A stretch of 64,000 nt of DNA from Cellulosilyticum lentocellum DSM 5427 (lineage in GTDB: Bacteria > Bacillota > Clostridia > Lachnospirales > Cellulosilyticaceae): positions 3,873,001-3,937,000 of the forward strand of contig NC_015275.1 of NCBI RefSeq assembly GCF_000178835.2, written 5' to 3'. Every line of letters starts with the position of its first letter. Within the stretch, counting starts at the first letter, position 1. Positions 1 through 64,000 of the stretch are shown here, in pieces. Made by a program: the position numbers and the translations under genes. The notes beneath the pieces are model-generated. The model saw nothing but the letters and a program-made list of their open reading frames with translations, did not search any database and was not told where the DNA came from.

Positions 1-3000
1 TGCTTCAAACTCTTCCCATGACCAGTTAACATAGTCGTTAGCCATTTCAAGAGTACTCATAATATCTTGCTCTGTTGCACCATTAAATACTGGTGTTTCA
101 ATCTTGAAGCCAAGGGCTTTAGCTGCAAGTCCTAAGTGGACTTCAAGTACCTGACCGATATTCATACGTGATGGTACCCCTAATGGATTAAGAACAATAT
201 CAAGAGGACGACCATTTGGAAGAAATGGCATATCTTCTACTGGAAGTACTCTCGAGATAACACCCTTGTTACCGTGACGTCCCGCCATTTTATCCCCTAC
301 AGAGATTTTTCTCTTTTGAGCGATATAACAACGAACCATTTTGTTAACACCTGGATCAAGTTCATCTCCATTTTCACGAGTGAAAATCTTAACATCTACG
401 ATAATACCAGCTTCACCATGAGGTACACGAAGTGAAGTATCTCTTACTTCTCTTACCTTTTCACCAAAGATTGCACGAAGTAATCTTTCTTCAGCTGTAA
501 GCTCTGTTTCACCTTTAGGTGTTACACGACCTACTAAAATATCTCCAGAACGAACTTCAGCACCAATACGGATAATACCTCTTTCATCAAGGTCTTTAAG
601 TGTATCTTCACCAACGTTTGGAATATCCCTTGTGATTTCCTCTGGTCCTACTTTTGTATCACGTGCTTCAACTTCATATTCTTCAATATGAATTGAAGTA
701 TAAATATCATCTTGAACAAGTCTTTCACTAAGAAGAATAGCATCCTCATAGTTGTAACCTTCCCATGTCATGAATCCAATAAGTGGATTTTGACCAAGAG
801 CAAGTTCACCATTTTGAGTAGAAGGTCCATCAGCTAAGACATCACCTTTCTTAACAATATCTCCTTTGTTAACTACTGGTCTTTGGTTAATACATGTACC
901 AGCATTACTACGTTCAAATTTTTCTAATTTATATGAGTGCTTTTTGCCCTCATTATCTTTAACAACAATTTCTTTTGCAGTACATTTGTCTACAATACCA
1001 TCTTCTCTAGCTACAGCTAATGCACCTGAGTCGATACCAATTTTGTATTCCATACCTGTTGCTACGATTGGACTGTTTGTAGCAATTAATGGTACTGCCT
1101 GACGTTGCATGTTCGCCCCCATTAAGGCACGGTTAGCATCATCGTTTTCAAGGAAAGGAATTAATGCAGTCGCTACAGAAACGATTTGTTTTGTAGATAC
1201 ATCCATTAAATCTATTTTCTTATAATCATAATCAAGAATATCTTCTGCATGACGTGCAGTTACACGTTTATTAATGAAGTAACCCTCTTCATCAAACTGT
1301 TCTGTAGCTTGACAAACAGTGTATTTTTCTTCTTCATCAGCAGTAATATAAATTACTTCATCTGTAAGTCTTGGTTCTGGTCCTGACTTATCAATAACAC
1401 GATATGGTGCTTCAATAAATCCATATTCATTAATACGAGCGAATGTCGCAAGTGAGTTGATAAGACCGATGTTTGGACCTTCAGGAGTCTCAATAGGACA
1501 CATACGCCCATAGTGAGAGTAGTGAACGTCACGAACTTCGAAGCCTGCACGCTCTCTAGAAAGACCACCTAGTCCAAGAGCTGATAATCTTCTTTTATGA
1601 GTAAGTTCGGCAAGTGGGTTGTTATGGTCCATGAATTGTGACAATTGTGAACTACCAAAGAATTCTTTGATAGCTGATGACACTGGGCGGATATTTATAA
1701 ACGCTTGTGGACTAACAGCTTCTTGATCTTGAATAGTCATTCTTTCACGAACTACTCTTTCCATACGAGAAAGACCGATACGGAATTGGTTTTGGAATAA
1801 TTCGCCTACACCACGGATACGTCTGTTCCCTAAGTGGTCGATATCATCTGTATTACCAATTTCATATTCTAAATGCATATTATAGTTAATAGATGCAAAA
1901 ATATCATCTAAAGTGATACATTTTGGAATAAGATCAGCTTTTCTAGCTTTAATTTCTGCTTTGATTTCTTCTATATCATGATATTGTTCTAAAATTTCTT
2001 CAAGAACTGGATAATATACTGTATCTTTAATACCAAGCTCTTCTGGATTAACATCAACAAAATGGTTAAGTTCTACTGTTCTGTTAGTGATAATTTTGAT
2101 AGGCTTGTCTGAGTTTGCTACATTAACATGAATAGCTTCGATACCTGTATTTTGGATAGCATTTGCAAGTGCTACTGTGATTTTATCACCTTCGCTTGCT
2201 ACAATCTCACCTGTGAAAGGATCAATAACATTGTCTGCAAGTGTAAGTCCCATTACACGATTACGAAGTGCTAGCTTTTTATTAAATTTATAACGTCCTA
2301 CTTTTGCAAGGTCGTAACGTTTTGGATCAAAGAACATGTTTCTAAGGAGTGTTTCAGCGCTATCTACTGTAGGTGGTTCACCTGGACGTATACGCTTATA
2401 CATTTCAAGAAGACCTTCTTCATATGTCTTACTTGTATCCTTTTGAATTGTTTCAAGGATCTTAGGCTCTTCACCAAATTTCTCGATAATTTCTGCATCG
2501 CTGCCAAGACCTAATGAACGTAAAAGCACTGTAATAGGAACTTTACGTGTACGGTCTACACGTACATAAAAAATATCATTTGAGTCTGTTTCATATTCTA
2601 GCCAAGCACCACGGTTTGGAATAACTGATGCTGAGAATAACTTCTTACCTGTTTTGTCAAAAGCAATATCATAATAAATACCTGGTGAACGTACTAACTG
2701 ACTAACAATAACACGTTCTGCACCATTTATAATGAAGGTAGCGTTTTCTGTCATAAGTGGGAAATCACCCATAAACACTTCACTATCAACACTTGTGCCT
2801 GTTTCTTTATTATGAAGACGAGCTTTTACTTTAAGAGGTGCACAATAAGTAGCATCTCTTTCTCTACATTCTTCAATTGTATACTTTGGTTTGCTGTCTA
2901 AATAAAAATCAACAAATTCTAAAATGAGATTACCATTAAAATCAGTAATAGGAGAAATGTCTTCAAATACTTCTTTAAGACCTTCATTTAAAAACCATTC

Positions 3001-3120
3001 ATAAGATGAACGTTGAAGCTCCACAAGATTAGGAATTTCTAATACTCCATCCTCTGTTCTAGCGTAGCTCATGCGAATTTGTTTGCCCATGTTAACTGGA
3101 CGCATTTTAGATTTTTGCAT
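1..3120 (-). CDS. rpoB: RNA polymerase beta subunit, 3' end outside window
   Basis: This encodes the beta subunit of RNA polymerase, half of the catalytic core. About 1040 residues are visible and the C-terminus lies beyond the left edge. The reading starts [12 protein letters not shown] at an ATG preceded by a purine-rich ribosome site (AAGGGGTGAGG). Family hallmarks are clear: the rifampicin-pocket segment [28 protein letters not shown], the [15 protein letters not shown] block, and [11 protein letters not shown] near the left end. One oddity is LGLGG where the family normally has LGPGG, with a CTA Leu codon at 1570-1572. The gene follows rplJ-rplL as usual in Firmicutes, but a strong terminator and a 383-base gap separate it from rplL, so it probably has its own promoter. 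Confidence 0.98.
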
Positions 3121-3194
3121 GTGTTCCTCACCCCTTGCAAAATTTATAAATAATGCACGTTAATGCATTGTTCCGAAATAGGTTTAAAATGTGA

Positions 3195-3243
3195 CATATT
3201 CACGCCTAATGCTTGATAAGCAGAAGTTTTTGATGTGAATATG
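3195..3243 (-). other. hairpin in the rpoB 5' leader
   Basis: The arms CATATTCAC (3195-3203) and GTGAATATG (3235-3243) are perfectly complementary over 9 bp and enclose a smaller GCTT/AAGC hairpin. If rpoB is transcribed from upstream of 3300, this lies in its long untranslated leader, about 75 bases before the start codon. No U-tract follows, so it is not a plain terminator. I do not recognise it as a named RNA family. Confidence 0.45.
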
Positions 3244-3245
3244 TA

Positions 3246-3274
3246 TTGTAAATAGCGAGTTACTATGCTATAAT
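3246..3274 (+). promoter_or_regulatory. plus-strand extended -10 promoter inside the rplL-rpoB gap
   Basis: TTGTAA (3246-3251), 17 bases, TATAAT (3269-3274), with a TG one base before the -10 (TGC-TATAAT). This is close to the sigma-A consensus. It points against every gene in the window and is followed about 55 bases later by a plus-strand terminator, which suggests a small RNA. Confidence 0.55.
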
Positions 3275-3280
3275 AAGGAA

Positions 3281-3362
3281 AAAACTACATATTACATAGC
3301 ATATTAGCGCATTTTATAATGCTATCACAAAACAAAGGGTTAGTCAACCCTTTGTTTTTTTA
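3281..3362 (+). ncRNA. candidate small RNA antisense to the rplL-rpoB intergenic region
   Basis: The predicted transcript runs from just after the TATAAT at 3269-3274 to a terminator. The terminator arms are CAAAGGGTT and AACCCTTTG, followed by seven T on the plus strand (3355-3361). On the minus strand the same hairpin is followed by only four T, so the asymmetry favours plus-strand use. A second stem, ATAGCAT/ATGCTAT, lies between promoter and terminator. No open reading frame of note is present. The RNA would be about 80 nt and complementary to any rplL-to-rpoB read-through transcript or to an early rpoB leader. It is unrecognised and rests on sequence signals only. Confidence 0.4.
3301..3330 (-). 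promoter_or_regulatory. possible sigma-A promoter for rpoB
   Basis: TTGTGA (3325-3330) and TAATAT (3301-3306), read on the minus strand, are 18 bases apart. They lie downstream of the rplL terminator and about 180 bases before rpoB. The boxes are imperfect and the region is AT-rich, so chance is possible. Transcription from here would give rpoB a structured leader. Confidence 0.35.
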
Positions 3363-3455
3363 TATTTTTCCATGTATAGTGGTGGATGCAACTCATTTTA
3401 AGCATATCATCCCCCAATACTTGTTTCAAGGGGTATTCCCTTTACAATTTAGTAA

Positions 3456-3487
3456 CAAAAAAGGTAGCTCGTTCGAGCTACCTTTTC
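3456..3487 (-). terminator. intrinsic terminator after rplL
   Basis: A near-perfect hairpin with AGGTAGCTCG/CGAGCTACCT arms is followed on the minus strand by six T, 17 bases past the rplL stop codon. It separates rplJL from rpoB. Confidence 0.85.
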
Positions 3488-3503
3488 TATATTCATACAT
3501 TAA

Positions 3504-3875
3504 TTATTTTAATGTAACTTTAGCGCCAACTTCTTCTAATTTAGCTTTGATTGATTCAGCTTCATCTTTAGCTACGCCTTCTTTAAGCACTTTTGGAGCG
3601 CCATCTACAGCTTCTTTAGCTTCTTTTAAGCCAAGACCTGTGATTTCACGAACAACTTTGATAACTTTGATTTTTTCTGCGCCAGCTTCTGTTAATTCAA
3701 CATCGAAGTCTGTTTTTTCTTCTGCTGCTGCACCTGCTGGACCTGCTGCAACCATAACACCTGCTGCTGCTGATACACCAAATTCTTCTTCACAAGCTGT
3801 TACTAATTCGTTTAATTCTAAGATAGTTAATTCTTTAACTGCATCGATAATTTCTTGGATTGATAATTTTGCCAT
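3504..3875 (-). CDS. rplL: ribosomal protein L7/L12
   Basis: This is the 123-residue stalk protein of the large ribosomal subunit, which recruits translation GTPases. It has the family layout: an N-terminal dimerisation helix region ([17 protein letters not shown]), an Ala/Gly-rich hinge near residues 36-50, and a C-terminal domain with [12 protein letters not shown] and [18 protein letters not shown] chose the ATG at 3875 because GGAGGTG lies six bases upstream. A GTG nine bases earlier would overlap that ribosome site. It is preceded by rplJ and followed by a strong terminator. Confidence 0.98.
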
Positions 3876-3931
3876 TGTAAGCACCTCCGTAAATTTTAAT
3901 TAATATAATATTTTTAAGTTTCGTACTAATT

Positions 3932-4417
3932 CTATGCTTCTTTTTCTGCAACTTGTTTGATAACACGTGCAAAGCTTGCCATAGGTGATTTGAAGCTTCC
4001 AAGTAAACGACCAAGTAACTCTTCTCTAGGAGCGATATTACCGATAGCCATCATACCTTTAGCATCATAGTAAGTGCCTTCTACAACACCTGATTTAAAT
4101 TCTAATTTCTCATTGTCTTTAGCTACTTTAGCAAGAATTCTTGGACCTGCTGTTGCATCTGCGTATGAAATAGCAATAGCTGTTGGTCCTTCAAGATCTT
4201 TAGAGATCTCTGCGAACTCTGTACCTTCAATAGCAAAGTTAACCATAGTGTTTTTGAATACTCTGTATTCTACACCAGCTTCACGAAGATCTTTACGAAG
4301 TTTAGTATCTTGTTCTACTGTAAGACCACGGTAGTCTACTAATAAAACTGAAGAAGCTCCGTTAAGTTTTTCTTTAATTTGGTTAACAACTACTTGTTTT
4401 TGTTCTACTTTTGCCAT
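3932..4417 (-). CDS. rplJ: ribosomal protein L10
   Basis: This 161-residue protein anchors the L7/L12 stalk to 23S rRNA and is the autoregulator of its own leader RNA. It reads MAKVEQKQVVVNQIKEKL with the conserved VDYRGLTVEQ and FKNTMVNFAIEGT segments and a C-terminal helix ending in KQVAEKEA. The start at 4417 has AAGGAGGTG upstream; longer readings run into the leader RNA. It forms an operon with rplL, behind its own sigma-A promoter and L10 leader. The usual upstream partners rplK and rplA are displaced about 5 kb away by a sugar cassette. Confidence 0.98.
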   Translation of the reverse strand: MAKVEQKQVVVNQIKEKLNGASSVLLVDYRGLTVEQDTKLRKDLREAGVEYRVFKNTMVNFAIEGTEFAEISKDLEGPTAIAISYADATAGPRILAKVAKDNEKLEFKSGVVEGTYYDAKGMMAIGNIAPREELLGRLLGSFKSPMASFARVIKQVAEKEA

Positions 4418-4443
4418 TGTTACACCTCCTTGTTTTAATGCAT

Positions 4444-4578
4444 AAAAAAATCGTCTTGCACATCTCCGCAGGCAAAACGACACACTTCCGTCCTTATGTT
4501 AAAGACCTCGGTAGGTTGTTATACGTTATGTCCCTGTGGGACACCTACTGTCTGCGGCACAGTATTCATTTATCAACA
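4444..4578 (-). ncRNA. L10 leader (rplJ attenuator)
   Basis: The RNA between the promoter and rplJ carries the recognisable L10-leader core: on the minus strand GCCGCAGACAGTAGGTG, then CCACAGGGAC, then the complementary ACCTACCGAGG. It ends in a hairpin, TCGTTTTGC (4480-4472) pairing with GCAAGACGA (4459-4451), followed by seven T (4450-4444), 26 bases before the start codon. This is the arrangement of an L10-controlled intrinsic terminator. The class is known; identification is from motif memory. Confidence 0.88.
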
Positions 4579-4584
4579 AATAAG

Positions 4585-4613
4585 AGTATATCACCTGCAC
4601 CTAGGCTTGTCAA
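4585..4613 (-). promoter_or_regulatory. sigma-A promoter of rplJL
   Basis: A perfect TTGACA (4608-4613), 17-base spacer and TATACT (4585-4590) lie immediately before the L10 leader and 21 bases after the wecE stop codon. This makes rplJL independent of rplKA and of the inserted cassette. No terminator is visible between wecE and this promoter. Confidence 0.9.
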
Positions 4614-4634
4614 CCTATTTGCCTTTAGAATATT

Positions 4635-5774
4635 TTACCTGACTTTATGCAAATAAAAATCATAAATACAACTTACTATATATTCTATATCCTCTTTCTT
4701 AATGCCATAATACATTGGTAATCTAACTAGCTTTTCACTCTCTCTAGTAGTATACTCATCTTCCCCATTAAATCTACTATACATCAAACCGGCTTCTGAA
4801 CTATGTAGAGGAATATAATGAAATACCGCTAAAATATTATGTTTTCTTAGGTATTCTATTAACTTACTCCTCTCTTCTATATCTGTAGTCTTTATATAAT
4901 ATATATGAGCATTATGCTGACACTCTTTCGGAACAACTGGTCTCCTGATAAAACCCCTTACTTCTAATGCTTCTAGGTTTTCGTGATATCTATTCCATGA
5001 GTCCATTCTATTTTTCTTAATTATTTCTGCCATTTCTAGTTGTGCCCACAAATATGCTGCATTTATATCACTAGGTAGATATGATGAACCCTGGTCAACC
5101 CAAGTATACTTAGCTATCTCTCCTCTAAAAAATTTACTTCTATTTGTTCCTTTTTCTCTTATAATCTCCGCTCTTTCTACGTAACTGGGTTGATTAATTA
5201 TTATTGCTCCCCCCTCTCCCATGCTATAATTTTTAGTTTCATGAAAACTATAGCTTCCAAAGTCCCCTATAGTACCTAGTGCCTGCCCTTTATATGTAGA
5301 CATTACTCCTTGCGCAGCATCTTCAATTAAGAACAAAGCATGTTTTTGCGCTATTCTTTTAATGGTATCCATTTCACATGCTATCCCTGCATAGTGTACT
5401 ACTACAATTGCTTTTGTTCTAGATGAAATTGCACTTTCTATCTTCGTCTCATCTATATTCATAGTATCAGGTCTAATATCTACAAATATAATTTTTGCTC
5501 CTCTCAGTACAAAAGCATTAGCAGTAGATACAAAAGTAAATGATGGCATAATTACTTCATCGTTTGGTTTTATTTCGGCTAATATTGCACTCATCTCTAA
5601 CGCATGGGTACATGATGTAGTTAATAAGACTCTGGTTGCCTTAAACTCTTCCTCCATCCATTTACTACATTTCTTACTAAATATTCCATCACCACATATC
5701 TTTTTATTCTTTATAGTCTCGCCAATATACTCTATTTCTTTACCTGTATATGGTGGTTCATTAAAATTAATCAT
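4635..5774 (-). CDS. wecE: dTDP-4-oxo-6-deoxy-D-glucose transaminase (WecE/RffA type)
   Basis: This PLP-dependent sugar aminotransferase of 379 residues should convert dTDP-4-keto-6-deoxyglucose to dTDP-4-amino-4,6-dideoxygalactose (dTDP-Fuc4N). It matches Escherichia coli WecE closely along its length: CGDG near residue 27, PSFTFVSTANAFVLRGAKI, RPDTMNIDE, HYAGIACEMDTI, EDAAQGVMSTYKG, and the PLP lysine in FHETKNYS at K181. I chose the ATG at 5774 because GAGGAG precedes it. It is the last gene of the four-gene cassette between rplA and rplJ. No rmlA/rmlB is in the window, so its substrate must come from elsewhere. In enterobacteria it serves enterobacterial common antigen; here a sigma-D promoter suggests flagellar glycan. 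Confidence 0.92.
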   Translation of the reverse strand: MINFNEPPYTGKEIEYIGETIKNKKICGDGIFSKKCSKWMEEEFKATRVLLTTSCTHALEMSAILAEIKPNDEVIMPSFTFVSTANAFVLRGAKIIFVDIRPDTMNIDETKIESAISSRTKAIVVVHYAGIACEMDTIKRIAQKHALFLIEDAAQGVMSTYKGQALGTIGDFGSYSFHETKNYSMGEGGAIIINQPSYVERAEIIREKGTNRSKFFRGEIAKYTWVDQGSSYLPSDINAAYLWAQLEMAEIIKKNRMDSWNRYHENLEALEVRGFIRRPVVPKECQHNAHIYYIKTTDIEERSKLIEYLRKHNILAVFHYIPLHSSEAGLMYSRFNGEDEYTTRESEKLVRLPMYYGIKKEDIEYIVSCIYDFYLHKVR

Positions 5775-5858
5775 CGTACTCCTCTTTCTAATTCTACCCC
5801 TCTTCATTATAATTATTATATATCCTTTTTTATTGTAACTATTTCAGTATATATACTA

Positions 5859-5888
5859 ATTATACAAACTAATCTCTTTATTATTCAA
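5859..5888 (-). promoter_or_regulatory. possible internal promoter before wecE
   Basis: TTGAAT (5883-5888), 18 bases, TATAAT (5859-5864) lie in the 137-base gap between the ATP-grasp gene and wecE. A 10-bp hairpin (ACAAACTAAT/ATTAGTTTGT) without a following T-run overlaps the same spot. It could allow wecE expression without sigma-D. Confidence 0.35.
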
Positions 5889-5911
5889 TTAGTTTGTAAA
5901 AGTAGCACTTT

Positions 5912-7168
5912 CTATATTCTATATAATAACTCTTCACCATTATCTCCTATTATATGTAGAACATTATAAATTTCATCCAGTTTCTTTTCTATATCATCAT
6001 ACCTATCAACTTTAAAAAATACCATCCCTATGGTTTCCCTTTTCAACCCTTTATTCCTGATACATTCTCCTTGTTGATAATATAGCTCTATATTACTTAC
6101 ATTCGGCATTTCCTTAATTGTTGAAACGCCATCTATTTCTTTAATATAGCCTTCTTTCCCATATAGTTGTATTTGTGCAATAATCGTTGTATCCCTAGGA
6201 TTATAATTCTCTAATTTACTTATAAGCGACTTAGAATATCCCCTTCCCATAGAATATTCAATTAAGATTTGTTCTATCTTTAACCCAGATAAATAAAAAG
6301 CAATTCTATGATCTCCATTTCCGAATAATCTTAGAGTAGCTTCATTTATCACAACCTCATTCCCATCATAAAACATTTGTACTGCTAAAGGACCATCTTG
6401 AATCTTATATGCTTGTATAATCTTTTCCATATACTCTATAACACTAGAGAACAATTTTTCGTATACACTAGATGGATAAATAAATTTATATACTAACCCT
6501 ATATCATTAGGCGAGAATGTAAATTTCTCTCTATTACATATATATATTAAATATCCTTTCCCATCTTTAACCCACGCAAAAAAATTATACTCTTTACCTA
6601 AATTATATTCCTCGATAATAACGCTTCTCTTCTTAGATATATTTTCGACTTCTGTATACTTTTCTTTTATCTCCCTAATACTATTAACTTTAAATACCCC
6701 TCTACTTCCATATCCATCTATTGGTTTAATAACAGCAGGAAACTTAAACCCAATCAATTGTTGTTCTATATCTTGTAAATAAATTACCTTTCTTTGCATA
6801 GTTTTAACACCAAATTCACCTAGTATTTGATGCATAATTTGTTTGTTCCTAATAATTTTCAATTGTTCATCTGATAAATAACATTTAAGCCCCATTTTTT
6901 CACATAGCGGCACATATGCTTCCATTAAAACATCTGAAAAGCCTGTTACAATTCCTGAAACTTCATTTTCTATACATATCTTTTCCATTCGTTTGATATC
7001 AAAAACATCTACATTATAGCTTTTATGAGCAATCTTTTTAGCAGGACCATTAGTATAATTATCACAAACTATAGTATAATATCCATTTTCTATACATGTC
7101 TTTGCCAATTCTTCAAAGTCATGTTGCGAGCCTAATATCAAAATTACTTGCTTATCTTTTATTCTCAT
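5912..7168 (-). CDS. ATP-grasp carboxylate-amine ligase
   Basis: This 418-residue protein has a Rossmann-like N-terminus (VILILGSQHDFEELA) followed by an ATP-grasp fold: FPAVIKPIDGYGSRGV for ATP binding near residues 140-155, IIEEYNLGKEYNFF, and VINEATLRLFG with the metal-binding acidic residues. Such enzymes couple ATP hydrolysis to amide or peptide bonds. The start at 7168 has GGAAGAGGT upstream; a longer reading overlaps more of the preceding gene. It overlaps the end of the methyltransferase gene by 17 bases and sits beside wecE. I infer, without direct evidence, that it may acylate the amino group of a 4-amino sugar with an amino acid or other carboxylate. The exact substrate is unknown. 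Confidence 0.7.
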   Translation of the reverse strand: MRIKDKQVILILGSQHDFEELAKTCIENGYYTIVCDNYTNGPAKKIAHKSYNVDVFDIKRMEKICIENEVSGIVTGFSDVLMEAYVPLCEKMGLKCYLSDEQLKIIRNKQIMHQILGEFGVKTMQRKVIYLQDIEQQLIGFKFPAVIKPIDGYGSRGVFKVNSIREIKEKYTEVENISKKRSVIIEEYNLGKEYNFFAWVKDGKGYLIYICNREKFTFSPNDIGLVYKFIYPSSVYEKLFSSVIEYMEKIIQAYKIQDGPLAVQMFYDGNEVVINEATLRLFGNGDHRIAFYLSGLKIEQILIEYSMGRGYSKSLISKLENYNPRDTTIIAQIQLYGKEGYIKEIDGVSTIKEMPNVSNIELYYQQGECIRNKGLKRETIGMVFFKVDRYDDIEKKLDEIYNVLHIIGDNGEELLYRI

Positions 7169-7883
7169 AAATACCTCTTCCAATATCATCTTTCAGGCAC
7201 TTAATAATATCTTGGTTCTTCTCCAAATATTCCACGAAATATGTAGGTCTAATATTAATATTATTACTTTTACTTATAACAATTGAAAATTCATAGGGTG
7301 AATAATCATTTCTAATAACTATATTCTTCGAAAGAGTATATGCAAAGTTAATAATCTTTTCCACATTTGCATAAAAATTAGCTTCATATTGAATTTCTGC
7401 TCTGTCTGATAAAAAGTTAAACATCACACTTTTATTACATAGTTCAAATGCTTTTGCAATCATTTGTTCTATGTAAATATACGTATCCATATCTCTAATC
7501 TTTCTATAAAAAATTTGATTTCCTATAATATAATCAAATTTTTGTTCATATGTATCATTTATAAAATTACCTTTAATGAATTTTATATCATCTGTGCCGT
7601 ACTTTTTCTCTCCTTGCTTAATAAAATTTTCTACAATATCCACACCTAAGTACTTGTAATTATTGAATCCCTTAAATTTAAAATAACGATTTATATCACC
7701 CAACCCACAACCAATATCCAATATACTTCTATCATTCATATTAATGTCCTGAATCAGCGAATTAAACCCTATAAACTGTTTTACTGCATCTACATTCAAA
7801 CTTCTAGGACTATCTCCATACTTCTTATAATTAGAGCTGAACTCATCTTCTCTACTTTTTAAAAATTCTTCTATCTTATGCAT
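7152..7883 (-). CDS. SAM-dependent methyltransferase, class I
   Basis: This 243-residue protein has the SAM-binding motif ILDIGCGLGD near residue 54 and LGVDIVENFI as the acidic loop after strand 2. A following FDYIIGNQIFY block resembles motif IV. The ATG at 7883 has GAGAGGAAA upstream; an earlier ATG-like start would enter the preceding gene. It is translated between the glycosyltransferase and the ATP-grasp gene in a tight operon. The likely target is a sugar or its acyl substituent, by context only. The gene is strikingly AT-rich, with abundant ATA and TAT codons, compared with the neighbouring ribosomal genes. Confidence 0.75.
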   Translation of the reverse strand: MHKIEEFLKSREDEFSSNYKKYGDSPRSLNVDAVKQFIGFNSLIQDINMNDRSILDIGCGLGDINRYFKFKGFNNYKYLGVDIVENFIKQGEKKYGTDDIKFIKGNFINDTYEQKFDYIIGNQIFYRKIRDMDTYIYIEQMIAKAFELCNKSVMFNFLSDRAEIQYEANFYANVEKIINFAYTLSKNIVIRNDYSPYEFSIVISKSNNINIRPTYFVEYLEKNQDIIKCLKDDIGRGIYENKR

Positions 7884-7911
7884 TTCATTTCCTCTCTCAT
7901 TAATATTTAAT

Positions 7912-9390
7912 TCATCTATATATATATTCATCTATATATCTTATTAGCTTATCCCAATTATTCCTTCTATAATACGAATGTCTCGTATATGTATCCTTGC
8001 ACTTCTGGTCATATAACTTCGGATTATCAATCATATCTTGTATTGCTTGCTCCATTTTTTCGTACGATTCATATCTGAACTGAGCATCGATATAGAATTT
8101 CACATCCCCATAATTTAAAGATACAACTGGTATCCCTGCCTCCATTGCTGCGATGCAACTATACCCCCCACCATTTCTCTTTGGGTTTAAATACACATTG
8201 GCCAACTGTATAGTGGCTACTAATCTCTTACGCTTTCCCATAAAATAAACCCTATCTTCCATCCCTAAAAATCTATTTCTATCCAAATAAGATTTATAAT
8301 AACTGCCAATAAACATAATCTTAACGTGATTATTCCTATATAATAATTGAGTACAAATATCTAGTACATCATCTGTTATTTCTTCTTTCAGCCTATTTCC
8401 CACTATACATATAACAAAATCCTCTTTTCCTATTCCATATTGATTCCTATTATAATAATCTTTCTGTTCATCTTTAAACATATCCAAACTATATGGTACT
8501 TCTATCAAGTGTTGACTATTTTTTAACTTATGTTCTCTTACGTCTAAACCCTCATATGTAGAAACAAAATATTTTGTACAACAAAGCTTAGCATTCGCTG
8601 ATAATGAAATAGTAAAAACATCAGTAAAACTACTACAAACTTCTGCTAATATATTTTTATCCCCTATACTGAAAACATATCTAGGCTTTATATTATATAT
8701 CTTTCTTGCCATTTCATCTATTTGAGTGTTAGATACTTCAAATGTATAGTTGTCTACATATTTTACTTTACATCTATCTATACCTAATTGCTTTGTAATT
8801 GCTTTTATAGATTCATCATCATGTTTTATATAATTTCCACTAAAGCCATCAAGAAAGTCATATGTTTGTTTTATTGGCATCTCCCCAGAATTAATAATAT
8901 AGATATATTCAATTTCATCAATCGAATCATTTAGCATCTTTACCATTTGTAAAAGTAATTTTGTTGGCGAATGCTTAATTCCCAAAAATTGACTTGTAAT
9001 AAACACTACTGATTTTCTATCTCTATCCTTAGCCACAAATTTATGTACTTGTTTCAATCCACTATTCGCCTTTATTTCTTTTACTAAAAAATCATAACCA
9101 TTATATATATCTATTCCTATATCTTCCGTATTTACAAAATTAATTCTTGATAATTGCCATACAATATATATTTTTGCTTCTAATGGTATAGATTTATTAC
9201 GAATTAATAATAACAGTACTTCTAGTGCTCTTTTATCCTTTTCAAAATGAAAATATATAGATAATGCCAAAATTACTTGCCTTATCTGTTTCTCAGTAAA
9301 AATAATTTCTTCTACATTTAGTTCAAATAATTTATGGCACATATTATATAAGTTAATTGGAATTTGTTCTTTTAAAAAATCTTCCTTCAT
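7912..9390 (-). CDS. glycosyltransferase, GT-B fold
   Basis: This 492-residue protein has a helical N-terminal part of about 110 residues and then a GT-B glycosyltransferase. The C-terminal nucleotide-sugar half is recognisable from FVICIVGNRLKEEI, VKIMFIGSYY, RVYFMGKRK and NPKRNGGGYSCIAAMEAGIPVVSLNYGD, a GT4-like donor-binding segment. No signal peptide or membrane span is evident, so it is cytoplasmic, which fits modification of flagellin before export. It is the first gene of the cassette and lies just downstream of a sigma-D-like promoter. Whether it extends a flagellin glycan or attaches the first sugar cannot be told from sequence. Confidence 0.8.
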   Translation of the reverse strand: MKEDFLKEQIPINLYNMCHKLFELNVEEIIFTEKQIRQVILALSIYFHFEKDKRALEVLLLLIRNKSIPLEAKIYIVWQLSRINFVNTEDIGIDIYNGYDFLVKEIKANSGLKQVHKFVAKDRDRKSVVFITSQFLGIKHSPTKLLLQMVKMLNDSIDEIEYIYIINSGEMPIKQTYDFLDGFSGNYIKHDDESIKAITKQLGIDRCKVKYVDNYTFEVSNTQIDEMARKIYNIKPRYVFSIGDKNILAEVCSSFTDVFTISLSANAKLCCTKYFVSTYEGLDVREHKLKNSQHLIEVPYSLDMFKDEQKDYYNRNQYGIGKEDFVICIVGNRLKEEITDDVLDICTQLLYRNNHVKIMFIGSYYKSYLDRNRFLGMEDRVYFMGKRKRLVATIQLANVYLNPKRNGGGYSCIAAMEAGIPVVSLNYGDVKFYIDAQFRYESYEKMEQAIQDMIDNPKLYDQKCKDTYTRHSYYRRNNWDKLIRYIDEYIYR

Positions 9391-9448
9391 TCGTATCCTG
9401 CCTTTAGTAATGATAGTAAGGTATATTTATACTTGTAATCTATATTAG

Positions 9449-9476
9449 TTATCGACATATATTATATAATTCTTTA
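9449..9476 (-). promoter_or_regulatory. sigma-D (flagellar) promoter of the sugar cassette
   Basis: TAAA (9473-9476), 16 bases, GTCGATAA (9449-9456). The sigma-D consensus is TAAA-N14 to 16-GCCGATAT. Three other sites of the same form precede flagellar genes in this window. The -35 starts exactly where the T-tract of the rplA terminator ends. The 5' untranslated region to the glycosyltransferase would be about 50 bases. Confidence 0.75.
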
Positions 9477-9517
9477 AAAAAAATCGTAAAACTTATTTAC
9501 ATAAGTTTTACGATTTT
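9476..9517 (-). terminator. intrinsic terminator after rplA
   Basis: A perfect 17-bp stem (9480-9496 with 9501-9517, core CGTAAAACTTAT) and a 4-base loop are followed on the minus strand by a T-tract. It begins 8 bases past the rplA stop and ends the rpmG-secE-nusG-rplKA transcript. Confidence 0.93.
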
Positions 9518-9524
9518 AATATTT

Positions 9525-10220
9525 TTATTGATCAGCTTTCATTGGGTTTACTTTGATTCCAGGACCCATTGTAGTTGATACTGAGATGCTACGAAGGTAT
9601 TGACCTTTTGCAGCAGCTGGTTTTGCTTTTATAACTGCACTCATTAATGTGTGGAAGTTGTCTTGTAATTTTTCAGCACCAAATGATACTTTACCAATTG
9701 GAACGTGGATAATATTAGTTTTGTCAAGACGGTACTCGATTTTACCTGCTTTGATATCATTGATTGCTTTTGTTACGTCCATAGTAACTGTACCAGCTTT
9801 AGGGTTTGGCATTAAACCTTTTGGTCCAAGTACGCGGCCTAAACGACCAACAACACCCATCATATCTGGAGTTGCTACTACAACGTCAAATTCAAACCAA
9901 CCTTCGCCTTGGATTTTTGGAATTAAATCCTCTCCACCAACGAAGTCAGCGCCTGCTGCTAAAGCTTCATCAGCTTTTGCACCTTTAGCGAATACTAAAA
10001 CTCTTTGAGTTTTACCTGTACCATGTGGTAATACGATAGCACCACGAACTTGTTGATCAGCATGACGGCTGTCTACACCTAATTTAATGTGAGCTTCAAC
10101 TGTTTCATCAAATTTAGCAGTTGATGTTTTTCCTACTAATTCAAATACTTCTGCTGGATCATAAACCGCTGCACGGTCTACTAATTTAGCAGCTTCAATA
10201 TATTTTTTTCCTCTTTTCAT
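9525..10220 (-). CDS. rplA: ribosomal protein L1
   Basis: This 231-residue protein of the mobile L1 stalk is a translational repressor of its own operon. It reads [29 protein letters not shown], with the conserved [32 protein letters not shown] region (described in parts here: [14 protein letters not shown]) and the C-terminal [11 protein letters not shown] chose the ATG at 10220 because AGGAGG lies 7 bases upstream; the GTG directly before it is too close. An L1-type binding hairpin sits in the gap before it. It is followed by a terminator rather than by rplJ. Confidence 0.98.
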
Positions 10221-10234
10221 CACTTTACCTCCTT

Positions 10235-10263
10235 GTGGTATTAGCGGGGCAGTGCCCTCCCAC
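10235..10263 (-). promoter_or_regulatory. L1-binding RNA site before rplA
   Basis: On the minus strand GTGGGAGGG...CCCGC.AATACCAC forms an asymmetric hairpin closed by GTGG/CCAC. It is the known L1 repressor-site shape and mimics the L1 site in 23S rRNA. A nearly identical copy precedes rplK. It ends about 15 bases before the rplA start codon, next to the ribosome-binding site. Confidence 0.75.
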
Positions 10264-10315
10264 GTAAATAAGTTTACGCGCCTAATTTATAAATTGATTA
10301 AAAACCGATTAATAA

Positions 10316-10741
10316 TTATTCTTGAACTGTGATACCCATTGAACGAGCTGTACCAGCGATCATGCTAATAGCTGCTTCAAGGCTACCTGCGTTTAAGTCA
10401 GGCATTTTAAGTTCTGCAATTTTTGTAATTTCTTCTTTAGAAATTGTTGCAACTTTTTGTTTGATAGAGTTTGGAGAACCAGACTCAAGTTTGCAAGCTT
10501 TCTTTAAAAGAACTGCTGCTGGTGGAGTTTTTGTAATGAAAGAGAAAGATCTATCTGCATATACAGTAATTACTACTGGAATGATAAGACCTGCATCTTT
10601 AGCTGTTCTTTCATTAAACTCTTTTGTAAATTGAACGATATTTACACCGTGTTGACCAAGTGCTGGACCAACTGGTGGAGCTGGTGTTGCCTTACCAGCT
10701 GCAATTTGTAATTTAATCATACCTGTAACTTTTTTTGCCAT
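10316..10741 (-). CDS. rplK: ribosomal protein L11
   Basis: This 141-residue protein of the GTPase-associated centre reads [25 protein letters not shown], then [25 protein letters not shown] and a C-terminal [12 protein letters not shown]. All are family signatures, and the length is typical. AGGAGG precedes the ATG. The gene lies between nusG and rplA, with an L1-type RNA site on each side. Confidence 0.98.
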
Positions 10742-10762
10742 TACCGTTACCTCCTAAAAAAT

Positions 10763-10790
10763 GTGGTATTCGCGGGGAATTCCCTCCCAC
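10763..10790 (-). promoter_or_regulatory. L1-binding RNA site before rplK
   Basis: This is a second copy of the GTGGGAGGG...CCCGCGAATACCAC hairpin, 21 bases before the rplK start. Two copies allow L1 to repress both rplK and rplA translation. A separate hairpin with CTACA/TGTAG arms lies further upstream, around 10830-10858, in the nusG-rplK gap. It has no T-run and its role is unclear. Confidence 0.78.
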
Positions 10791-10868
10791 TCGCGCGCTT
10801 TGTAATTTAATGATTACTCATATATTGAAGTCTACATTTAATTAAGTGTAGCTTCCTTTTGAGAAGTA

Positions 10869-11387
10869 CTACTCAAATATTTCTACTTGATTCATACTAA
10901 TCTCAACAGGGAACTCTCTACCAAATCCGCTTACTGATACAACAATGGTACCTTTAGATTGGTGAATTTCTTTAACAATTCCTTCAGAATTTTCAAAGGC
11001 TCCTGTAAGTAGGGTCACTGCGTCCCCTATCTTAACTTTAGGAGCTGGTCCGTAAAGTTCGATCCCCATGTTCTTTACTTCTTCTAATGAAAGACTAACT
11101 GGTTTAGAGTCTGGCCCAACAAATCCTGTAACTCCTCTAGTGTTTCTCACTACATACCAAGTATCATCAGTCATTACCATCTTAACTAATACATAACCAG
11201 GGAATGTTTTACGTTGAACAGTCTTTTTAACACCATTCTTTTCTTCTACTTCTTGTTGCAAAGGAACTTCAACGGCATGGATGAGCTCTTCCATATTACG
11301 ATTTTTAATCGCTTTTTCAATATTTGCTTTTACTTTGTTTTCATATCCTGAAAAAGTATGAACTACATACCATCTCGCCTTTTCCAT
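10869..11387 (-). CDS. nusG: transcription elongation/antitermination factor NusG
   Basis: This 172-residue elongation factor binds RNA polymerase through an N-terminal NGN domain (ARWYVVHTFSGYENKV) and carries a C-terminal KOW domain (IGDAVTLLTGAFENSEGIV). The ATG at 11387 has GGAGGA upstream; an in-frame ATG 15 bases earlier overlaps that site. It lies 14 bases after secE in the conserved rpmG-secE-nusG order. Confidence 0.97.
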   Translation of the reverse strand: MEKARWYVVHTFSGYENKVKANIEKAIKNRNMEELIHAVEVPLQQEVEEKNGVKKTVQRKTFPGYVLVKMVMTDDTWYVVRNTRGVTGFVGPDSKPVSLSLEEVKNMGIELYGPAPKVKIGDAVTLLTGAFENSEGIVKEIHQSKGTIVVSVSGFGREFPVEISMNQVEIFE

Positions 11388-11401
11388 AGATCGTTCCTCC
11401 A

Positions 11402-11593
11402 TTATAATAATCCTTTAATTAAGTTCTCAAGAACTCCAATTCCGCCATTAATAGCAAAGTCCATGATATAGATTATAATTGCTACAATAATAGATAATCC
11501 TAAAACATTTAAGGTCAATTTAGTAAGTTCCTCTTTGTTAGGCCATACAACTCGTTTGCTTTCAGCAATGAAGTCTTTAAAAAACCCTATCAT
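11402..11593 (-). CDS. secE: preprotein translocase subunit SecE
   Basis: This 63-residue protein with one transmembrane helix (LNVLGLSIIVAIIIYIMDFAI) is preceded by the amphipathic segment FIAESKRVVWPNKEEL typical of SecE. It stabilises the SecY channel. GGGAGG lies upstream of the ATG, and the gene sits between rpmG and nusG as expected. Confidence 0.96.
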   Translation of the reverse strand: MIGFFKDFIAESKRVVWPNKEELTKLTLNVLGLSIIVAIIIYIMDFAINGGIGVLENLIKGLL

Positions 11594-11629
11594 AAATCCA
11601 CTTCCTCCCTGGCGTACTTTTACACAAAA

Positions 11630-11782
11630 CTATTTTTTAGTTTCTTTGTGTAATGTGTGTGTTTTACAGAATCTGCAGTATTTCTTTGTTTCCATGCGGT
11701 CAGGATGTGTTTTTTTATCCTTAGTCATGTTGTAGTTTCTGCGCTTGCAATCTTCGCAAGCTAAAGTAATTTGTACTCTCAC
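11630..11782 (-). CDS. rpmG: ribosomal protein L33
   Basis: This short gene encodes 50 residues from a GTG start with GGAGGTG upstream. The product reads [18 protein letters not shown] with the later pair CRFC, so it retains four zinc-binding cysteines (CxxC...CxxC). It heads the secE-nusG-rplKA operon and lies directly after a sigma-A promoter. Confidence 0.95.
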
Positions 11783-11825
11783 GTTGACACCTCCACTTGA
11801 GTAAATCTCTTTTAAAAATTGCCAT

Positions 11826-11880
11826 AAAAAAAAGACCTATTTAGGTACAAACTAAATATACCATAATAATAAATAGGTCG
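11826..11880 (-). terminator. terminator ending the flagellar-glycan transcription unit
   Basis: Arms GACCTATTTA (11879-11870) and TAAATAGGTC (11843-11834) on the minus strand are followed by eight T. It comes 34 bases after the last coiled-coil gene of the glycan run. The rpmG promoter lies inside it, so transcripts starting there carry only the 3' arm and escape termination. Confidence 0.8.
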
Positions 11881-11884
11881 TCAA
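11855..11884 (-). promoter_or_regulatory. sigma-A promoter of rpmG-secE-nusG-rplKA
   Basis: TTGACG (11879-11884), 18-base spacer, TATATT (11855-11860). The 5' arm of the terminator hairpin forms part of the spacer, and the 3' arm lies just downstream of the expected start point near 11848. Confidence 0.7.
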
Positions 11885-11913
11885 GTTTATTGTTTTAGAT
11901 TTTTTTGTAAAAT

Positions 11914-12345
11914 TTAGGTTTTTGTTTGTTGCTTTCGATAAGCTTCTGCTACTTTAGAATTATTTATAGGAAGTGTTACTTTATCTATTCTTTGTTTACT
12001 TCTAGACTGCATTAATAATAGATTCTTTTGCTCCTCTTCCACAATGAGATTTTGTAACTTCAATAGATATCCTACTCGCTCCTGTAAGCGTTCAATTTCT
12101 TTTTGTTCTCTTAAATTAGATTTGCTCTTATCATATAACCGTTGAAAAATTTCTTCTTCTTTTTTTAAATTTATAGTAAGCTCTTCTTTATAATCAGCCA
12201 TCTGCTCTAACAAATCTAGCATGTTATTCTCCTCTTCTACAGTTGAAGTGTTACTCAGCAATACAGTTGCTTGATTATCTGTCAATGTTTTTATTTGATT
12301 TAGAAACTCTATAATAGTATCTAAGCTTTTAAATAAACTTTCCAT
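11914..12345 (-). CDS. small coiled-coil protein, possibly a FlgN/FliT-like chaperone
   Basis: This 143-residue, highly charged, almost entirely helical protein starts MESLFKSLDTIIEFLNQIKTL and carries long coiled-coil stretches (EEIFQRLYDKSK, EIERLQERVGYLLKLQNLI). It has a C-terminal NNSKVAEAYRKQ tail reminiscent of FlgN-type chaperones. The ATG at 12345 has AGGTGG upstream. It is the last gene of the flagellar/glycan run, directly after the fliB-type methylase. The length and fold resemble flagellar type III chaperones, but the assignment is inference from shape and context. No catalytic motif is seen. Confidence 0.55.
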   Translation of the reverse strand: MESLFKSLDTIIEFLNQIKTLTDNQATVLLSNTSTVEEENNMLDLLEQMADYKEELTINLKKEEEIFQRLYDKSKSNLREQKEIERLQERVGYLLKLQNLIVEEEQKNLLLMQSRSKQRIDKVTLPINNSKVAEAYRKQQTKT

Positions 12346-12397
12346 CTCTACCACCTATTTTCTTATATTAACTCACTATAATGAATATGTTAGCTCT

Positions 12398-13588
12398 TTA
12401 TCTAGCTAAAATGGCTACAGCCGCTAATGTATTATATCCATCCTCTTTACATTGCCTATAAATCTCATCAATAAAATCTGTATGGTGCTCAACTACCCTA
12501 GAAAAAGAATAAACTATCTCTACTATCTCATCAAATGCTAAACGTTTTTGATTACAGTACCATTTAGCAATTAACATCTGTTTTATAACCGCATAGTTTA
12601 TAATTAAGTTCATAATTTCTTTATTGAGATTACTTGTCCATATCACATTCATAACATTAGTATATAAGCTATACACAATAAAATGCTCTAATAGATATTT
12701 TCTATCTGTAAAGTATGTGTCAAACTCACGCTCTATCTTTTCAATCATTACCCCTTCATCTGCTATCTTTTGTGTAAAAGTATTTATATCATCAATGCAT
12801 ACATTAAATCCTTTGTTTACCACACTCACACTAGTCCTTGCCTGTAATACTGCTTTAACAAAAAGATTCTTACGTTCCGTACTAGGTTCAATCTTGTCTA
12901 GCTCTTCATTAACATCAGATCGTTGAATGAAACTCTTAACTTCTTTTATGACACTTGTAAAATCACTGTATTTCTTCTCCTCAATAACTTTCTGTACTTT
13001 TCCTTCTACTAACTTTATAAAAAGCAACCTTTTCCATAATGCAATTTCTCTAAATTGTGCAATATCTATTAGCAAAGCTCTAGTCTCCCAAATCATATCA
13101 TGCATCTGCATATCATACTGTGTTTGTACACTATTGCGATAATCTAGTACACTCAATTCCTCTTCTTCCATCAAAAAACTTAATGGTTCTTGAGAAGCCA
13201 ACAGTTTCTCTACAACTTCAGGGCAAGATAAACTAAGTCTTCGTTCGCATCTATCGTAATATCTTACAATTGTTCTAGGATATAACTTGCACGTATTAGA
13301 TAAGTATTCTTCTCCTAAGTTGATATATATGTTACACAGATTTTTCGCATCTAAAAATGGACATTTTCTATCTTCTAAATTTATTTTAGCGTAGATTAAT
13401 TCATAAGTTTCTTTTCTATTTCTAGTAATCCGCCCATTTAAATAGCTTCCAAATTCTCCTTTTATTTTTCCGTACTTTATAAAACTTTCTTTGTCGATAT
13501 GTATATTCCAGTCTTGACAACAGTGCTCCCTACAGTCACTTCCCGTACATTTAAAACTACTATAAAACTCTGGCTTTAGTATTTTCAC
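12398..13588 (-). CDS. fliB: flagellin lysine-N-methylase, FliB family
   Basis: This 396-residue enzyme is expected to methylate lysine side chains of flagellin. The N-terminus carries the cysteine cluster of the family, CTGSDCREHCCQDW (C14, C19, C23, C24), then CPFLDAKNLCNIY and NTCKLYPR with further conserved cysteines, thought to bind an iron-sulfur cluster. The start is a GTG at 13588 with GGGGTGAG upstream. It lies downstream of legF in the flagellar glycan run, which supports flagellin as substrate. The flagellin encoded at 36188-36997 has several lysines in its D1 region that could be targets. Confidence 0.85.
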   Translation of the reverse strand: MKILKPEFYSSFKCTGSDCREHCCQDWNIHIDKESFIKYGKIKGEFGSYLNGRITRNRKETYELIYAKINLEDRKCPFLDAKNLCNIYINLGEEYLSNTCKLYPRTIVRYYDRCERRLSLSCPEVVEKLLASQEPLSFLMEEEELSVLDYRNSVQTQYDMQMHDMIWETRALLIDIAQFREIALWKRLLFIKLVEGKVQKVIEEKKYSDFTSVIKEVKSFIQRSDVNEELDKIEPSTERKNLFVKAVLQARTSVSVVNKGFNVCIDDINTFTQKIADEGVMIEKIEREFDTYFTDRKYLLEHFIVYSLYTNVMNVIWTSNLNKEIMNLIINYAVIKQMLIAKWYCNQKRLAFDEIVEIVYSFSRVVEHHTDFIDEIYRQCKEDGYNTLAAVAILAR

Positions 13589-13669
13589 GACTCACCCCAT
13601 ATGAACTTTTATTAGTGCACTAATCTTCCTATCATATTTTGTCTCCTAAGTTTCAATTATCTGCTACTT

Positions 13670-14362
13670 TTATAAGTTATCTAATAAAGCTTCTGCATAT
13701 TTAAAATCATAAATATCATCTATATCTACCGAATGATACTTATCCATTATATATGCATAACATCTAGCTTCATAAAAGTTCTCATACTTGAGATAATACG
13801 ATGTATTACATAAATAAATAGCCCCATTTAATACATATGTTTCTTTCTGTTTTTGTCTTATAGAAGGTATTCCCTTTAACAACCCATCTAAACAGTTGTT
13901 TTCCTGTAAATACATCATTAAGTCTTGTGAGTGATTAGCCTTACATACACTCACCACTGCATTGGCTTGCTCTTTTCTAAGTACTTCTATACTTTCTAAA
14001 ATATTTTCAGCTGTCCTTAATGGTGAGGTTGGTTGCAACAACATAAAGTAATCATAATCTTTCCCTTGCTTCTTCAACTCTTTTAAAGTATGTAAAATAG
14101 CTTCTTTACTTGTAGCTGTATCTCCACTTAGATCATTCGGACGTAAAAATGGAGCACTTGCTCCACTTTTTATAGCTATATTCTGATAAAGTGATGAGTC
14201 TGTTGATACAATAATATCATCAAATATATTTGCCTTTTGTGCCGCCTCTATTGTGTATGCTATTAATGGCTTATTCTTTAATAACATAATATTTTTATCT
14301 TTTAGTCCTTTGGACCCACTTCTTGCTGGAATGATTGCTAGAAATGATTTGTTATTCCACAT
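13670..14362 (-). CDS. legF: CMP-sialic/legionaminic acid synthetase
   Basis: This 230-residue cytidylyltransferase activates a nonulosonic acid with CTP to the CMP-sugar used by flagellin glycosyltransferases. It has the family N-terminus AIIPARSGSKGLKDKN, then LLQPTSPLRTAENI and a C-terminal HSVDIDDIYDFKYAE. The ATG at 14362 has AGGGGTG upstream; the in-frame start 30 bases earlier has none. It follows legI and legG. The legionaminic assignment over sialic acid comes from legB, legC and legX further upstream in the same run. Confidence 0.88.
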   Translation of the reverse strand: MWNNKSFLAIIPARSGSKGLKDKNIMLLKNKPLIAYTIEAAQKANIFDDIIVSTDSSLYQNIAIKSGASAPFLRPNDLSGDTATSKEAILHTLKELKKQGKDYDYFMLLQPTSPLRTAENILESIEVLRKEQANAVVSVCKANHSQDLMMYLQENNCLDGLLKGIPSIRQKQKETYVLNGAIYLCNTSYYLKYENFYEARCYAYIMDKYHSVDIDDIYDFKYAEALLDNL

Positions 14363-14423
14363 ATTCACACCCCTATTAGCAGTATAGTACAACTTATTTA
14401 CTTTTTATATTTTTAGATATAGA

Positions 14424-15587
14424 TTAATTATAGTCATAGAAATGTTTTTTTAACCCCTTAGGCTTATTGCTTAAAAATACTTTAACAACTTTCAAAATAT
14501 TATCTGATGTACTTGACTGTTCATAGGGATTGTTATACTCCAACATTTTCCCTTTACATTCTTCTCCTAATGCATAGGTAATTGCATCTTTGATTGCTTC
14601 TCGCTGTGACTCACAGTTAATAACTGTTCTACTACATACTCTCCCTCTTTGCCGATTACCTATATTAATTGTAGGAATATGGAAAGATGGTGCTTCAATA
14701 ATACCACTTGATGAATTTCCTACTACAAAATCACAGTATTTCAGTGCACTTAAATATCTAAGTTGTCCCATACTTGTAAATGCTATTGCTCTTTTAGGAT
14801 ATCTTTCAATATATTCATCTATTAACTTATTAATTTGCCTTCCCTCTGTATCTGCATTAGCTTTAGTAAAAATTAATTTCACATCTGGGAATTCATCTAG
14901 TGCCATTAATAATTCTTTAAACTGCCTTCCTGCACTTTGCTTTTCTAATGTAACTGGATGAAAAGTTACTATTGCCAATTTAGGTTCTATAGGAAACTCT
15001 ATAGATTCCTCAAGGCTTTCTTTTGTCAATAAAGGTATATTCTTTATATTCTCTACCCCTAATGCTCCAACATTATATACCCGTTCAGGATTTTCTCCTA
15101 ATTGTATCACACGTTTTCTATATACTTCTGTACTAGTAAAATGTAAATAGCTCATCTTAGTAATAGAATGCCTGAAAGCTTCATCAAATGCACCTTCAGT
15201 GAGTTCTCCCCCATGCAAATGTGCTATATGAATATTGGCTATAGTTGCCGCAGTCGCTGCTACAAAGGTTTCATATCGGTCACCTAAAAGTATCACTAAT
15301 TCTGGTTTGGTTCTATCGTACACTTCTGCAAAACTAATCAACCCTAATCCCATTGATTTAGTCACTCCGATACTTGTATCAGAGCTTAAGAGCATCTCAA
15401 TCTTTTCTGCTATAGGATAACCATCTGCTTCTATCTGCTTATAAGTATGTCCAAATTCCGGTGAAAGGTGCATGCCTGTTACTATTAGGCATAATTCTAG
15501 GGTAGTATCCTTATGTATTTTATCAATCAAAGGTTGTAGCAAGCCATATTCTGACCTTGTACCAGTTACTACTGCAATTTTATTCAT
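14424..15587 (-). CDS. legG: UDP/GDP-sugar 2-epimerase (hydrolysing), LegG/NeuC type
   Basis: This 387-residue enzyme of the non-phosphorylating 2-epimerase family converts GDP-N,N'-diacetylbacillosamine to 2,4-diacetamido-2,4,6-trideoxymannose plus GDP if it is LegG. It shows TGTRSEYGLLQPLI at the N-terminus, LLGDRYETF, HLHGGELTEGAFDEAFRHSITKMS (read as two adjacent motifs HLHGGE and RHSITKMS), and FVVGNSSSGIIEAPSF near the C-terminus. I chose the ATG at 15587; a TTG two codons earlier is also in frame. It overlaps the legI stop by a few bases, indicating translational coupling. Confidence 0.88.
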   Translation of the reverse strand: MNKIAVVTGTRSEYGLLQPLIDKIHKDTTLELCLIVTGMHLSPEFGHTYKQIEADGYPIAEKIEMLLSSDTSIGVTKSMGLGLISFAEVYDRTKPELVILLGDRYETFVAATAATIANIHIAHLHGGELTEGAFDEAFRHSITKMSYLHFTSTEVYRKRVIQLGENPERVYNVGALGVENIKNIPLLTKESLEESIEFPIEPKLAIVTFHPVTLEKQSAGRQFKELLMALDEFPDVKLIFTKANADTEGRQINKLIDEYIERYPKRAIAFTSMGQLRYLSALKYCDFVVGNSSSGIIEAPSFHIPTINIGNRQRGRVCSRTVINCESQREAIKDAITYALGEECKGKMLEYNNPYEQSSTSDNILKVVKVFLSNKPKGLKKHFYDYN

Positions 15588-16581
15588 CTTCAATCAGCTC
15601 ATCCTTTTCATAATTTCTTAGGGCTTTCCTTCCTATCACTTCATCCCATTTCATAGGGCTTATTCCATTACCGGGTCTTTTTACATTTAAATTCTCCTCC
15701 GTTAATCTTTCTCCTAGATTAATAGGTCTTGCAGCTACAATACTTTTTCTAGCCACTGCTATATTCTTTGTTTCTGAAGAGGACGGAACTTTCTCCCCAT
15801 TTCCTAATGCCATTTCAATATTTCTAATGGCTACTACCATATCCTTTAATTCTTGTGGTTCTATACTTGCTTTGTGATCTGGTCCTTCCATTGTTTTATC
15901 TAAAGTAATATGCTTTTCTATTACTTTAGCTCCTAATGCTACTGCAGCAATAGGTACTTCTATTCCTAGCGTATGGTCTGAATATCCCACTTGTAATTGG
16001 AATTTGTTCCTTAGAGTAAGCATTGCATTTAAATTAACATCCTTCATAGGTGTAGGATATTCAGTATTACAATGTAGAAGTGTGATGTCTTTACTACCTT
16101 GGTTATAGAGTACTTCAATACATTGATTTATTTCGTCAATTGTACTCATACCAGTAGAAAGAATAATTTTTTTCCGAAGGCGTCCTATTTCTCGTAAATA
16201 AGGTAAATTTGTTATTTCCCCTGATGGAATCTTATAAATCTCCATGCCTACTTCTTCAAGAAATCTTATGCTCGGCAAATCAAATGGCGTAGATAAAAAT
16301 AATATTTTCTTTTGAACACAATAACTTATTAATTCCTTATAATCCTCTTCCCCTAACTCTAACCTTTTTAGCATCTCTAACTGCGTTTCATCCTTGTTAG
16401 TCACTTGCTTTTGATATGGTGCTTTTTGAGCATGATTAGAGACCAATTCTTCGCTTTTAAAGGTTTGAAACTTGATAGCATCTACCTTAGCCTCACTAGC
16501 AACATCTACTAGCCTCTTTGCTAGTGCTAAATCTCCATTATGATTAACACCTGCTTCTGCTATAATGAAAACTTTCTCCAT
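15580..16581 (-). CDS. legI: N-acetylneuraminate/legionaminate synthase
   Basis: This 333-residue enzyme condenses phosphoenolpyruvate with a 6-carbon amino sugar to form a 9-carbon nonulosonic acid. It begins MEKVFIIAEAGVNHNG, with the metal-site and substrate segments IKFQTFKSEELV, LHCNTEYPTP and GYSDHTLGIEVPIAA. A C-terminal antifreeze-like (SAF) domain follows (SIVAARPINLGERLTEENL). The ATG at 16581 has AAGGAGAGGG upstream; a longer reading would run through the preceding coiled-coil gene. It is followed by legG and legF, completing the last three steps of the pathway. Confidence 0.92.
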   Translation of the reverse strand: MEKVFIIAEAGVNHNGDLALAKRLVDVASEAKVDAIKFQTFKSEELVSNHAQKAPYQKQVTNKDETQLEMLKRLELGEEDYKELISYCVQKKILFLSTPFDLPSIRFLEEVGMEIYKIPSGEITNLPYLREIGRLRKKIILSTGMSTIDEINQCIEVLYNQGSKDITLLHCNTEYPTPMKDVNLNAMLTLRNKFQLQVGYSDHTLGIEVPIAAVALGAKVIEKHITLDKTMEGPDHKASIEPQELKDMVVAIRNIEMALGNGEKVPSSSETKNIAVARKSIVAARPINLGERLTEENLNVKRPGNGISPMKWDEVIGRKALRNYEKDELIEDE

Positions 16582-16591
16582 AACCCTCTCC

Positions 16592-16942
16592 TTATTTTTT
16601 ATCAATAAACAATCCTTCCTCTTGAGTCTGAGAATAGGGATTCGTATAGTAATCGTCTCTTTGTTTAAACTGACGCATTTTACGTAATTCTTCTTTAGTA
16701 TTCTCAAGTTCTAAATTAAATTGTTTCCTATTCTTCTCATCTAACTCTTGTATGCTTGCTAGAATAGCCTTTTCTTCATCACTCAACTCCTTATGTTCCC
16801 GCTTATTAAGTTCATCTATTTCATCCATTACCCTTTGCTTCTCTTCAAGTAGATTAATAACTTCGTCTATTTCTGATTGCATAATACTCTGCTCTTGCCT
16901 CTTTGTCAGTTCTAATAACTTCTCTAACAATTCTCGCCTCAT
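16592..16942 (-). CDS. small coiled-coil protein, FlgN/FliT-like by appearance
   Basis: This protein of about 116 residues is almost all Lys/Glu/Leu-rich helix: RRELLEKLLELTKRQEQSIM at the N-terminus, then EEKQRVMDEIDELNKREH, and a short polar tail (PYSQTQEEGLF). The ATG at 16942 has AAAGGG upstream; another in-frame ATG lies 21 bases earlier, inside the end of the preceding gene. It sits between the TPR/phosphatase-fold gene and legI. It resembles flagellar export chaperones in size and helicity, but no signature proves this. Confidence 0.5.
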   Translation of the reverse strand: MRRELLEKLLELTKRQEQSIMQSEIDEVINLLEEKQRVMDEIDELNKREHKELSDEEKAILASIQELDEKNRKQFNLELENTKEELRKMRQFKQRDDYYTNPYSQTQEEGLFIDKK

Positions 16943-16955
16943 TATTTTCCCTTTC

Positions 16956-19007
16956 TTATTCATATAATCTATTCTTTTTTACATGTTCTTTAATTATATT
17001 ATAAAAATGTTCATATATACCTTCATCTTCTATAATAGCTCCCTTTTTATCTTTTATAGTCATAACATAATTAATATTAAAGGGAATTCTACCATCTTGT
17101 AATACTCTTTCTTTTGTAATAAAACTTACATCATAATCTTTGGTTCTAATAAATGCTTCATAGGGGTTTCCAGGATAAATCTCCTCAGCATATGAATATC
17201 CTCTCTCTGCTCCACCACAGAATCTTGGAAGACTTCCATCCCTTTCCTTACTCAAAGGATCCTTTATTTGTGCAGCATCAAGTAATATAGGTAAATAATC
17301 TGTAATTTCAGTATATTCTTCGCATATTCCTTTTTTATAACCTTTAAATAACATGGGTACTCTTGTTCGTTCCTCTTGCAATAAGCAATCTTCTTCTTTA
17401 ACTAAATATGCTTGTCCATGATCTGACATAAGTGAAACAATAACATTATCTTCCTCAAAATGAGTTTCTATATAATGAAAAAGTATTCCTAGGTATAAAT
17501 CTAATTCTTTTATTGATTCTCTATATCTAGCGATTCTTGTTTCCGAATAAGATTCATAAACAGATTTTTTCTTTTCTTCTTTAAGGTATTTTCTAAATTC
17601 CAAGCCCATTTGGGTTTGTTGCAATATACTCCTATGTTCCTCCGAACCAGCATCATGTATATCCATAAAACCTAGCCACAAATACTGATTGGTATCCTTA
17701 AAAGTTTCTATATGTTTAATAGCTTCTATTACCACATCTTTCCCATCCATATTAATATGACTCGGCTGGTAAATAGTGCGATCTATTCCTCTAATATATC
17801 CATAGGTTGGCGTTACACGATAAACACCATCTATTTTAGCCGTAGTGTAGCCCGCTGTTTTAAACAATTCAAAAAGACTAGGTTGATTTTCAGGTAAAGT
17901 CACCTGCATTTTTGGATGAAATACTCCATGATTAGTTGTATATAAACCTGTGCATAAACTAGCTGCACATGGTAATGTCCAATCACCTGTTGTATAATTA
18001 TTTGTAAATATACAGCCATTTTTAAAATAATTGGCTGTATTGGGCATTAACTGTTCTATACCTTCTAATTCTAAAAAAGAATAAGATAACCCGTCTATAA
18101 AAATAGAAAGTACCAAATCCTTTTTGGTAGTATCTTTCTCAAGCAAAATAGGATCCCCAACAACAATATCATTATTACTTATAAGTCTATATTCCCCACT
18201 AACTTTATAATACTGATACTGTAGTACTCTTTCACTGCTTAATTCATATATATTGCCTGTATTTATCTCTATTATTTCAATAGTAGTATCTTCTTGTAAA
18301 TAAGCTATTGGTAAAATAGTATGCTTATTTGGAGTTCCTCCATAAAATTCTTTTGCCTTACTAGCTTTAAAGATTTCACATTTAGTCATAAATCGTAGAC
18401 TTTCAATATCCTTAACTTTAATTCTATCTTCATAATTATAATAGCCCACAAAATAAGATTTACCTGCATGCTCTACCCAATCTCCAAAGAAACTTTCCTC
18501 ATTATAATTCTTCTTTGGAAAAAAAGTATAATTACTTGAAATAAAACTCTCTTTTGCCTCTTTTACTATTTCAAGAATATTTTTATATTCATTACTTTTA
18601 CTTTCTGCTGTTTGTGTTTTTGCTTCAATCTGACTACATATTTGATCTACAGCATTTTCTATACTCATTTCTATCTTTTCTTCTTTTGAAAGTTCCTGTA
18701 TAAAAATTGCTCTGATATAGTATTTTAAAGCTTCTTCATATTCTCCTCTTTCAAAACAAATCCGCCACATACAATAAAGTAACCCAACATGATTCACATT
18801 AAGTTCTAAACCTCTGTTACCAACAGCTTTGGCAAGTCCATAACTACCTTTTAGATAATATAGGTTTGCTTCAATAACATAAAAATCCGGATCATACTGA
18901 AAGATTGACTTCACTTCTCTAATAGCTACTTTGGCCTCATCAAACCTACCTTCTTGGATTAATTGTTGTATGCTATCCTTAATTATTTTATATTGATATT
19001 CTATCAT
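16956..19007 (-). CDS. TPR plus alkaline-phosphatase-superfamily enzyme (sulfatase-like), copy A
   Basis: This 683-residue cytoplasmic protein has no signal peptide or membrane span. Residues 1-110 are TPR-like helical repeats (VIEANLYYLKGSYGLAKAVG). Residues 110-290 form a linker. Residues 295-600 are an alkaline phosphatase/sulfatase fold: metal ligand D305 in IFIDGLSY, DWTLPCAASLCTG near 342-354, IRGIDR, and MSDHG with D529-H530. In sulfatases the motif is C/S-x-P-x-R; here the corresponding residue is T344, as in phospho-transferring members of the superfamily, and the Arg is absent. A paralogue at 23879-25903 lies on the other side of the phosphonate genes. I infer a phospho- or phosphono-ester transferase or hydrolase acting on flagellin or its glycan, with the TPR for docking. 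A true sulfatase is less likely. Confidence 0.7.
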   Translation of the reverse strand: MIEYQYKIIKDSIQQLIQEGRFDEAKVAIREVKSIFQYDPDFYVIEANLYYLKGSYGLAKAVGNRGLELNVNHVGLLYCMWRICFERGEYEEALKYYIRAIFIQELSKEEKIEMSIENAVDQICSQIEAKTQTAESKSNEYKNILEIVKEAKESFISSNYTFFPKKNYNEESFFGDWVEHAGKSYFVGYYNYEDRIKVKDIESLRFMTKCEIFKASKAKEFYGGTPNKHTILPIAYLQEDTTIEIIEINTGNIYELSSERVLQYQYYKVSGEYRLISNNDIVVGDPILLEKDTTKKDLVLSIFIDGLSYSFLELEGIEQLMPNTANYFKNGCIFTNNYTTGDWTLPCAASLCTGLYTTNHGVFHPKMQVTLPENQPSLFELFKTAGYTTAKIDGVYRVTPTYGYIRGIDRTIYQPSHINMDGKDVVIEAIKHIETFKDTNQYLWLGFMDIHDAGSEEHRSILQQTQMGLEFRKYLKEEKKKSVYESYSETRIARYRESIKELDLYLGILFHYIETHFEEDNVIVSLMSDHGQAYLVKEEDCLLQEERTRVPMLFKGYKKGICEEYTEITDYLPILLDAAQIKDPLSKERDGSLPRFCGGAERGYSYAEEIYPGNPYEAFIRTKDYDVSFITKERVLQDGRIPFNINYVMTIKDKKGAIIEDEGIYEHFYNIIKEHVKKNRLYE

Positions 19008-19023
19008 AAATACTCACCTCTTA

Positions 19024-20151
19024 TTATCTGAGATAATTCATTAGTAACTCTTTATTTTGAATAGGTGAAGTTGTGGGTCTCCCTAAGTCTTTTCTAACAT
19101 CTAAATTAACCTTCACTTCTATAAATGTAGGTCCTTTTATTGTTGCACTCATACTCAAGCATTCCTTTAGTTTTTCTTCATCTGATACTGAGAAAGTATT
19201 CCTATAGCCAACAGCTCTTGCTATTTCACCTAAATTCATACTATTAACCACATTAGGTATTCCTCCTACAGTCTCATGTACACCATTATTCAACACAATA
19301 TGGACGTAATTATGTGGTTTGCAAGCCCCTATTACACCAAGGGATCCCATATGCATTAGTAACGCTCCATCTCCATCTATACAGTATACTAGCTTTTCTT
19401 TTTTCTGCATGGCTATACCTAAAGCAATCATAGAGCTATGTCCCATACAGCCTACGGTAAGAAAATCTTTTTCATGAGTCTCTACGTACTTTTCTCTAAT
19501 TTCAAATAGTTCTCTAGAGGCTTTTCCTGTAGTTGAAATAAAAACGCTTTCTATAGGCGCTAATCTCGTAATTATCTCGATTGCTTGCTCACGGCTCAAC
19601 CTTCTATTTTCTATATCTAATTTAGGTCTTGGTAACTCTTCAATACTTGCCTTTTTTACAACAATAGCTACTTGTTTATTAAATCGTAATTTATTTCTTA
19701 ACTCCTCCAGACCGGATAAAAATTCTTCAACTGAAGTTGTCTTATCTATCACTATATATTCAATCTCTAGACATCTTAATAATTCTAAAGTGATTTCCCC
19801 CTGAAAGACATGTTGTGGCTCGTCTTTTACCTTTGGTTCTCCACGCCAACCAATTACAAGCACCATTGGAATAGCATAAACCTTCTGATGGGTAAGAGAA
19901 GTAATTGGATTAACAGCATTCCCAATACCGCTATTTTGCATATAAATAAGAGGAATCTTCCCTGTAGCCAAATAGTATCCTGCACATAAGCCGACCGCAG
20001 CACCTTCATTTGCACATACTATATGTTGCTCTGAAATCCCGAACTTCTCTAATAGAAGATTACAGAATCCTTGTAACTGTGAATCAGGTACCCCTGCAAA
20101 AAATTCAACGCCCAATGTCGCTATACTATTATAAAATTCTTCTGCTTTCAT
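19024..20151 (-). CDS. aepY: phosphonopyruvate decarboxylase
   Basis: This 375-residue thiamine-diphosphate enzyme should decarboxylate phosphonopyruvate to phosphonoacetaldehyde, the step that pulls phosphonate synthesis forward. The N-terminal half has the family segment VEFFAGVPDSQLQGF and the catalytic Glu region VCANEGAAVGLCAGYYLATG (E49). The C-terminal half has the ThDP-binding GDGALL at 260-265 and the paired NN at 288-289. It lies between copy A of the TPR enzyme and the alcohol dehydrogenase, two genes from PEP mutase. It is equivalent to Fom2 of fosfomycin synthesis. No phosphonoacetaldehyde hydrolase or PhnW-type aminotransferase is nearby. Confidence 0.92.
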   Translation of the reverse strand: MKAEEFYNSIATLGVEFFAGVPDSQLQGFCNLLLEKFGISEQHIVCANEGAAVGLCAGYYLATGKIPLIYMQNSGIGNAVNPITSLTHQKVYAIPMVLVIGWRGEPKVKDEPQHVFQGEITLELLRCLEIEYIVIDKTTSVEEFLSGLEELRNKLRFNKQVAIVVKKASIEELPRPKLDIENRRLSREQAIEIITRLAPIESVFISTTGKASRELFEIREKYVETHEKDFLTVGCMGHSSMIALGIAMQKKEKLVYCIDGDGALLMHMGSLGVIGACKPHNYVHIVLNNGVHETVGGIPNVVNSMNLGEIARAVGYRNTFSVSDEEKLKECLSMSATIKGPTFIEVKVNLDVRKDLGRPTTSPIQNKELLMNYLR

Positions 20152-20190
20152 CTGTTCTCATCCTCCTAACCATATTCATCTATTTCTTTA

Positions 20191-21318
20191 TTAAAGTAAT
20201 GCAATTAAAAGTTTATTTACATCATCTACTCCTAGATTTATTGGGTTGTTATCCATACGTCCTTTTGCTATAGATTCCTTTGCTATATCATTAATCATCT
20301 CTCTAGATATACCCCAATAACTCAGCTTAAGTTCTTTTTTTGCCACACTATTTAGCCAAGACTTTAAACCGCCATACTGCGTAAATAATCTTTCCAATTC
20401 TTCTTCCTCCTCGAAAGATCCCCGATTTAGCTCATATATTGATGATAATGTCATCGCTACTGCAAAACCATGTTCAACTCCGTGATTTAGAGTTAAGGGA
20501 TAAGATATAGAATGGCTAGCTGTAGTTCTTGTTTGAGAAAAAGCTAATCCAGCTAGTACTGAAGCTGTACATAATTTTCTTCTATACTCTATATTCTCCA
20601 AATCTATTAAGGTCATTTCTAAGTACATCATAATAATTTCCATACTCTTTAATGCCATATTTCTAATAATAGGATGTGTGGCTCTAGACCAATACGCTTC
20701 TAATGCATGTGCAAATGCATCTAGTGTAGTTGATAAGGTTAACCTTTTTGATAATTGACACATTAATTCAGGTATAATAATTGCTTTCTTTGGATAAATA
20801 AGCTCCATTTCCACTGAATACTTTTTCTTTTCCTCTTCATCCCAAACAGTAGACCATTTTGTAAGCTCTGCACCCGTTCCTGCTGTAGTTGGTATAGCAA
20901 TAACAGGTAGTGTGGCTTTTTGAGTTGAATATGCTTTTGTTTTTATACATTGTCGTATCTCTTCATTCTCTACTAAATTCTTAAATGGATATGTAAGAAA
21001 TATACTTAGTACCTTAGCTAAATCAATAGCACTTCCTCCACCAATAGCAATAATTTGTTCTGGAATAAAATTTCCCATTTCATTGATTGCTTTTTTAATA
21101 TGTTTAATATCAGTATAACCTAGTGGACGATTCAACCAATAGATTTCACCCAATTTCTCTATTCGCATGACATCTTCTTTTATGCAAAAACTTTCTAGCA
21201 AATGTAATGAACAAATTAGAAGGCTCTTTTTCTGACGGGCTTCTTTATTTATAAATTCTTTCAAATATCCTATTTCTTCATATATTATTTCTGTTGGAGG
21301 TAGTTTAATACTTGTCAT
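20191..21318 (-). CDS. iron-containing alcohol dehydrogenase (phosphonoacetaldehyde reductase candidate)
   Basis: This 375-residue group III alcohol dehydrogenase has the nucleotide-binding GGGSAID (residues 93-99), IPTTAGTGAELTKWS, and the metal ligands in TTLDAFAHALEAYWS and NHGVEHGFA. Between phosphonopyruvate decarboxylase and PEP mutase it most likely reduces phosphonoacetaldehyde to 2-hydroxyethylphosphonate, as PhpC and FomC do. Only 3 bases separate it from the PEP mutase stop. The substrate assignment is inferred from neighbours; the fold assignment is firm. Confidence 0.82.
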   Translation of the reverse strand: MTSIKLPPTEIIYEEIGYLKEFINKEARQKKSLLICSLHLLESFCIKEDVMRIEKLGEIYWLNRPLGYTDIKHIKKAINEMGNFIPEQIIAIGGGSAIDLAKVLSIFLTYPFKNLVENEEIRQCIKTKAYSTQKATLPVIAIPTTAGTGAELTKWSTVWDEEEKKKYSVEMELIYPKKAIIIPELMCQLSKRLTLSTTLDAFAHALEAYWSRATHPIIRNMALKSMEIIMMYLEMTLIDLENIEYRRKLCTASVLAGLAFSQTRTTASHSISYPLTLNHGVEHGFAVAMTLSSIYELNRGSFEEEEELERLFTQYGGLKSWLNSVAKKELKLSYWGISREMINDIAKESIAKGRMDNNPINLGVDDVNKLLIALL

Positions 21319-21321
21319 AAA

Positions 21322-22617
21322 TTATCTTTCCTTTATTAAGGTTAATATCTCTTTAACCGGCATACATAATTTATCTACTTCATAAGCTCTCTCATTTTCT
21401 AGGATAACTCTAGCAGTATTTTGCATTGCTGGAAAAGCACTTCTAATGAGTTGATTTGCATAAATAACTATATTAATCCCATGATTATATAATTCCTCTT
21501 CATATACTTTATTGAAGGTAGTTGGTACTACAATAATAGGTGTTTGTTTATTCTGCAGCCTAAATGCATCACAAAAAGCAAATATTTCATCTGGCTCTTT
21601 TTTTCTAGAATGAATCATAATACCATCAGCTCCGGCATTCACATAAGCCTGCGCTCTTGCTAAGGCATCTTCCATCCCTTTTTCCAAGATTAGACTTTCT
21701 ATTCTAGCTATTAACATAAACTCCTTAGTTTTAAGGGCTGCTTTTCCTACTCTAATTTTCTCACAAAAACTTTCTATACTAGCTTGGTCTTGATGAACTT
21801 CTGTACCGAACAAACTATTTTTCTTAAGCCCTTCTTTATCTTCAATAATAATAGCAGATACACCCATACGCTCTAAAGTTCTAATATTAAAGTTAAAATG
21901 CTCTACTAACCCGCCAGTATCTCCATCCAATATAATCGGCTTAGTGGTTACTTCTAGAATTTCCTCGATAGTTTTTAATCTAGAAGACATGTCTACTAAT
22001 TCTATATCCGGTTTTCCCTTTACTGTAGAATCACATAAACTAGATAACCACATAGCATCAAATTCATTTATCTTGCCATCCTTTTCTAGTTTTGTATTTT
22101 CTGCAATTAATCCTGTAATGCCACTATGTACCTCTAGAACTCTAATGGTTCTATTCATCTTTAATAGCTTTCTTAGCCTTGCACGTCTAAACTCTGGCAT
22201 GGATAATCTTTCCCTCATAGTATTTTCTAAGCATTTAATATTATTGTCTTCTGTGTAAGGAAATTCTACAAGTTCTCCATCCCATTCTTTTAATATATCT
22301 ATCACTTTACTTCTTATAGATGCTTGATAACCTGTACGCCAATCATCACCATGAACTACATAGTCAGGTTTTACTTTTCTTAAATTATTTGTATAATCCA
22401 ATTCTTCTTGTACAATGACTTTTGAAACATATTTAATAGATTCAATAATTTGCAATCTCTGTTCTAGATTAATAATAGGATATCTTTTATATGATGCCAT
22501 TACCTCATCCGTTAGAACACCTACTGTAACTTCACCCAGCTCAGCTGCTTTTCTCAGTATTTCAATATGTCCATTATGAATAACATCCGTTCCAAAACAC
22601 ATATATACTTTTTTCAT
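21322..22617 (-). CDS. bifunctional cytidylyltransferase-phosphoenolpyruvate mutase (Fom1-like)
   Basis: This 431-residue fusion has residues 1-135 as a nucleotidyltransferase of the glycerol-3-phosphate cytidylyltransferase type, with the HxGH motif at H14-N-G-H17 and IINLEQRLQIIES. Residues 150-431 are PEP mutase, with LDGDTGG near 230 and the diagnostic EDK-x5-NS motif (E259 to S268, EDKEGLKKNS). PEP mutase makes the C-P bond, turning PEP into phosphonopyruvate. The same fusion occurs in fosfomycin Fom1, where the cytidylyltransferase domain makes cytidylyl-2-hydroxyethylphosphonate. With the two preceding genes, the set predicts PEP to activated hydroxyethylphosphonate. No Fom3 methylase or Fom4 epoxidase is present, so fosfomycin is not the product. 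Confidence 0.92.
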   Translation of the reverse strand: MKKVYMCFGTDVIHNGHIEILRKAAELGEVTVGVLTDEVMASYKRYPIINLEQRLQIIESIKYVSKVIVQEELDYTNNLRKVKPDYVVHGDDWRTGYQASIRSKVIDILKEWDGELVEFPYTEDNNIKCLENTMRERLSMPEFRRARLRKLLKMNRTIRVLEVHSGITGLIAENTKLEKDGKINEFDAMWLSSLCDSTVKGKPDIELVDMSSRLKTIEEILEVTTKPIILDGDTGGLVEHFNFNIRTLERMGVSAIIIEDKEGLKKNSLFGTEVHQDQASIESFCEKIRVGKAALKTKEFMLIARIESLILEKGMEDALARAQAYVNAGADGIMIHSRKKEPDEIFAFCDAFRLQNKQTPIIVVPTTFNKVYEEELYNHGINIVIYANQLIRSAFPAMQNTARVILENERAYEVDKLCMPVKEILTLIKER

Positions 22618-23330
22618 TATTTCATTCCTCTCAAGTAAGCTCTTATCTTATTCAAGTCTTCTATATTATCAATCTCCCTGCATAGAGCATCACCTATATA
22701 GAATGGATAAATAGCTATCTCATCTAGTTGCTCATTAAGGGCTTTTTCTGCATAGCAATTTACTTGTCCTTTCTCACAATACACTTTTATTTGTTCTAGC
22801 CATTTGAGCCAGTCTTCCTTATTTAATTTATATAACGGCTGACAAGCTAAAGCTTCATCAAAAAACTCAGTACCTATGGCTTGTACTTTGCCTCCTTTTA
22901 TAACAGCCTTAAAATCTTTTTTAGGTAAGGGTAGTTTCTCACAAACAACTACACTACTTTCTTTTTCTCTTAATATGGCTTCTAATACACCTTCTTCAAA
23001 TACTAAATCCCCATGTAATAATACAACATCCTCCCTTAGTTCATTAGCTGCCAGAAGTATGGAATAAATATAGTTGGTTTGACTATACAAAGGGTTATGT
23101 ACAAATTTAAAATTTATCTGCGAAAAATATCCTGTAAGATACCCTTCTAGTAAATCCTTGTGTGGTCCTGTAGTTATAACAATCTCCGTAATACCTTGTC
23201 TTGCTAGTATCTCAATTTGTCTTTCAATAATAGTTTCTCCATTACCTAAGTCAATCATACATTTAGGAATAGTTGTTGTTAAATCTCCCATTCTACTTCC
23301 TATTCCCGAATTAAGTATTAATGCTTTCAA
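22617..23330 (-). CDS. LicC-like nucleotidyltransferase
   Basis: This 237-residue NTP-transferase-fold protein starts MKALILNSGIGSRMGDLT and continues with PKCMIDLGNGETIIERQIEIL. That is the nucleotide-binding loop and lysine of phosphocholine and sugar-phosphate cytidylyl/uridylyltransferases. VVLLHGDLVF carries the metal-binding Asp. Its stop codon overlaps the start of the PEP mutase fusion. A similar protein in Campylobacter jejuni (Cj1416) activates phosphoglutamine with CTP in phosphoramidate synthesis, next to an APS-kinase-like protein, exactly as here. It could therefore cytidylylate a second phosphorus compound, or share this job with the fused domain. Confidence 0.75.
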   Translation of the reverse strand: MKALILNSGIGSRMGDLTTTIPKCMIDLGNGETIIERQIEILARQGITEIVITTGPHKDLLEGYLTGYFSQINFKFVHNPLYSQTNYIYSILLAANELREDVVLLHGDLVFEEGVLEAILREKESSVVVCEKLPLPKKDFKAVIKGGKVQAIGTEFFDEALACQPLYKLNKEDWLKWLEQIKVYCEKGQVNCYAEKALNEQLDEIAIYPFYIGDALCREIDNIEDLNKIRAYLRGMK

Positions 23331-23345
23331 ATCCCTTCTCCTTTC

Positions 23346-23861
23346 TTATAATATATATTGATTGTCTCTTAAATAGTTTAATATATCCTCCACTTTGTGT
23401 TCTAAGCAATCCAAGGTATTGTTGTCTACGATTAACTCTGGATTCTTGGGCACTTCTGGTTTAATATCTACACCAACTACATTAATGGTTTCACCAATTA
23501 AGGCTCTACTATATAATCCCTTCTTATCTCTCTTAATGAGATTTTCCATTGTTACTTCTATGTATATCTCACAGTACTTATTAAAACTAGCTCTATTTCT
23601 CTCTTGAATACGATGAAAAGAACCTATCGTTGCACAGACCACATTAATGTCCTGATTATCTAGCATTTTACATAGATTATGTATCTTTTCTGCTTGTATA
23701 TACCGTTCATCATAACTATACCCATATACCCCTAGTACCTCTCTTAAAATATCACCATCTAGAAATACTGTATTAGGATAAATATTCTTTATTTCATGAT
23801 AAACTGCTGTAGCTATTGTCGTTTTACCCGCTCCAGCCAACCCCGTAATCCATATAATCAT
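23346..23861 (-). CDS. APS-kinase-like P-loop kinase, probably not for sulfate
   Basis: This 171-residue protein has the Walker A motif ITGLAGAGKTTIA, FLDGDILREVLG (family GDxxR), and a LID region KGLYSRALIGETINVVGVDI. It matches adenylylsulfate kinase (CysC) in fold and length. No ATP sulfurylase, sulfotransferase or PAPS reductase lies nearby. It is adjacent to a LicC-like nucleotidyltransferase and PEP mutase. In C. jejuni the equivalent Cj1415 is a cytidine-diphosphoramidate 3'-kinase, not an APS kinase. By analogy this protein may phosphorylate the ribose 3'-OH of a cytidylyl-phosphonate. That is inference. Confidence 0.75.
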   Translation of the reverse strand: MIIWITGLAGAGKTTIATAVYHEIKNIYPNTVFLDGDILREVLGVYGYSYDERYIQAEKIHNLCKMLDNQDINVVCATIGSFHRIQERNRASFNKYCEIYIEVTMENLIKRDKKGLYSRALIGETINVVGVDIKPEVPKNPELIVDNNTLDCLEHKVEDILNYLRDNQYIL

Positions 23862-23878
23862 TTACTCTACCTCGTTTA

Positions 23879-25903
23879 CTAAATATATATTTTATTCCAT
23901 TTCATATGTTCGTCGATTATCTTAAGATACAATTCATTAAAGCTCTCACTTTTAACAATCTCATTCGTCAATTCATCTAATATAGTCATTTCAAATGGTT
24001 CTAATATAACTCTCCCATCATACTGCACTTTATTAATGGTCTTAAAATGTACAGTATGTTTTTTAGTATTAATACACGCTTCGTATGAATCACCTGGAAA
24101 AAGTGATTCTGTATAAGTATATGATCTTTCTTTTCCACCAAAAAAACTAGGCAAGTTACTATCCCTCATTTGTAAATCCTTTACCTCTATCCCCACTACT
24201 TGTGCTAATATTTCTATGTAATCTGTTAACTGGATCAGCTCATTACATATTCCTTTTCTGTATCCTTTAATCATCAAGGGTACTTTTGTTCTTTCTTTTG
24301 CAAAAAGTAATTGATTGTTTTTTACCAAATATCCTTGTCCATGATCTGAAACTAAAGTAATCACTATATTTTCTGAGTTGAAGTTTAAATTAATATAATC
24401 ATATAATATTTGGAGATGCCTATCTAATTCTATAAGAGCTTGTTTATAACGTTCTTTTTTTATAAAGCTAAATTGTTGCTTTACAGATTTGGCTATTTCT
24501 TGCTCCTCCTCTCCTTTACAATTAATAGGCAATTTAATTTGTTCAAGTATATTACCTCTGGAAATATCATCTGCTATCTTATGCAGATCCATAAATCCAG
24601 TCCACACATATTGATTAGTACCTTTATAAGCTTCAAGTTGCAATATGGTTTCTTCTATTATTTCTGTAGCATTCATCATTAATATAGCTGGTTGATAAAT
24701 AGTTCTATCTATTCCACGAATATATCCATAAGTTGGAGTTGTTCTCCAATTCCCATCAATTTTAGCTGTTATGTATCCTTCATTTTTTAAAGTTTCAAAC
24801 AAAGTATCTATTTCTCCAGATAATTCATCAGGTCTATTCGGATGATAAAGCTTATGATGAGTGGTATACTGTCCCGTACACAAAGTAGCAACAGACGGCA
24901 ATGTCCATTCAGCGCTGGTATAAGTATTCGTACAAATTACTCCTTCACTAAAAAAATTCGCTGTATTAGGCATTACTTTTTTGATTCCTTCTTTTTCAAT
25001 GAAATCATAGGATAGACCATCGATAAAAATAGTCATAATCAAATCCTTTTTATGCTCATCTTTTTCTAACAAAACTGGATTACCTATAGCTACTGTCTTA
25101 TTACTTTTAATTGTAAACTTACCCTTTAAAGCATGATACTCAAACTGCTTATTCATATGTGGCTTTATTAAATAGCTTTCTCCATTTTCTAGTTTTATCT
25201 CATACTGGGTTTCATCTTCTATTCCTGCTACTGAAACAATGGATATGGTATTATCTCTGCCTGCTTTAAAATACTTTTTACTACTAGCTTCTAATACTTC
25301 ACACTTATTATATATTCTTTCTCCATAATTAGAATCTAAACTAATCACTTTTTTATAACTGGCTATAAAATATTCTTTATTTTTATATTTTATAAATTCA
25401 CCTATACTACTTACTTTCTCCTCTACATCTTTGTTAGGAAAAAGCTTATACATCCCATATCTTGTATTAGCATTTAATTCTTCCAATGCTTTACACAATT
25501 CTTTTTGTATTTCTTGTTTAATATCAGCTTCAATATCGAGCTCTAGGATTTTATATATCTCACTTAATGATATTTCTATATCTTCTATTTTTGTATTTAC
25601 ATAAACATAATATGCCTTTGTGAAATAATGTATTGCCTCTATATATTCACCTTGTAAATAGTAATTTCTCCATAAACCATATAAGAGCTCAAAATGATAT
25701 TGATTCTTCTGAACTCCCTTTAACATGACTTCTATAGCATCATTGTATTGCTGATTATACTCATAATACATCCCTTGTAAATAATACAAATCTACATCAT
25801 TTATTAATGCTTCTTTAATGTCACTTAACAATAATGCTGCTTCTTCTAATTGCCCACTTAATAGTTTATTTTTAATCTCCTGTTTGCTCTGCTCATATTT
25901 CAT
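23879..25903 (-). CDS. TPR plus alkaline-phosphatase-superfamily enzyme (sulfatase-like), copy B
   Basis: This 674-residue cytoplasmic paralogue of the protein at 16956-19007 has the same architecture: TPR-like repeats to about residue 100, a linker, then the metal-dependent fold. Key residues are D295 in IFIDGLSYD, EWTLPSVATLCTG with T334 in the nucleophile position, IRGIDR, and VSDHG. The ATG at 25903 has AGGAGG upstream; a longer in-frame reading starts inside the preceding gene. It overlaps the acetyltransferase gene by 4 bases and is followed by the kinase gene. Conservation of WTLP, of the double-Thr TTxH and of SDHGQ between the copies argues both are active. Their separation at opposite ends of the phosphonate genes suggests different acceptors or successive steps. 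Confidence 0.7.
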   Translation of the reverse strand: MKYEQSKQEIKNKLLSGQLEEAALLLSDIKEALINDVDLYYLQGMYYEYNQQYNDAIEVMLKGVQKNQYHFELLYGLWRNYYLQGEYIEAIHYFTKAYYVYVNTKIEDIEISLSEIYKILELDIEADIKQEIQKELCKALEELNANTRYGMYKLFPNKDVEEKVSSIGEFIKYKNKEYFIASYKKVISLDSNYGERIYNKCEVLEASSKKYFKAGRDNTISIVSVAGIEDETQYEIKLENGESYLIKPHMNKQFEYHALKGKFTIKSNKTVAIGNPVLLEKDEHKKDLIMTIFIDGLSYDFIEKEGIKKVMPNTANFFSEGVICTNTYTSAEWTLPSVATLCTGQYTTHHKLYHPNRPDELSGEIDTLFETLKNEGYITAKIDGNWRTTPTYGYIRGIDRTIYQPAILMMNATEIIEETILQLEAYKGTNQYVWTGFMDLHKIADDISRGNILEQIKLPINCKGEEEQEIAKSVKQQFSFIKKERYKQALIELDRHLQILYDYINLNFNSENIVITLVSDHGQGYLVKNNQLLFAKERTKVPLMIKGYRKGICNELIQLTDYIEILAQVVGIEVKDLQMRDSNLPSFFGGKERSYTYTESLFPGDSYEACINTKKHTVHFKTINKVQYDGRVILEPFEMTILDELTNEIVKSESFNELYLKIIDEHMKWNKIYI

Positions 25904-26556
25904 ATTTTTCCTCCTATCTTCTCTATTATTCTGCAAGGGATTCCATATGCTGTTTGATAAGTAGGAATATCTTTATTTACTAAACTACCTGCTCCAATAA
26001 TGCTATTACTTCCAACTTTTTTATATTGTAAAATCGTTGCGCTAGCTCCTATATGAGAGTTTTCTCCTATTTGAACTCCACCACATAAAATGCTTCTAGG
26101 TCCAAGGTGAATAAAATTTTCTATATTACAATCATGCTCTATAATTGATCCTGTATTAATAATGCAGTGATCTCCTATGGTGGTGGTTGTATTAATAATA
26201 ACTCCCTTACCTATAAAATTCCCTACTCCAAATTGAATATTTTCTGCCAGAATGGCTGTTGGATCAATAATATTAGGAAAAGAAAAACCTATTTTCTTAA
26301 GCTTATGGTACAATTTGATACGTGCATTAGGTATTCCTATACTGCCTAGACTAATAAAAGCATATCTTATACCTTTTGCATAATAGGACGGTAGATCAGC
26401 ATCTGTTCCAATAACTTTAATGCCACTTATTTCTTCACCAACTTTTTCTTTAACGTCTATAATTCCAACTATCTCTAACTCATTTGAGTGTATTAATGTA
26501 TCAATCACTGACTTTGCATGTCCGCCTCCACCGATTAATAAAACACTGGGTTTCAC
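25900..26556 (-). CDS. legH: sugar O/N-acetyltransferase, NeuD/PglD family (LegH candidate)
   Basis: This 218-residue protein has a short N-terminal Rossmann domain (SVLLIGGGGHAKSVIDTL) followed by a left-handed beta-helix of hexapeptide repeats (IQFGVGNFIGKGVIINTTTTIG in part, IHLGPRSILCGGVQIGENSHIG in part). It is the fold of PglD-type N-acetyltransferases that acetylate the 4-amino group of UDP/GDP-linked amino sugars. The start is a GTG at 26556 with GGGGGG upstream. In the legionaminic pathway it would act after LegC, on GDP-4-amino-sugar. It follows legB and precedes copy B of the TPR enzyme. Confidence 0.8.
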   Translation of the reverse strand: MKPSVLLIGGGGHAKSVIDTLIHSNELEIVGIIDVKEKVGEEISGIKVIGTDADLPSYYAKGIRYAFISLGSIGIPNARIKLYHKLKKIGFSFPNIIDPTAILAENIQFGVGNFIGKGVIINTTTTIGDHCIINTGSIIEHDCNIENFIHLGPRSILCGGVQIGENSHIGASATILQYKKVGSNSIIGAGSLVNKDIPTYQTAYGIPCRIIEKIGGKI

Positions 26557-26594
26557 CTTTTCTCCCCCCCTTATACCATACACTATCTTTGGTC

Positions 26595-27578
26595 TTAAAT
26601 ATTATATATATCTGACTTATATTGACTTAAATGATCCTTAAACCATTCTATAGTTTCAGCTAAACCACTTGATAAGCTATATTCAGGAACCCAGTTAGTT
26701 AATGCTTTAATTTTTTTATTACATCCTAACAATCTATTAACCTCACTTTTTTCTGGTCTCAAGCGTTCTTCCTCACATATAATAGTTGCTGATGGATTAA
26801 TTTGATTAATAAGCTCTTGTGCCAATTCTCCTATGGAAATCTCAATACCTGTAGCAATATTTATTTCTTCTCCAATAGCCATATTACTTTTTGCTATCTC
26901 AATAAAGCCTTGCGCTGTATCCTTAACATAGTTAAAATCTCTTGTTGGTGCTAAGGAACCTAATTTTATATGCTTCTCCCCTTTTAATAGCTGAGTAATA
27001 ATAGTTGGAATAACTGCTCTTGCAGACTGTCTTGGACCATATGTATTAAAAGGCCTTACAATGCTAATTGGCATATTAAAACTTCTATAAAATGACTCTG
27101 CTAAGCGGTCAGCACCTATTTTAGTAGCAGAGTAAGGTGATTGCCCTTGAAAAGGATGTTTTTCATCAATAGGTACATATTGTGCTGTTCCATATACCTC
27201 TGAAGTAGATGTAATTAAAATTTTACTTGTGCCAAAATCCCTAGCCGCTTGTAAAACATTTAAAGTCCCTTTGATATTAGTATCTACATAAGAATCTGGT
27301 GAGTGATAACTAAATGGAATAGCTATTAATGCTGCTAAATGATATACCTGATCTATATCCTTCATCGCTTGCCTCACTCCATTAGGATCTCTAATATCTC
27401 CTGTAAAAATCTCTACTTCATTTAAAATACTTTTATCTAAACTATCTAGATGTCCCCAGTTATTAAAGGAATTATAGTAAGTAAATGCTCGTACTCTATA
27501 ACCTTCTTTTACTAATTGCTCTGTAAGGTGACTCCCTATAAAACCATCTGCGCCTGTTACTAATATTTTTTTCTCCAT
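26595..27578 (-). CDS. legB: GDP-N-acetylglucosamine 4,6-dehydratase
   Basis: This 327-residue extended short-chain dehydrogenase has the NAD-binding motif VTGADGFIGSHL, the catalytic Thr-containing TSTSEVYG, the YxxxK pair in YSATKIGADRL, and RPFNTYGPRQSARAVI. It is the first committed enzyme of GDP-sugar-based legionaminic acid synthesis. The ATG at 27578 has AAAGGAA upstream. The gene lies between legX and the acetyltransferase in the expected set. Confidence 0.88.
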   Translation of the reverse strand: MEKKILVTGADGFIGSHLTEQLVKEGYRVRAFTYYNSFNNWGHLDSLDKSILNEVEIFTGDIRDPNGVRQAMKDIDQVYHLAALIAIPFSYHSPDSYVDTNIKGTLNVLQAARDFGTSKILITSTSEVYGTAQYVPIDEKHPFQGQSPYSATKIGADRLAESFYRSFNMPISIVRPFNTYGPRQSARAVIPTIITQLLKGEKHIKLGSLAPTRDFNYVKDTAQGFIEIAKSNMAIGEEINIATGIEISIGELAQELINQINPSATIICEEERLRPEKSEVNRLLGCNKKIKALTNWVPEYSLSSGLAETIEWFKDHLSQYKSDIYNI

Positions 27579-27604
27579 TTCAATTCCTTTCATTATATAA
27601 ACTA

Positions 27605-28651
27605 TCAAAGTTTTAATTGTTGAATCATATCTTCCATAGCTTTAACCTCGCCCATATCAAGCCACGCATTTCCTGTTATAGGATATACACCAACCTTTTC
27701 TCCTCGTTCTACATATTGATTAATAAGTTCAGTAATATGATAAAATTCATTTTCGGGTATCTCTTTTAATACTTCTGGCTCTAATACGTATAGACCTGTA
27801 TTGACTTGAAAATTATATTCAGGTTTTTCTATAATATTTTTTATACTCCCTCCATTATGTACCTCAACTACACCATAAGGAATAACATAATTTTTAAGTG
27901 AAGTAACCATTGTTATTTTATACTTATTTTCTTTATGATATCGTATAATATCTTCATAATCAGCATCTACTAAAATATCACAATTACTCACAAAGAAAGT
28001 TTGCTTCAGAATATCTTTAAGTAAATATAAACTCCCCCCTGTACCTAGAAATTTTTCTTCCTCAATATAATTAATTTGACAAGAATGAGACTTTTCTTCT
28101 AAATAAGCTTTTAACATATTCTTTTTATAATTAACAGTTAGATAAAATTCATCACACCCAAATTTTTCGAACTGATTCATAATACGCTCTATGATAGTCA
28201 AATCGCCTATTGGAATAAGTGGTTTGGGCAATACTTTGGTATAGGGATATAATCTAGTTCCTTTTCCTCCTGCCATAATAACAACTGGTAGCTTAATTGC
28301 TTTATATTGATAATCTACCTCTTCTTCATCATCCCAAAATAATATATCCACTAAATGTTCTTTTTCATTTATTACTGGAATAGCTTGTATACTTTTTTCC
28401 TTAAAGTAATGTCTTGCCTTCTTTCTTTCCGTCATATAAACAAAAATAGGCTTATCATTCATAACATACATAACTGGTTGTTCTAAATTGCCATTTTGCA
28501 AAATCCATCTTCTAATATCACCATCTGTTATGGAACCTAGTAATCTCTCATTTTCCGTAACAAAAACAATTTTTTTTGCTGTCTCATCTAATCGCTTAAT
28601 ACATTCTATAACTGAAGCATTCGGTGCAATACATAATTTATTAATTTCCAT
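27605..28651 (-). CDS. legX: CBS-domain nucleotidyltransferase (glucosamine-1-phosphate guanylyltransferase, PtmE/LegX type)
   Basis: This 348-residue protein has two CBS motifs in residues 1-115 (SITDGDIRRWIL, IQAIPVINEKEHLVDIL) and a nucleotidyltransferase domain from about residue 120: VVIMAGGKGTRLYPYTKVLPKPLIPIGD. It matches Campylobacter PtmE, which makes GDP-glucosamine for legionaminic acid. It abuts legC (3 bases) and overlaps the unused upstream extension of legB. Confidence 0.86.
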   Translation of the reverse strand: MEINKLCIAPNASVIECIKRLDETAKKIVFVTENERLLGSITDGDIRRWILQNGNLEQPVMYVMNDKPIFVYMTERKKARHYFKEKSIQAIPVINEKEHLVDILFWDDEEEVDYQYKAIKLPVVIMAGGKGTRLYPYTKVLPKPLIPIGDLTIIERIMNQFEKFGCDEFYLTVNYKKNMLKAYLEEKSHSCQINYIEEEKFLGTGGSLYLLKDILKQTFFVSNCDILVDADYEDIIRYHKENKYKITMVTSLKNYVIPYGVVEVHNGGSIKNIIEKPEYNFQVNTGLYVLEPEVLKEIPENEFYHITELINQYVERGEKVGVYPITGNAWLDMGEVKAMEDMIQQLKL

Positions 28652-28654
28652 ATC

Positions 28655-29827
28655 CTATCTCCCTACTTGTATATGTTTAAGAGCTTCTACCACCTTTTGT
28701 ACCTGAATTGTTGTCAAATTAGAACTACACGGCAAATTGATAATACTTTGATGATATTCCTCAGCCTTTTCTATCTTAAAGTTTTGACAACTAGCATATG
28801 GTCTTTGCTGATGAATAAGCCCCCATATAGGTCTCGTCTGTATTCCGAAATCTCTCATATTCTGAATCAGCATATCTATACTTATAGAAAGTTTCTTATC
28901 TAACTGTAATGAATAAAACCAATAATTCGGTCTTATATTAGAAGCAAACTCTAGCAACCTTACCCCCTCAATTTCCTTGAGTAAATCTTTGTAAAGCATA
29001 TAATTTTTTTCTTTGACAGCAATAAAATTCTCTAACTGTTCTAATTGTCCCACTCCTACAGCTGCCTGAAGATTGGTCATTCTATAATTATACCCCACTT
29101 GATTGTGAATGTAATTTAGTTCATCATCCTTAGCTTGGGTAGATAAATATTTAATCTCTTTAAGCTTTTGCGCATCCTTAGCAACTATCATTCCACCTCC
29201 CCCTGTTGTAATAATCTTATTACCATTAAAGGAGTATACGCCAAAGTCTCCAATTGTCCCTAAGAATTTACCTTTATAAACACCTTCTGTGTAATAGCTG
29301 CCTAGCGCTTCTGTAGCATCCTCTATAACAATCAAATGATAGTTCTTAGCAATCTTCATGATTTTTTCCATATCAGCTGTATTTCCAAACACATGAACCA
29401 CTACTATTGCCGATATGTGCTTTTTAGTGCGCTTATTAATTAACTTTCCATTACTCAATTCGCATTCTTCCTTACAGAATTGTTCTAATTTATAGGGGTC
29501 TATGGTTAACGTTTCATTACAATCCATAAAAATCGGGGTTGCACCTAGATATTTTACCGGATTGACCGCAGCAATAAACGTTAGTGTAGGCACTATAACT
29601 TCCTTGTCTGTATCAACACCACTAACTTGTAAGGCTAAATGTAAACCTGCTGTTCCACTCTGGCAAGCAACTGCTGATTCTACTTTTAAGTAACTTGCTA
29701 TCTCTTCTTCTAGACGATTAATATATGAACCTGCTGTAGATACCCATTCTTGACTCAATGCTTCTAATACATATTTCTGCTCATTTCCTTTTATATTTGG
29801 TACTGAAAGAGGAATAAATTCATCCAT
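28655..29827 (-). CDS. legC: PLP aminotransferase of the legionaminic pathway
   Basis: This 390-residue DegT/DnrJ-family aminotransferase installs the 4-amino group on the GDP-4-keto sugar made by LegB. Signatures are ACQSGTAGLHLAL, VPTLTFIAAVNPVKYLG, EDATEALGSYY, and the PLP lysine in FGVYSFNGNKIITTGGGGM. The ATG at 29827 has AAAGGAG upstream. It starts the leg block after a terminator-like hairpin that separates it from maf. Confidence 0.9.
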   Translation of the reverse strand: MDEFIPLSVPNIKGNEQKYVLEALSQEWVSTAGSYINRLEEEIASYLKVESAVACQSGTAGLHLALQVSGVDTDKEVIVPTLTFIAAVNPVKYLGATPIFMDCNETLTIDPYKLEQFCKEECELSNGKLINKRTKKHISAIVVVHVFGNTADMEKIMKIAKNYHLIVIEDATEALGSYYTEGVYKGKFLGTIGDFGVYSFNGNKIITTGGGGMIVAKDAQKLKEIKYLSTQAKDDELNYIHNQVGYNYRMTNLQAAVGVGQLEQLENFIAVKEKNYMLYKDLLKEIEGVRLLEFASNIRPNYWFYSLQLDKKLSISIDMLIQNMRDFGIQTRPIWGLIHQQRPYASCQNFKIEKAEEYHQSIINLPCSSNLTTIQVQKVVEALKHIQVGR

Positions 29828-29862
29828 ACTCTGTACTCCTTTACTTTTATATTGATTCAAAT

Positions 29863-29905
29863 AAAAAGCTTATAGTAATAATCCGCTATTATCTATAAGC
29901 CTTTT
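29863..29905 (-). terminator. terminator-like hairpin between maf and legC
   Basis: Arms GGCTTATAG and CTATAAGCT, extended by TAATA/TATTA after a one-base bulge, are followed by TTTTT on the minus strand, 13 bases after the maf stop. Fewer than 40 bases remain before legC and no promoter is seen, so it probably works as a partial terminator that lowers leg expression relative to the flagellar genes. Confidence 0.75.
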
Positions 29906-29917
29906 CTTTTATTTTAT

Positions 29918-31177
29918 TTACTCTCTTCGGCTCATATAGTGTTGTAATACATATGCTAATGTTTGATGCTCACAGCCTTCAATATAAGCCCCACCTTCTG
30001 TTGCATTAATAAACTTTATTCCTGGTGTTTTTCTTATCTTTTGTTCAATCCACCACTTAAAACTAAGTAAAGCTAGTGTAGTAGGAATATATTTTCCATG
30101 TATATCTTTTACTTTCTTAGTAATACTACCATTTTCGATAGTTGACATACTAATTGAATTATTACAATGAGATTTTAAATTAGTATACGCTAAATCCTGT
30201 CCTATAAATATAATAGGGTTAGCCCCAAACTTAATGGCAAGTTCGAGTGCCACTGTGGCTACTGAACCACCAGAATCAATACGACCTTCCTGATTTTCCG
30301 GTGATTCTTCAGTATAAGCTATATACTTAGGTCCTCTATAAGCATCAACCACCTTATGATTAGCTGTATTTAAAAATGCCATAGGTACCTGAAGATTTGC
30401 AAGCCCTTCTATTTGCTTAAACATTAATTCTTCAGTGGGATCAATAATGCAAAACATATCCACTCTTATTCCTTTTTCAATAAGAAGCTTTAAAGTTCTT
30501 CCAGTAGCTAGAATAAATATCTCCTCATTTACTTCTTTTAATAAGTCAATATTTTTATCTAGAGAAGGACCTGCAGATACAATAATAACTGGTTTATTTT
30601 TTAAAGTATTATACCAACTACTGATATTAGGATATCTATTCTCATTGTTGTATCTATAATTTTCTTCCACTAGGGTCCTAGTTTGATTGCCAGATTGCCT
30701 AACCTTATATAAGTCTAGTATGTGTTTGAATTGGTTTAACTTATGGGGAATCAATTTAACACATGGATGATACATATATATGCAAGCTTGCTTTTCTTGA
30801 ATTGCTAAAAGCACCTGCTCTATTTGATGTAAATCTTCTGTTATTAGAATCTCATATTGGTTACCTTTTAGCTTTTGTATGGCACTATATGCTTTTATCT
30901 TTTCCCATACTTCCAAGTTAACATCCAATACTACAACCCTTTGATAAGGTTCTAATAAGTTCATAAGTGCATTTATATGATATCCCATACCTATACCATA
31001 TACAATAAAAGCCCGTTCACCTTTTCTATAAATATTTTTCGCCCAAGTTATTCCTTCTTGTATGGGGTCAATACGGCTACATAAAGAAATGGTAGCTTCC
31101 TTTTGATTTAGTTCATCAAAGTAAGTTACACTCGCAGTATAACCACCTTTTCTAGCTTCTTTCACATTTACTTTCAT
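29918..31177 (-). CDS. maf: Maf motility accessory factor, nonulosonic-acid flagellin glycosyltransferase, copy 1
   Basis: This 419-residue Maf/DUF115-family protein is a putative transferase that attaches CMP-activated nonulosonic acids to Ser/Thr of flagellin. Family motifs are KPVIIVSAGPSLDKNID, MFCIIDPTEE, DSGGSVATVALELA, PIIFIGQDLAYTNLKSH and INATEGGAYIEG. It is a paralogue of the protein at 31562-33328 but lacks much of that protein's C-terminal extension. It lies in one run with fliS, fliD and the leg genes. Confidence 0.87.
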   Translation of the reverse strand: MKVNVKEARKGGYTASVTYFDELNQKEATISLCSRIDPIQEGITWAKNIYRKGERAFIVYGIGMGYHINALMNLLEPYQRVVVLDVNLEVWEKIKAYSAIQKLKGNQYEILITEDLHQIEQVLLAIQEKQACIYMYHPCVKLIPHKLNQFKHILDLYKVRQSGNQTRTLVEENYRYNNENRYPNISSWYNTLKNKPVIIVSAGPSLDKNIDLLKEVNEEIFILATGRTLKLLIEKGIRVDMFCIIDPTEELMFKQIEGLANLQVPMAFLNTANHKVVDAYRGPKYIAYTEESPENQEGRIDSGGSVATVALELAIKFGANPIIFIGQDLAYTNLKSHCNNSISMSTIENGSITKKVKDIHGKYIPTTLALLSFKWWIEQKIRKTPGIKFINATEGGAYIEGCEHQTLAYVLQHYMSRRE

Positions 31178-31192
31178 AGTTCTTTCCTCTTA

Positions 31193-31561
31193 TTACTCAG
31201 CATCTTGAAAGTTCATACCCTCTATGGAAATACCTATTTTATCATACCAACCCTGTAGCTTTTCTAAAAGTTCGTACTCTAATAAATCTGCAAGAAGTAC
31301 TGTATCCTCATTTTCTAATGCCTCAATTATTTCTGCAATACTATCATTAATTTCAAATACATTAATAGCTTCTTTTTGTGCATCTCTAGTTAAACCTATT
31401 GCTTCAGTTAACCACTGAAGCCCTTCTGTAATAGCTACTATCATCTCATTGGCTTCAATAATTTTACTTTCTCTATACTGACTAACAACAGTCTGTATAC
31501 CTTTATAAAGTTTTGGTATGTACTCATATGCCGATAATAGTATTTCTAACATTTCTTTCAT
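31193..31561 (-). CDS. small acidic helical protein between two maf genes, unrecognised
   Basis: This 122-residue, strongly acidic, all-helical protein begins MKEMLEILLSAYEYIPKLYKG and contains ITEGLQWLTEAIGL and EALENEDTVLLADLLEYELL. It has no signal peptide, membrane span, cysteine cluster or catalytic motif. It is 1 base from maf copy 2 and 15 bases from maf copy 1, so it is clearly co-translated with them. A helper or targeting subunit for Maf, or a flagellin-binding chaperone, are possibilities suggested only by position. Confidence 0.6.
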   Translation of the reverse strand: MKEMLEILLSAYEYIPKLYKGIQTVVSQYRESKIIEANEMIVAITEGLQWLTEAIGLTRDAQKEAINVFEINDSIAEIIEALENEDTVLLADLLEYELLEKLQGWYDKIGISIEGMNFQDAE

Positions 31562-33328
31562 TTAGTCTTCCTCCATTGCCTTATTAATAACTTCAACTAG
31601 CCGCTTACAACTTTCTTCTAGCCCTTCATATATCATGCTATTTAAGGTGGCAATCCGTATCTTTTGCTCTAACTCTGTTTCCTCTAGCTTCCCTTGATAG
31701 GTATTACTTATCATAATATCGTTATATGCATTGCTAAATAACTCACATAATAGTGGCCTACTACAATATTTTTTGATTTTTTGATCAACATCCCTATCTA
31801 ACTTATTTAGAATAGTACTAATATCTACCTTAGATTGATTTCGGATATCAGACATCTCTTCCAGCAATTTGTTAGAAAGATTAACTCCATGCCACGCTAG
31901 TTGTTGTATTTCTTTTACATATTGTAACAGTTCTTGAATTCGTTCATTGATATCTTGGTGTGGTGCCTCAATATGGATTTGATGTTTAATTTTAGGCTTC
32001 TCTATACACTTATATGTATTAACTACTTCTTCAAACGTTTGTTGCTGAGTTCCTTCAATTTTGGCCCCACCTTCTGTGGCATTAATATAGGTAATGCCAG
32101 GATTAGATCGAATAAATCCTTCTATCCAATTTAAAAATGAAATTAAGTCAGCACTACTTAGTACCTGTTCCTGATTATATCCAGGAATAAGTCTAGTATT
32201 CTCTACTGTAATCATACCCTTTTCTTTTTCAAACACTTGGCTTGAATTTGCATGGGTTTGCATATTAGTATAAGCCAAGTCTTGTCCAATAAATACAATT
32301 GGATTACACCCCATGTATACTGCAGCAGATAAACAAAGTGTTGCTACTGTTCCTGCAATAGGTAAGCTCTCTAGGTTAACTCCTAGTAAATCTGTCGTAA
32401 GTTGCATACTGTTTTCCACAAAATACTTAGCTCCGGTATTTTCTTTAATGACTCTGGCACAGCCGTGAGCACTGGAAATCAATGTAAAATCACATCCTGC
32501 ATAGCCTTGAAAAGTATCATAAATAAGCTCACTTGAATCAATAACACCTACGAAATCAGGCCTCCCACCTTGCTTTAATACAGGTGCTACCGTACGTCCT
32601 CCTGTAAAAACAAGTCCTTTAAATCTATTAATATACTTGATATTTTTTTCAAGGGATGGACCTGCTGATACAATAAGTGCAGGAATATCTTTATACTTAT
32701 TGTAGTGTTGCCTTATGTCATAGCTTTGTAAGATAGCCTTTCTATTATACAGATTGTTTCTAATCATAGGCTCTAATATACTTTTAGCTGTGTTATGATT
32801 AATAACTTCTTTTTCTAATATTGCTTTTAATCTTTTTACTAAATATGTTATATATTTGCTATAAAACTTAAGATATGTTTCACTAATAATCATATTAGTA
32901 TTGTAAAAATTAGAAGCATCTAGACATTGCTCATACATAGAAATAATGGTATCAAAATCTGCACCGCTTAAAAAATGTAGATTCATGTATTGTTTATACT
33001 CTTTTACATCAATTTTATCTATTTGTTTCTCTAATGCTTCTTGCGAAGGCTCAATAACTATTATTTTCGCCTCATTTCCAACTAATGAAACTATTTCATC
33101 TATAACATAGCCTAACATAAAACCCACTATAATCCATAGTGTTTGTTTATTACTTGACTGTGCCCCTATAATTAAATCTCTTGCACTTTGCCTAGGGTTA
33201 TATTTACTAAGAACATATTGCTTATGGAGTTGATTTTGTAAAAACAGAGTATGATCTAAACCATTTTTACATAATTCAACCCCAACACTCACTTGTTTTA
33301 CCTCTCGCACAATTTCTTCTATTATCAT
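31562..33328 (-). CDS. maf: Maf motility accessory factor, nonulosonic-acid flagellin glycosyltransferase, copy 2
   Basis: This 588-residue Maf/DUF115-family protein has an N-terminal segment of about 200 residues, then the core (IPALIVSAGPSLEKNIKYIN, GVIDSSELIYDTFQG, PIVFIGQDLAYTNMQTHAN, INATEGGAKIEGTQQQTFEEV). A helical C-terminal domain of about 140 residues follows that copy 1 lacks. Two Maf paralogues may add different nonulosonic acid forms or recognise different sites. It directly follows fliS. Confidence 0.87.
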   Translation of the reverse strand: MIIEEIVREVKQVSVGVELCKNGLDHTLFLQNQLHKQYVLSKYNPRQSARDLIIGAQSSNKQTLWIIVGFMLGYVIDEIVSLVGNEAKIIVIEPSQEALEKQIDKIDVKEYKQYMNLHFLSGADFDTIISMYEQCLDASNFYNTNMIISETYLKFYSKYITYLVKRLKAILEKEVINHNTAKSILEPMIRNNLYNRKAILQSYDIRQHYNKYKDIPALIVSAGPSLEKNIKYINRFKGLVFTGGRTVAPVLKQGGRPDFVGVIDSSELIYDTFQGYAGCDFTLISSAHGCARVIKENTGAKYFVENSMQLTTDLLGVNLESLPIAGTVATLCLSAAVYMGCNPIVFIGQDLAYTNMQTHANSSQVFEKEKGMITVENTRLIPGYNQEQVLSSADLISFLNWIEGFIRSNPGITYINATEGGAKIEGTQQQTFEEVVNTYKCIEKPKIKHQIHIEAPHQDINERIQELLQYVKEIQQLAWHGVNLSNKLLEEMSDIRNQSKVDISTILNKLDRDVDQKIKKYCSRPLLCELFSNAYNDIMISNTYQGKLEETELEQKIRIATLNSMIYEGLEESCKRLVEVINKAMEED

Positions 33329-33345
33329 TGTACTTAAATACCTTT

Positions 33346-33720
33346 CTAGCTACTCTTACTAGCTTTCATTGCTTCTTTCCATAAGTCTCTAAAGTCAGTA
33401 ATAAAAGCTTTAGCCTCTAATAACCTCTCTCCATTTTTAGTTATATTGGCATCTACTAATAGCATCATAATATAGTCATAGAGTTCTTCAAAGTTTTTTG
33501 ATATAGGGTATTTATCATCTAAAGTACATTTCAACTCTAATATAATGTCCTGTGTTTTAGTAATATATTGATGAGCCTTTTCAATTTTGCCTTCTTCTAT
33601 TGCTTCTATCCCTTGATTACAAGATTTAATCGCTCCATTATAAAGCATTAATGTAAGCTCTTGTGGAGATGCTGTCAATACACTGTTTTGTTGATATTTT
33701 TGATAATTAGCTGCTAACAT
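33346..33720 (-). CDS. fliS: flagellar export chaperone FliS
   Basis: This 124-residue flagellin-specific cytoplasmic chaperone reads NYQKYQQNSVLTASPQELTLMLYNGAIKS, then YITKTQDIILELKCTLD, both characteristic. The length is typical. It lies 8 bases after fliD. Several glycosyltransferase genes follow at once, consistent with modification of chaperone-held flagellin. Confidence 0.95.
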   Translation of the reverse strand: MLAANYQKYQQNSVLTASPQELTLMLYNGAIKSCNQGIEAIEEGKIEKAHQYITKTQDIILELKCTLDDKYPISKNFEELYDYIMMLLVDANITKNGERLLEAKAFITDFRDLWKEAMKASKSS

Positions 33721-33728
33721 ATTTCCTC

Positions 33729-35633
33729 CTAATAACTACCTAATTGTGCACTAAGCCAACTACTTTGTGTGTTCATAGTACTCATTGCTTTTTCCATTGC
33801 TGTAAATTTTTTATATAGTGCAGTTTCTTTTTGATCATATCGGTCTTGTAATTCATCAATACGCTTTTCCATATCTTCTAATTGCTTTTTAATAAGCTTA
33901 TCATTATAAAAAGAACCATAACTTTTATTAACTGTGGAAGTTCCTACCATTTTATTCAGGTTATCATATAAGCGATTGAAAATACCTTTGGTATTGGCTA
34001 AATAGCTCTGTCTATCAGTTTCTGAAACACTACTCCAACTGTTTTCGCCATATTTTTTTTCATAAGCAGTTTTTGCCGCACTCTCATCTCCCGCGCCAGT
34101 AAAAAGTTTAATAACAGATTCAGGATCATCCTCTAAAGCCTTTGTAAACTTAGCTTCGTCAAAATAAAGCTTTCCTTTTTCATTCCATTGCCCTGTAGTA
34201 ATACCCACACCACTTAACGTACCATAAGCTGTACCTGTCACTCCACTACCAATCATACTTCTTAAGTTATCTCTAATTTGAGTTAGTTGACCATCTCTGT
34301 AAAAAAGTCCTTTTTTTGCTTCTTTTTCCCATTTTTCTATTTCACTTTCACTCATAGCCTCTCTTTGCTCGTCAGTCAAAGGTTTATAAGTTTTAGATGG
34401 TCTTGTTTCGATTTCTGTATTAATCTCTTCAATTAACTTATTATACTCTGTTACAAATTCCTTTACAAAAGATACTAATGACTCTGTATCTTTAACAGCA
34501 GTAATATTTACAGGTGAAGTTGTTTCAGCAATAAAAGTCATTTTAAGTCCATTAACACTGATGTCATTAGTTGACGATGTATATTCAACTCCGTTATATG
34601 TATATTTTGCATTTTTCCCTTTTAAGCTTTCTTCTGCAGGATCTGTGTATAATCCTAACTTCTTAAGTATATCACTTCCACCATCTTCTTGTTCTATGGT
34701 TATATTATTACCATCGCCTGTTTTCTTACTAGAAATAAAGAAACGCTGAACACCTTCACCTAAATCTAGATTAACACTTAAATTACTGTCTGCTTCTTTT
34801 ATTTTACTTTCCAATTCTGATAAAGTCATATTCTCAGTAAGTTCAATACTGTTTTCATTTATCTTTATATTGGTATTTGTAATTCCAAGTCTACCTAGCG
34901 TCATACTCTTACTAAAAGTATTTAAATCTTTACCTGTAACCACTTGATCTTTTTTTAAAGTAGTAGTTCCAACACCTAATTTAGAAAAGAAATTTGTATT
35001 TCCTTCTGAGGCTACTAACTTAATAGCTTCATTATCAGCTGTATTTTTATTAGAAGTAATCTCTATCTTTCCTTCTGTTACTTTCAGTTCTAAATCTTGC
35101 TCAGCGAGTTTATCTTTTAAAGTAGCGATAGTATCATTAGGACCCAACTTAAATTCAGCATAATCTTCACCTTCAACTACAGCGCCGTCTACTACTTTTT
35201 GTAACTTAATAGTAGTCTCTTTGTCTATACCTAAATGCTTTAAAGTTGTCGTCTCTGCCAAAGGTGTTACAGTAGTAGCCGTCATTTTTTCATTCTTCAT
35301 ATAAGCACTAGTTGCAATTTGGCTCACTGATACTTGATGAGTACCTGCTGGAATACTACTATTTTCATTAACCTTAATTGCATTGTTATCTGAAGTTGTT
35401 ATTTTATTCTTTGCAAAAGTAGTACTCATTTTTAGCTTTGAAATATAATTGCTATAAAAACTATTAACTTTGCTATTCATATCTTTCCATGCATCACGTT
35501 TCCACTCTAAGCTAGTTTGATTTTGTTTTTGCTTATCGACCTTCGCTTGATAGCTTGTCATCATAGCTTTTACAATACTCTCTGTATCCATGCCTGATGC
35601 TAAACCTGTAAATCTTATTGGACTTGTTCCCAT
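33729..35633 (-). CDS. fliD: flagellar filament capping protein FliD
   Basis: This 634-residue cap protein (HAP2) promotes flagellin polymerisation at the tip. The N-terminus IRFTGLASGMDTESIVKAMM is the family signature. A central IN-rich and variable domain and a C-terminal coiled coil (MEKRIDELQDRYDQKETAL) ending near FTAMEKAMSTMNTQSSWL complete it. It lies between flaG and fliS. Confidence 0.95.
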   Translation of the reverse strand: MGTSPIRFTGLASGMDTESIVKAMMTSYQAKVDKQKQNQTSLEWKRDAWKDMNSKVNSFYSNYISKLKMSTTFAKNKITTSDNNAIKVNENSSIPAGTHQVSVSQIATSAYMKNEKMTATTVTPLAETTTLKHLGIDKETTIKLQKVVDGAVVEGEDYAEFKLGPNDTIATLKDKLAEQDLELKVTEGKIEITSNKNTADNEAIKLVASEGNTNFFSKLGVGTTTLKKDQVVTGKDLNTFSKSMTLGRLGITNTNIKINENSIELTENMTLSELESKIKEADSNLSVNLDLGEGVQRFFISSKKTGDGNNITIEQEDGGSDILKKLGLYTDPAEESLKGKNAKYTYNGVEYTSSTNDISVNGLKMTFIAETTSPVNITAVKDTESLVSFVKEFVTEYNKLIEEINTEIETRPSKTYKPLTDEQREAMSESEIEKWEKEAKKGLFYRDGQLTQIRDNLRSMIGSGVTGTAYGTLSGVGITTGQWNEKGKLYFDEAKFTKALEDDPESVIKLFTGAGDESAAKTAYEKKYGENSWSSVSETDRQSYLANTKGIFNRLYDNLNKMVGTSTVNKSYGSFYNDKLIKKQLEDMEKRIDELQDRYDQKETALYKKFTAMEKAMSTMNTQSSWLSAQLGSY

Positions 35634-35645
35634 ATTACATACCTC

Positions 35646-36035
35646 CTAACGTTTTTCATCCACAAAAATGCCTGCCTCTTCACACATCTTTGCTACCATA
35701 TCTAAAATTTTTTCTGGTGGGAATTCCTTAATAACTTTATGTGTCTGACTGTCTATTACTTTCACCATGATCTGTTTAGTTTGCTCGTGAACTGAGAACT
35801 CAAACTCCTTGCTTTTATCTAAAATTTTCTTGTTTGCCTTTTCTATTGCCTTGATAATACTCTTCTCATCTAACTGAGCCTTTTGTAAATCACCTTGTTG
35901 ATATTCTCCTGATTTCTGGTCTTGATATTCCTTCAACTCTTCTGATAGCTTGATTTGCCCCTGCTCTCTTTTCATTACATTAACTGGTTGCATACTGCTA
36001 TATCCTTTATTATTAACATCCATATTAATTTGCAT
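35646..36035 (-). CDS. flaG: FlaG family protein
   Basis: This 129-residue protein belongs to the FlaG family that influences filament length. It has a polar, unstructured N-terminal half and a conserved C-terminal domain (FEFSVHEQTKQIMVKVIDSQ, then VIKEFPPEKILDMVAKMCE). The ATG at 36035 has AAAGGAG upstream; longer readings begin in the promoter region. It is the first gene behind a sigma-D promoter and heads the fliD-fliS-maf-leg run. Confidence 0.9.
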   Translation of the reverse strand: MQINMDVNNKGYSSMQPVNVMKREQGQIKLSEELKEYQDQKSGEYQQGDLQKAQLDEKSIIKAIEKANKKILDKSKEFEFSVHEQTKQIMVKVIDSQTHKVIKEFPPEKILDMVAKMCEEAGIFVDEKR

Positions 36036-36089
36036 CTTCCTAGCTCCTTTCTCATCTATTTTTAACCACATATAAACATCTTATATATT

Positions 36090-36116
36090 ATATCGACCAT
36101 AATACTTATTGTTTTA
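36090..36116 (-). promoter_or_regulatory. sigma-D promoter of flaG-fliD-fliS and downstream glycan genes
   Basis: TAAA (36113-36116), 15 bases, GTCGATAT (36090-36097). It sits between the flagellin terminator and flaG. With few internal promoters seen, it may drive much of the 24 kb that follow, modulated by the hairpin at 29863. Confidence 0.82.
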
Positions 36117-36124
36117 ATAGTAAA

Positions 36125-36170
36125 AAATAAGAAATAGGCTAAGATTTCGTCTTAGCCTATTTCTTATTTT
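36125..36170 (-). terminator. flagellin terminator
   Basis: A hairpin of about 20 bp (AAGAAATAGGCTAAGA with its complement, loop CGAAA) is followed by T-rich sequence, 18 bases past the flagellin stop. It isolates the highly expressed flagellin gene from flaG. Confidence 0.92.
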
Positions 36171-36187
36171 AAACCATTACTATTTTA

Positions 36188-36997
36188 TTATTGTAATAAA
36201 GAAAGTACTTGGTTTGGTTTTTGATTTGCTTGTGCAAGCATTGCTTGTGTTGCTTGTGAAAGTACATTTGTTCTTGTAAATTCCATCATTTCTTTTGCCA
36301 TATCTGTATCATGGATACGAGATTCAGCTGATTGTAAATTTTCTGATGAGTTATCTACATTTTGGATAGTATGTTCAAGTCTGTTTTGTACTGCACCAAA
36401 TACAGCTCTTTGTTGTGATACTGTGTTAATAGCTTTGTCGATTGAATCAAGTGCTGATTGAGCTTTAGAAATTGTTGAAACACTTGCACTATTAACGCTT
36501 AATGCTGTTGCAGTCATAGCCTTCATAGATACTGTAATAGTTTGAGCTTTATTAGCACCTACTTGGAATGAGAATTTACTAGCTGCAGCTAATAATTTAT
36601 TAGTGTTGAATTCTGTTTTATCAGTAATTGCACTAATTTCTTGAACAAGTTGTGTAACTTCTAGTTGAGCATTTGCACGATCACTTGCTGTATAGGTTTC
36701 ATTTGATGCTTGAACTGCTAATTCTCTCATACGTTGAAGCATTGAGTGTTGTTCATCCATTGCACCTTCTGCTGTTTGGATAAGAGAAATACCATCTTGT
36801 GCATTTCTTGATGCTTGGTTAAGACCTCTTACTTGAGCTCTCATTTTTTCAGAGATTGCAAGTCCAGCTGCATCATCACCTGCACGGTTAATTCTTAAAC
36901 CTGATGATAATTTTTCTGATGCTTTTGCTTGAGCTGTTGATGTTTTGTACATTTGTCTTTGTGAGTTGATAGCACTCATATTGTGGTTAATAATCAT
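36188..36997 (-). CDS. hag: flagellin, short form
   Basis: This 269-residue flagellin contains the N-terminal D0/D1 (MIINHNMSAINSQRQ, EKLSSGLRINRAGDDAAGLAISEKMR as the conserved block) and C-terminal D1/D0 (QNVDNSSENLQSAESRI, RDTDMA-type IHDTDMAKEMMEFT, ending NQVLSLLQ). Only about 60 residues of Ser/Thr/Ala-rich sequence lie between (about 130-190), so the D2/D3 domains are missing. The Ser/Thr-rich middle offers likely O-glycosylation sites for the maf products, and lysines are available for the fliB methylase. It has its own sigma-D promoter, a leader with a CsrA-type hairpin, and a strong terminator. RBS AAGGAGGAA precedes the ATG. Confidence 0.97.
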   Translation of the reverse strand: MIINHNMSAINSQRQMYKTSTAQAKASEKLSSGLRINRAGDDAAGLAISEKMRAQVRGLNQASRNAQDGISLIQTAEGAMDEQHSMLQRMRELAVQASNETYTASDRANAQLEVTQLVQEISAITDKTEFNTNKLLAAASKFSFQVGANKAQTITVSMKAMTATALSVNSASVSTISKAQSALDSIDKAINTVSQQRAVFGAVQNRLEHTIQNVDNSSENLQSAESRIHDTDMAKEMMEFTRTNVLSQATQAMLAQANQKPNQVLSLLQ

Positions 36998-37003
36998 AAT
37001 TTA

Positions 37004-37033
37004 TTCCTCCTTGAATTGAGCGGCATCCATGCC
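37004..37033 (-). promoter_or_regulatory. CsrA-type binding sites in the flagellin leader
   Basis: GGCATGGATGCC (37033-37022, minus strand) is a hairpin with stem GGCA/TGCC and loop TGGA, the preferred CsrA recognition form. The Shine-Dalgarno AAGGAGGAA (37012-37004) supplies a second GGA. CsrA bound at both would block flagellin translation. csrA and fliW are the neighbouring genes. Confidence 0.72.
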
Positions 37034-37078
37034 TTAAATTTTAGGTGCAAGCGTATCATCTTGACCTTTACAGTATAT

Positions 37079-37105
37079 ATATCGTCCTATTTTCTTTTGA
37101 CTTTA
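37079..37105 (-). promoter_or_regulatory. sigma-D promoter of flagellin
   Basis: TAAA (37102-37105), 15 bases, GACGATAT (37079-37086). The predicted leader is about 75 bases and contains the CsrA-type hairpin. The -35 lies 22 bases after the csrA stop codon. Confidence 0.85.
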
Positions 37106-37127
37106 TAGTTATTATATAATTTTTTAA

Positions 37128-37355
37128 TTATTTTTTAATTAATTGCTTTAATTCATCCAAGTTAACTGTTATATCTTGTACAGCTTCTTTATTATTTTCT
37201 TTAATTTGCTTATATACTTCTTCTCTATATACATCCACGCTCTTAGGTGCTTTAATGCCAAGCTTAACCTTATCCCCTTGTATGTCTAATACCTTAATCT
37301 CAATCCCACCACTTATAATAATGGCTTCATTTTTTTTTCTAGTAAGTGCTAGCAT
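37128..37355 (-). CDS. csrA: carbon storage regulator CsrA
   Basis: This 75-residue RNA-binding homodimer represses flagellin translation in Firmicutes. It reads MLALTRKKNEAIIISGGIEIKVL, then GDKVKLGIKAPKSVDVYREEVY, the canonical family sequence, with a short C-terminal extension. It lies 3 bases after fliW, its antagonist, and directly upstream of the flagellin gene. Confidence 0.96.
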   Translation of the reverse strand: MLALTRKKNEAIIISGGIEIKVLDIQGDKVKLGIKAPKSVDVYREEVYKQIKENNKEAVQDITVNLDELKQLIKK

Positions 37356-37358
37356 CCT

Positions 37359-37799
37359 TTAACCCCTTTCATTTATAAGATCTATTAGCTTGTGTTTAGT
37401 TCTATACATTTTCTCTTCTGCTATAACCTGTATCCCCAATTTATTATCTACATGAATTAAAAGTGGCCCTGCTAAATTTAATGTACTTTCTTCCAACGGC
37501 GTTTTTAAACATACAGTACTATAAATAGCAAAATCACTATCTTCTCCTCCACCTAGCTTCTCAAAATAGCTTTCATTAATAATAGGTGCATAGTCTTTTT
37601 TAAAAAAGTATGGATCCACAATAACAAAGCAAATATTACCATCCTCTAAAGACTGTAAGTGTTTTAAGGGGCCATTTTCTTCATCCTCAATAATTCCAAA
37701 CTTTTTAAGTTCTTCAAACCCAGGTAACCCCTCATTAAACGTAATTACCTTATCATCTTTTATTTCTATAACTCCAAACATATGTGTCTCAATCTTCAT
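37359..37799 (-). CDS. fliW: flagellar assembly factor FliW
   Basis: This 146-residue protein binds CsrA and flagellin, linking filament export to flagellin translation. It reads MKIETHMFGVIEI, then FNEGLPGFEELKKF and LNLAGPLLIHVDNKLGIQVI. The ATG at 37799 matches the family start and has AGAAGGAA upstream; an in-frame ATG 33 bases earlier lacks support. A terminator-like hairpin separates it from flgL. Confidence 0.94.
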   Translation of the reverse strand: MKIETHMFGVIEIKDDKVITFNEGLPGFEELKKFGIIEDEENGPLKHLQSLEDGNICFVIVDPYFFKKDYAPIINESYFEKLGGGEDSDFAIYSTVCLKTPLEESTLNLAGPLLIHVDNKLGIQVIAEEKMYRTKHKLIDLINERG

Positions 37800-37857
37800 C
37801 TTTGTTCCTTCTTTCCATTCTAAAATATTCATATATTCATTTTACTTCATTGTACAA

Positions 37858-37907
37858 AAAAGAACTGCCTTTTTGCTAATGCATTTTTTGCTATAGACAG
37901 TTCTTTT
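37858..37907 (-). terminator. terminator between flgL and fliW
   Basis: Arms AAAGAACTG and CAGTTCTTT enclose a loop of about 30 bases, followed on the minus strand by TTTTTT-type sequence, 8 bases past the flgL stop. No clear promoter lies before fliW (a weak TTGTAC is seen), so read-through may supply fliW-csrA. Confidence 0.6.
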
Positions 37908-37914
37908 CTTTATT

Positions 37915-39096
37915 TTATAGGTAATCCGCTAAAGTATTCATAATAACTTTTGAAGTCGCTTGAAGAGCTGCTGTATAAGTTGCATAACGTGAATTAAATT
38001 CCACATAAACTTCTTCTACATCTATATCTTCTGTATTAGAAAGTAACTCCTTATAATCCGCATTATTATCTGTAAGCCTGCTATCAACATAATCTAACCT
38101 GGCCATTCTACTTCCTAAATCTGCAGTCTTAGTAGAAATATCAGCCAACACCTCATCTATTTCTCCTATTTTATCATTAAATAAATTATGTAAGTCATCA
38201 CTTGTAATAGTACTTCCCGCTTCCAAAGAACTATCTACTGTAGTAACAATTTCTTCCATCATTTGAAGCAAGTTATTAAAGGTATCATCCATTCCCAAAG
38301 TATTTACTGTAATTGTATTACCTGTTCCTACTTCATATCTCATTTCTTGCCCTGAAATTTGATTATACACTTTAGGATTTATGTTGCCAGCTGTTACTGT
38401 TGACCCTGATGCTAATTTAGAATTTTCGCTTAAGGTCAATTCTCCCTTTAAGGTAGTTCCGCCAGTTGGTACAGTAAAATCTGCGCCTAATTTTCCATCT
38501 GCATCTAACATAGCATCTGTAATACCAAGGGTGGCTCTATCAGCTTTGCTTACTGTAGACCCTTTTGCTAAAATTGAGCCTGCTGCTATTGTTGTACCCG
38601 ATGAAACTGTATATTCCTTCTCTACCAAAAGGTCTTCCTCTAAAGTTAAATCTTTATTAAGCATTAGAGGTTCACTCGTTTTATAGCCACTATATACATA
38701 GCGCCCGCCATAAGTAACATTAGCTTCCTCTTGTAATTGTTCCCAAAGCTGCATAATATCTGTTTTAATAACAGCTTTATCTTTTTCTTCTAAAGTGCCT
38801 GTTGAAGCCTGTACGCATTTGGTTCTAATAGATTCTAGAATTTTATTCATGTTATCCATAGATGTTTCTGTTACTTCCATCCATGACCTTGCTTCTTTAG
38901 CATTCTTTTGATATTGTTGGGTCTCAAGGACATTGACTTTCAGTTTAATAGCTCTACCTGCAATAATAGGGTCATCAGACACCGTTTGTATTTTTTTACC
39001 TGTACTCATTTGTGCAAAACTTTGATTAACTGCTGAGATATTTTTATATAAATTATTCAAGGTATTATTTCTAATCATCCCATTAGTAACGCGCAT
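37915..39096 (-). CDS. flgL: flagellar hook-associated protein FlgL (HAP3)
   Basis: This 393-residue hook-filament junction protein reads MRVTNGMIRNNTLNNLYKN, QMSTGKKIQTVSDDPIIAGRAIKL, and a C-terminal flagellin-like domain (LDYVDSRLTDNNADYKELLS, ending ATSKVIMNTLADYL). It is about 90 residues longer than many FlgL proteins. The extra part (about 150-255) is Gly/Ser/Thr-rich with repeating units such as AAGSILAKGSTVS and SENSKLASGSTVTAG. It follows flgK by 11 bases. Confidence 0.93.
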   Translation of the reverse strand: MRVTNGMIRNNTLNNLYKNISAVNQSFAQMSTGKKIQTVSDDPIIAGRAIKLKVNVLETQQYQKNAKEARSWMEVTETSMDNMNKILESIRTKCVQASTGTLEEKDKAVIKTDIMQLWEQLQEEANVTYGGRYVYSGYKTSEPLMLNKDLTLEEDLLVEKEYTVSSGTTIAAGSILAKGSTVSKADRATLGITDAMLDADGKLGADFTVPTGGTTLKGELTLSENSKLASGSTVTAGNINPKVYNQISGQEMRYEVGTGNTITVNTLGMDDTFNNLLQMMEEIVTTVDSSLEAGSTITSDDLHNLFNDKIGEIDEVLADISTKTADLGSRMARLDYVDSRLTDNNADYKELLSNTEDIDVEEVYVEFNSRYATYTAALQATSKVIMNTLADYL

Positions 39097-39107
39097 ATGT
39101 ATCCCTC

Positions 39108-41045
39108 CTAGAAGTTTCCTAATTTAAAAATAGTCGTTTCATAAATACCATCTATTGTATTCATAATTTTAGCCGAAGCTTGATAGGCTTGTTGGTATTT
39201 AATAAGGCTTGTAAATTCTTCTGTTAAGTCCACTTGAGATACAGATAAACGCTGATTTTTAATAATACCCGTTACAGACTCTTGTGTACTTTGATACATA
39301 AGGGCTTCTTGAGCATTAATACCTAGTTCACTAAAGATAGAGGCCATATAGTCTTTTGGGTCTCCTTCTTTAAACATTTTAGAGTTATCCTTTTGATTAG
39401 ATAAAGCTCTAAACAAGTCGCTACCTGACTCTTCATCAGCACCATATGTTGATCTCATATTACTTGCATTTTCATATATTTCTTTAGATATCGTAATATT
39501 AGTCGCTGTCATTTTACTGTAGTTATTTCCTACTAGATCCTCTCCAGTAGCAGGCATCCCTGTACTACTACCTGTGGAATAAGAAAACAATTTATATTTG
39601 GTAGTATATTTGTTTCCTATTTCTTCTAGTTCGCCTGCTGATAAACCTGCTATTTCGTTCTTATCTTCATCATAGCATTTAACTATCTTTCCAGATTCAT
39701 CTCTTTCTATGTAAGCAACTTCCTTGCCGCCATAGGTTAATCCTCCAGCAATCATAATCGTACCATCTTTATCTTTGCTATATTCATCATTCATAGTTTG
39801 GGCAAACTGTCTAACATAGCCATTTAAGCGGCTTATATAATAAGGTATCCCATTATAAGTAACCTCTGAGGATTCTGCTGTTCCACAGCCATCCCTCAGG
39901 TCAATAAGCCCTTTTAATTCTCCTGATAAATTAGCATTTCCCATATCAAAGGATAGCCCGTTTTGCCAAATAACATTGTAGAGACCATCTACATCTTCTA
40001 CATTAAACTTGCCATCTCCAGCAGTCTTAATCTCAGTAGAAAAGTCCGGATTTACTTTTAAAACATCAATCTTGCCTTCAAGCGGGCTATTATATGTAAT
40101 ACTTCCATTCGCATCTATAGTACATTCCGGTGTTAAGTCTGTTAACTTTTTTTGCTCTAACTTAATTTGTTCATTTATTTTAGTTATTTCGTCGACTGTT
40201 AAACCACCGTTATTTAACTTCTCATACAAGCCGGATAATGTATTAACGATATCATCTATTTTCTGTTCCTTTTCCCCTCTTACTTCTACACCTAGCGTAT
40301 TCAGATTCAAGTGGTCCACAAAGGTTTGTCCTGCTATTTTTACAGAAAAGGTTTTAAGTACTTTACCCTCTACTACTTTCTCTTCTTCTTTGGCTTCTAC
40401 GTTAATAAGTTCTGATAATCTATCAATACAAACATCTCTCTCATCTCTAAAACTATTGGCATCATCACCATAAATCTCAGCTTGGAAAATCTGACTGTTA
40501 AGGTTCTGAATACGAGTACCTAAAATATTAATTTCGTCCACAGTTGCCTTAATTTCATAGTTAAGATTTTGTTGATAACCTGTAAGTGCTGTAGATATAT
40601 TAGAATAATACTTCCCAAAGCTAATAAGATTCTCTCTAACAGATACCTTAGCTGCACCTGAAGTAGGATCTTTACTTACTTCATCAAAGGAGTTAAACAA
40701 ATCATTAAATACCTTTGTAAAACCAGCATCACTTGGTTCTCCAAAAGCACCTTCAATAAGAGAATTTTGTGTTACTTTAATATTGTATTCTCCTAATTTG
40801 GGATTTTGCGTCCACAATTTAAGGTCTAAGTAAGAATCTCTCACCCTAGTAACGTTAGTTGTCATAACCCCTGTTCCAGTCATTCCTACTCCAAAACCAC
40901 TTAAAGGCGTATCTGCTCTTTGTCCAAGTATCTGCCTTGAATAACCATCTGTAGAGGCATTGGTAATATTATTAGAGGTCACATGGAGCCCTCTTTGCGC
41001 TGCAAACAATCCACTTAATGCTACATTAAATTCAAAAAAAGCCAT
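39108..41045 (-). CDS. flgK: flagellar hook-associated protein FlgK (HAP1), second copy
   Basis: This protein of about 645 residues has the FlgK N-terminus FEFNVALSGLFAAQRGLHVTSNNITNASTDGYSRQ, quoted in part as GLHVTSNNITNASTDGYSRQ, and a C-terminus SVTGIIKNQRLSVSQVDLT ... ALIKYQQAYQASAKIM-type segment. The ATG at 41045 has GAGGAGG 6 bases upstream; an ATG 6 bases earlier is too close to it. It lies 12 bases after a different flgK copy and before flgL. Confidence 0.92.
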   Translation of the reverse strand: MAFFEFNVALSGLFAAQRGLHVTSNNITNASTDGYSRQILGQRADTPLSGFGVGMTGTGVMTTNVTRVRDSYLDLKLWTQNPKLGEYNIKVTQNSLIEGAFGEPSDAGFTKVFNDLFNSFDEVSKDPTSGAAKVSVRENLISFGKYYSNISTALTGYQQNLNYEIKATVDEINILGTRIQNLNSQIFQAEIYGDDANSFRDERDVCIDRLSELINVEAKEEEKVVEGKVLKTFSVKIAGQTFVDHLNLNTLGVEVRGEKEQKIDDIVNTLSGLYEKLNNGGLTVDEITKINEQIKLEQKKLTDLTPECTIDANGSITYNSPLEGKIDVLKVNPDFSTEIKTAGDGKFNVEDVDGLYNVIWQNGLSFDMGNANLSGELKGLIDLRDGCGTAESSEVTYNGIPYYISRLNGYVRQFAQTMNDEYSKDKDGTIMIAGGLTYGGKEVAYIERDESGKIVKCYDEDKNEIAGLSAGELEEIGNKYTTKYKLFSYSTGSSTGMPATGEDLVGNNYSKMTATNITISKEIYENASNMRSTYGADEESGSDLFRALSNQKDNSKMFKEGDPKDYMASIFSELGINAQEALMYQSTQESVTGIIKNQRLSVSQVDLTEEFTSLIKYQQAYQASAKIMNTIDGIYETTIFKLGNF

Positions 41046-41057
41046 TGCCATCCTCCT

Positions 41058-42737
41058 CTACATTTTATTAATAATCGTGTCTAGCATACCATCTAGCATA
41101 GTAATCATACGAGCTGATGCATTGTATGCATATTGGTATTTAAGCATATTAGCGAATTCTTCATCCTGAGAAACACCACCCATGGCTTGTCTTTCATTCT
41201 GGATGTTAAGAATGCTCGTTTGCCTAGACTTAGCTACTGCACTATAATTACTACCATCCGTTCCTATATCCGTAACAAATTCTGAATAAAAACTTATGAT
41301 GCTTACCTTCTTATAATTAGGTGCACCTTTCTCACTTCTATCACTATACCATTCTCTTGTTTTACCCCACTCGCTCAGAAACTCTGTTACTTTACTACTA
41401 TCACCTACATTATTAGAAGCACCTTCAGTACTTACTGTTCCTAATTTATTATAACCACCATTAGCTAGAAGTTCTGGATTTACTTGAATATTTCCAGTTG
41501 TCATAGCTTTATTAGCTGCTTTTTCATATGCCTGCTGTGCTGCTTCCTTCTGATCCTCTGTAGATGTCGGATCATTTAGAACTGTCTCTAGATTCTTCTT
41601 AGCTGCTTCATATTCCTGGGTAGATATAATAGGTACAAAAACAGGAACGCCTGCTTTTCCTTCATGACTACCGATTCCAGTCCCATCAAAGCAACTATTT
41701 ACTGTTTCAACTAATACCCCTGTAAAATCACTTAACATCTTTTGAATTTTAGGAATAATAAAGCTATTACCTGGTTCATCTACACTAAAATTATCATTAA
41801 AAGCAATATCTTCCCACTTGGTATCTTCAGTTACGTAGTTATTCCCTCTAGAAATAAGTAATGCTTTTAATTTTCCTGTATCATTGCCTTTTACTGATGT
41901 AACTGTCTCATCAAAGCGGTAGACATCACTATTGGTATCAGACCATACTGGCTTAACAAAAACACTCTTTGTATCTGCTTCTTCTAGCTTCATAGTAGCT
42001 GTGAAAGGCCCATCCACAACAAGGTGATTCTCAAACTTCACAACTACCTTGCTTCCCACCTCTTCATGATAAGTAACTTTACCATATTCAGAAAGCTCAT
42101 CTAAAAGATTATTTCTTTGGTCTCTGTAATCATTAGCATTATCACCATTTACTTCTGCTCTACTAATAATATCATTATATTCTTTTATTCCCTCAATAAT
42201 CTGATTGATTCTATTAACAGAACTAATAACTTCTTTATTTGTATTAGCCTGGAACTTATCTAGCGAATCTGAAATATCATTAATCTTTTTAATAAGTACA
42301 TTAGCTGCAGAAATAAAACTTTGTCTCTCTTCTACACCATTTGGCGTTGTATTGAGCTTTTGTGTTTGTGACCAAAAGTTATTAAGCAATTTTGTGACAC
42401 CTTCACCATAAGGCTCATCTAAAATGGCTTCTATTTCGGCAATAGTAGAATTTTGAGTCTGATAATAAGTTAAAACTGAGTTCTCTGTTCTTAACCTTTT
42501 ATCCGCTAATTCATTCCTAATTTGTCTAATCTCATCTTGGGTTACGCCTAACCCTACTTGTAAATATCGACTTCCACGATTCCCTATCACTAAATAATCT
42601 GATTCTGATTGAAGAAGCTGTTGTCTTGTATAGCCTTCAGTGTTCACATTAGACAAGTTATGTCCTGTAACTTGAAGCCCCTTTTGAGCGGCTGCTAGAC
42701 CTGATACAGCTTTTGTTATACTTGAAATTGATGACAT
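41058..42737 (-). CDS. flgK: flagellar hook-associated protein FlgK (HAP1), first copy
   Basis: This 559-residue FlgK has the N-terminus SSITKAVSGLAAAQKGLQVTG, then HNLSNVNTEGYTRQQLLQSE, and a C-terminus with NIQNERQAMGGVSQDEE and LKYQYAYNASARMITMLDGM. The ATG at 42737 has AGAGGTG upstream. It is in tandem with a second, longer flgK that differs strongly outside the ends. Which of the two builds the junction, or whether both are used, is not visible. Confidence 0.92.
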   Translation of the reverse strand: MSSISSITKAVSGLAAAQKGLQVTGHNLSNVNTEGYTRQQLLQSESDYLVIGNRGSRYLQVGLGVTQDEIRQIRNELADKRLRTENSVLTYYQTQNSTIAEIEAILDEPYGEGVTKLLNNFWSQTQKLNTTPNGVEERQSFISAANVLIKKINDISDSLDKFQANTNKEVISSVNRINQIIEGIKEYNDIISRAEVNGDNANDYRDQRNNLLDELSEYGKVTYHEEVGSKVVVKFENHLVVDGPFTATMKLEEADTKSVFVKPVWSDTNSDVYRFDETVTSVKGNDTGKLKALLISRGNNYVTEDTKWEDIAFNDNFSVDEPGNSFIIPKIQKMLSDFTGVLVETVNSCFDGTGIGSHEGKAGVPVFVPIISTQEYEAAKKNLETVLNDPTSTEDQKEAAQQAYEKAANKAMTTGNIQVNPELLANGGYNKLGTVSTEGASNNVGDSSKVTEFLSEWGKTREWYSDRSEKGAPNYKKVSIISFYSEFVTDIGTDGSNYSAVAKSRQTSILNIQNERQAMGGVSQDEEFANMLKYQYAYNASARMITMLDGMLDTIINKM

Positions 42738-42749
42738 ATGCACTCACCT

Positions 42750-43262
42750 CTACTGCTTTTTATCAAAAATACTTTGTTGTCTTTCCATGCTCATGTCTTC
42801 GCCCGGTCTATTATAGTTTCCGACATGACTAAATCCTTTGGTGCTACCGATCGCATTAATTGTGAAGTCTACTAATTCTAACGATTGATTAAGTAAGGCC
42901 TTATTAAGTTCACTTTGATTTTTTAAATTACTTAATAATTCTCTAATCTCTCCCCTTAATACAGCTAGTTTTTTCCCAACTTCACTTTCATTTCCTAATT
43001 TATCAATAATACGCGTTACTGTAACATCTTTATAGTCCATTCCCGTTACAATAGCGATATCCTTCATTAAACTTTCTCTCTTTTTATCTAATACCCCTAG
43101 TCTACCAACAAACTGTTCTTCTGTCTTAACGACTTCATCTAAGAATTCTAGATTCTTATTTACAACAGCAGTTTCTGTATAGGTAGCTAATGTGTTTAAG
43201 CCTTCATAACATTCTTTCTGTTCTTCCAAAACGTCAATTAGCTCATATATTATCCCTGCCAT
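42750..43262 (-). CDS. flgN: FlgN-type chaperone
   Basis: This 170-residue helical protein is between flgM and flgK, where FlgN, the export chaperone for FlgK and FlgL, is expected. It reads MAGIIYELIDVLEEQKECYEGL, then VVKTEEQFVGRLGVLDKKRESL and a C-terminal polar tail (SFSHVGNYNRPG-like). I chose the ATG at 43262; a TTG 27 bases earlier overlaps flgM. Confidence 0.88.
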   Translation of the reverse strand: MAGIIYELIDVLEEQKECYEGLNTLATYTETAVVNKNLEFLDEVVKTEEQFVGRLGVLDKKRESLMKDIAIVTGMDYKDVTVTRIIDKLGNESEVGKKLAVLRGEIRELLSNLKNQSELNKALLNQSLELVDFTINAIGSTKGFSHVGNYNRPGEDMSMERQQSIFDKKQ

Positions 43263-43272
43263 AGCTTTTACC

Positions 43273-43554
43273 TTATCCTTTAATATCAAATTGTGACATT
43301 ATCTTTTCAGCCACTTCTTCAGACTTAACATTATAAGTACCTGACTTGATTTGTTCTTTAAGGCTTTCTACCTTGTCTTTTCTAATTTCCGGCGCTTCTA
43401 AAGCCATTTTATAAACACTACCAAACTCTTTAGCAATACTAGAAAATTCTACTTGATCTTTACTTGATACTGAATTTATTTTTTTAGTTGGAGTCACCTT
43501 TTGACTTTTATAAGCTTCATACGCCCTACTAATTGGATCTATTCTCATGGTCAT
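43273..43554 (-). CDS. flgM: anti-sigma-D factor FlgM
   Basis: This 93-residue protein starts MTMRIDPISRAYEAYKSQK. Its C-terminal sigma-binding part contains VEFSSIAKEFG, VESLKEQIKSGTYNVKSEEVAEKI, the FlgM signature. It holds sigma-D inactive until the hook is complete. It is first in the operon behind a sigma-D promoter, giving the usual feedback. The ribosome site is GGAGAG. Confidence 0.93.
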   Translation of the reverse strand: MTMRIDPISRAYEAYKSQKVTPTKKINSVSSKDQVEFSSIAKEFGSVYKMALEAPEIRKDKVESLKEQIKSGTYNVKSEEVAEKIMSQFDIKG

Positions 43555-43591
43555 CCCTCTCTCCTTCTCACATTATTTTCTTCTGTATATT

Positions 43592-43618
43592 ATATCGGTC
43601 CTTATTTTCGCTTCATTA
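43592..43618 (-). promoter_or_regulatory. sigma-D promoter of flgM-flgN-flgK-flgK-flgL
   Basis: TAAT (43615-43618), 15 bases, ACCGATAT (43592-43599). The -10 is nearly perfect; the -35 has one change. It lies about 38 bases before flgM. Confidence 0.8.
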
Positions 43619-43670
43619 ATATTATTTTTCATTCTGCTCATTAAAAATATATTGTTCTATTCTTTTTTAT

Positions 43671-43737
43671 AAAAAAAGCTGTCTATTTCTCATGGCTATT
43701 CAACAATAGATTGATGGCCTAAGAGGCATATGACAGC
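43671..43737 (-). terminator. branched terminator after the YvyF-like gene
   Basis: An outer stem GCTGTC/GACAGC encloses two small hairpins, GCCT-CTT-AGGC and CTATT-GTTG-AATAG, and is followed by seven T. This predicts a three-way junction rather than a simple stem. It closes the recD2-comF-yvyF transcript and precedes the flgM promoter. Confidence 0.65.
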
Positions 43738-43758
43738 ATTACAATACAAAGCTTCTAT

Positions 43759-44184
43759 CTAGCGTCTAATAGAGTCTGATTTTAAAAATCTCATTTTTTC
43801 TCTAGTATCAGCAGCAGATGTTTTTTCTGATTTTTGGTTAGATAAAGCTTTCTTAGCTTCATTTAAATGATTAGTTAGCTCGCCTTTACAATTACTACAA
43901 AAGCGACCCGAAGTAATTTTTCTTCCACACATCTCGCAGGTTAGGGTAATGGGTGAATCTGGTGATACTTCCAAACGCCCTTGCCTTAAAAACTTTTCAA
44001 TAAGTGTAACGGATACTTCTGTTTCCTCACTTACTACATGCATACTTTCACCAGGGTTTTCTCTTAAATACGTCTTTACCTTTTGAAACATGTCTTCTTC
44101 TAATTGCTTACATCTTGGACAAATCTCTGGTCCAGCAATATATTGAAATATCTTTTTGCAGTTTTTACATACTTTAACATCCAT
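43759..44184 (-). CDS. yvyF: YvyF-like flagellar-operon zinc-ribbon protein
   Basis: This 141-residue protein has an N-terminal zinc ribbon (CKNCKKIF ... CPRCKQ), a central helical HTH-like segment (SMHVVSEETEVSVTLIEKFLRQGRLE) and a second zinc ribbon (CEMCGRK ... CSNCKGEL). It matches the family found between comF and flgM in Firmicutes flagellar clusters, thought to be regulatory. The ATG at 44184 has GGAGGG upstream. It lies 17 bases after comF. Confidence 0.83.
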   Translation of the reverse strand: MDVKVCKNCKKIFQYIAGPEICPRCKQLEEDMFQKVKTYLRENPGESMHVVSEETEVSVTLIEKFLRQGRLEVSPDSPITLTCEMCGRKITSGRFCSNCKGELTNHLNEAKKALSNQKSEKTSAADTREKMRFLKSDSIRR

Positions 44185-44201
44185 TTGAATCCCTCCTATT
44201 T

Positions 44202-44918
44202 TTACCCACCAATACATACCACCAACAAATAAAATTCTGCATCTTTCATGGCGTACTCTTGTTTTAGGATTTTTATACATTCTTTGGCTGTACTGCCTGT
44301 TGTATATATATCGTCAACAATAGCTACTCGCCTTAGCTGTGGTAATGTGAATTTCTGATTAATAGCAATACTTCCTTTAACATTTTTATTTCTTTGTTCT
44401 TTAGTGCATTCTGCCTGCGGCTTAGTATCTCTGGTTCTTAGTAAACAATCATATGTGGGAATGTCAGTAAGCAAAGTCATTTCTCTAGCCAAGTCCTTTG
44501 CTTGATTAAATCCTCTTTTTTTAGCCCTTGAAGGTGCTAGAGGCACCGGAATAAAAGCATCTAACTCTAATATAGCTGTAACCACCAAATCATTTACGAA
44601 TAAATCAGCATAACCTTTTGCATATCTTCTAATCCCACGATATTTCCATCTCAGGACAGCTTTTCTATAATGATCGCAGTACGGAAATAATCCTATAGTA
44701 CGCTTTACCATGGAATCTTCTTCCTCTTTACAGCACAAGCAACCTTCGTATTCTATCTTGTATGGCCTACCGCACCTATTGCATAGGTTTTCTTTTAATA
44801 AGTGACTATAACACCTGTCGCATAATACTTCTTTTGTTTCTGCAGAAAGTAACTTTCTGCATATCGTGCATTTATCAGGGTAAATAAGCTTTTTTAATCG
44901 TCCTAGGAATTCATCCAT
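44202..44918 (-). CDS. comF: ComF family phosphoribosyltransferase-fold protein
   Basis: This 238-residue protein has an N-terminal zinc-binding cysteine set (CTICRK, CDRC, CNRCGRPY, CLCC) and a C-terminal PRTase fold with the PRPP loop VAIVDDIYTTGSTAKEC. IPVPLAPSRAKKRGFNQAKDLAREM is a ComF hallmark. It is linked to DNA uptake in competent bacteria; the natural role in clostridia is unclear. It is between recD2 and yvyF, a common clostridial order. Confidence 0.92.
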   Translation of the reverse strand: MDEFLGRLKKLIYPDKCTICRKLLSAETKEVLCDRCYSHLLKENLCNRCGRPYKIEYEGCLCCKEEEDSMVKRTIGLFPYCDHYRKAVLRWKYRGIRRYAKGYADLFVNDLVVTAILELDAFIPVPLAPSRAKKRGFNQAKDLAREMTLLTDIPTYDCLLRTRDTKPQAECTKEQRNKNVKGSIAINQKFTLPQLRRVAIVDDIYTTGSTAKECIKILKQEYAMKDAEFYLLVVCIGG

Positions 44919-44957
44919 TAAAGACCTCCATCTCCCCCATTAGCATCATATAAGGTG

Positions 44958-47231
44958 TTACAACATGACTGCAAGGTGCTTAGCAAGACTTGAATAACGT
45001 TCTATTTCTTTATTGTTATCCACCATACGTTCCATAGTTTCAGTAAGTCCTACACCTACTACCATTTTTTTAGCACGAGTTACTGCTGTATATAATAAAT
45101 TCCTATTGAGAAGCATAGGTGGCCCACTATGAATAGGTAAAATGACTACTGGATACTCGCTTCCTTGAGATTTATGGATGGTAATAGCATAAGCTAACTC
45201 TAGTTCATCTAATTGGTTAAACTCATATTCTACTACTTTTAAATCATCAAAAGTAACTACTAATAATTCTGCTTCTTCTTTAATACTGGTAATAATCCCA
45301 CAATCTCCATTAAATACACCTGTTCCCTCGTCTATAGGCATACCACTTTTACCTAATATTTTCCAAGGTGTGTTATAATTATTTTTGATTTGCATCACTT
45401 TATCACCTTCTCTAAATAAGGTGCCTCTGTATTCTTTCTCAGGTTTCAATTGATGATGTGGATTCAAGGCTTCTTGAACAGCTTTATTAAGTTCGTTAAC
45501 GCCAACTACTCCCTTACGCATAGGTGCCAAAATTTGAATATCTTTCAGGCTATCAAAGCCCTGGTATTTAGGCAATCTGGTTGTAATCAGCTCTATAATA
45601 GTCTCTTTAACTTCTTCTTGCATACTACGTTTCATATAGAAGAAATCTGTTCCTTTTTCATTACATATAGGATATTCACCTTTATTAATACGGTGAGCAT
45701 TCATAACAATAGCACTCTTAGAAGCTTGTCTAAAAATCTGTACTAATCTTACTGTTGAAATCCTGCCACTTTTAATAATATCTTTTAAGACATTTCCTGC
45801 TCCTACAGACGGTAGCTGGTCTGCATCTCCAATAAGTACTAAGCGTTGTCCTTCCACTACAGCTTTCATCAAAGCATGCATCAAAGTAATATCTACCATC
45901 GACATCTCATCTACTACAATAACATCCGCCTCTAATGGATTTTCTTCATTACGACTAAACATTTGCTTATTGGCATCTTCTCTCATGTAATTAATTTCTA
46001 AAAGTCTATGAATTGTCTGTGCTTCCATACCAGTGGCTTCACTCATGCGTTTAGCTGCTCTTCCAGTAGGTGCAGCTAAGAGCACATCTTCACCAGCTTT
46101 TTCTAGCATGTGTAAAATAGCATTAATCGTAGTAGTCTTTCCTGTTCCTGGCCCTCCTGTAATCACAGTCACCCCTTGAGTAAGTACTTGTCTAACAGCT
46201 TCTTTTTGTTCTTCTACTAATTCAATTTTTAGTTCCTTTTGTGTATTAATCAGCTCTTTTTCTACATCTAACTGACTATCTGCTTGATACAGAGCAGCTA
46301 AATCAATAAGTTTTCTAGCTACAGCCTGTTCACTGTAATAAAGATATGAAAGGAATATGCAAGGTACCTCATCGTAATTCTTAATAATAATTTGTTTAGA
46401 TAAGGTAAGTTCTAAAAGTGCATTTTCAAGTAATGGATGCTCATATTCATCTGCTTGTACATAATCATTATATTCATTTGGTAGTAATAGTTTCATGGCT
46501 TCTTCTAACAATTTATTTCTAGGGACATAAGTATGTCCATTAGCTGAAAAACTATTAAGTACATATAAAATACCTGTTTTTATACGATGAGGGTCATCTC
46601 TTGCTATCCCCACCTTAAAAGCAATCTCATCTGCTTTCTTAAAGCCAATACCAAATATATCATCCACTAAACGATAAGGCGTATTCTTAACGACCTCTGT
46701 AGTCTTATCTTTATACTGCTTATATATTTTAATCGCATAAGTAGGTGTAATCCCATATTCTTGTAAAAATAGCATAGCACGTCTCAATTCATACTGGGTA
46801 TGAAAAATTTCTCCGATTTCTTGTGCTTTTTTTTCACTAATGCCACTTACTTGAGCAAGTACGAGTGGTTCTTCCTCAATTATTCTAAAAGTATCTAACC
46901 CAAAATGCTTGACAATTTTCTTTGCTGTCTTGGCCCCTATGCCTTTAATAACACCAGAAGCTAGATATTTTTCCATTCCTTGTACTGTCTTAGGCATACT
47001 TCTCTCTAGCATTTCTACTCTTATTTGCCTTCCATATATGGGATGTGTGCTCCAGCTTCCTACAATTTTAACTTCTTCTCCGGCATAAATACCTGCCATT
47101 TCTCCCACGCAAGAAAGCTCTTCTCCTTCGTACTCTATGGTACAAACAGTATAACCATTTTCTGCATTTTGATAAATTATATCTTCTATTGTCGCTTCTA
47201 AAACCACTTGTTCGCTCAATTTATTCACCAC
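44958..47231 (-). CDS. recD2: RecD2-type 5'-3' DNA helicase
   Basis: This 757-residue SF1B helicase has an N-terminal OB-like region, helix-hairpin-helix segments (VIKGIGAKTAKKIVKHFG, SGISEKKAQEIG), a Walker A GGPGTGKTTTI near residue 360, VIVDEMSMVD (Walker B), and a C-terminal AYAITIHKSQGSEYPVVIL and NLLYTAVTRAKK. The presence of a long N-terminal part without RecBC neighbours fits RecD2. The start is GTG at 47231 or 47228. It lies first in an operon with comF and yvyF. Confidence 0.94.
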   Translation of the reverse strand: MVNKLSEQVVLEATIEDIIYQNAENGYTVCTIEYEGEELSCVGEMAGIYAGEEVKIVGSWSTHPIYGRQIRVEMLERSMPKTVQGMEKYLASGVIKGIGAKTAKKIVKHFGLDTFRIIEEEPLVLAQVSGISEKKAQEIGEIFHTQYELRRAMLFLQEYGITPTYAIKIYKQYKDKTTEVVKNTPYRLVDDIFGIGFKKADEIAFKVGIARDDPHRIKTGILYVLNSFSANGHTYVPRNKLLEEAMKLLLPNEYNDYVQADEYEHPLLENALLELTLSKQIIIKNYDEVPCIFLSYLYYSEQAVARKLIDLAALYQADSQLDVEKELINTQKELKIELVEEQKEAVRQVLTQGVTVITGGPGTGKTTTINAILHMLEKAGEDVLLAAPTGRAAKRMSEATGMEAQTIHRLLEINYMREDANKQMFSRNEENPLEADVIVVDEMSMVDITLMHALMKAVVEGQRLVLIGDADQLPSVGAGNVLKDIIKSGRISTVRLVQIFRQASKSAIVMNAHRINKGEYPICNEKGTDFFYMKRSMQEEVKETIIELITTRLPKYQGFDSLKDIQILAPMRKGVVGVNELNKAVQEALNPHHQLKPEKEYRGTLFREGDKVMQIKNNYNTPWKILGKSGMPIDEGTGVFNGDCGIITSIKEEAELLVVTFDDLKVVEYEFNQLDELELAYAITIHKSQGSEYPVVILPIHSGPPMLLNRNLLYTAVTRAKKMVVGVGLTETMERMVDNNKEIERYSSLAKHLAVML

Positions 47232-47275
47232 TTTGCTTTCTTATCCATTTATCTTGTCCACAACTTTATTTAAAA

Positions 47276-47304
47276 AGTATAACATATCCACATTTAGGTC
47301 ACAA
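47276..47304 (-). promoter_or_regulatory. sigma-A promoter of recD2
   Basis: TTGTGA (47299-47304), 17 bases, TATACT (47276-47281), with TG one base before the -10. It lies about 45 bases before the GTG start. Confidence 0.78.
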
Positions 47305-47375
47305 TGGCTTACTATTTTATGAAAATTATTGCCTATCTTCTTTTAACTCATACGCATTCAAATTAAATGTAGCAT

Positions 47376-47413
47376 AAAAAATAGGAACCATATACTTAAC
47401 GGTTCCTATTTTT
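47376..47413 (-). terminator. terminator after the lipoprotein gene
   Basis: Arms AAATAGGAACC and GGTTCCTATTT with a loop of about 11 bases, followed by TTTTTT on the minus strand, 31 bases past the stop. Confidence 0.88.
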
Positions 47414-47444
47414 ACTTTGTAGCTTATTCGTTTTCTTACATTTG

Positions 47445-48650
47445 CTATTTTGTAATTTCACATACCAAGCCAAGTTCAGCAAGTTGGTCTACTGAAACAT
47501 ATGATACACCTTTTTTAACAATAGATTTTACAGGCATATTATTTAACTCTTTAATATAAGTTGTTTTTGCTTTACTATCATAACCTACTGTAAGTCCAAC
47601 CTTAGCTAAAGTAGCTTTAAGAGGTACATATGTTACACCTTTTTCAACAATACAATCTTTTTGTGCTACTTCAATAACTTGACTAGGTGTAGCCATAGCC
47701 ATAAGGTCTTCCATAGTGTATACTTTTACACTTGTTGGGAAAGTAATTGCTTTTTTATCTACTTTTTTCACTTCTGATTTTTCAGCTAAGCTAATATCAA
47801 ATTTTTCTTTATCTACTGCTACTTTAATAGCGGCTGACATATCAGCTACATAGCTATCTTTATTGAATGTATAGCTTGCTTTTGCAGTACTACCATTAAT
47901 CATAGGTTTAATCATAGCTTTTGTTTCTGGTCCATAAATAGCTTTTACTTGTGCAAGCACTTCTTTGATTTGGTCATCAGTAAGGCCCATTGCTTTATAA
48001 GTTTCTGTTAGTGTATCAGTTTGTGCATCAACAACTTCTACACAAAAATCAAAGAATGTATCTACTAATTGTGAATCTTTAAGTTCAACAGTATAAGTGT
48101 TATCTTTTTTGATAATTGGAACATCAATTTTAGAATTAGTATAAATATCAAAACTTTGACTTGACAGTTTCGTTATTTGCTCTTTGCTCATTCCTGACAT
48201 TTCCATAGCACTTGTTAAATCAAGAGCTAAATAGTCTTTACTTACATCTACTAATGTTGATGGATCAACACCTGCCATAGCCGCTACATCTTTAATAAAG
48301 CTTGTACTTACATAGAACTTCATACCATCCATATAGAATTTAATAGGTGAAATTTTAAATGGTGCTTTTGTAACGTCAATCTTTTGACCAGAAAATTCAA
48401 CATTCTTAATAGTCATAGTAGCTTCCATCTGTAAGTCTTTACTATTTGAATAACTTACAACTTCTGCATTTGCCTTAAATGATTCTCCTTGATAAGTAAA
48501 GCTTAAGTCTAAATTACTTTTTGTCTCCATCGCTTCCCATGTAGAAACTGTCTTTAACTCATTAATTAGTTCTACACCTTGAGCATTACAACCTACCATA
48601 GTAAACATCATTACAAATGTTACCAATAAGGCTAATACTTTTTTCTTCAT
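47445..48650 (-). CDS. secreted lipoprotein with C-terminal copper-amine-oxidase-like (stalk) domain
   Basis: This 401-residue protein has a lipoprotein signal peptide (MKKKVLALLVTFVMMFTMVGC, lipobox VGC with Cys21). A beta-rich central part of about 270 residues follows, with repeated amphipathic segments. The C-terminal 80 residues resemble the copper-amine-oxidase N-terminal-like repeat: GVTYVPLKATLAKVGLTVGYD, AKTTYIKELN and GVSYVSVDQLAELG. The expected location is the outer membrane leaflet side of the cytoplasmic membrane. The substrate is unknown. It sits alone between recD2 and metK with its own terminator and a possible extended -10 promoter (TATAGT at 48705-48710). Confidence 0.8.
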   Translation of the reverse strand: MKKKVLALLVTFVMMFTMVGCNAQGVELINELKTVSTWEAMETKSNLDLSFTYQGESFKANAEVVSYSNSKDLQMEATMTIKNVEFSGQKIDVTKAPFKISPIKFYMDGMKFYVSTSFIKDVAAMAGVDPSTLVDVSKDYLALDLTSAMEMSGMSKEQITKLSSQSFDIYTNSKIDVPIIKKDNTYTVELKDSQLVDTFFDFCVEVVDAQTDTLTETYKAMGLTDDQIKEVLAQVKAIYGPETKAMIKPMINGSTAKASYTFNKDSYVADMSAAIKVAVDKEKFDISLAEKSEVKKVDKKAITFPTSVKVYTMEDLMAMATPSQVIEVAQKDCIVEKGVTYVPLKATLAKVGLTVGYDSKAKTTYIKELNNMPVKSIVKKGVSYVSVDQLAELGLVCEITK

Positions 48651-48792
48651 TACAAATCCCCTCCATAAACCAAATTAATAAAATATTTTTTATTTATACA
48701 GAATACTATAGCACATTTAGATTTCAATACCACTAGAATTTATGATTAATTAATAATTGTAATGTAGTTGTAATATTAATTCTTGTTCATGC

Positions 48793-48834
48793 AAAAAGCG
48801 TTGTTACGATTTTTCCTCGTAACAACGCTTTTTT
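48793..48834 (-). terminator. bidirectional-looking terminator in the metK-lipoprotein gap
   Basis: A 17-bp stem (GCGTTGTTACGA and complement, with flanking A/T runs) has T-runs on both strands. On the minus strand it lies about 110 bases after metK and can end that transcript. The remaining sequence between it and metK (48835-48946) holds no recognisable feature. Confidence 0.85.
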
Positions 48835-48946
48835 ATTTTAATCACTCTCTTACTCTCTCATCTCACAATTCATATACTCTTCTAAAAGGCACTCTAGACA
48901 GCAGGATTCAACCAAAGTTTTCCTAAGCGGATTATATTCTAGTCAC

Positions 48947-50137
48947 CTATTTCTCTGCTGCAGCTTTTAATATTTCAGCTTTATCAGTTCTTTCCCATGG
49001 TAAATCCACATCAATACGACCAAAGTGTCCATAAGCTGCTGTTTGTTTGTAGATAGGTCTTCTAAGATCTAACATCTTAATAATACCTGCTGGTCTAAGG
49101 TCAAAGTTATTACGAACAAGTTCTACTAATGCTTCATCACTAACAACACCTGTACCATGTGTATTTACAAGTACTGATACTGGCTGTGCTACACCAATAG
49201 CATATGCAAGCTCAATTTCACACTTTTTAGCAAGACCTGCTGCTACAATGTTTTTAGCTACGTATCTAGCTGCATAAGCTGCTGAACGGTCTACTTTAGT
49301 TGGATCTTTTCCAGAGAAAGCACCGCCACCATGACTTGCATAACCCCCGTAAGTGTCTACGATGATTTTACGTCCTGTAAGACCTGAGTCTCCTACTGGT
49401 CCACCAATGACGAAACGTCCGGTTGGATTAATAAAATATTTTGTATCTGCATCCAATAAGTTCTCTGGAACAATTGGTTTAATAACATATTCCATAATGT
49501 CTGCATGAATTTGTTCTTGGGTTACTTCTGCTGCGTGTTGCGTTGAAACAACGATTGCATCAACTCTTATTGGTGTATCTCCATCATACTCTACAGTAAC
49601 TTGTGTTTTACCATCTGGTCTAAGATAATTTAAAGTACCATCTTTACGTACTTCTGATAAACGTTTTGATAATCTATGAGCAAGTGAAATTGGCATCGGC
49701 ATAAGCTCTGGTGTTTCATCACAAGCAAAGCCAAACATCATTCCTTGATCCCCTGCGCCAATAGCTTCAATGGCATCATCTGTCATCTCACCTTTTTTAG
49801 CTTCTAAAGCTTTGTCGACACCCATAGCAATATCTGCTGATTGTTCATCAAGTGCTACAATTACACCACATGAGTGTCCGTCAAAACCATACTCTGGTGC
49901 GTTGTAACCAATTTCATTAATAGTGTCACGAACTGTTTTATTGATATCTACATAACAATTTGTTGTAATTTCTCCCATTACTAATACAAGACCTGTTGTA
50001 AGTGCTGTTTCACAAGCAACTCTTGCATTTGGATCTTGCGCAAAAATAGCATCTAAAACTGCATCAGAGATTTGGTCAGCAATTTTATCTGGATGCCCTT
50101 CTGTTACTGATTCTGAAGTAAATAATCTTTTTGCCAT
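48947..50137 (-). CDS. metK: S-adenosylmethionine synthetase
   Basis: This 396-residue enzyme makes SAM from methionine and ATP. It reads [21 protein letters not shown] at the N-terminus, [12 protein letters not shown] and [18 protein letters not shown], all signature motifs. The length is normal. It is preceded by a SAM-I riboswitch and a sigma-A promoter, so it is turned off when SAM is plentiful. It lies within a flagellar/cell-shape neighbourhood without functional link except that SAM serves the fliB methylase and the cassette methyltransferase. Confidence 0.98.
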
Positions 50138-50180
50138 ATCATAGCCTCCTTTAATTTTGTGTAAGACAGAAAACCATATA

Positions 50181-50324
50181 AAAAACCCCTCATTAAAAAT
50201 GAGGGGTTAGCGTTCGCACAGTCATCCTCATCTTACGTAATAAATACGTGGGAATTGGCACCTTAGCTTTAAACTAGGTTGCCGGGTTTCATAGGGCCCT
50301 GTCCCTCCACCTCTCTGGATAAGA
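50181..50324 (-). ncRNA. SAM-I riboswitch (S-box) with terminator
   Basis: On the minus strand the aptamer reads CTTATCCAGAGAGGTGGAGG, then GGGCCCTATGAAACCCGGCA, then AAGGTGCCAATTCC and GATGAGG at its end (50221-50324), the S-box consensus. A terminator with arms CCCCTCAT/ATGAGGGG and TTTTTT follows (50181-50207). It controls metK. Confidence 0.96.
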
Positions 50325-50346
50325 ATTTTTATTTTATTTTCGATTT

Positions 50347-50375
50347 ATTTTAACATCATTCTTTTTTATTGTCAA
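50347..50375 (-). promoter_or_regulatory. sigma-A promoter of metK
   Basis: TTGACA (50370-50375), 17 bases, TAAAAT (50347-50352), about 20 bases upstream of the riboswitch. The perfect -35 lies just after the flgJ stop codon. Confidence 0.85.
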
Positions 50376-50390
50376 CAAGAGGAACATTTC

Positions 50391-50816
50391 TTAAACTTCC
50401 TCTTCAATTTTGATAGCTTCATTAGCCATTGCTGCTTTATTTTCATCACTAATCTGCATTTGAGCAGCATATGTATTGGTCATTTGTTTATACATAGCAT
50501 CCGAAAGACCGATACCTCCTGCTTTAACCATTTCATCACATAAATTATTGATGTAAGTATCCTCAAACATAGATTCATAATCACCTTTAGCTATCAAACT
50601 ATCCCCTGAAAGCATAGATGATTTCATTTGCTTAAACATCATGCTGAGCATATAACTTTCAAGTTCATCACAAGCTTCTTTTAGTTCTGTGTCATCTTTC
50701 TTTGCCATAGCTTCTGATAAAATAGCCTCAAAATCTTTTGTTCCTGCTGTATCAGCAGACTCCGTAGCTACTCGCTTTTGCAAATCTAATAGACTTGAAA
50801 CCCCTGAAATTTCCAT
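50391..50816 (-). CDS. flgJ: rod-binding protein, FlgJ N-terminal domain
   Basis: This 141-residue protein consists of the rod-binding domain only: LKEACDELESYMLSMMFKQM, YESMFEDTYINNLCDEM, and a polar C-terminus. The muramidase domain of proteobacterial FlgJ is absent, as usual in Firmicutes. It follows flgG by 13 bases and precedes the metK promoter. Confidence 0.87.
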   Translation of the reverse strand: MEISGVSSLLDLQKRVATESADTAGTKDFEAILSEAMAKKDDTELKEACDELESYMLSMMFKQMKSSMLSGDSLIAKGDYESMFEDTYINNLCDEMVKAGGIGLSDAMYKQMTNTYAAQMQISDENKAAMANEAIKIEEEV

Positions 50817-50829
50817 CTAGCTATCCTCC

Positions 50830-51645
50830 TTAGCTCTTAAGCTGATTAGCTTGTCCTAACATATCATCGGCTGCTTTAATAGCTGTTGAGTTAATTTCAT
50901 AAGCTCTTTGAGCAATAATTAAGTTAACCATTTCCTGTGCTATTTGTACATTGGAACCTTCTAGGTAACCTGTACGAATCGTTGTTTTAGTTAAGCCATC
51001 ATCATCAACCTCTGCTAAAGGCTCTCCGGAAGCTGGTGTTTCTTTATAAAGGTTATCTCCTACAGCCTCAAGTCCTGCTCTATTAGCAAATTGAACAATT
51101 CTTATTTGAGCTACATCCATTTCGAGTCCTGTCTCATCTAAATAATAAATATTTCCATCTTGCCCTATTTCAAGCTTATCCATAGGAATTTCTGTCCCTA
51201 CTACAATAGACTCACCTTCTGTAGATAGTACTGGATGCCCATCGGCTGTAACTAACGCATAACTTCCTTCATCAGGAATCATAGCAAATCTAAAGCTACC
51301 ATCCCTAGTATAAACCTCAGAACCATCTGTCTGCCCAATAGCAAAAAAACCATTTCCAACTAAAGCAAGGTCTGATTCATTACCTGTTTCTTGAAGAATG
51401 CCATTTGTATAATCTCTAGAATTAGCTAGCGCACGTACACCATGCCCTACTTGTTTAACTGTAGGTGCCGTCTGTGCATTAGGATCATTAGCTTCTCCCA
51501 TCGTTGTATAGAGTAAGCTTTTAAAGTTAGTTGTTTCTTTCTTATAAGCTGCTGTATTAACATTAGCCATGTTATTAGAAATGGTATCTACATTAAGTTG
51601 CTGGGCGGTCATACCTGAAGCCGCTGTATATAATGCTCTAATCAT
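50830..51645 (-). CDS. flgG: flagellar distal rod protein FlgG
   Basis: This 271-residue rod protein reads MIRALYTAASGMTAQQLNVD, TISNNMANVNTAAYKKE, and a C-terminus GYLEGSNVQIAQEMVNLI, IIAQRAYEINSTAIKAAD, the FlgG/FlhP signature. It follows flgF in the mbl-flgF-flgG-flgJ group seen in B. subtilis as mbl-flhO-flhP. Confidence 0.92.
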   Translation of the reverse strand: MIRALYTAASGMTAQQLNVDTISNNMANVNTAAYKKETTNFKSLLYTTMGEANDPNAQTAPTVKQVGHGVRALANSRDYTNGILQETGNESDLALVGNGFFAIGQTDGSEVYTRDGSFRFAMIPDEGSYALVTADGHPVLSTEGESIVVGTEIPMDKLEIGQDGNIYYLDETGLEMDVAQIRIVQFANRAGLEAVGDNLYKETPASGEPLAEVDDDGLTKTTIRTGYLEGSNVQIAQEMVNLIIAQRAYEINSTAIKAADDMLGQANQLKS

Positions 51646-51655
51646 ATTCTTCCTC

Positions 51656-52423
51656 CTATACTCTACCTAATTCATTAACAGCTTTACCAAGTAAACTATC
51701 TTGTACTTGAATCATTTTTTGATTTGTTTCATATGCTCTTGAAACGGTAATCATATCTACCATAGCAGTTACAGGATTAACATTGGCTGATTCTAAATAG
51801 CCCTGAATGAGTTTTCCTTCAAAAGGCAGCCTAGCCGCCGTACTACTATATAAGTTATTGTCCATTTTTGTTAATGCCCTACTGTCTTCAAATCTAGCTA
51901 ATTCTAAGGTATCAATATACTGACCATCTAATGTTACTTCTCCTTGACTGCTAATCACTACATCTCCACCAGTGGTCAGAAATTCTTCGCCTAAAGTAAT
52001 AGGCCCATCTAATCCCATAACAGGATAGCCCTCTTTAGTCACTAAATCTCCATATTGATTAATAGAAAAATTACCATCTCTTGTGTAGGCTTCTCCATTT
52101 GGAGTTTGCACTACAAAAAAGCCATCTCCTTGAATAGCCACATCAACCATTTCCCCTGTTGAAATAACTGAACCTTGAGTAAAATCTGTATAGACCTCGT
52201 CAATCTTTGCCCCATAAGTAATATTACCTATTGGTCCATTATTAGGCACTTGGTTTTGAGTATCATTTAATCTCGTCATTAATACTTCTTGAAAAGAAGA
52301 AACTACTGCTACATCTTTTTTATATCCAGTAGTCGTTGTATTAGCTAGATCATTAGAAATAATCTCTAACCTTTTTGCCTGTACATTCATACCTGTGGCA
52401 GCTGTATAAAGTCCTCTTACCAT
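51656..52423 (-). CDS. flgF: flagellar rod protein FlgF
   Basis: This 255-residue rod protein starts MVRGLYTAATGMNVQAKRLE and ISNDLANTTTTGYKKD. It has the central DGFFVVQTPNGEAYTRDGNFS and the C-terminal GYLESANVNPVTAMVDMITV and SRAYETNQKMIQ. It is the FlhO/FlgF member of the pair, 17 bases after mbl. Confidence 0.9.
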   Translation of the reverse strand: MVRGLYTAATGMNVQAKRLEIISNDLANTTTTGYKKDVAVVSSFQEVLMTRLNDTQNQVPNNGPIGNITYGAKIDEVYTDFTQGSVISTGEMVDVAIQGDGFFVVQTPNGEAYTRDGNFSINQYGDLVTKEGYPVMGLDGPITLGEEFLTTGGDVVISSQGEVTLDGQYIDTLELARFEDSRALTKMDNNLYSSTAARLPFEGKLIQGYLESANVNPVTAMVDMITVSRAYETNQKMIQVQDSLLGKAVNELGRV

Positions 52424-52440
52424 CTAAAGGCCTCCTTTTT

Positions 52441-53445
52441 TTAATCTCTTTCTCTTACTCCTTTAGCATATCTATATTCAACCCACATACCTGTTCCGAT
52501 AGCTACACATGACATAGCATCATCTGCAATCACTGCATTTATTCCTGTCTCCTGCAAAATAAGCTGATCAAGACCTTGAATAAGACTTCCACCACCTGTA
52601 AGCACAATTCCCCTATCTGAAATATCAGAAGCTAATTCTGGTGGTGTTATTTCTAACACAGATCGGATACCATCAACAATACTTGCTACTGGTTCTTCTA
52701 AGGCCTGTCTAATTTCTTCTGAAGTTACTACCATATTTCTTGGTAATCCTGATACTAGATTACGACCTCTAATTTCTATTTCGGCTGGAACTTCTCTTTT
52801 AAATACACTTCCAACATTAATTTTTATCTCTTCTGCTGTTCTTTCTCCAATAAGAAGGCTATATTTCTTTCTCATATACTTAATAATAGTATCGTCAAAC
52901 TCATCTCCGGCTATTTTTAAGGACTTTTTTACAACTGCTCCTCCTAATGAAATAACTGCTATATCCGTTGTTCCCCCACCTATGTCTACAATCATACTTC
53001 CACATGGACGCGAAATATCTATGCCTGCACCAATAGCTGCTGCAATAGGTTCCTCTATGGTATCAACATATCTAGCTCCTGCTTGTTTTGTAGCATCTTC
53101 TACCGCCTTTTTTTCCACCTCAGTAACGCCACTAGGAACACATACTCCAATGCGTGGTTTTACAAGTCTGTGACCAATAGCTTTGTGAATAAAATACTTT
53201 AGCATTTGTTCTGTAGCATCATAGTCTGATATAACACCTTGTCTAAGAGGCCTAACAGTGGTAATGCTCCCCGGTGTTCTGCCTAACATACGTCTTGCTT
53301 CTTCTCCTACAGCTATGACTTCCTTAGTCTTCTCCTTTATTGCTACCACCGATGGTTCTCTAAGGACAATGCCCTTCCCCTTCACATAAACAAGTACATA
53401 GGCAGTCCCTAAATCAATTCCGATATCCGCTCCCATTCCAAACAT
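52441..53445 (-). CDS. mbl: MreB/Mbl-type actin-like cell-shape protein
   Basis: This 334-residue actin homologue directs lateral wall synthesis. It has ATP-binding phosphate loops GIDLGTAYVLVYVKGKGIVL and IVDIGGGTTDIAVISLGG, then EEPIAAAIGAGIDI and VLTGGGSLIQGLDQLI. The Mbl label rests on position between spoIIID and flgF as in B. subtilis. Sequence alone cannot separate MreB, Mbl and MreBH here. It has its own sigma-A promoter. Confidence 0.9.
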   Translation of the reverse strand: MFGMGADIGIDLGTAYVLVYVKGKGIVLREPSVVAIKEKTKEVIAVGEEARRMLGRTPGSITTVRPLRQGVISDYDATEQMLKYFIHKAIGHRLVKPRIGVCVPSGVTEVEKKAVEDATKQAGARYVDTIEEPIAAAIGAGIDISRPCGSMIVDIGGGTTDIAVISLGGAVVKKSLKIAGDEFDDTIIKYMRKKYSLLIGERTAEEIKINVGSVFKREVPAEIEIRGRNLVSGLPRNMVVTSEEIRQALEEPVASIVDGIRSVLEITPPELASDISDRGIVLTGGGSLIQGLDQLILQETGINAVIADDAMSCVAIGTGMWVEYRYAKGVRERD

Positions 53446-53501
53446 TTGAATTCTCCTTTGTTATAGTAAAATTGTATTTTAGGGTTCACTTCTTTTAGCA
53501 T

Positions 53502-53531
53502 ATTATAACATTAAAACTCTATTTTTTGCAA
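53502..53531 (-). promoter_or_regulatory. sigma-A promoter of mbl
   Basis: TTGCAA (53526-53531), 18 bases, TATAAT (53502-53507), about 55 bases before the mbl start. It lies just after the spoIIID terminator. Confidence 0.72.
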
Positions 53532-53548
53532 AAAATTAAAAAATAATT

Positions 53549-53573
53549 ATAGCACCTCAAAATGAGGTGCTAT
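53549..53573 (-). terminator. terminator after spoIIID
   Basis: A perfect 11-bp stem (ATAGCACCTCA/TGAGGTGCTAT) has a 3-base loop followed by T-rich sequence on the minus strand, 10 bases past the stop. Confidence 0.85.
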
Positions 53574-53582
53574 GTATTAAAA

Positions 53583-53837
53583 TTATTTAATTAAGCTAGA
53601 ATATTTTTCTTTTGTAGCCAAGCCACCTCTTAGGTGTCTTTCTGCCTTATTTAGTTCTAAAACCTTCCTTGCCTCATTGGCAAGTTTAGGATTAATCTTC
53701 TCTAGTCTTTCTGTTACATCTTTATGAACCGTACTTTTACTAATCCCAAACTTCTTTGCAGTTTCCCTTACAGTAGCATTAGAATTAATAATAAACTTTG
53801 CTGACTCTATGGCTCTTTCTTCTATATAGGCTTTCAA
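53583..53837 (-). CDS. spoIIID: sporulation transcription regulator SpoIIID
   Basis: This 84-residue DNA-binding protein controls sigma-E-dependent genes in the mother cell. It reads YIEERAIESAKFIINSNATVRETAKKFGISKSTVHKDVTE in the helix-turn-helix region (key motif FGISKSTVHKD) and RHLRGGLATKEKY at the C-terminus, all conserved. The start is TTG at 53837 with GGGGGG upstream. It is followed by mbl as in B. subtilis. The 196-base gap upstream (53838-54033) holds only a weak TATAAT-like box and no clear sigma-E site. Confidence 0.94.
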   Translation of the reverse strand: MKAYIEERAIESAKFIINSNATVRETAKKFGISKSTVHKDVTERLEKINPKLANEARKVLELNKAERHLRGGLATKEKYSSLIK

Positions 53838-54033
53838 GAAAAGGCCCCCCTTAACTCTGGCTCTTGATTTAATCTTATGCGGGGCCCTTCCTACTTATTA
53901 CAAATAAATTAAGCTTTTTGCTAGGAAATTATACAACTTATTATTTTCATTTAAAATACGTCTCAGTAGGACAAGATTATCACGTGTTTTAGTTTTTTTT
54001 ATTTTTTTGCACGAATACTATCTGTGTCCTAAT

Positions 54034-55485
54034 TTATTGTACAATTTTACCTTGTGTCTTTAAATCTACTAGTACATTACTTACTATCTTATTGAGCTTT
54101 TTATCATATACAATAATATTCATATTACCTCTACTAGTAAAATAATTATGGTCCTTATAATCTATATTACTAAGTGTATATCTTTCTTGATCATTATAAG
54201 CCACTTCAATAGGTAATCCTAAGTCTCTTATTGCATCATTTAGAGCTTCTCTGTCTACTTCATAAGGCATTTCTCCATCTTTCATTATAGCTATGTAATG
54301 TCCTTTTAACTTTTCTTTTTGTAGCAAGCCAAAGTCTTGACACACCTTTAAGCTTTCCTCTGAGACAGTATCTAACGAAACATTTGAAACGGTAGTAAAT
54401 AATACCGCATAATCTTCTGCTTTTACAGCTTCTACATAATCCTTTAAGTTCACTATATTTCTGAGCTCATAGGCTTTTTCCCATCTTTCATTTATTTGCA
54501 CAGCTTGATCCCATGTTTCTCTATAGCTTACTTCATCTCTCTTATCTTCTAAATGAAACTCGTCTGCTAAGTAAGCACTAAAATGCGTACTTACCTTCTT
54601 GGCGCCTAGTAAATTAACATGATTCTCATCATAGAAATCTTTACTTAAATCCAGCCCTACTTCTTCATAAAGCATATTATAGTCAATAAAATGAATATTG
54701 TTTTCCTTTGCAATAGCTTCTACAGCATTATAGTAGGCCTTTTGCTCTTTTGTAGCATTAGAAGGTGCTTTATAAAGTACGAGTTCAAAGCCTTTCTTTT
54801 TAGATAATTCTATGATTTTCATAAGATATTCTTTGGTCTTATCACTCATATCCTGAACCTCTGTCACCTCTTCTAGACTTTGTCTTCTATCTATAGGTGT
54901 AGTAGGATATAAACAAACATATCCTTTTAATGGATCTTGCTTCGTACGATAGCTCCAGTCAAAATCTTCCTTGGTTAACTCTTTCCAGCGCCCATGATAT
55001 TTAATCAAATTCACATAATAAGAAGCCCGCTCTTCTTTTGGCACACTTGCCTCTATCATTTGTGCTTTATTATAAGAAAAATCTAGTAAGTCAATAGCTG
55101 CTCTATTAACACTTTCTTCTTCATATTCTTCTAAAAAATCACTTCTATAGATATCAAGTACTACTACTTTAGGTTTTTGATATTTGAGCGCTTCTCTCAT
55201 ATAATAATAAGAAATCCAAAAAGGCTGTTTTTGTGTTGCTAATATGTAGGATGGGATGCCTTGTTCTTCCCAAACAACAACTGGGTTAATACTAGTATAC
55301 ATATGACTTGAGCCAAAGTACATGACATCGACACTATCTTTTTCTTCATTTTTAATCCCCTCTACTTTTCTAGTCATATCCCATGGTTCTTCTAACTGTT
55401 TCATTTGAAAAACCCTTGTAGTACCACTAAAAACCATTCCAAATATCAGGATACAAGCTAGTAATTCTATCGCCCCTTTTTGCAT
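54034..55485 (-). CDS. SGNH-hydrolase-like acylation partner of the MBOAT protein
   Basis: This 483-residue protein has one N-terminal membrane anchor (IELLACILIFGMVFSG) and an extracytoplasmic domain. The SGNH/GDSL features are FGSSHMYTS (S59/S60-H61) and DENHVNLLGAKKV, carrying the catalytic Asp-x-x-His. It lies 21 bases after an MBOAT gene; such pairs (AlgI with AlgJ/AlgX, or DltB with DltD) acetylate surface polysaccharides. The target polymer is not evident. Position among sporulation genes may reflect a spore or cell envelope polymer. Confidence 0.75.
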   Translation of the reverse strand: MQKGAIELLACILIFGMVFSGTTRVFQMKQLEEPWDMTRKVEGIKNEEKDSVDVMYFGSSHMYTSINPVVVWEEQGIPSYILATQKQPFWISYYYMREALKYQKPKVVVLDIYRSDFLEEYEEESVNRAAIDLLDFSYNKAQMIEASVPKEERASYYVNLIKYHGRWKELTKEDFDWSYRTKQDPLKGYVCLYPTTPIDRRQSLEEVTEVQDMSDKTKEYLMKIIELSKKKGFELVLYKAPSNATKEQKAYYNAVEAIAKENNIHFIDYNMLYEEVGLDLSKDFYDENHVNLLGAKKVSTHFSAYLADEFHLEDKRDEVSYRETWDQAVQINERWEKAYELRNIVNLKDYVEAVKAEDYAVLFTTVSNVSLDTVSEESLKVCQDFGLLQKEKLKGHYIAIMKDGEMPYEVDREALNDAIRDLGLPIEVAYNDQERYTLSNIDYKDHNYFTSRGNMNIIVYDKKLNKIVSNVLVDLKTQGKIVQ

Positions 55486-55506
55486 CTATTTCACTCCTAT
55501 CCTTTA

Positions 55507-56997
55507 TTAAAATTGAAAATAAATAAACTGACTTGCTGCATAACCTGGGCCATATACACCAAAAATCAATATGCCAAGAATGATTACCATAAACACTGTC
55601 CAAGTAAATACACAGTGTTCTTTAGCAATAGCTTCTTCAAAATCGTAGTGCTTACCTATTAATTCTACAGCAATCATAAGGATAATAGAAATCATCATGA
55701 CCCCAAAATCTTTTTGATCTAAGCCTAATTGATATAAGCTTTGATCAAAAAATATCCAAGGATTAAAACTACTAAACATTTGCTTAATGATTCCAAGTGC
55801 ACTTGCTAAGTCGGCAGTTCTAAAGAATATCCAAGCAAAGTCTACTAAAATGAACGTAGTTAATACTTGCAAACATTTGTAAGAAAACTTTTCTTTATTT
55901 AATCCAAACAACTGCGCTACTCTTTGTCTAAATGGTGCTATGATATCTCCTACAACTTGATAAATACCATGTAGACCTCCCCAAATAATGTAGTTCCAGC
56001 CACTTCCATGCCATATACCACTTACTAAAAAAGTAATCATAATATTTCTATATCGTTTAAGTCTATTGCAGCGACTACCACCTAGAGGTATGTACAAATA
56101 ATCTTTAAACCAACCACTAAGAGAAATATGCCATCTACGCCAAAATTCTTTAATTGATTTAGCAAAATACGGTGTATCAAAGTTCTGCATCAATTCAAAG
56201 CCCATGATTTTAGCAGCGCCAATAGCAATATAAGTATAACCTGCAAAATCACAATAAATTTGTATACTAAATAATACTGTTGCTAACGCAATCTCAAAGC
56301 CTGCATAAGCTTCATAATTGCCATAAACCTGATTGACTAGAATTGCTACTCGATCAGCAATAACTACCTTTTGGAAGAACCCCCATAGCATCAGCACAAA
56401 GCCTCGTTTAGCCCTTTCTAAATCAAAGGTATGCTTTTCATAAAACTGTTTTAACAAATTACCTGAACGCTCAATAGGTCCAGCTACAAGCTGTGGAAAG
56501 AAGGAAATAAATAAAGCATATTTTCCTAAATGCATTTCTGCTTTAATGTCTCTTCTATAAACATCCATGGTATACCCAATAGCTTGGAAAGTATAAAAAG
56601 AGATACCTACTGGTAACATAACATCAAAATAAGGTACTTGCATATGAATAGCGAAATGTTCCATGACTCTATTAATATTGTCTCCTAAAAAATTGTAGTA
56701 CTTATAGAAAAATAAAATGGAAAAGTTAATAACTAGACTTAGTATTAACCAAGTCTTTCTAAGCCGTATACGCTTTTCCTCATCTTCTATACGTTCCGTA
56801 CTTTGCAATAAAACCCCACACAAGTATGTAATGAAAGTAGATGTGGCAATAAGTAATGCATATACTGGATTCCAGCTCATATAGAAATAGTAACTAGCAA
56901 TCAGTAGCCAAATCCATCTCCATTTGTAAGGAATTATAAAATACCCTAATGTAACAAGGGGGAAAAAGATTAAAAAACTAATAGAATTAAATAACAT
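55507..56997 (-). CDS. MBOAT family O-acyltransferase (AlgI-like)
   Basis: This 496-residue polytopic membrane protein reads PLVTLGYFIIPYKWRWIWLL, VGISFYTFQAIGYTMDVYR, FPQLVAGPIER, EFWRRWHISLSGWFKDYLYIP (in part, H290), and SGIWHGSGWNYIIWGGLHG, with the conserved His near 330. It would move an acyl group across the membrane to an external polysaccharide. It is paired with the following SGNH-like gene. In B. subtilis no such pair lies between spoIIQ and spoIIID. Confidence 0.9.
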   Translation of the reverse strand: MLFNSISFLIFFPLVTLGYFIIPYKWRWIWLLIASYYFYMSWNPVYALLIATSTFITYLCGVLLQSTERIEDEEKRIRLRKTWLILSLVINFSILFFYKYYNFLGDNINRVMEHFAIHMQVPYFDVMLPVGISFYTFQAIGYTMDVYRRDIKAEMHLGKYALFISFFPQLVAGPIERSGNLLKQFYEKHTFDLERAKRGFVLMLWGFFQKVVIADRVAILVNQVYGNYEAYAGFEIALATVLFSIQIYCDFAGYTYIAIGAAKIMGFELMQNFDTPYFAKSIKEFWRRWHISLSGWFKDYLYIPLGGSRCNRLKRYRNIMITFLVSGIWHGSGWNYIIWGGLHGIYQVVGDIIAPFRQRVAQLFGLNKEKFSYKCLQVLTTFILVDFAWIFFRTADLASALGIIKQMFSSFNPWIFFDQSLYQLGLDQKDFGVMMISIILMIAVELIGKHYDFEEAIAKEHCVFTWTVFMVIILGILIFGVYGPGYAASQFIYFQF

Positions 56998-57153
56998 ATT
57001 TTACCCTCTAATATTATTTTTTATAATGTATAATCTTGAAATCAATCCTATTTTATCATCTTTAAACAAAATATACTATATTTTTAAAACTCTTATACTT
57101 TTATCCGATTTGTAACAATCAAATACATTCCGCAATACTATGTGATATAAAAT

Positions 57154-57187
57154 AAAAACAGGAGATGCTATAGCATCTCCTGTTTTT
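57154..57187 (-). terminator. spoIIQ terminator, perfect palindrome
   Basis: A 34-base perfect inverted repeat (arm core CAGGAGATGCTA) has T-runs on both sides, so it can terminate either strand. It lies 14 bases after the spoIIQ stop. The remaining gap to the MBOAT gene (56998-57153) is AT-rich with no certain promoter on the minus strand. Confidence 0.92.
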
Positions 57188-57201
57188 ATTTTATATCATT
57201 G

Positions 57202-58098
57202 TTATTTTGTAGCAAAGCCAACATCCACGCTGTCTGTTTTCACGCTAGCTGTTTCTTCACTGTCTTTTAAGAAATCCATTGGGCTAACAACTTTGTCATT
57301 ATGCTTTACTTGTAAGTAGAGATTATCACCTACATTAATGAATGCACCTTTAGGTGTACCAATTGTACCTAGTACATCCCCTTCATTAACAACTTGGCCT
57401 AAAAGATCTTCATTTACTGTTCCACCTTGGAAACCATATACACTTACATAACCATTACCATGATCGATAACCATTGTCTTTCCTACATAAGGCATACCTG
57501 GCTCTAAAATACTAGATGAATCATCTACAATCTTAACAATTGTACCTTTCGCTATAGCCTTTACTTCTGTATTTTCATTAGCTGCAATACAAATACCAAA
57601 GGTACGCATGGTTTGATTAAGTGATTCACTAAACCAATATTTTGTAGTCTCATCTGTATAAGGTACAACAATCTTACCTTCTACTGGCCAACTAAAGTTA
57701 TCACCATCAGCAAAGAAAGGTTCCTCTGTTACTGACGCTGTAGTAGATTCAAAGGTTTCTGTTTTAACCTCTGGTTTTACTTCATCCTTTGCTGTTGTAT
57801 TATTAGTAACCTCTTCTGAAGCTTTTGTTTCATCTTCTTGAACTGTGGCTTCATTTTGTGTAACCTTATCTGTTTGGTCAAGTTCATCTTCTTCATCAAT
57901 AATAACATTATTGGGAAGATCCCCTTGAAGCATTCCGTCTGTTTTCTCATTTTTTGCATAAGGATTCGCTTCATTTTTAACATTGCCTTCTTGACTTGGT
58001 AATACGAAGATGGCTACAAGTGCACCTACAGAAATCACACTAACGGCTACATAAAAACCATACTTCTTTAGAAATTGTCCTAATTTTTTATTTTTCAT
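57202..58098 (-). CDS. spoIIQ: SpoIIQ-like forespore protein with degenerate LytM domain
   Basis: This 298-residue protein has a membrane anchor (VAVSVISVGALVAIFVL), an acidic linker (residues about 40-130), and a C-terminal LytM/M23 domain (WPVEGKIVVPY ... VKAIAKGTIVKIVDDS ... VIDHGNGYVSVYG). The zinc-binding residues of active LytM peptidases are missing: HxGxD is TFGIC, the middle His is Gly, and HxH is NLY. It likely acts as a structural partner for SpoIIIAH at the engulfing septum. The ATG at 58098 has GGAGGTG upstream. It lies directly after spoIID. Confidence 0.88.
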   Translation of the reverse strand: MKNKKLGQFLKKYGFYVAVSVISVGALVAIFVLPSQEGNVKNEANPYAKNEKTDGMLQGDLPNNVIIDEEDELDQTDKVTQNEATVQEDETKASEEVTNNTTAKDEVKPEVKTETFESTTASVTEEPFFADGDNFSWPVEGKIVVPYTDETTKYWFSESLNQTMRTFGICIAANENTEVKAIAKGTIVKIVDDSSSILEPGMPYVGKTMVIDHGNGYVSVYGFQGGTVNEDLLGQVVNEGDVLGTIGTPKGAFINVGDNLYLQVKHNDKVVSPMDFLKDSEETASVKTDSVDVGFATK

Positions 58099-58177
58099 AA
58101 TTAACACCTCCGACATGCTAATTATCGCCAGAGATTCCCATTATTATTCAATCTTTCTAAATATTTTAATTCATATT

Positions 58178-59092
58178 TTAATTTTGAATCTCGTATTTTT
58201 CTATCATCACGTCTGTATAGTAATATTTGATAATATCCTTATAATTCATACCTTGTTTAGCTAGTTCATTTGCACCATTTTGACTAAGCCCTATCCCTTG
58301 TCCTATGCCTCTCACATCAAAAATCAATTCATCTCCAGAAGAATACACCTTGAAGCAGCTAGATGGTAAATCTAATAGTTCCTTAATTTCTTCCCCTTTA
58401 AGAGTTACATTTCCAACTTGAATACTTTTTACATAGTCTGCTTCATCTTTCTCAATGATTTGTATTTGATTTTCTAAGGTGCCTATATCTACTATCAATT
58501 CTGGATATTTCGTTTTGATAAGTTCTGTTGTTTTTCCTTTCGTCAATCTGACTTGTTTACTAATATGATCTACTTTGCTATCCACACTTTGTAGATATGG
58601 AATGTCTTTATTATAAATACTTGCTGCATTCCTTGTTTTCCCTGCACTAGCACTATGATATAAAGCCTCTATAGGTTGATTATCATAAAAAATCATCTCA
58701 TAATACGTGCTTTCCACAGCTGCCTTATAAATAGCATAATTTTTATCATAATCATCTTGCCAGATAGCCTTCATTTCTTCTACCGAATAACCTTTAAGAG
58801 CTCCTTTACTTTGAATACCTAAAATACGTCTTGCCATATAAGTCCTAGTTACTACAGCTTGTACCTTGATAGCTTCTTCTTCATAAGTATAAGGAATCTC
58901 TTTAGCTAATATACCTATTAGTGTTTCTTCATTTATAATATCTAGAGGTGCCCCATGAGCTTCCTCTCCATTAGCATCTTCAATAGTTTTTAATAGTTTT
59001 CCTGTATCATACCCACTGGCATATACAATAATCATAGGGATTAAAAACAAACATAATCCTATAATAGCAGCTGACTTAAGATATTCTTTCAC
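58178..59092 (-). CDS. spoIID: stage II sporulation protein SpoIID
   Basis: This 304-residue membrane-anchored lytic transglycosylase drives septal peptidoglycan thinning in engulfment. N-terminal anchor AAIIGLCLFLIPMIIVYA; YEEEAIKVQAVVTRTYMARRI carries the catalytic-Glu region; ALYHSASAGKTRNA and GIGQGIGLSQNGANELAKQG are the other signatures. The GTG start at 59092 has GGGAGGGAC upstream; a longer in-frame reading lacks one. In most relatives the last motif is GHGVGMSQ; here Ile replaces the His. Confidence 0.9.
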   Translation of the reverse strand: MKEYLKSAAIIGLCLFLIPMIIVYASGYDTGKLLKTIEDANGEEAHGAPLDIINEETLIGILAKEIPYTYEEEAIKVQAVVTRTYMARRILGIQSKGALKGYSVEEMKAIWQDDYDKNYAIYKAAVESTYYEMIFYDNQPIEALYHSASAGKTRNAASIYNKDIPYLQSVDSKVDHISKQVRLTKGKTTELIKTKYPELIVDIGTLENQIQIIEKDEADYVKSIQVGNVTLKGEEIKELLDLPSSCFKVYSSGDELIFDVRGIGQGIGLSQNGANELAKQGMNYKDIIKYYYTDVMIEKYEIQN

Positions 59093-59165
59093 AGTAGTCC
59101 CTCCCTCACTATCTGAAATAAAAATCCGCTTATACAAGTATATGAAAGTGAGACAAGTTTATGAA

Positions 59166-59960
59166 TTAAAATGGTGCATTATAAAAAGGAAACGCTATAA
59201 TGCATTCTGTTTTATCTGTTATTTCATTATAGATAAAGCTGATTTGGATATTAGTTTTGTTACCATCTGCTCCTTCTATATATTCTGGTACTTCTTTCGT
59301 ATAGCCATAGTACGCTACAGTGTGGCTATCTCTATCATCTTGATACATATTAATCATTTTTCCTTTAAGATTATTTAAAATAGTTTCCACTAGCGTCAAA
59401 TGCTTCTCATTTGATACTGCTTCTATTAATTCAGCTTTAAAGTAAATACTTTCCTTAGGCTTAGCCCCCCAGTTCTTAAAGAGGTCTTTTGCTCTGCCTC
59501 TTCTCATATCTAACTGTTCCAAATTATCCATGCTTGTAAGCCTTAAATCATAGTAGGTATTATCATTTTTATCTTTTTGATTTTTAATGGTTAACTTATA
59601 AGGTGTCTCATCTTCTTTATTAACTGCTGATACTTTGATTTGGTTAGTTGTCTCTTCTATACTAGTTTCTGACGGATTATAGTGAAAAGCCTGACAAAGT
59701 TTAGAACAGCTCACTTCATGGGCGAGAGCTTCTAGCACTTCATTTTCCTTAACTACTAGCGTTTGAAGATCTAGCTTTTCTCCATAATGGATACCACTAA
59801 GTTCCACGCCTACTTCTATAACTTTTAGCTCTGGCACATTTATTTGCTTACTTAGCTGTTGTAGCCTATCAGGCATTCTATCGTAATATTCAAATCCAAA
59901 TATGTAGGTTGTACATAAAATCATAATAACCGCTACAAGTAGCATATTTCTTCTATTCAT
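59166..59960 (-). CDS. ywmB: YwmB-like secreted protein
   Basis: This 264-residue protein has an N-terminal signal anchor (MLLVAVIMILCTTYIFGF). The later part contains DLRLTSMDNLEQLDMRRGRAK, ESIYFKAELIEAVSNEKHL and IQISFIYNEITDKTECIIAFP, the YwmB fold. The function in B. subtilis is unknown. Position immediately before spoIID is the main support. In B. subtilis murAA lies between the two; it is absent here. Its ribosome site is GGAAGGGTGC, inside the 3' arm of the preceding terminator. Confidence 0.72.
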   Translation of the reverse strand: MNRRNMLLVAVIMILCTTYIFGFEYYDRMPDRLQQLSKQINVPELKVIEVGVELSGIHYGEKLDLQTLVVKENEVLEALAHEVSCSKLCQAFHYNPSETSIEETTNQIKVSAVNKEDETPYKLTIKNQKDKNDNTYYDLRLTSMDNLEQLDMRRGRAKDLFKNWGAKPKESIYFKAELIEAVSNEKHLTLVETILNNLKGKMINMYQDDRDSHTVAYYGYTKEVPEYIEGADGNKTNIQISFIYNEITDKTECIIAFPFYNAPF

Positions 59961-60009
59961 AAAAAAGCACCCTTCCTCTTATGTTTTTTAGAGTATGGGA
60001 TGCTTTTTA
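59961..60009 (-). terminator. terminator after the FN3/SLH protein
   Basis: Arms AAAGCATCCC and GGGTGCTTTTTT with a loop of about 20 bases, ending in six T on the minus strand, 16 bases past the stop and directly before ywmB. Confidence 0.72.
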
Positions 60010-60025
60010 AATTTTTATTCAGTTA

Positions 60026-63000
60026 TTATTCAATTACTTGTATAATCCAATCACAAAGTTCACTATAGGTTACTTTTCCTGATGGATTAATGGTTTCATC
60101 AATAAGTCCTAATGCATAAGCTTTACCAACCGCATCTTTATAAGTACTACTTACCCCTGTAAGGGTTACTTTAGATGGCTTTACCTGATAACCTTGCTTT
60201 AATTCGTAGAGTTTCACTACGCCAGCTATAGCTTGCTCCTTAGTAACTACTCCTGAACCTTGACTCATATAAATACCTGATGTTCTAGCTTTATTTCTTA
60301 AATCATTAGTAACGCTAGCTGTTAAATCGATAGAAGATTTATTTTGCGCAATTCCCATTACTAACTGAATGTACTGATTGCCATAAACATAATCTTGCAT
60401 AAAATAAATATCTCCAAGCCCTCTAATGTCATAAGTTGCTTTTAATTCATCCATTACATATGTCGAGCTTGAACTACTTGTTGTTGTCACTCTTTCATAT
60501 AGGGCATGTAAACCTGTATACGGTGTGCTATACACAAAATAGCTATCTGTTTGTGTTTCAATAACTGGGTTTTGTTTACTCCATGTATTGGTATTGTAAC
60601 TATACATATAAGTGTTGATATTGGCAAAGTTGTACTCACCTACTAATTCTAGTTTAAGTTTTACCTTCATATAATCATCTAGCTTCTGTACAACTGTGTT
60701 TTTATTGCTGCCTCTAAACATTACCGCAAAGCGCTCTCCTTTAACAAAAGCTTCTGGATAGCTTCTTCCTATAGCTAAAAGATTCGTAGTTGTAGCTTTA
60801 GTCAAATCAATTTGCACCATATCTCTCGCACTATATTGATTAGAATAAATTTTAAGCGCCTTGCCTGGAATCTCATAAATGCCAACATTAGTGATAACCT
60901 TTAGTGCCATGCCTTGATTAATAAGAGCATCCACTATATTTTTAGGCATCTTTAATCGTCTTACATCAGCATCATATTTATTTTTATAATTTTCCATTGT
61001 TATTGTAAGGAAGTATTTATTAGCGTTTTGGATTTGAGAAATGATTTTAGCTGTGTCTACAATTTCTTTTGTCCAAACCCCATTAGTATAACTATCTACT
61101 ATTGCTTCTGGATAAATAACAATATTGTCATTATCCCCGCCATCATATTCACCATCTGAAGTCTTAGTCATTATTCTAACGATAGCACAGAAATCTGATT
61201 CTTTAACAATTTCTCTTTTACTTTCTGGATCTGTAAAAGTAAGTACTGTTTTAACTCTTACATAATAAGGTTTATTAGCATCTAACCCTGTGAATTTTAC
61301 CATATTCTTAGCTAATACTTCATAACTACCTTTTCCAGCATCACTGGTATTCACTACAATAGCATCTAAAAACTCTGGATTATTAGCGAATTCTAATACG
61401 TATGAATAGGCTTTTAAGCTCTCATCTGTGGCTTCTACATCCTCCACATCTTTAAGCCATTCTACTGTAATGTAGTCTCCTGTTACTGGCATGAAATCTT
61501 GACCGATTTCTAATATGCTTTGATACGCAGCTGGTCCTAATCCTCTTGGTACATCTGGCTTTTCTATTGATAAGGTTGTTTGAGTAACTGGATTACTCCA
61601 AGCAGATACCTTATCACCTTTTTTCTGTTTTGCTCTAATCCATACATTATAGGTGGTATCTGGCATAAGTCCTGTTATAGTTACCTGTGCTTTTGCCCCA
61701 TTAGACACATAATTATCTTCTCCTGGCACTGTAGAAATCTCTACTGGCCAGCTAATAGCAGATTCCGGGTTATCTAAACGACTATATACAATCTCATAAT
61801 TAAAGTCTTCATTATACTGCCACCAGACAGATACACTACTGTCTGTTACACCATTTGGATTAAGCACTGGTACCATAGGTATTGCTTCTGGCTGCTCAAA
61901 ATCCGAGTCTGTGGTAGCAATAACAAAGCTTGGGAAAGTCTGCATAAGCTTTGTTCCATCTTCTAATGTGCGATAAGCTCTAATGAGAATGACATATCTT
62001 GTATTTGCCTTCAGATCTGCTACTTTGTAATCCTTCCAAGGTAAACCATCGTTATGGTTAACATCACTTGGTGTGATAGTAGTCCATCCCTCTACTGAAT
62101 CACTTTCATTTTCTACAATCCATTTTTCAATTTTAATGGCGCTTGGGGAAGTGGTGTCAGATTTTAAAGCAAGTACCACATCATCATATAAAATAGGTTT
62201 TACTTCATATTTAACATCTTCTCCTAGGCTTACTTCCCTATCTTCATAATTAGCACTATAGTCAGGCACAGCTGCCTTAACTGCCTTCAGTTCATTCTCA
62301 TTGATAAGACGATGTTCAGTAAGATTTTGACCTGCTTTAAATTTAATCTCTGGTATTCCTCCTGTATAAACCACGCTATTCCACATTTTTGCAAGGAAAT
62401 ATTCATCGGCATCAGCGCTATACTGAGAAGGGTCTTTTGCTTTAATTTCATACCATTTTTCTAGCCACTCAATCGTAATGGCATTTTGTTCTATTCCTCC
62501 TTCTTGTACACGAAGTGGAGGCTTTGCTAATACTGGTGGTTTTGAAATATCACCTTTTTTATCAATTGTAATCGCTACTACTGTTGGCTGAGATTCCACA
62601 TAGGTTCCACTATAGTCTCTTTTAGCTACAATTTTAATATAGTAGGTTTTATTAGAAAGTAGATTTTTAACACTACCAGTTTTATTAGTATACTGCGTTA
62701 AAAGGGTCTTAAAACCAACGACTTCCTTACTAGCTTGTGTTTTTATTAAACTATCATCTTGACCTTCTGCTATAGAAAAGTTTTCTAAAATAGGCTTTGT
62801 AGCAGTATCATCAAGCTGTTCATTGCTTTCTGTAACCCAAATATCATATAGCATTTCATGTTCAGGAACGGTTTTAGCATTTTCATTTTTCTTCATTGGA
62901 GCATCCCAAACAAGTTGTACTTGCAGCGGACTTAAGCTTTTAGTATGGAAAGTATTATCTTTCATTTTATCCACTGTAACATCATCATTTTTAACTAAAT

Positions 63001-64000
63001 AATTATTTTTAGTGGTGCTCAACTCCTCTAAAGAAATAGAAGAATTAAAAGGCTCTGGTACTTGTGGCTTTAGAGGCTGTTCTCTTAATTCGTAAGGTAC
63101 ATAAGGTTCTTCATTGGTTTTAATTGTGTTACTTTCACCTTTGATGAAGAATTCAACGTAATACAAGCTAGTCTTTTTCGGTTCGTCATGCTCAAACCTA
63201 CCTGTATCTGTAGCAGTAAGGTCAGCATTATTCATTGTTCCAATAAGTGTGTAGTTACGTTCACCTTCAACTTTTCTCCAGATTTTAACCATTTCTATTT
63301 CACTAGTCATCCAAGAACGTACATTCCAGCTTAACTCTATTCTATTTTTTCCTATGTTAGTAATGTTTAATTTGATACTTCTTGTAGCATGTGCAATTTT
63401 AGGTGTGGTTGTATTAACACCTACATTGCTCCAACTGTCCTTTATAAAAGTACCTGAAATACCTGTTACAATAACATAAGCTGAGTACTTTTGACCCGGA
63501 ATTGTATCATCAATAGTAAATTTAACTTTTCTAATGCCACCTTCTGTAAATACATTCATATCATTGGCTTTAAGCGTTACTGAATTAGAGCCTACTCCTG
63601 CTACGTTATTTTCTACGCCATCTACTTCATTTTTATTATTAGCTTCTTTTGCAATGTAAACTAATTTGTAAGTAGCTCCAGGAATATACTCCCAAACTAC
63701 CTCTATATTATCTTCTGTTTCCCTAGCAATTGTATTTAAGTCTGTAACAAAGTACTTAACTGGGTCTTTAGTAGCTGAGTTAAGTGGTGCTTTTGTCCAT
63801 CTCTCGCCATCATCTGATACATGGTTATGTCCTGGTTGTACTTTTAACTCATATAATCGACCATTTTTAAATTCATTTCTATCCTCAAGATAATCTTCAA
63901 GGTTAATAGTTGCCTTATCACCTGGAGTCTTATTGGCTTCTACTACGCTAATAGAACCTTCAGCTTTTTCACCTAAAGAATCCGTTAATAGAAGGTCATA
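60026..64000 (-). CDS. large extracellular fibronectin-III repeat protein with SLH-like C-terminus, 5' end outside window
   Basis: The frame stays open from 60026 to the right edge (about 1325 residues), so the gene starts beyond the window. An internal ATG at 63559 is not the true start, since the coding pattern continues upstream (PGATYKLVYIAKEANNKNE). Several fibronectin type III modules are visible: WDAPMKKNENAK ... YDIWVTES, ITGLMPDTTYNVWIRAKQKKG, FTGLDANKPYYVRVKTVLTF. The last 200 residues include a TKEQAIAGVVKLYEL ... YALGLIDETINPSGKVTYSELCDWIIQVI segment resembling an S-layer homology motif. It is probably a surface or S-layer-associated protein. The role is unknown. Confidence 0.85.
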   Translation of the reverse strand, partial: YDLLLTDSLGEKAEGSISVVEANKTPGDKATINLEDYLEDRNEFKNGRLYELKVQPGHNHVSDDGERWTKAPLNSATKDPVKYFVTDLNTIARETEDNIEVVWEYIPGATYKLVYIAKEANNKNEVDGVENNVAGVGSNSVTLKANDMNVFTEGGIRKVKFTIDDTIPGQKYSAYVIVTGISGTFIKDSWSNVGVNTTTPKIAHATRSIKLNITNIGKNRIELSWNVRSWMTSEIEMVKIWRKVEGERNYTLIGTMNNADLTATDTGRFEHDEPKKTSLYYVEFFIKGESNTIKTNEEPYVPYELREQPLKPQVPEPFNSSISLEELSTTKNNYLVKNDDVTVDKMKDNTFHTKSLSPLQVQLVWDAPMKKNENAKTVPEHEMLYDIWVTESNEQLDDTATKPILENFSIAEGQDDSLIKTQASKEVVGFKTLLTQYTNKTGSVKNLLSNKTYYIKIVAKRDYSGTYVESQPTVVAITIDKKGDISKPPVLAKPPLRVQEGGIEQNAITIEWLEKWYEIKAKDPSQYSADADEYFLAKMWNSVVYTGGIPEIKFKAGQNLTEHRLINENELKAVKAAVPDYSANYEDREVSLGEDVKYEVKPILYDDVVLALKSDTTSPSAIKIEKWIVENESDSVEGWTTITPSDVNHNDGLPWKDYKVADLKANTRYVILIRAYRTLEDGTKLMQTFPSFVIATTDSDFEQPEAIPMVPVLNPNGVTDSSVSVWWQYNEDFNYEIVYSRLDNPESAISWPVEISTVPGEDNYVSNGAKAQVTITGLMPDTTYNVWIRAKQKKGDKVSAWSNPVTQTTLSIEKPDVPRGLGPAAYQSILEIGQDFMPVTGDYITVEWLKDVEDVEATDESLKAYSYVLEFANNPEFLDAIVVNTSDAGKGSYEVLAKNMVKFTGLDANKPYYVRVKTVLTFTDPESKREIVKESDFCAIVRIMTKTSDGEYDGGDNDNIVIYPEAIVDSYTNGVWTKEIVDTAKIISQIQNANKYFLTITMENYKNKYDADVRRLKMPKNIVDALINQGMALKVITNVGIYEIPGKALKIYSNQYSARDMVQIDLTKATTTNLLAIGRSYPEAFVKGERFAVMFRGSNKNTVVQKLDDYMKVKLKLELVGEYNFANINTYMYSYNTNTWSKQNPVIETQTDSYFVYSTPYTGLHALYERVTTTSSSSSTYVMDELKATYDIRGLGDIYFMQDYVYGNQYIQLVMGIAQNKSSIDLTASVTNDLRNKARTSGIYMSQGSGVVTKEQAIAGVVKLYELKQGYQVKPSKVTLTGVSSTYKDAVGKAYALGLIDETINPSGKVTYSELCDWIIQVIE

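Follow-up and report, generated by a model that had tools for sequence, protein, structure and literature searches.

The four genes that separate rplA from rplJ in Cellulosilyticum lentocellum DSM 5427 quite probably constitute a flagellin-glycan cassette, as judged from their families and from gene order in relatives. The best overall explanation is that they form a displaced flagellin-glycosylation module lying behind the rplA terminator and most likely read from a sigma-D promoter, a combination whose chances as a whole we put slightly above even.

In the window (the whole stretch of 64,000 nucleotides that was analysed, positions 3,873,001-3,937,000 of a single 4,714,237-base contig), the minus strand carries flgM and, farther on, fliC, flaG, fliD, fliS, two Maf-like genes and a nonulosonate (leg/neu) island, followed by rpmG-secE-nusG-rplK-rplA, the four-gene cassette (9390-4635) and rplJ-rplL-rpoB; gene names in the window were assigned by eye wherever no family search is cited. 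The cassette is located about 27 kb downstream of fliC on the same strand, past nusG-rplKA, and comprises the following genes.

7912..9390, minus strand: cassette gene 1, a 492-aa GT4-type glycosyltransferase (PF00534), 32% identical over 476 aa to a glycosyltransferase in the flagellin operon of genome G018
7152..7931, minus strand: cassette gene 2, a 259-aa SAM methyltransferase (PF13649, a generic methyltransferase domain)
5912..7189, minus strand: cassette gene 3, a 425-aa ATP-grasp ligase, L-amino-acid-ligase-like (PF13535)
4635..5807, minus strand: cassette gene 4, a WecE/RffA dTDP-4-amino-4,6-dideoxygalactose transaminase (TIGR02379, NF008687; PDB 4piw/6blg), whose start codon is probably internal to this ORF (MINFNEPP...)

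The family comparisons make the WecE assignment of gene 4 solid. The protein scored 637.6 bits against TIGR02379 (cut-off 434.85) and 627.4 bits against NF008687 (cut-off 375), that is, 627-638 bits for WecE versus 163.6 bits for QdtB (3frk) and 133 bits for DesI; the solved WecE structures (4piw/6blg) are the closest to it, and no other gene of the genome exceeds the TIGR02379 cut-off. For the ATP-grasp protein, the closest matches are phosphoribosylglycinamide synthetase-like proteins and L-amino acid ligases (4wd3, 3vot), with LAL_C2 below its own cut-off. Its homologues in other Clostridia repeatedly adjoin WecE-like aminotransferases, which supports acylation of an amino sugar, and formation of an amide bond by this ligase is plausible, indeed probable. 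The methyl and amide decorations put forward in the original prediction each have a candidate enzyme, the amide in the amino-acid-ligase-like ATP-grasp protein and the methyl in the generic methyltransferase domain, and both keep the status of predictions. RmlA and RmlB are encoded at about 4.153 Mb, hundreds of kb from the cassette at about 3.88 Mb, where their genes adjoin an FdtA/QdtA-like gene (by eye) of another sugar pathway. No flippase, polymerase or lipid-carrier transferase was found in the cassette.

Several further features were recorded in passing. A module of WecE-like aminotransferase, GT2 and ATP-grasp genes recurs in other Clostridia (loci L188, L189, L190, L193, L198 and L204), often next to ABC-transport substrate-binding genes. 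In the window, a candidate FliB-like flagellin lysine N-methylase (12398-13588, by eye) lies between the leg/neu island and rpmG. The nonulosonate island itself contains a phosphonate-type module (19024-23861, names by eye) with ORFs for a phosphonopyruvate-decarboxylase-like protein, an iron alcohol dehydrogenase, a cytidylyltransferase-PEP-mutase fusion, a nucleotidyltransferase and an APS-kinase-like protein, bordered by two sulfatase/phosphatase-like TPR proteins; this module may add phosphonate to the flagellin glycan.

The point at which the cassette is inserted falls precisely between rplA and the promoter of rplJ with its L10 leader, and both rplJ elements are intact in this genome. 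The insertion point is defined by three elements.

9517-9480, minus strand: intrinsic terminator of rplKA, with a 17-pair stem, -18.3 kcal/mol, z = -7.75 against shuffles, and a T-tract that extends to 9476
4613-4585, minus strand: rplJ promoter TTGACA-N17-TATACT, beginning 22 bp past the wecE stop codon
4575-4436, minus strand: ribosomal protein L10 leader (RF00557), kept with rplJ

In genera where rplJ directly follows rplA, a TTGACA-type promoter for rplJ usually begins 11-44 bp past rplA, with the L10 leader after it; among these genomes the promoter was not found in G022. No strong terminator after rplA was seen in the genomes with adjacent genes, G014 offering one weak 8-pair candidate, and rplA ends in a strong hairpin in C. 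lentocellum and in G002, G003, G005 and G023. All gaps were refolded for terminators; an ungapped hairpin search misses the bulged ones in G003, G005 and G023. The rplA-rplJ gap holds NeuB/NeuC/NeuA and other sugar genes in G003, RfbF/RfbH and radical-SAM genes in G023, and an IS fragment, a cassette remnant and duplicated rplJ-type genes in G002, while the contigs of G005 and G001 end at this gap. The content therefore differs among close relatives at one site (C. lentocellum, G003, G023 and the remnant in G002), in the manner of an island module. Furthermore, G002, G003 and G023 have the flagellar operon immediately upstream of nusG-rplKA. The terminator, the differing cassettes and the flagellar operon upstream together mark the rplA-rplJ gap as a site for glycan cassettes where the flagellar island ends, and the gap looks like a port for flagellin-glycan cassettes between ribosomal operons. 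In G002, rplJ occurs as a tandem pair (L076, 1300-1785 and 3007-3492), each copy with its L10 leader, and the IS fragment and the cassette remnant separate the first copy from rplA; the pair may reflect either a true duplication or an artefact of assembly.

Nothing links the cassette to flagellin glycosylation more strongly than an operon of G018, a member of the same family. This operon runs fliC-flaG-fliD-fliS-maf-legC-ptmE-legB-acT-neuB-neuC-neuA and, 8 bp after neuA, continues on one strand with a glycosyltransferase (32% to the cassette enzyme), a PseH-like N-acetyltransferase, WecE (72%), RmlA and RmlB. Linkage of sugar-nucleotide and glycosyltransferase genes to flagellin genes, a further trait of an island module, is thus seen in the same-strand position of the cassette and in its homologues in the G018 operon. 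Relatives of the glycosyltransferase also occur in flagellar or nonulosonate clusters of G014, G343, G253, G208 and G276. None of the 23 other family genomes searched has the cassette, and a single scan of the genome collection yielded only a distant Ignavibacteriae protein. In a WecE tree of 10 rows, the sequences of the family were grouped weakly (90/95), and the placement of the cassette copy as sister to that of G018 was not resolved. Within the taxonomic order, the neighbours of most sampled WecE loci are of polysaccharide type (GT2, transporters, GT-C; by eye) and not flagellar, and WecE alone was rejected as flagellar evidence.

The rplA terminator implies that the cassette requires a promoter of its own in the approximately 90 bp between terminator and glycosyltransferase gene, where the only good candidates are two overlapping sites, one sigma-D-like and one sigma-A-like. 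They are listed here with the reference sites of the window.

9476-9449, minus strand: candidate sigma-D promoter, with TAAA at 9476-9473, a spacer of N16 and GTCGATAA at 9456-9449, 58 bp upstream of the glycosyltransferase start codon
9490-9461, minus strand: sigma-A-like promoter TTTACG-N18-TATAAT, overlapping the sigma-D-like site, with its -35 inside the terminator stem
36090..36116, minus strand: reference site of flaG, TAAA-N15-GTCGATAT, 12/12
37079..37105, minus strand: reference site of fliC, TAAA-N15-GACGATAT, 11/12
43592..43618, minus strand: weak reference site of flgM, TAAT-N15-ACCGATAT, 10/12

The motif TAAA-N16-GTCGATAA is present on the minus strand as originally described, and the first T of its TAAA (9476) is the last base of the terminator T-tract. 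The accompanying claim that the same form precedes flagellin, flaG and flgM holds for flaG, nearly for fliC and poorly for flgM with its TAAT. The strict form (TAAA, spacer 14-17, GYCGATAW) has two matches within the window, at flaG and at the cassette, with one mismatch at fliC and two at flgM; the spacer is 16 at the cassette and 15 at each of the three reference sites. Like other Firmicutes sigma-D (sigma-28) promoters, the cassette site combines TAAA with a -10 of the form (G)YCGATAW upstream of a flagellum-linked gene, in a genome that encodes SigD (264 bits against a cut-off of 189.6), and its GTCGATAA is close to GCCGATAT (lineage form [TG][CT]CGATAT). Unlike them, it has a spacer of 16 instead of 15, GA instead of GT after TAAA and CGATAA instead of CGATAT, and it overlaps both a sigma-A -10 and the terminator T-tract. 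The lineage form was taken from 19 flagellin promoters of relatives, mostly TAAAGT...CGATAT, in which the spacer was 15 in 19/19 and 16 in 0/19; since the gathering favours sites that are already sigma-D-like, the collection describes the lineage form and is no test of it. Three related gut flagellin genes have been predicted with a distance of 17 to a 7-mer -10, which equals a spacer of 16 here (PMC3720852), so this spacing is not disqualifying.

The site stands above chance locally. The strict pattern arose in 23 of 20,000 shuffles of the 134-bp gap (0.1%), and a site as good by weight matrix in 10 of 2,000 shuffles unpenalised (0.5%) or 30 of 2,000 with a spacing penalty (1.5%), frequencies that concern this one gap out of some 15-20 open to the choice of the original prediction. 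The matrix was trained on the relatives' flagellin promoters and gave unpenalised scores of 16.8 bits for fliC, 15.2 for the cassette, 14.5 for flaG and 12.0 for flgM; with non-15 spacing penalised, the cassette site fell to 9.8 bits, rank 29 in 346 kb (both strands counted). Chemoreceptor promoters had been considered as a training set and were dropped in favour of these flagellin promoters, as none of the genome's own 35 chemoreceptor upstream regions (L141-L175) reached the unpenalised score of the cassette and their best sites resembled random sequence; the lack of any sigma-D-like promoter above chance there is an observation in its own right for a flagellated genome. Genome-wide, the strict pattern gave 15 matches against 46 for a reversed control; most matches fall inside genes, and the few placed where a promoter might be include those of the cassette, of flaG and of one gene for a secreted protein. 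By itself the pattern consequently marks no regulon, and it was dropped as a regulon marker. The secreted-protein match (L015, C1:4196896-4196923) lies about 37 bp upstream of its predicted gene, possibly a further sigma-D gene. Because any T-tract followed by AAA creates TAAA, that half of the cassette motif comes cheaply, and the information resides in GTCGATAA. At the heads of the other gap cassettes, the matrix gave at best 6.8 bits in G003 and a weak 9.8-13.1 bits in G023. The motif, above chance locally yet off-model, is suggestive of sigma-D, and we give the site an even chance of functioning as a sigma-D promoter.

The same flagellin-glycan cassette might instead run constitutively from TTTACG-N18-TATAAT, the sigma-D likeness being coincidental, a possibility that we rate as real and less probable. 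This site has an exact -10 TATAAT, a -35 matching at 4/6 positions and an allowed spacing; the gap cassettes of G003 and G023 show no clear sigma-D site, nor do the chemoreceptor genes of C. lentocellum. However, an equally good sigma-A match occurred in about 10% of shuffles (481/5,000) compared with 0.1% for the strict sigma-D pattern, its spacer is 18, and its -35 forms part of the terminator stem. Transcription mainly through read-through from rplKA, the default within a ribosomal operon and compatible with the shared strand, appears very improbable in view of the 17-pair stem, the 8-T tract and the z of -7.75, and because strong terminators follow rplA in Cellulosilyticum-type genomes and do not show up where rplJ is its immediate neighbour.

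A different question is whether the sugar reaches flagellin at all. The cassette could supply a different surface glycan, such as a cell-wall or S-layer polysaccharide, with a Fuc4N-type sugar, its flagellar proximity being incidental; the mostly polysaccharide-type setting of the sampled WecE loci, the non-flagellar locations in which ATP-grasp relatives co-occur with WecE-like and GT2 genes and the position of rmlAB in a different sugar cluster all favour this. We nevertheless consider it unlikely, given that by far the best relative of the glycosyltransferase stands together with WecE in the G018 flagellin operon, that the flagellar operon is next to the insertion site, which in G003 holds nonulosonate genes, and that the cassette lacks flippase, polymerase and lipid-carrier transferase genes. 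The original prediction of a late-flagellar, Fuc4N-type flagellin sugar gained from the G018 homologues of the first and last cassette genes and from the glycan-cassette gap in relatives. The motif proved a weaker argument than claimed, with its spacer of 16, CGATAA, the poor flgM site, the overlapping sigma-A -10 and no counterpart in G003. The flagellar link is better backed by comparative genomics than by the motif.

Under the favoured explanation, the glycosyltransferase, methyltransferase, ATP-grasp and WecE genes (9390-4635, minus strand) would be a module displaced from the flagellin glycosylation island, insulated by the rplA terminator from the ribosomal operon and transcribed from its own promoter, most likely the sigma-D-like site and hence alongside flagellin, at about even chances. 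RmlA and RmlB from elsewhere in the genome would supply dTDP-4-keto-6-deoxyglucose, which WecE would aminate to dTDP-Fuc4N; the ATP-grasp enzyme would acylate the 4-amino group, the methyltransferase would methylate the sugar, and the glycosyltransferase would attach it to flagellin or to the existing glycan of flagellin. Observed are the terminator, the place of insertion, the families to which the genes belong, the change of cassettes at this site among relatives and the operon of G018; sigma-D use, sugar identity, the order of modification and flagellin as acceptor are what we infer. More tentatively, at somewhat less than even chances for all parts jointly, the gap would be a port for interchangeable flagellar-glycan modules, each sitting between the terminator that seals rplKA and the untouched rplJ promoter and L10 leader; in this genome, a sigma-D promoter beginning on the terminator's last T would couple the module to late flagellar expression, and flagellin would receive a methylated, amide-decorated Fuc4N besides its nonulosonate.

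A 2026 survey of Clostridium described hypervariable flagellar glycosylation islands (FGI/HVR) with exchangeable sugar modules beside flagellin genes; strains of C. butyricum carry RfbB and RffA (Fuc4N) or CDP-hexose genes, nonulosonate genes are also among the alternatives, and Fuc4N on C. butyricum flagellin was predicted, according to the authors unreported before (PMC13317340). The present site resembles these islands in its interchangeable modules with the same alternatives. It differs from them in that the Clostridium islands lie between flagellar genes, whereas this cassette, which includes methyltransferase and ATP-grasp ligase genes, is found past nusG-rplKA, in the rplA-rplJ gap, with a terminator ahead of it. 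For the combination of aminotransferase, methyltransferase, acylation and transferase, the closest worked-out analogue is the flagellin viosamine island of Pseudomonas syringae (vioA, vioM, vioT, vioB, vioS, vioR), mutants of which shift flagellin mass (PMC3927599). The likeness, by analogy and in outline, covers a dTDP-4-amino-4,6-dideoxyhexose aminotransferase, a methyltransferase, N-acylation and a dedicated transferase. VioA leads to viosamine (Qui4N), whereas the cassette enzyme is WecE-type (galacto, Fuc4N); acylation follows an ACP-based pathway in P. syringae and probably an ATP-grasp ligase here; and VioT has 1,173 aa, whereas the cassette glycosyltransferase is a different, 492-aa GT4 protein. 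New here are the site between ribosomal operons, the insulation by terminator and promoter, and the ATP-grasp variant. If the favoured explanation is true, a flagellin-glycan island spills across nusG-rplKA-rplJL-rpoBC, a gene cluster among the most conserved in bacteria, and sugar modules are swapped at a defined, transcriptionally insulated point. The cassette would make it possible to test both Fuc4N on flagellin, which in Clostridium is so far a prediction only, and the acylation of an amino sugar by an ATP-grasp enzyme.
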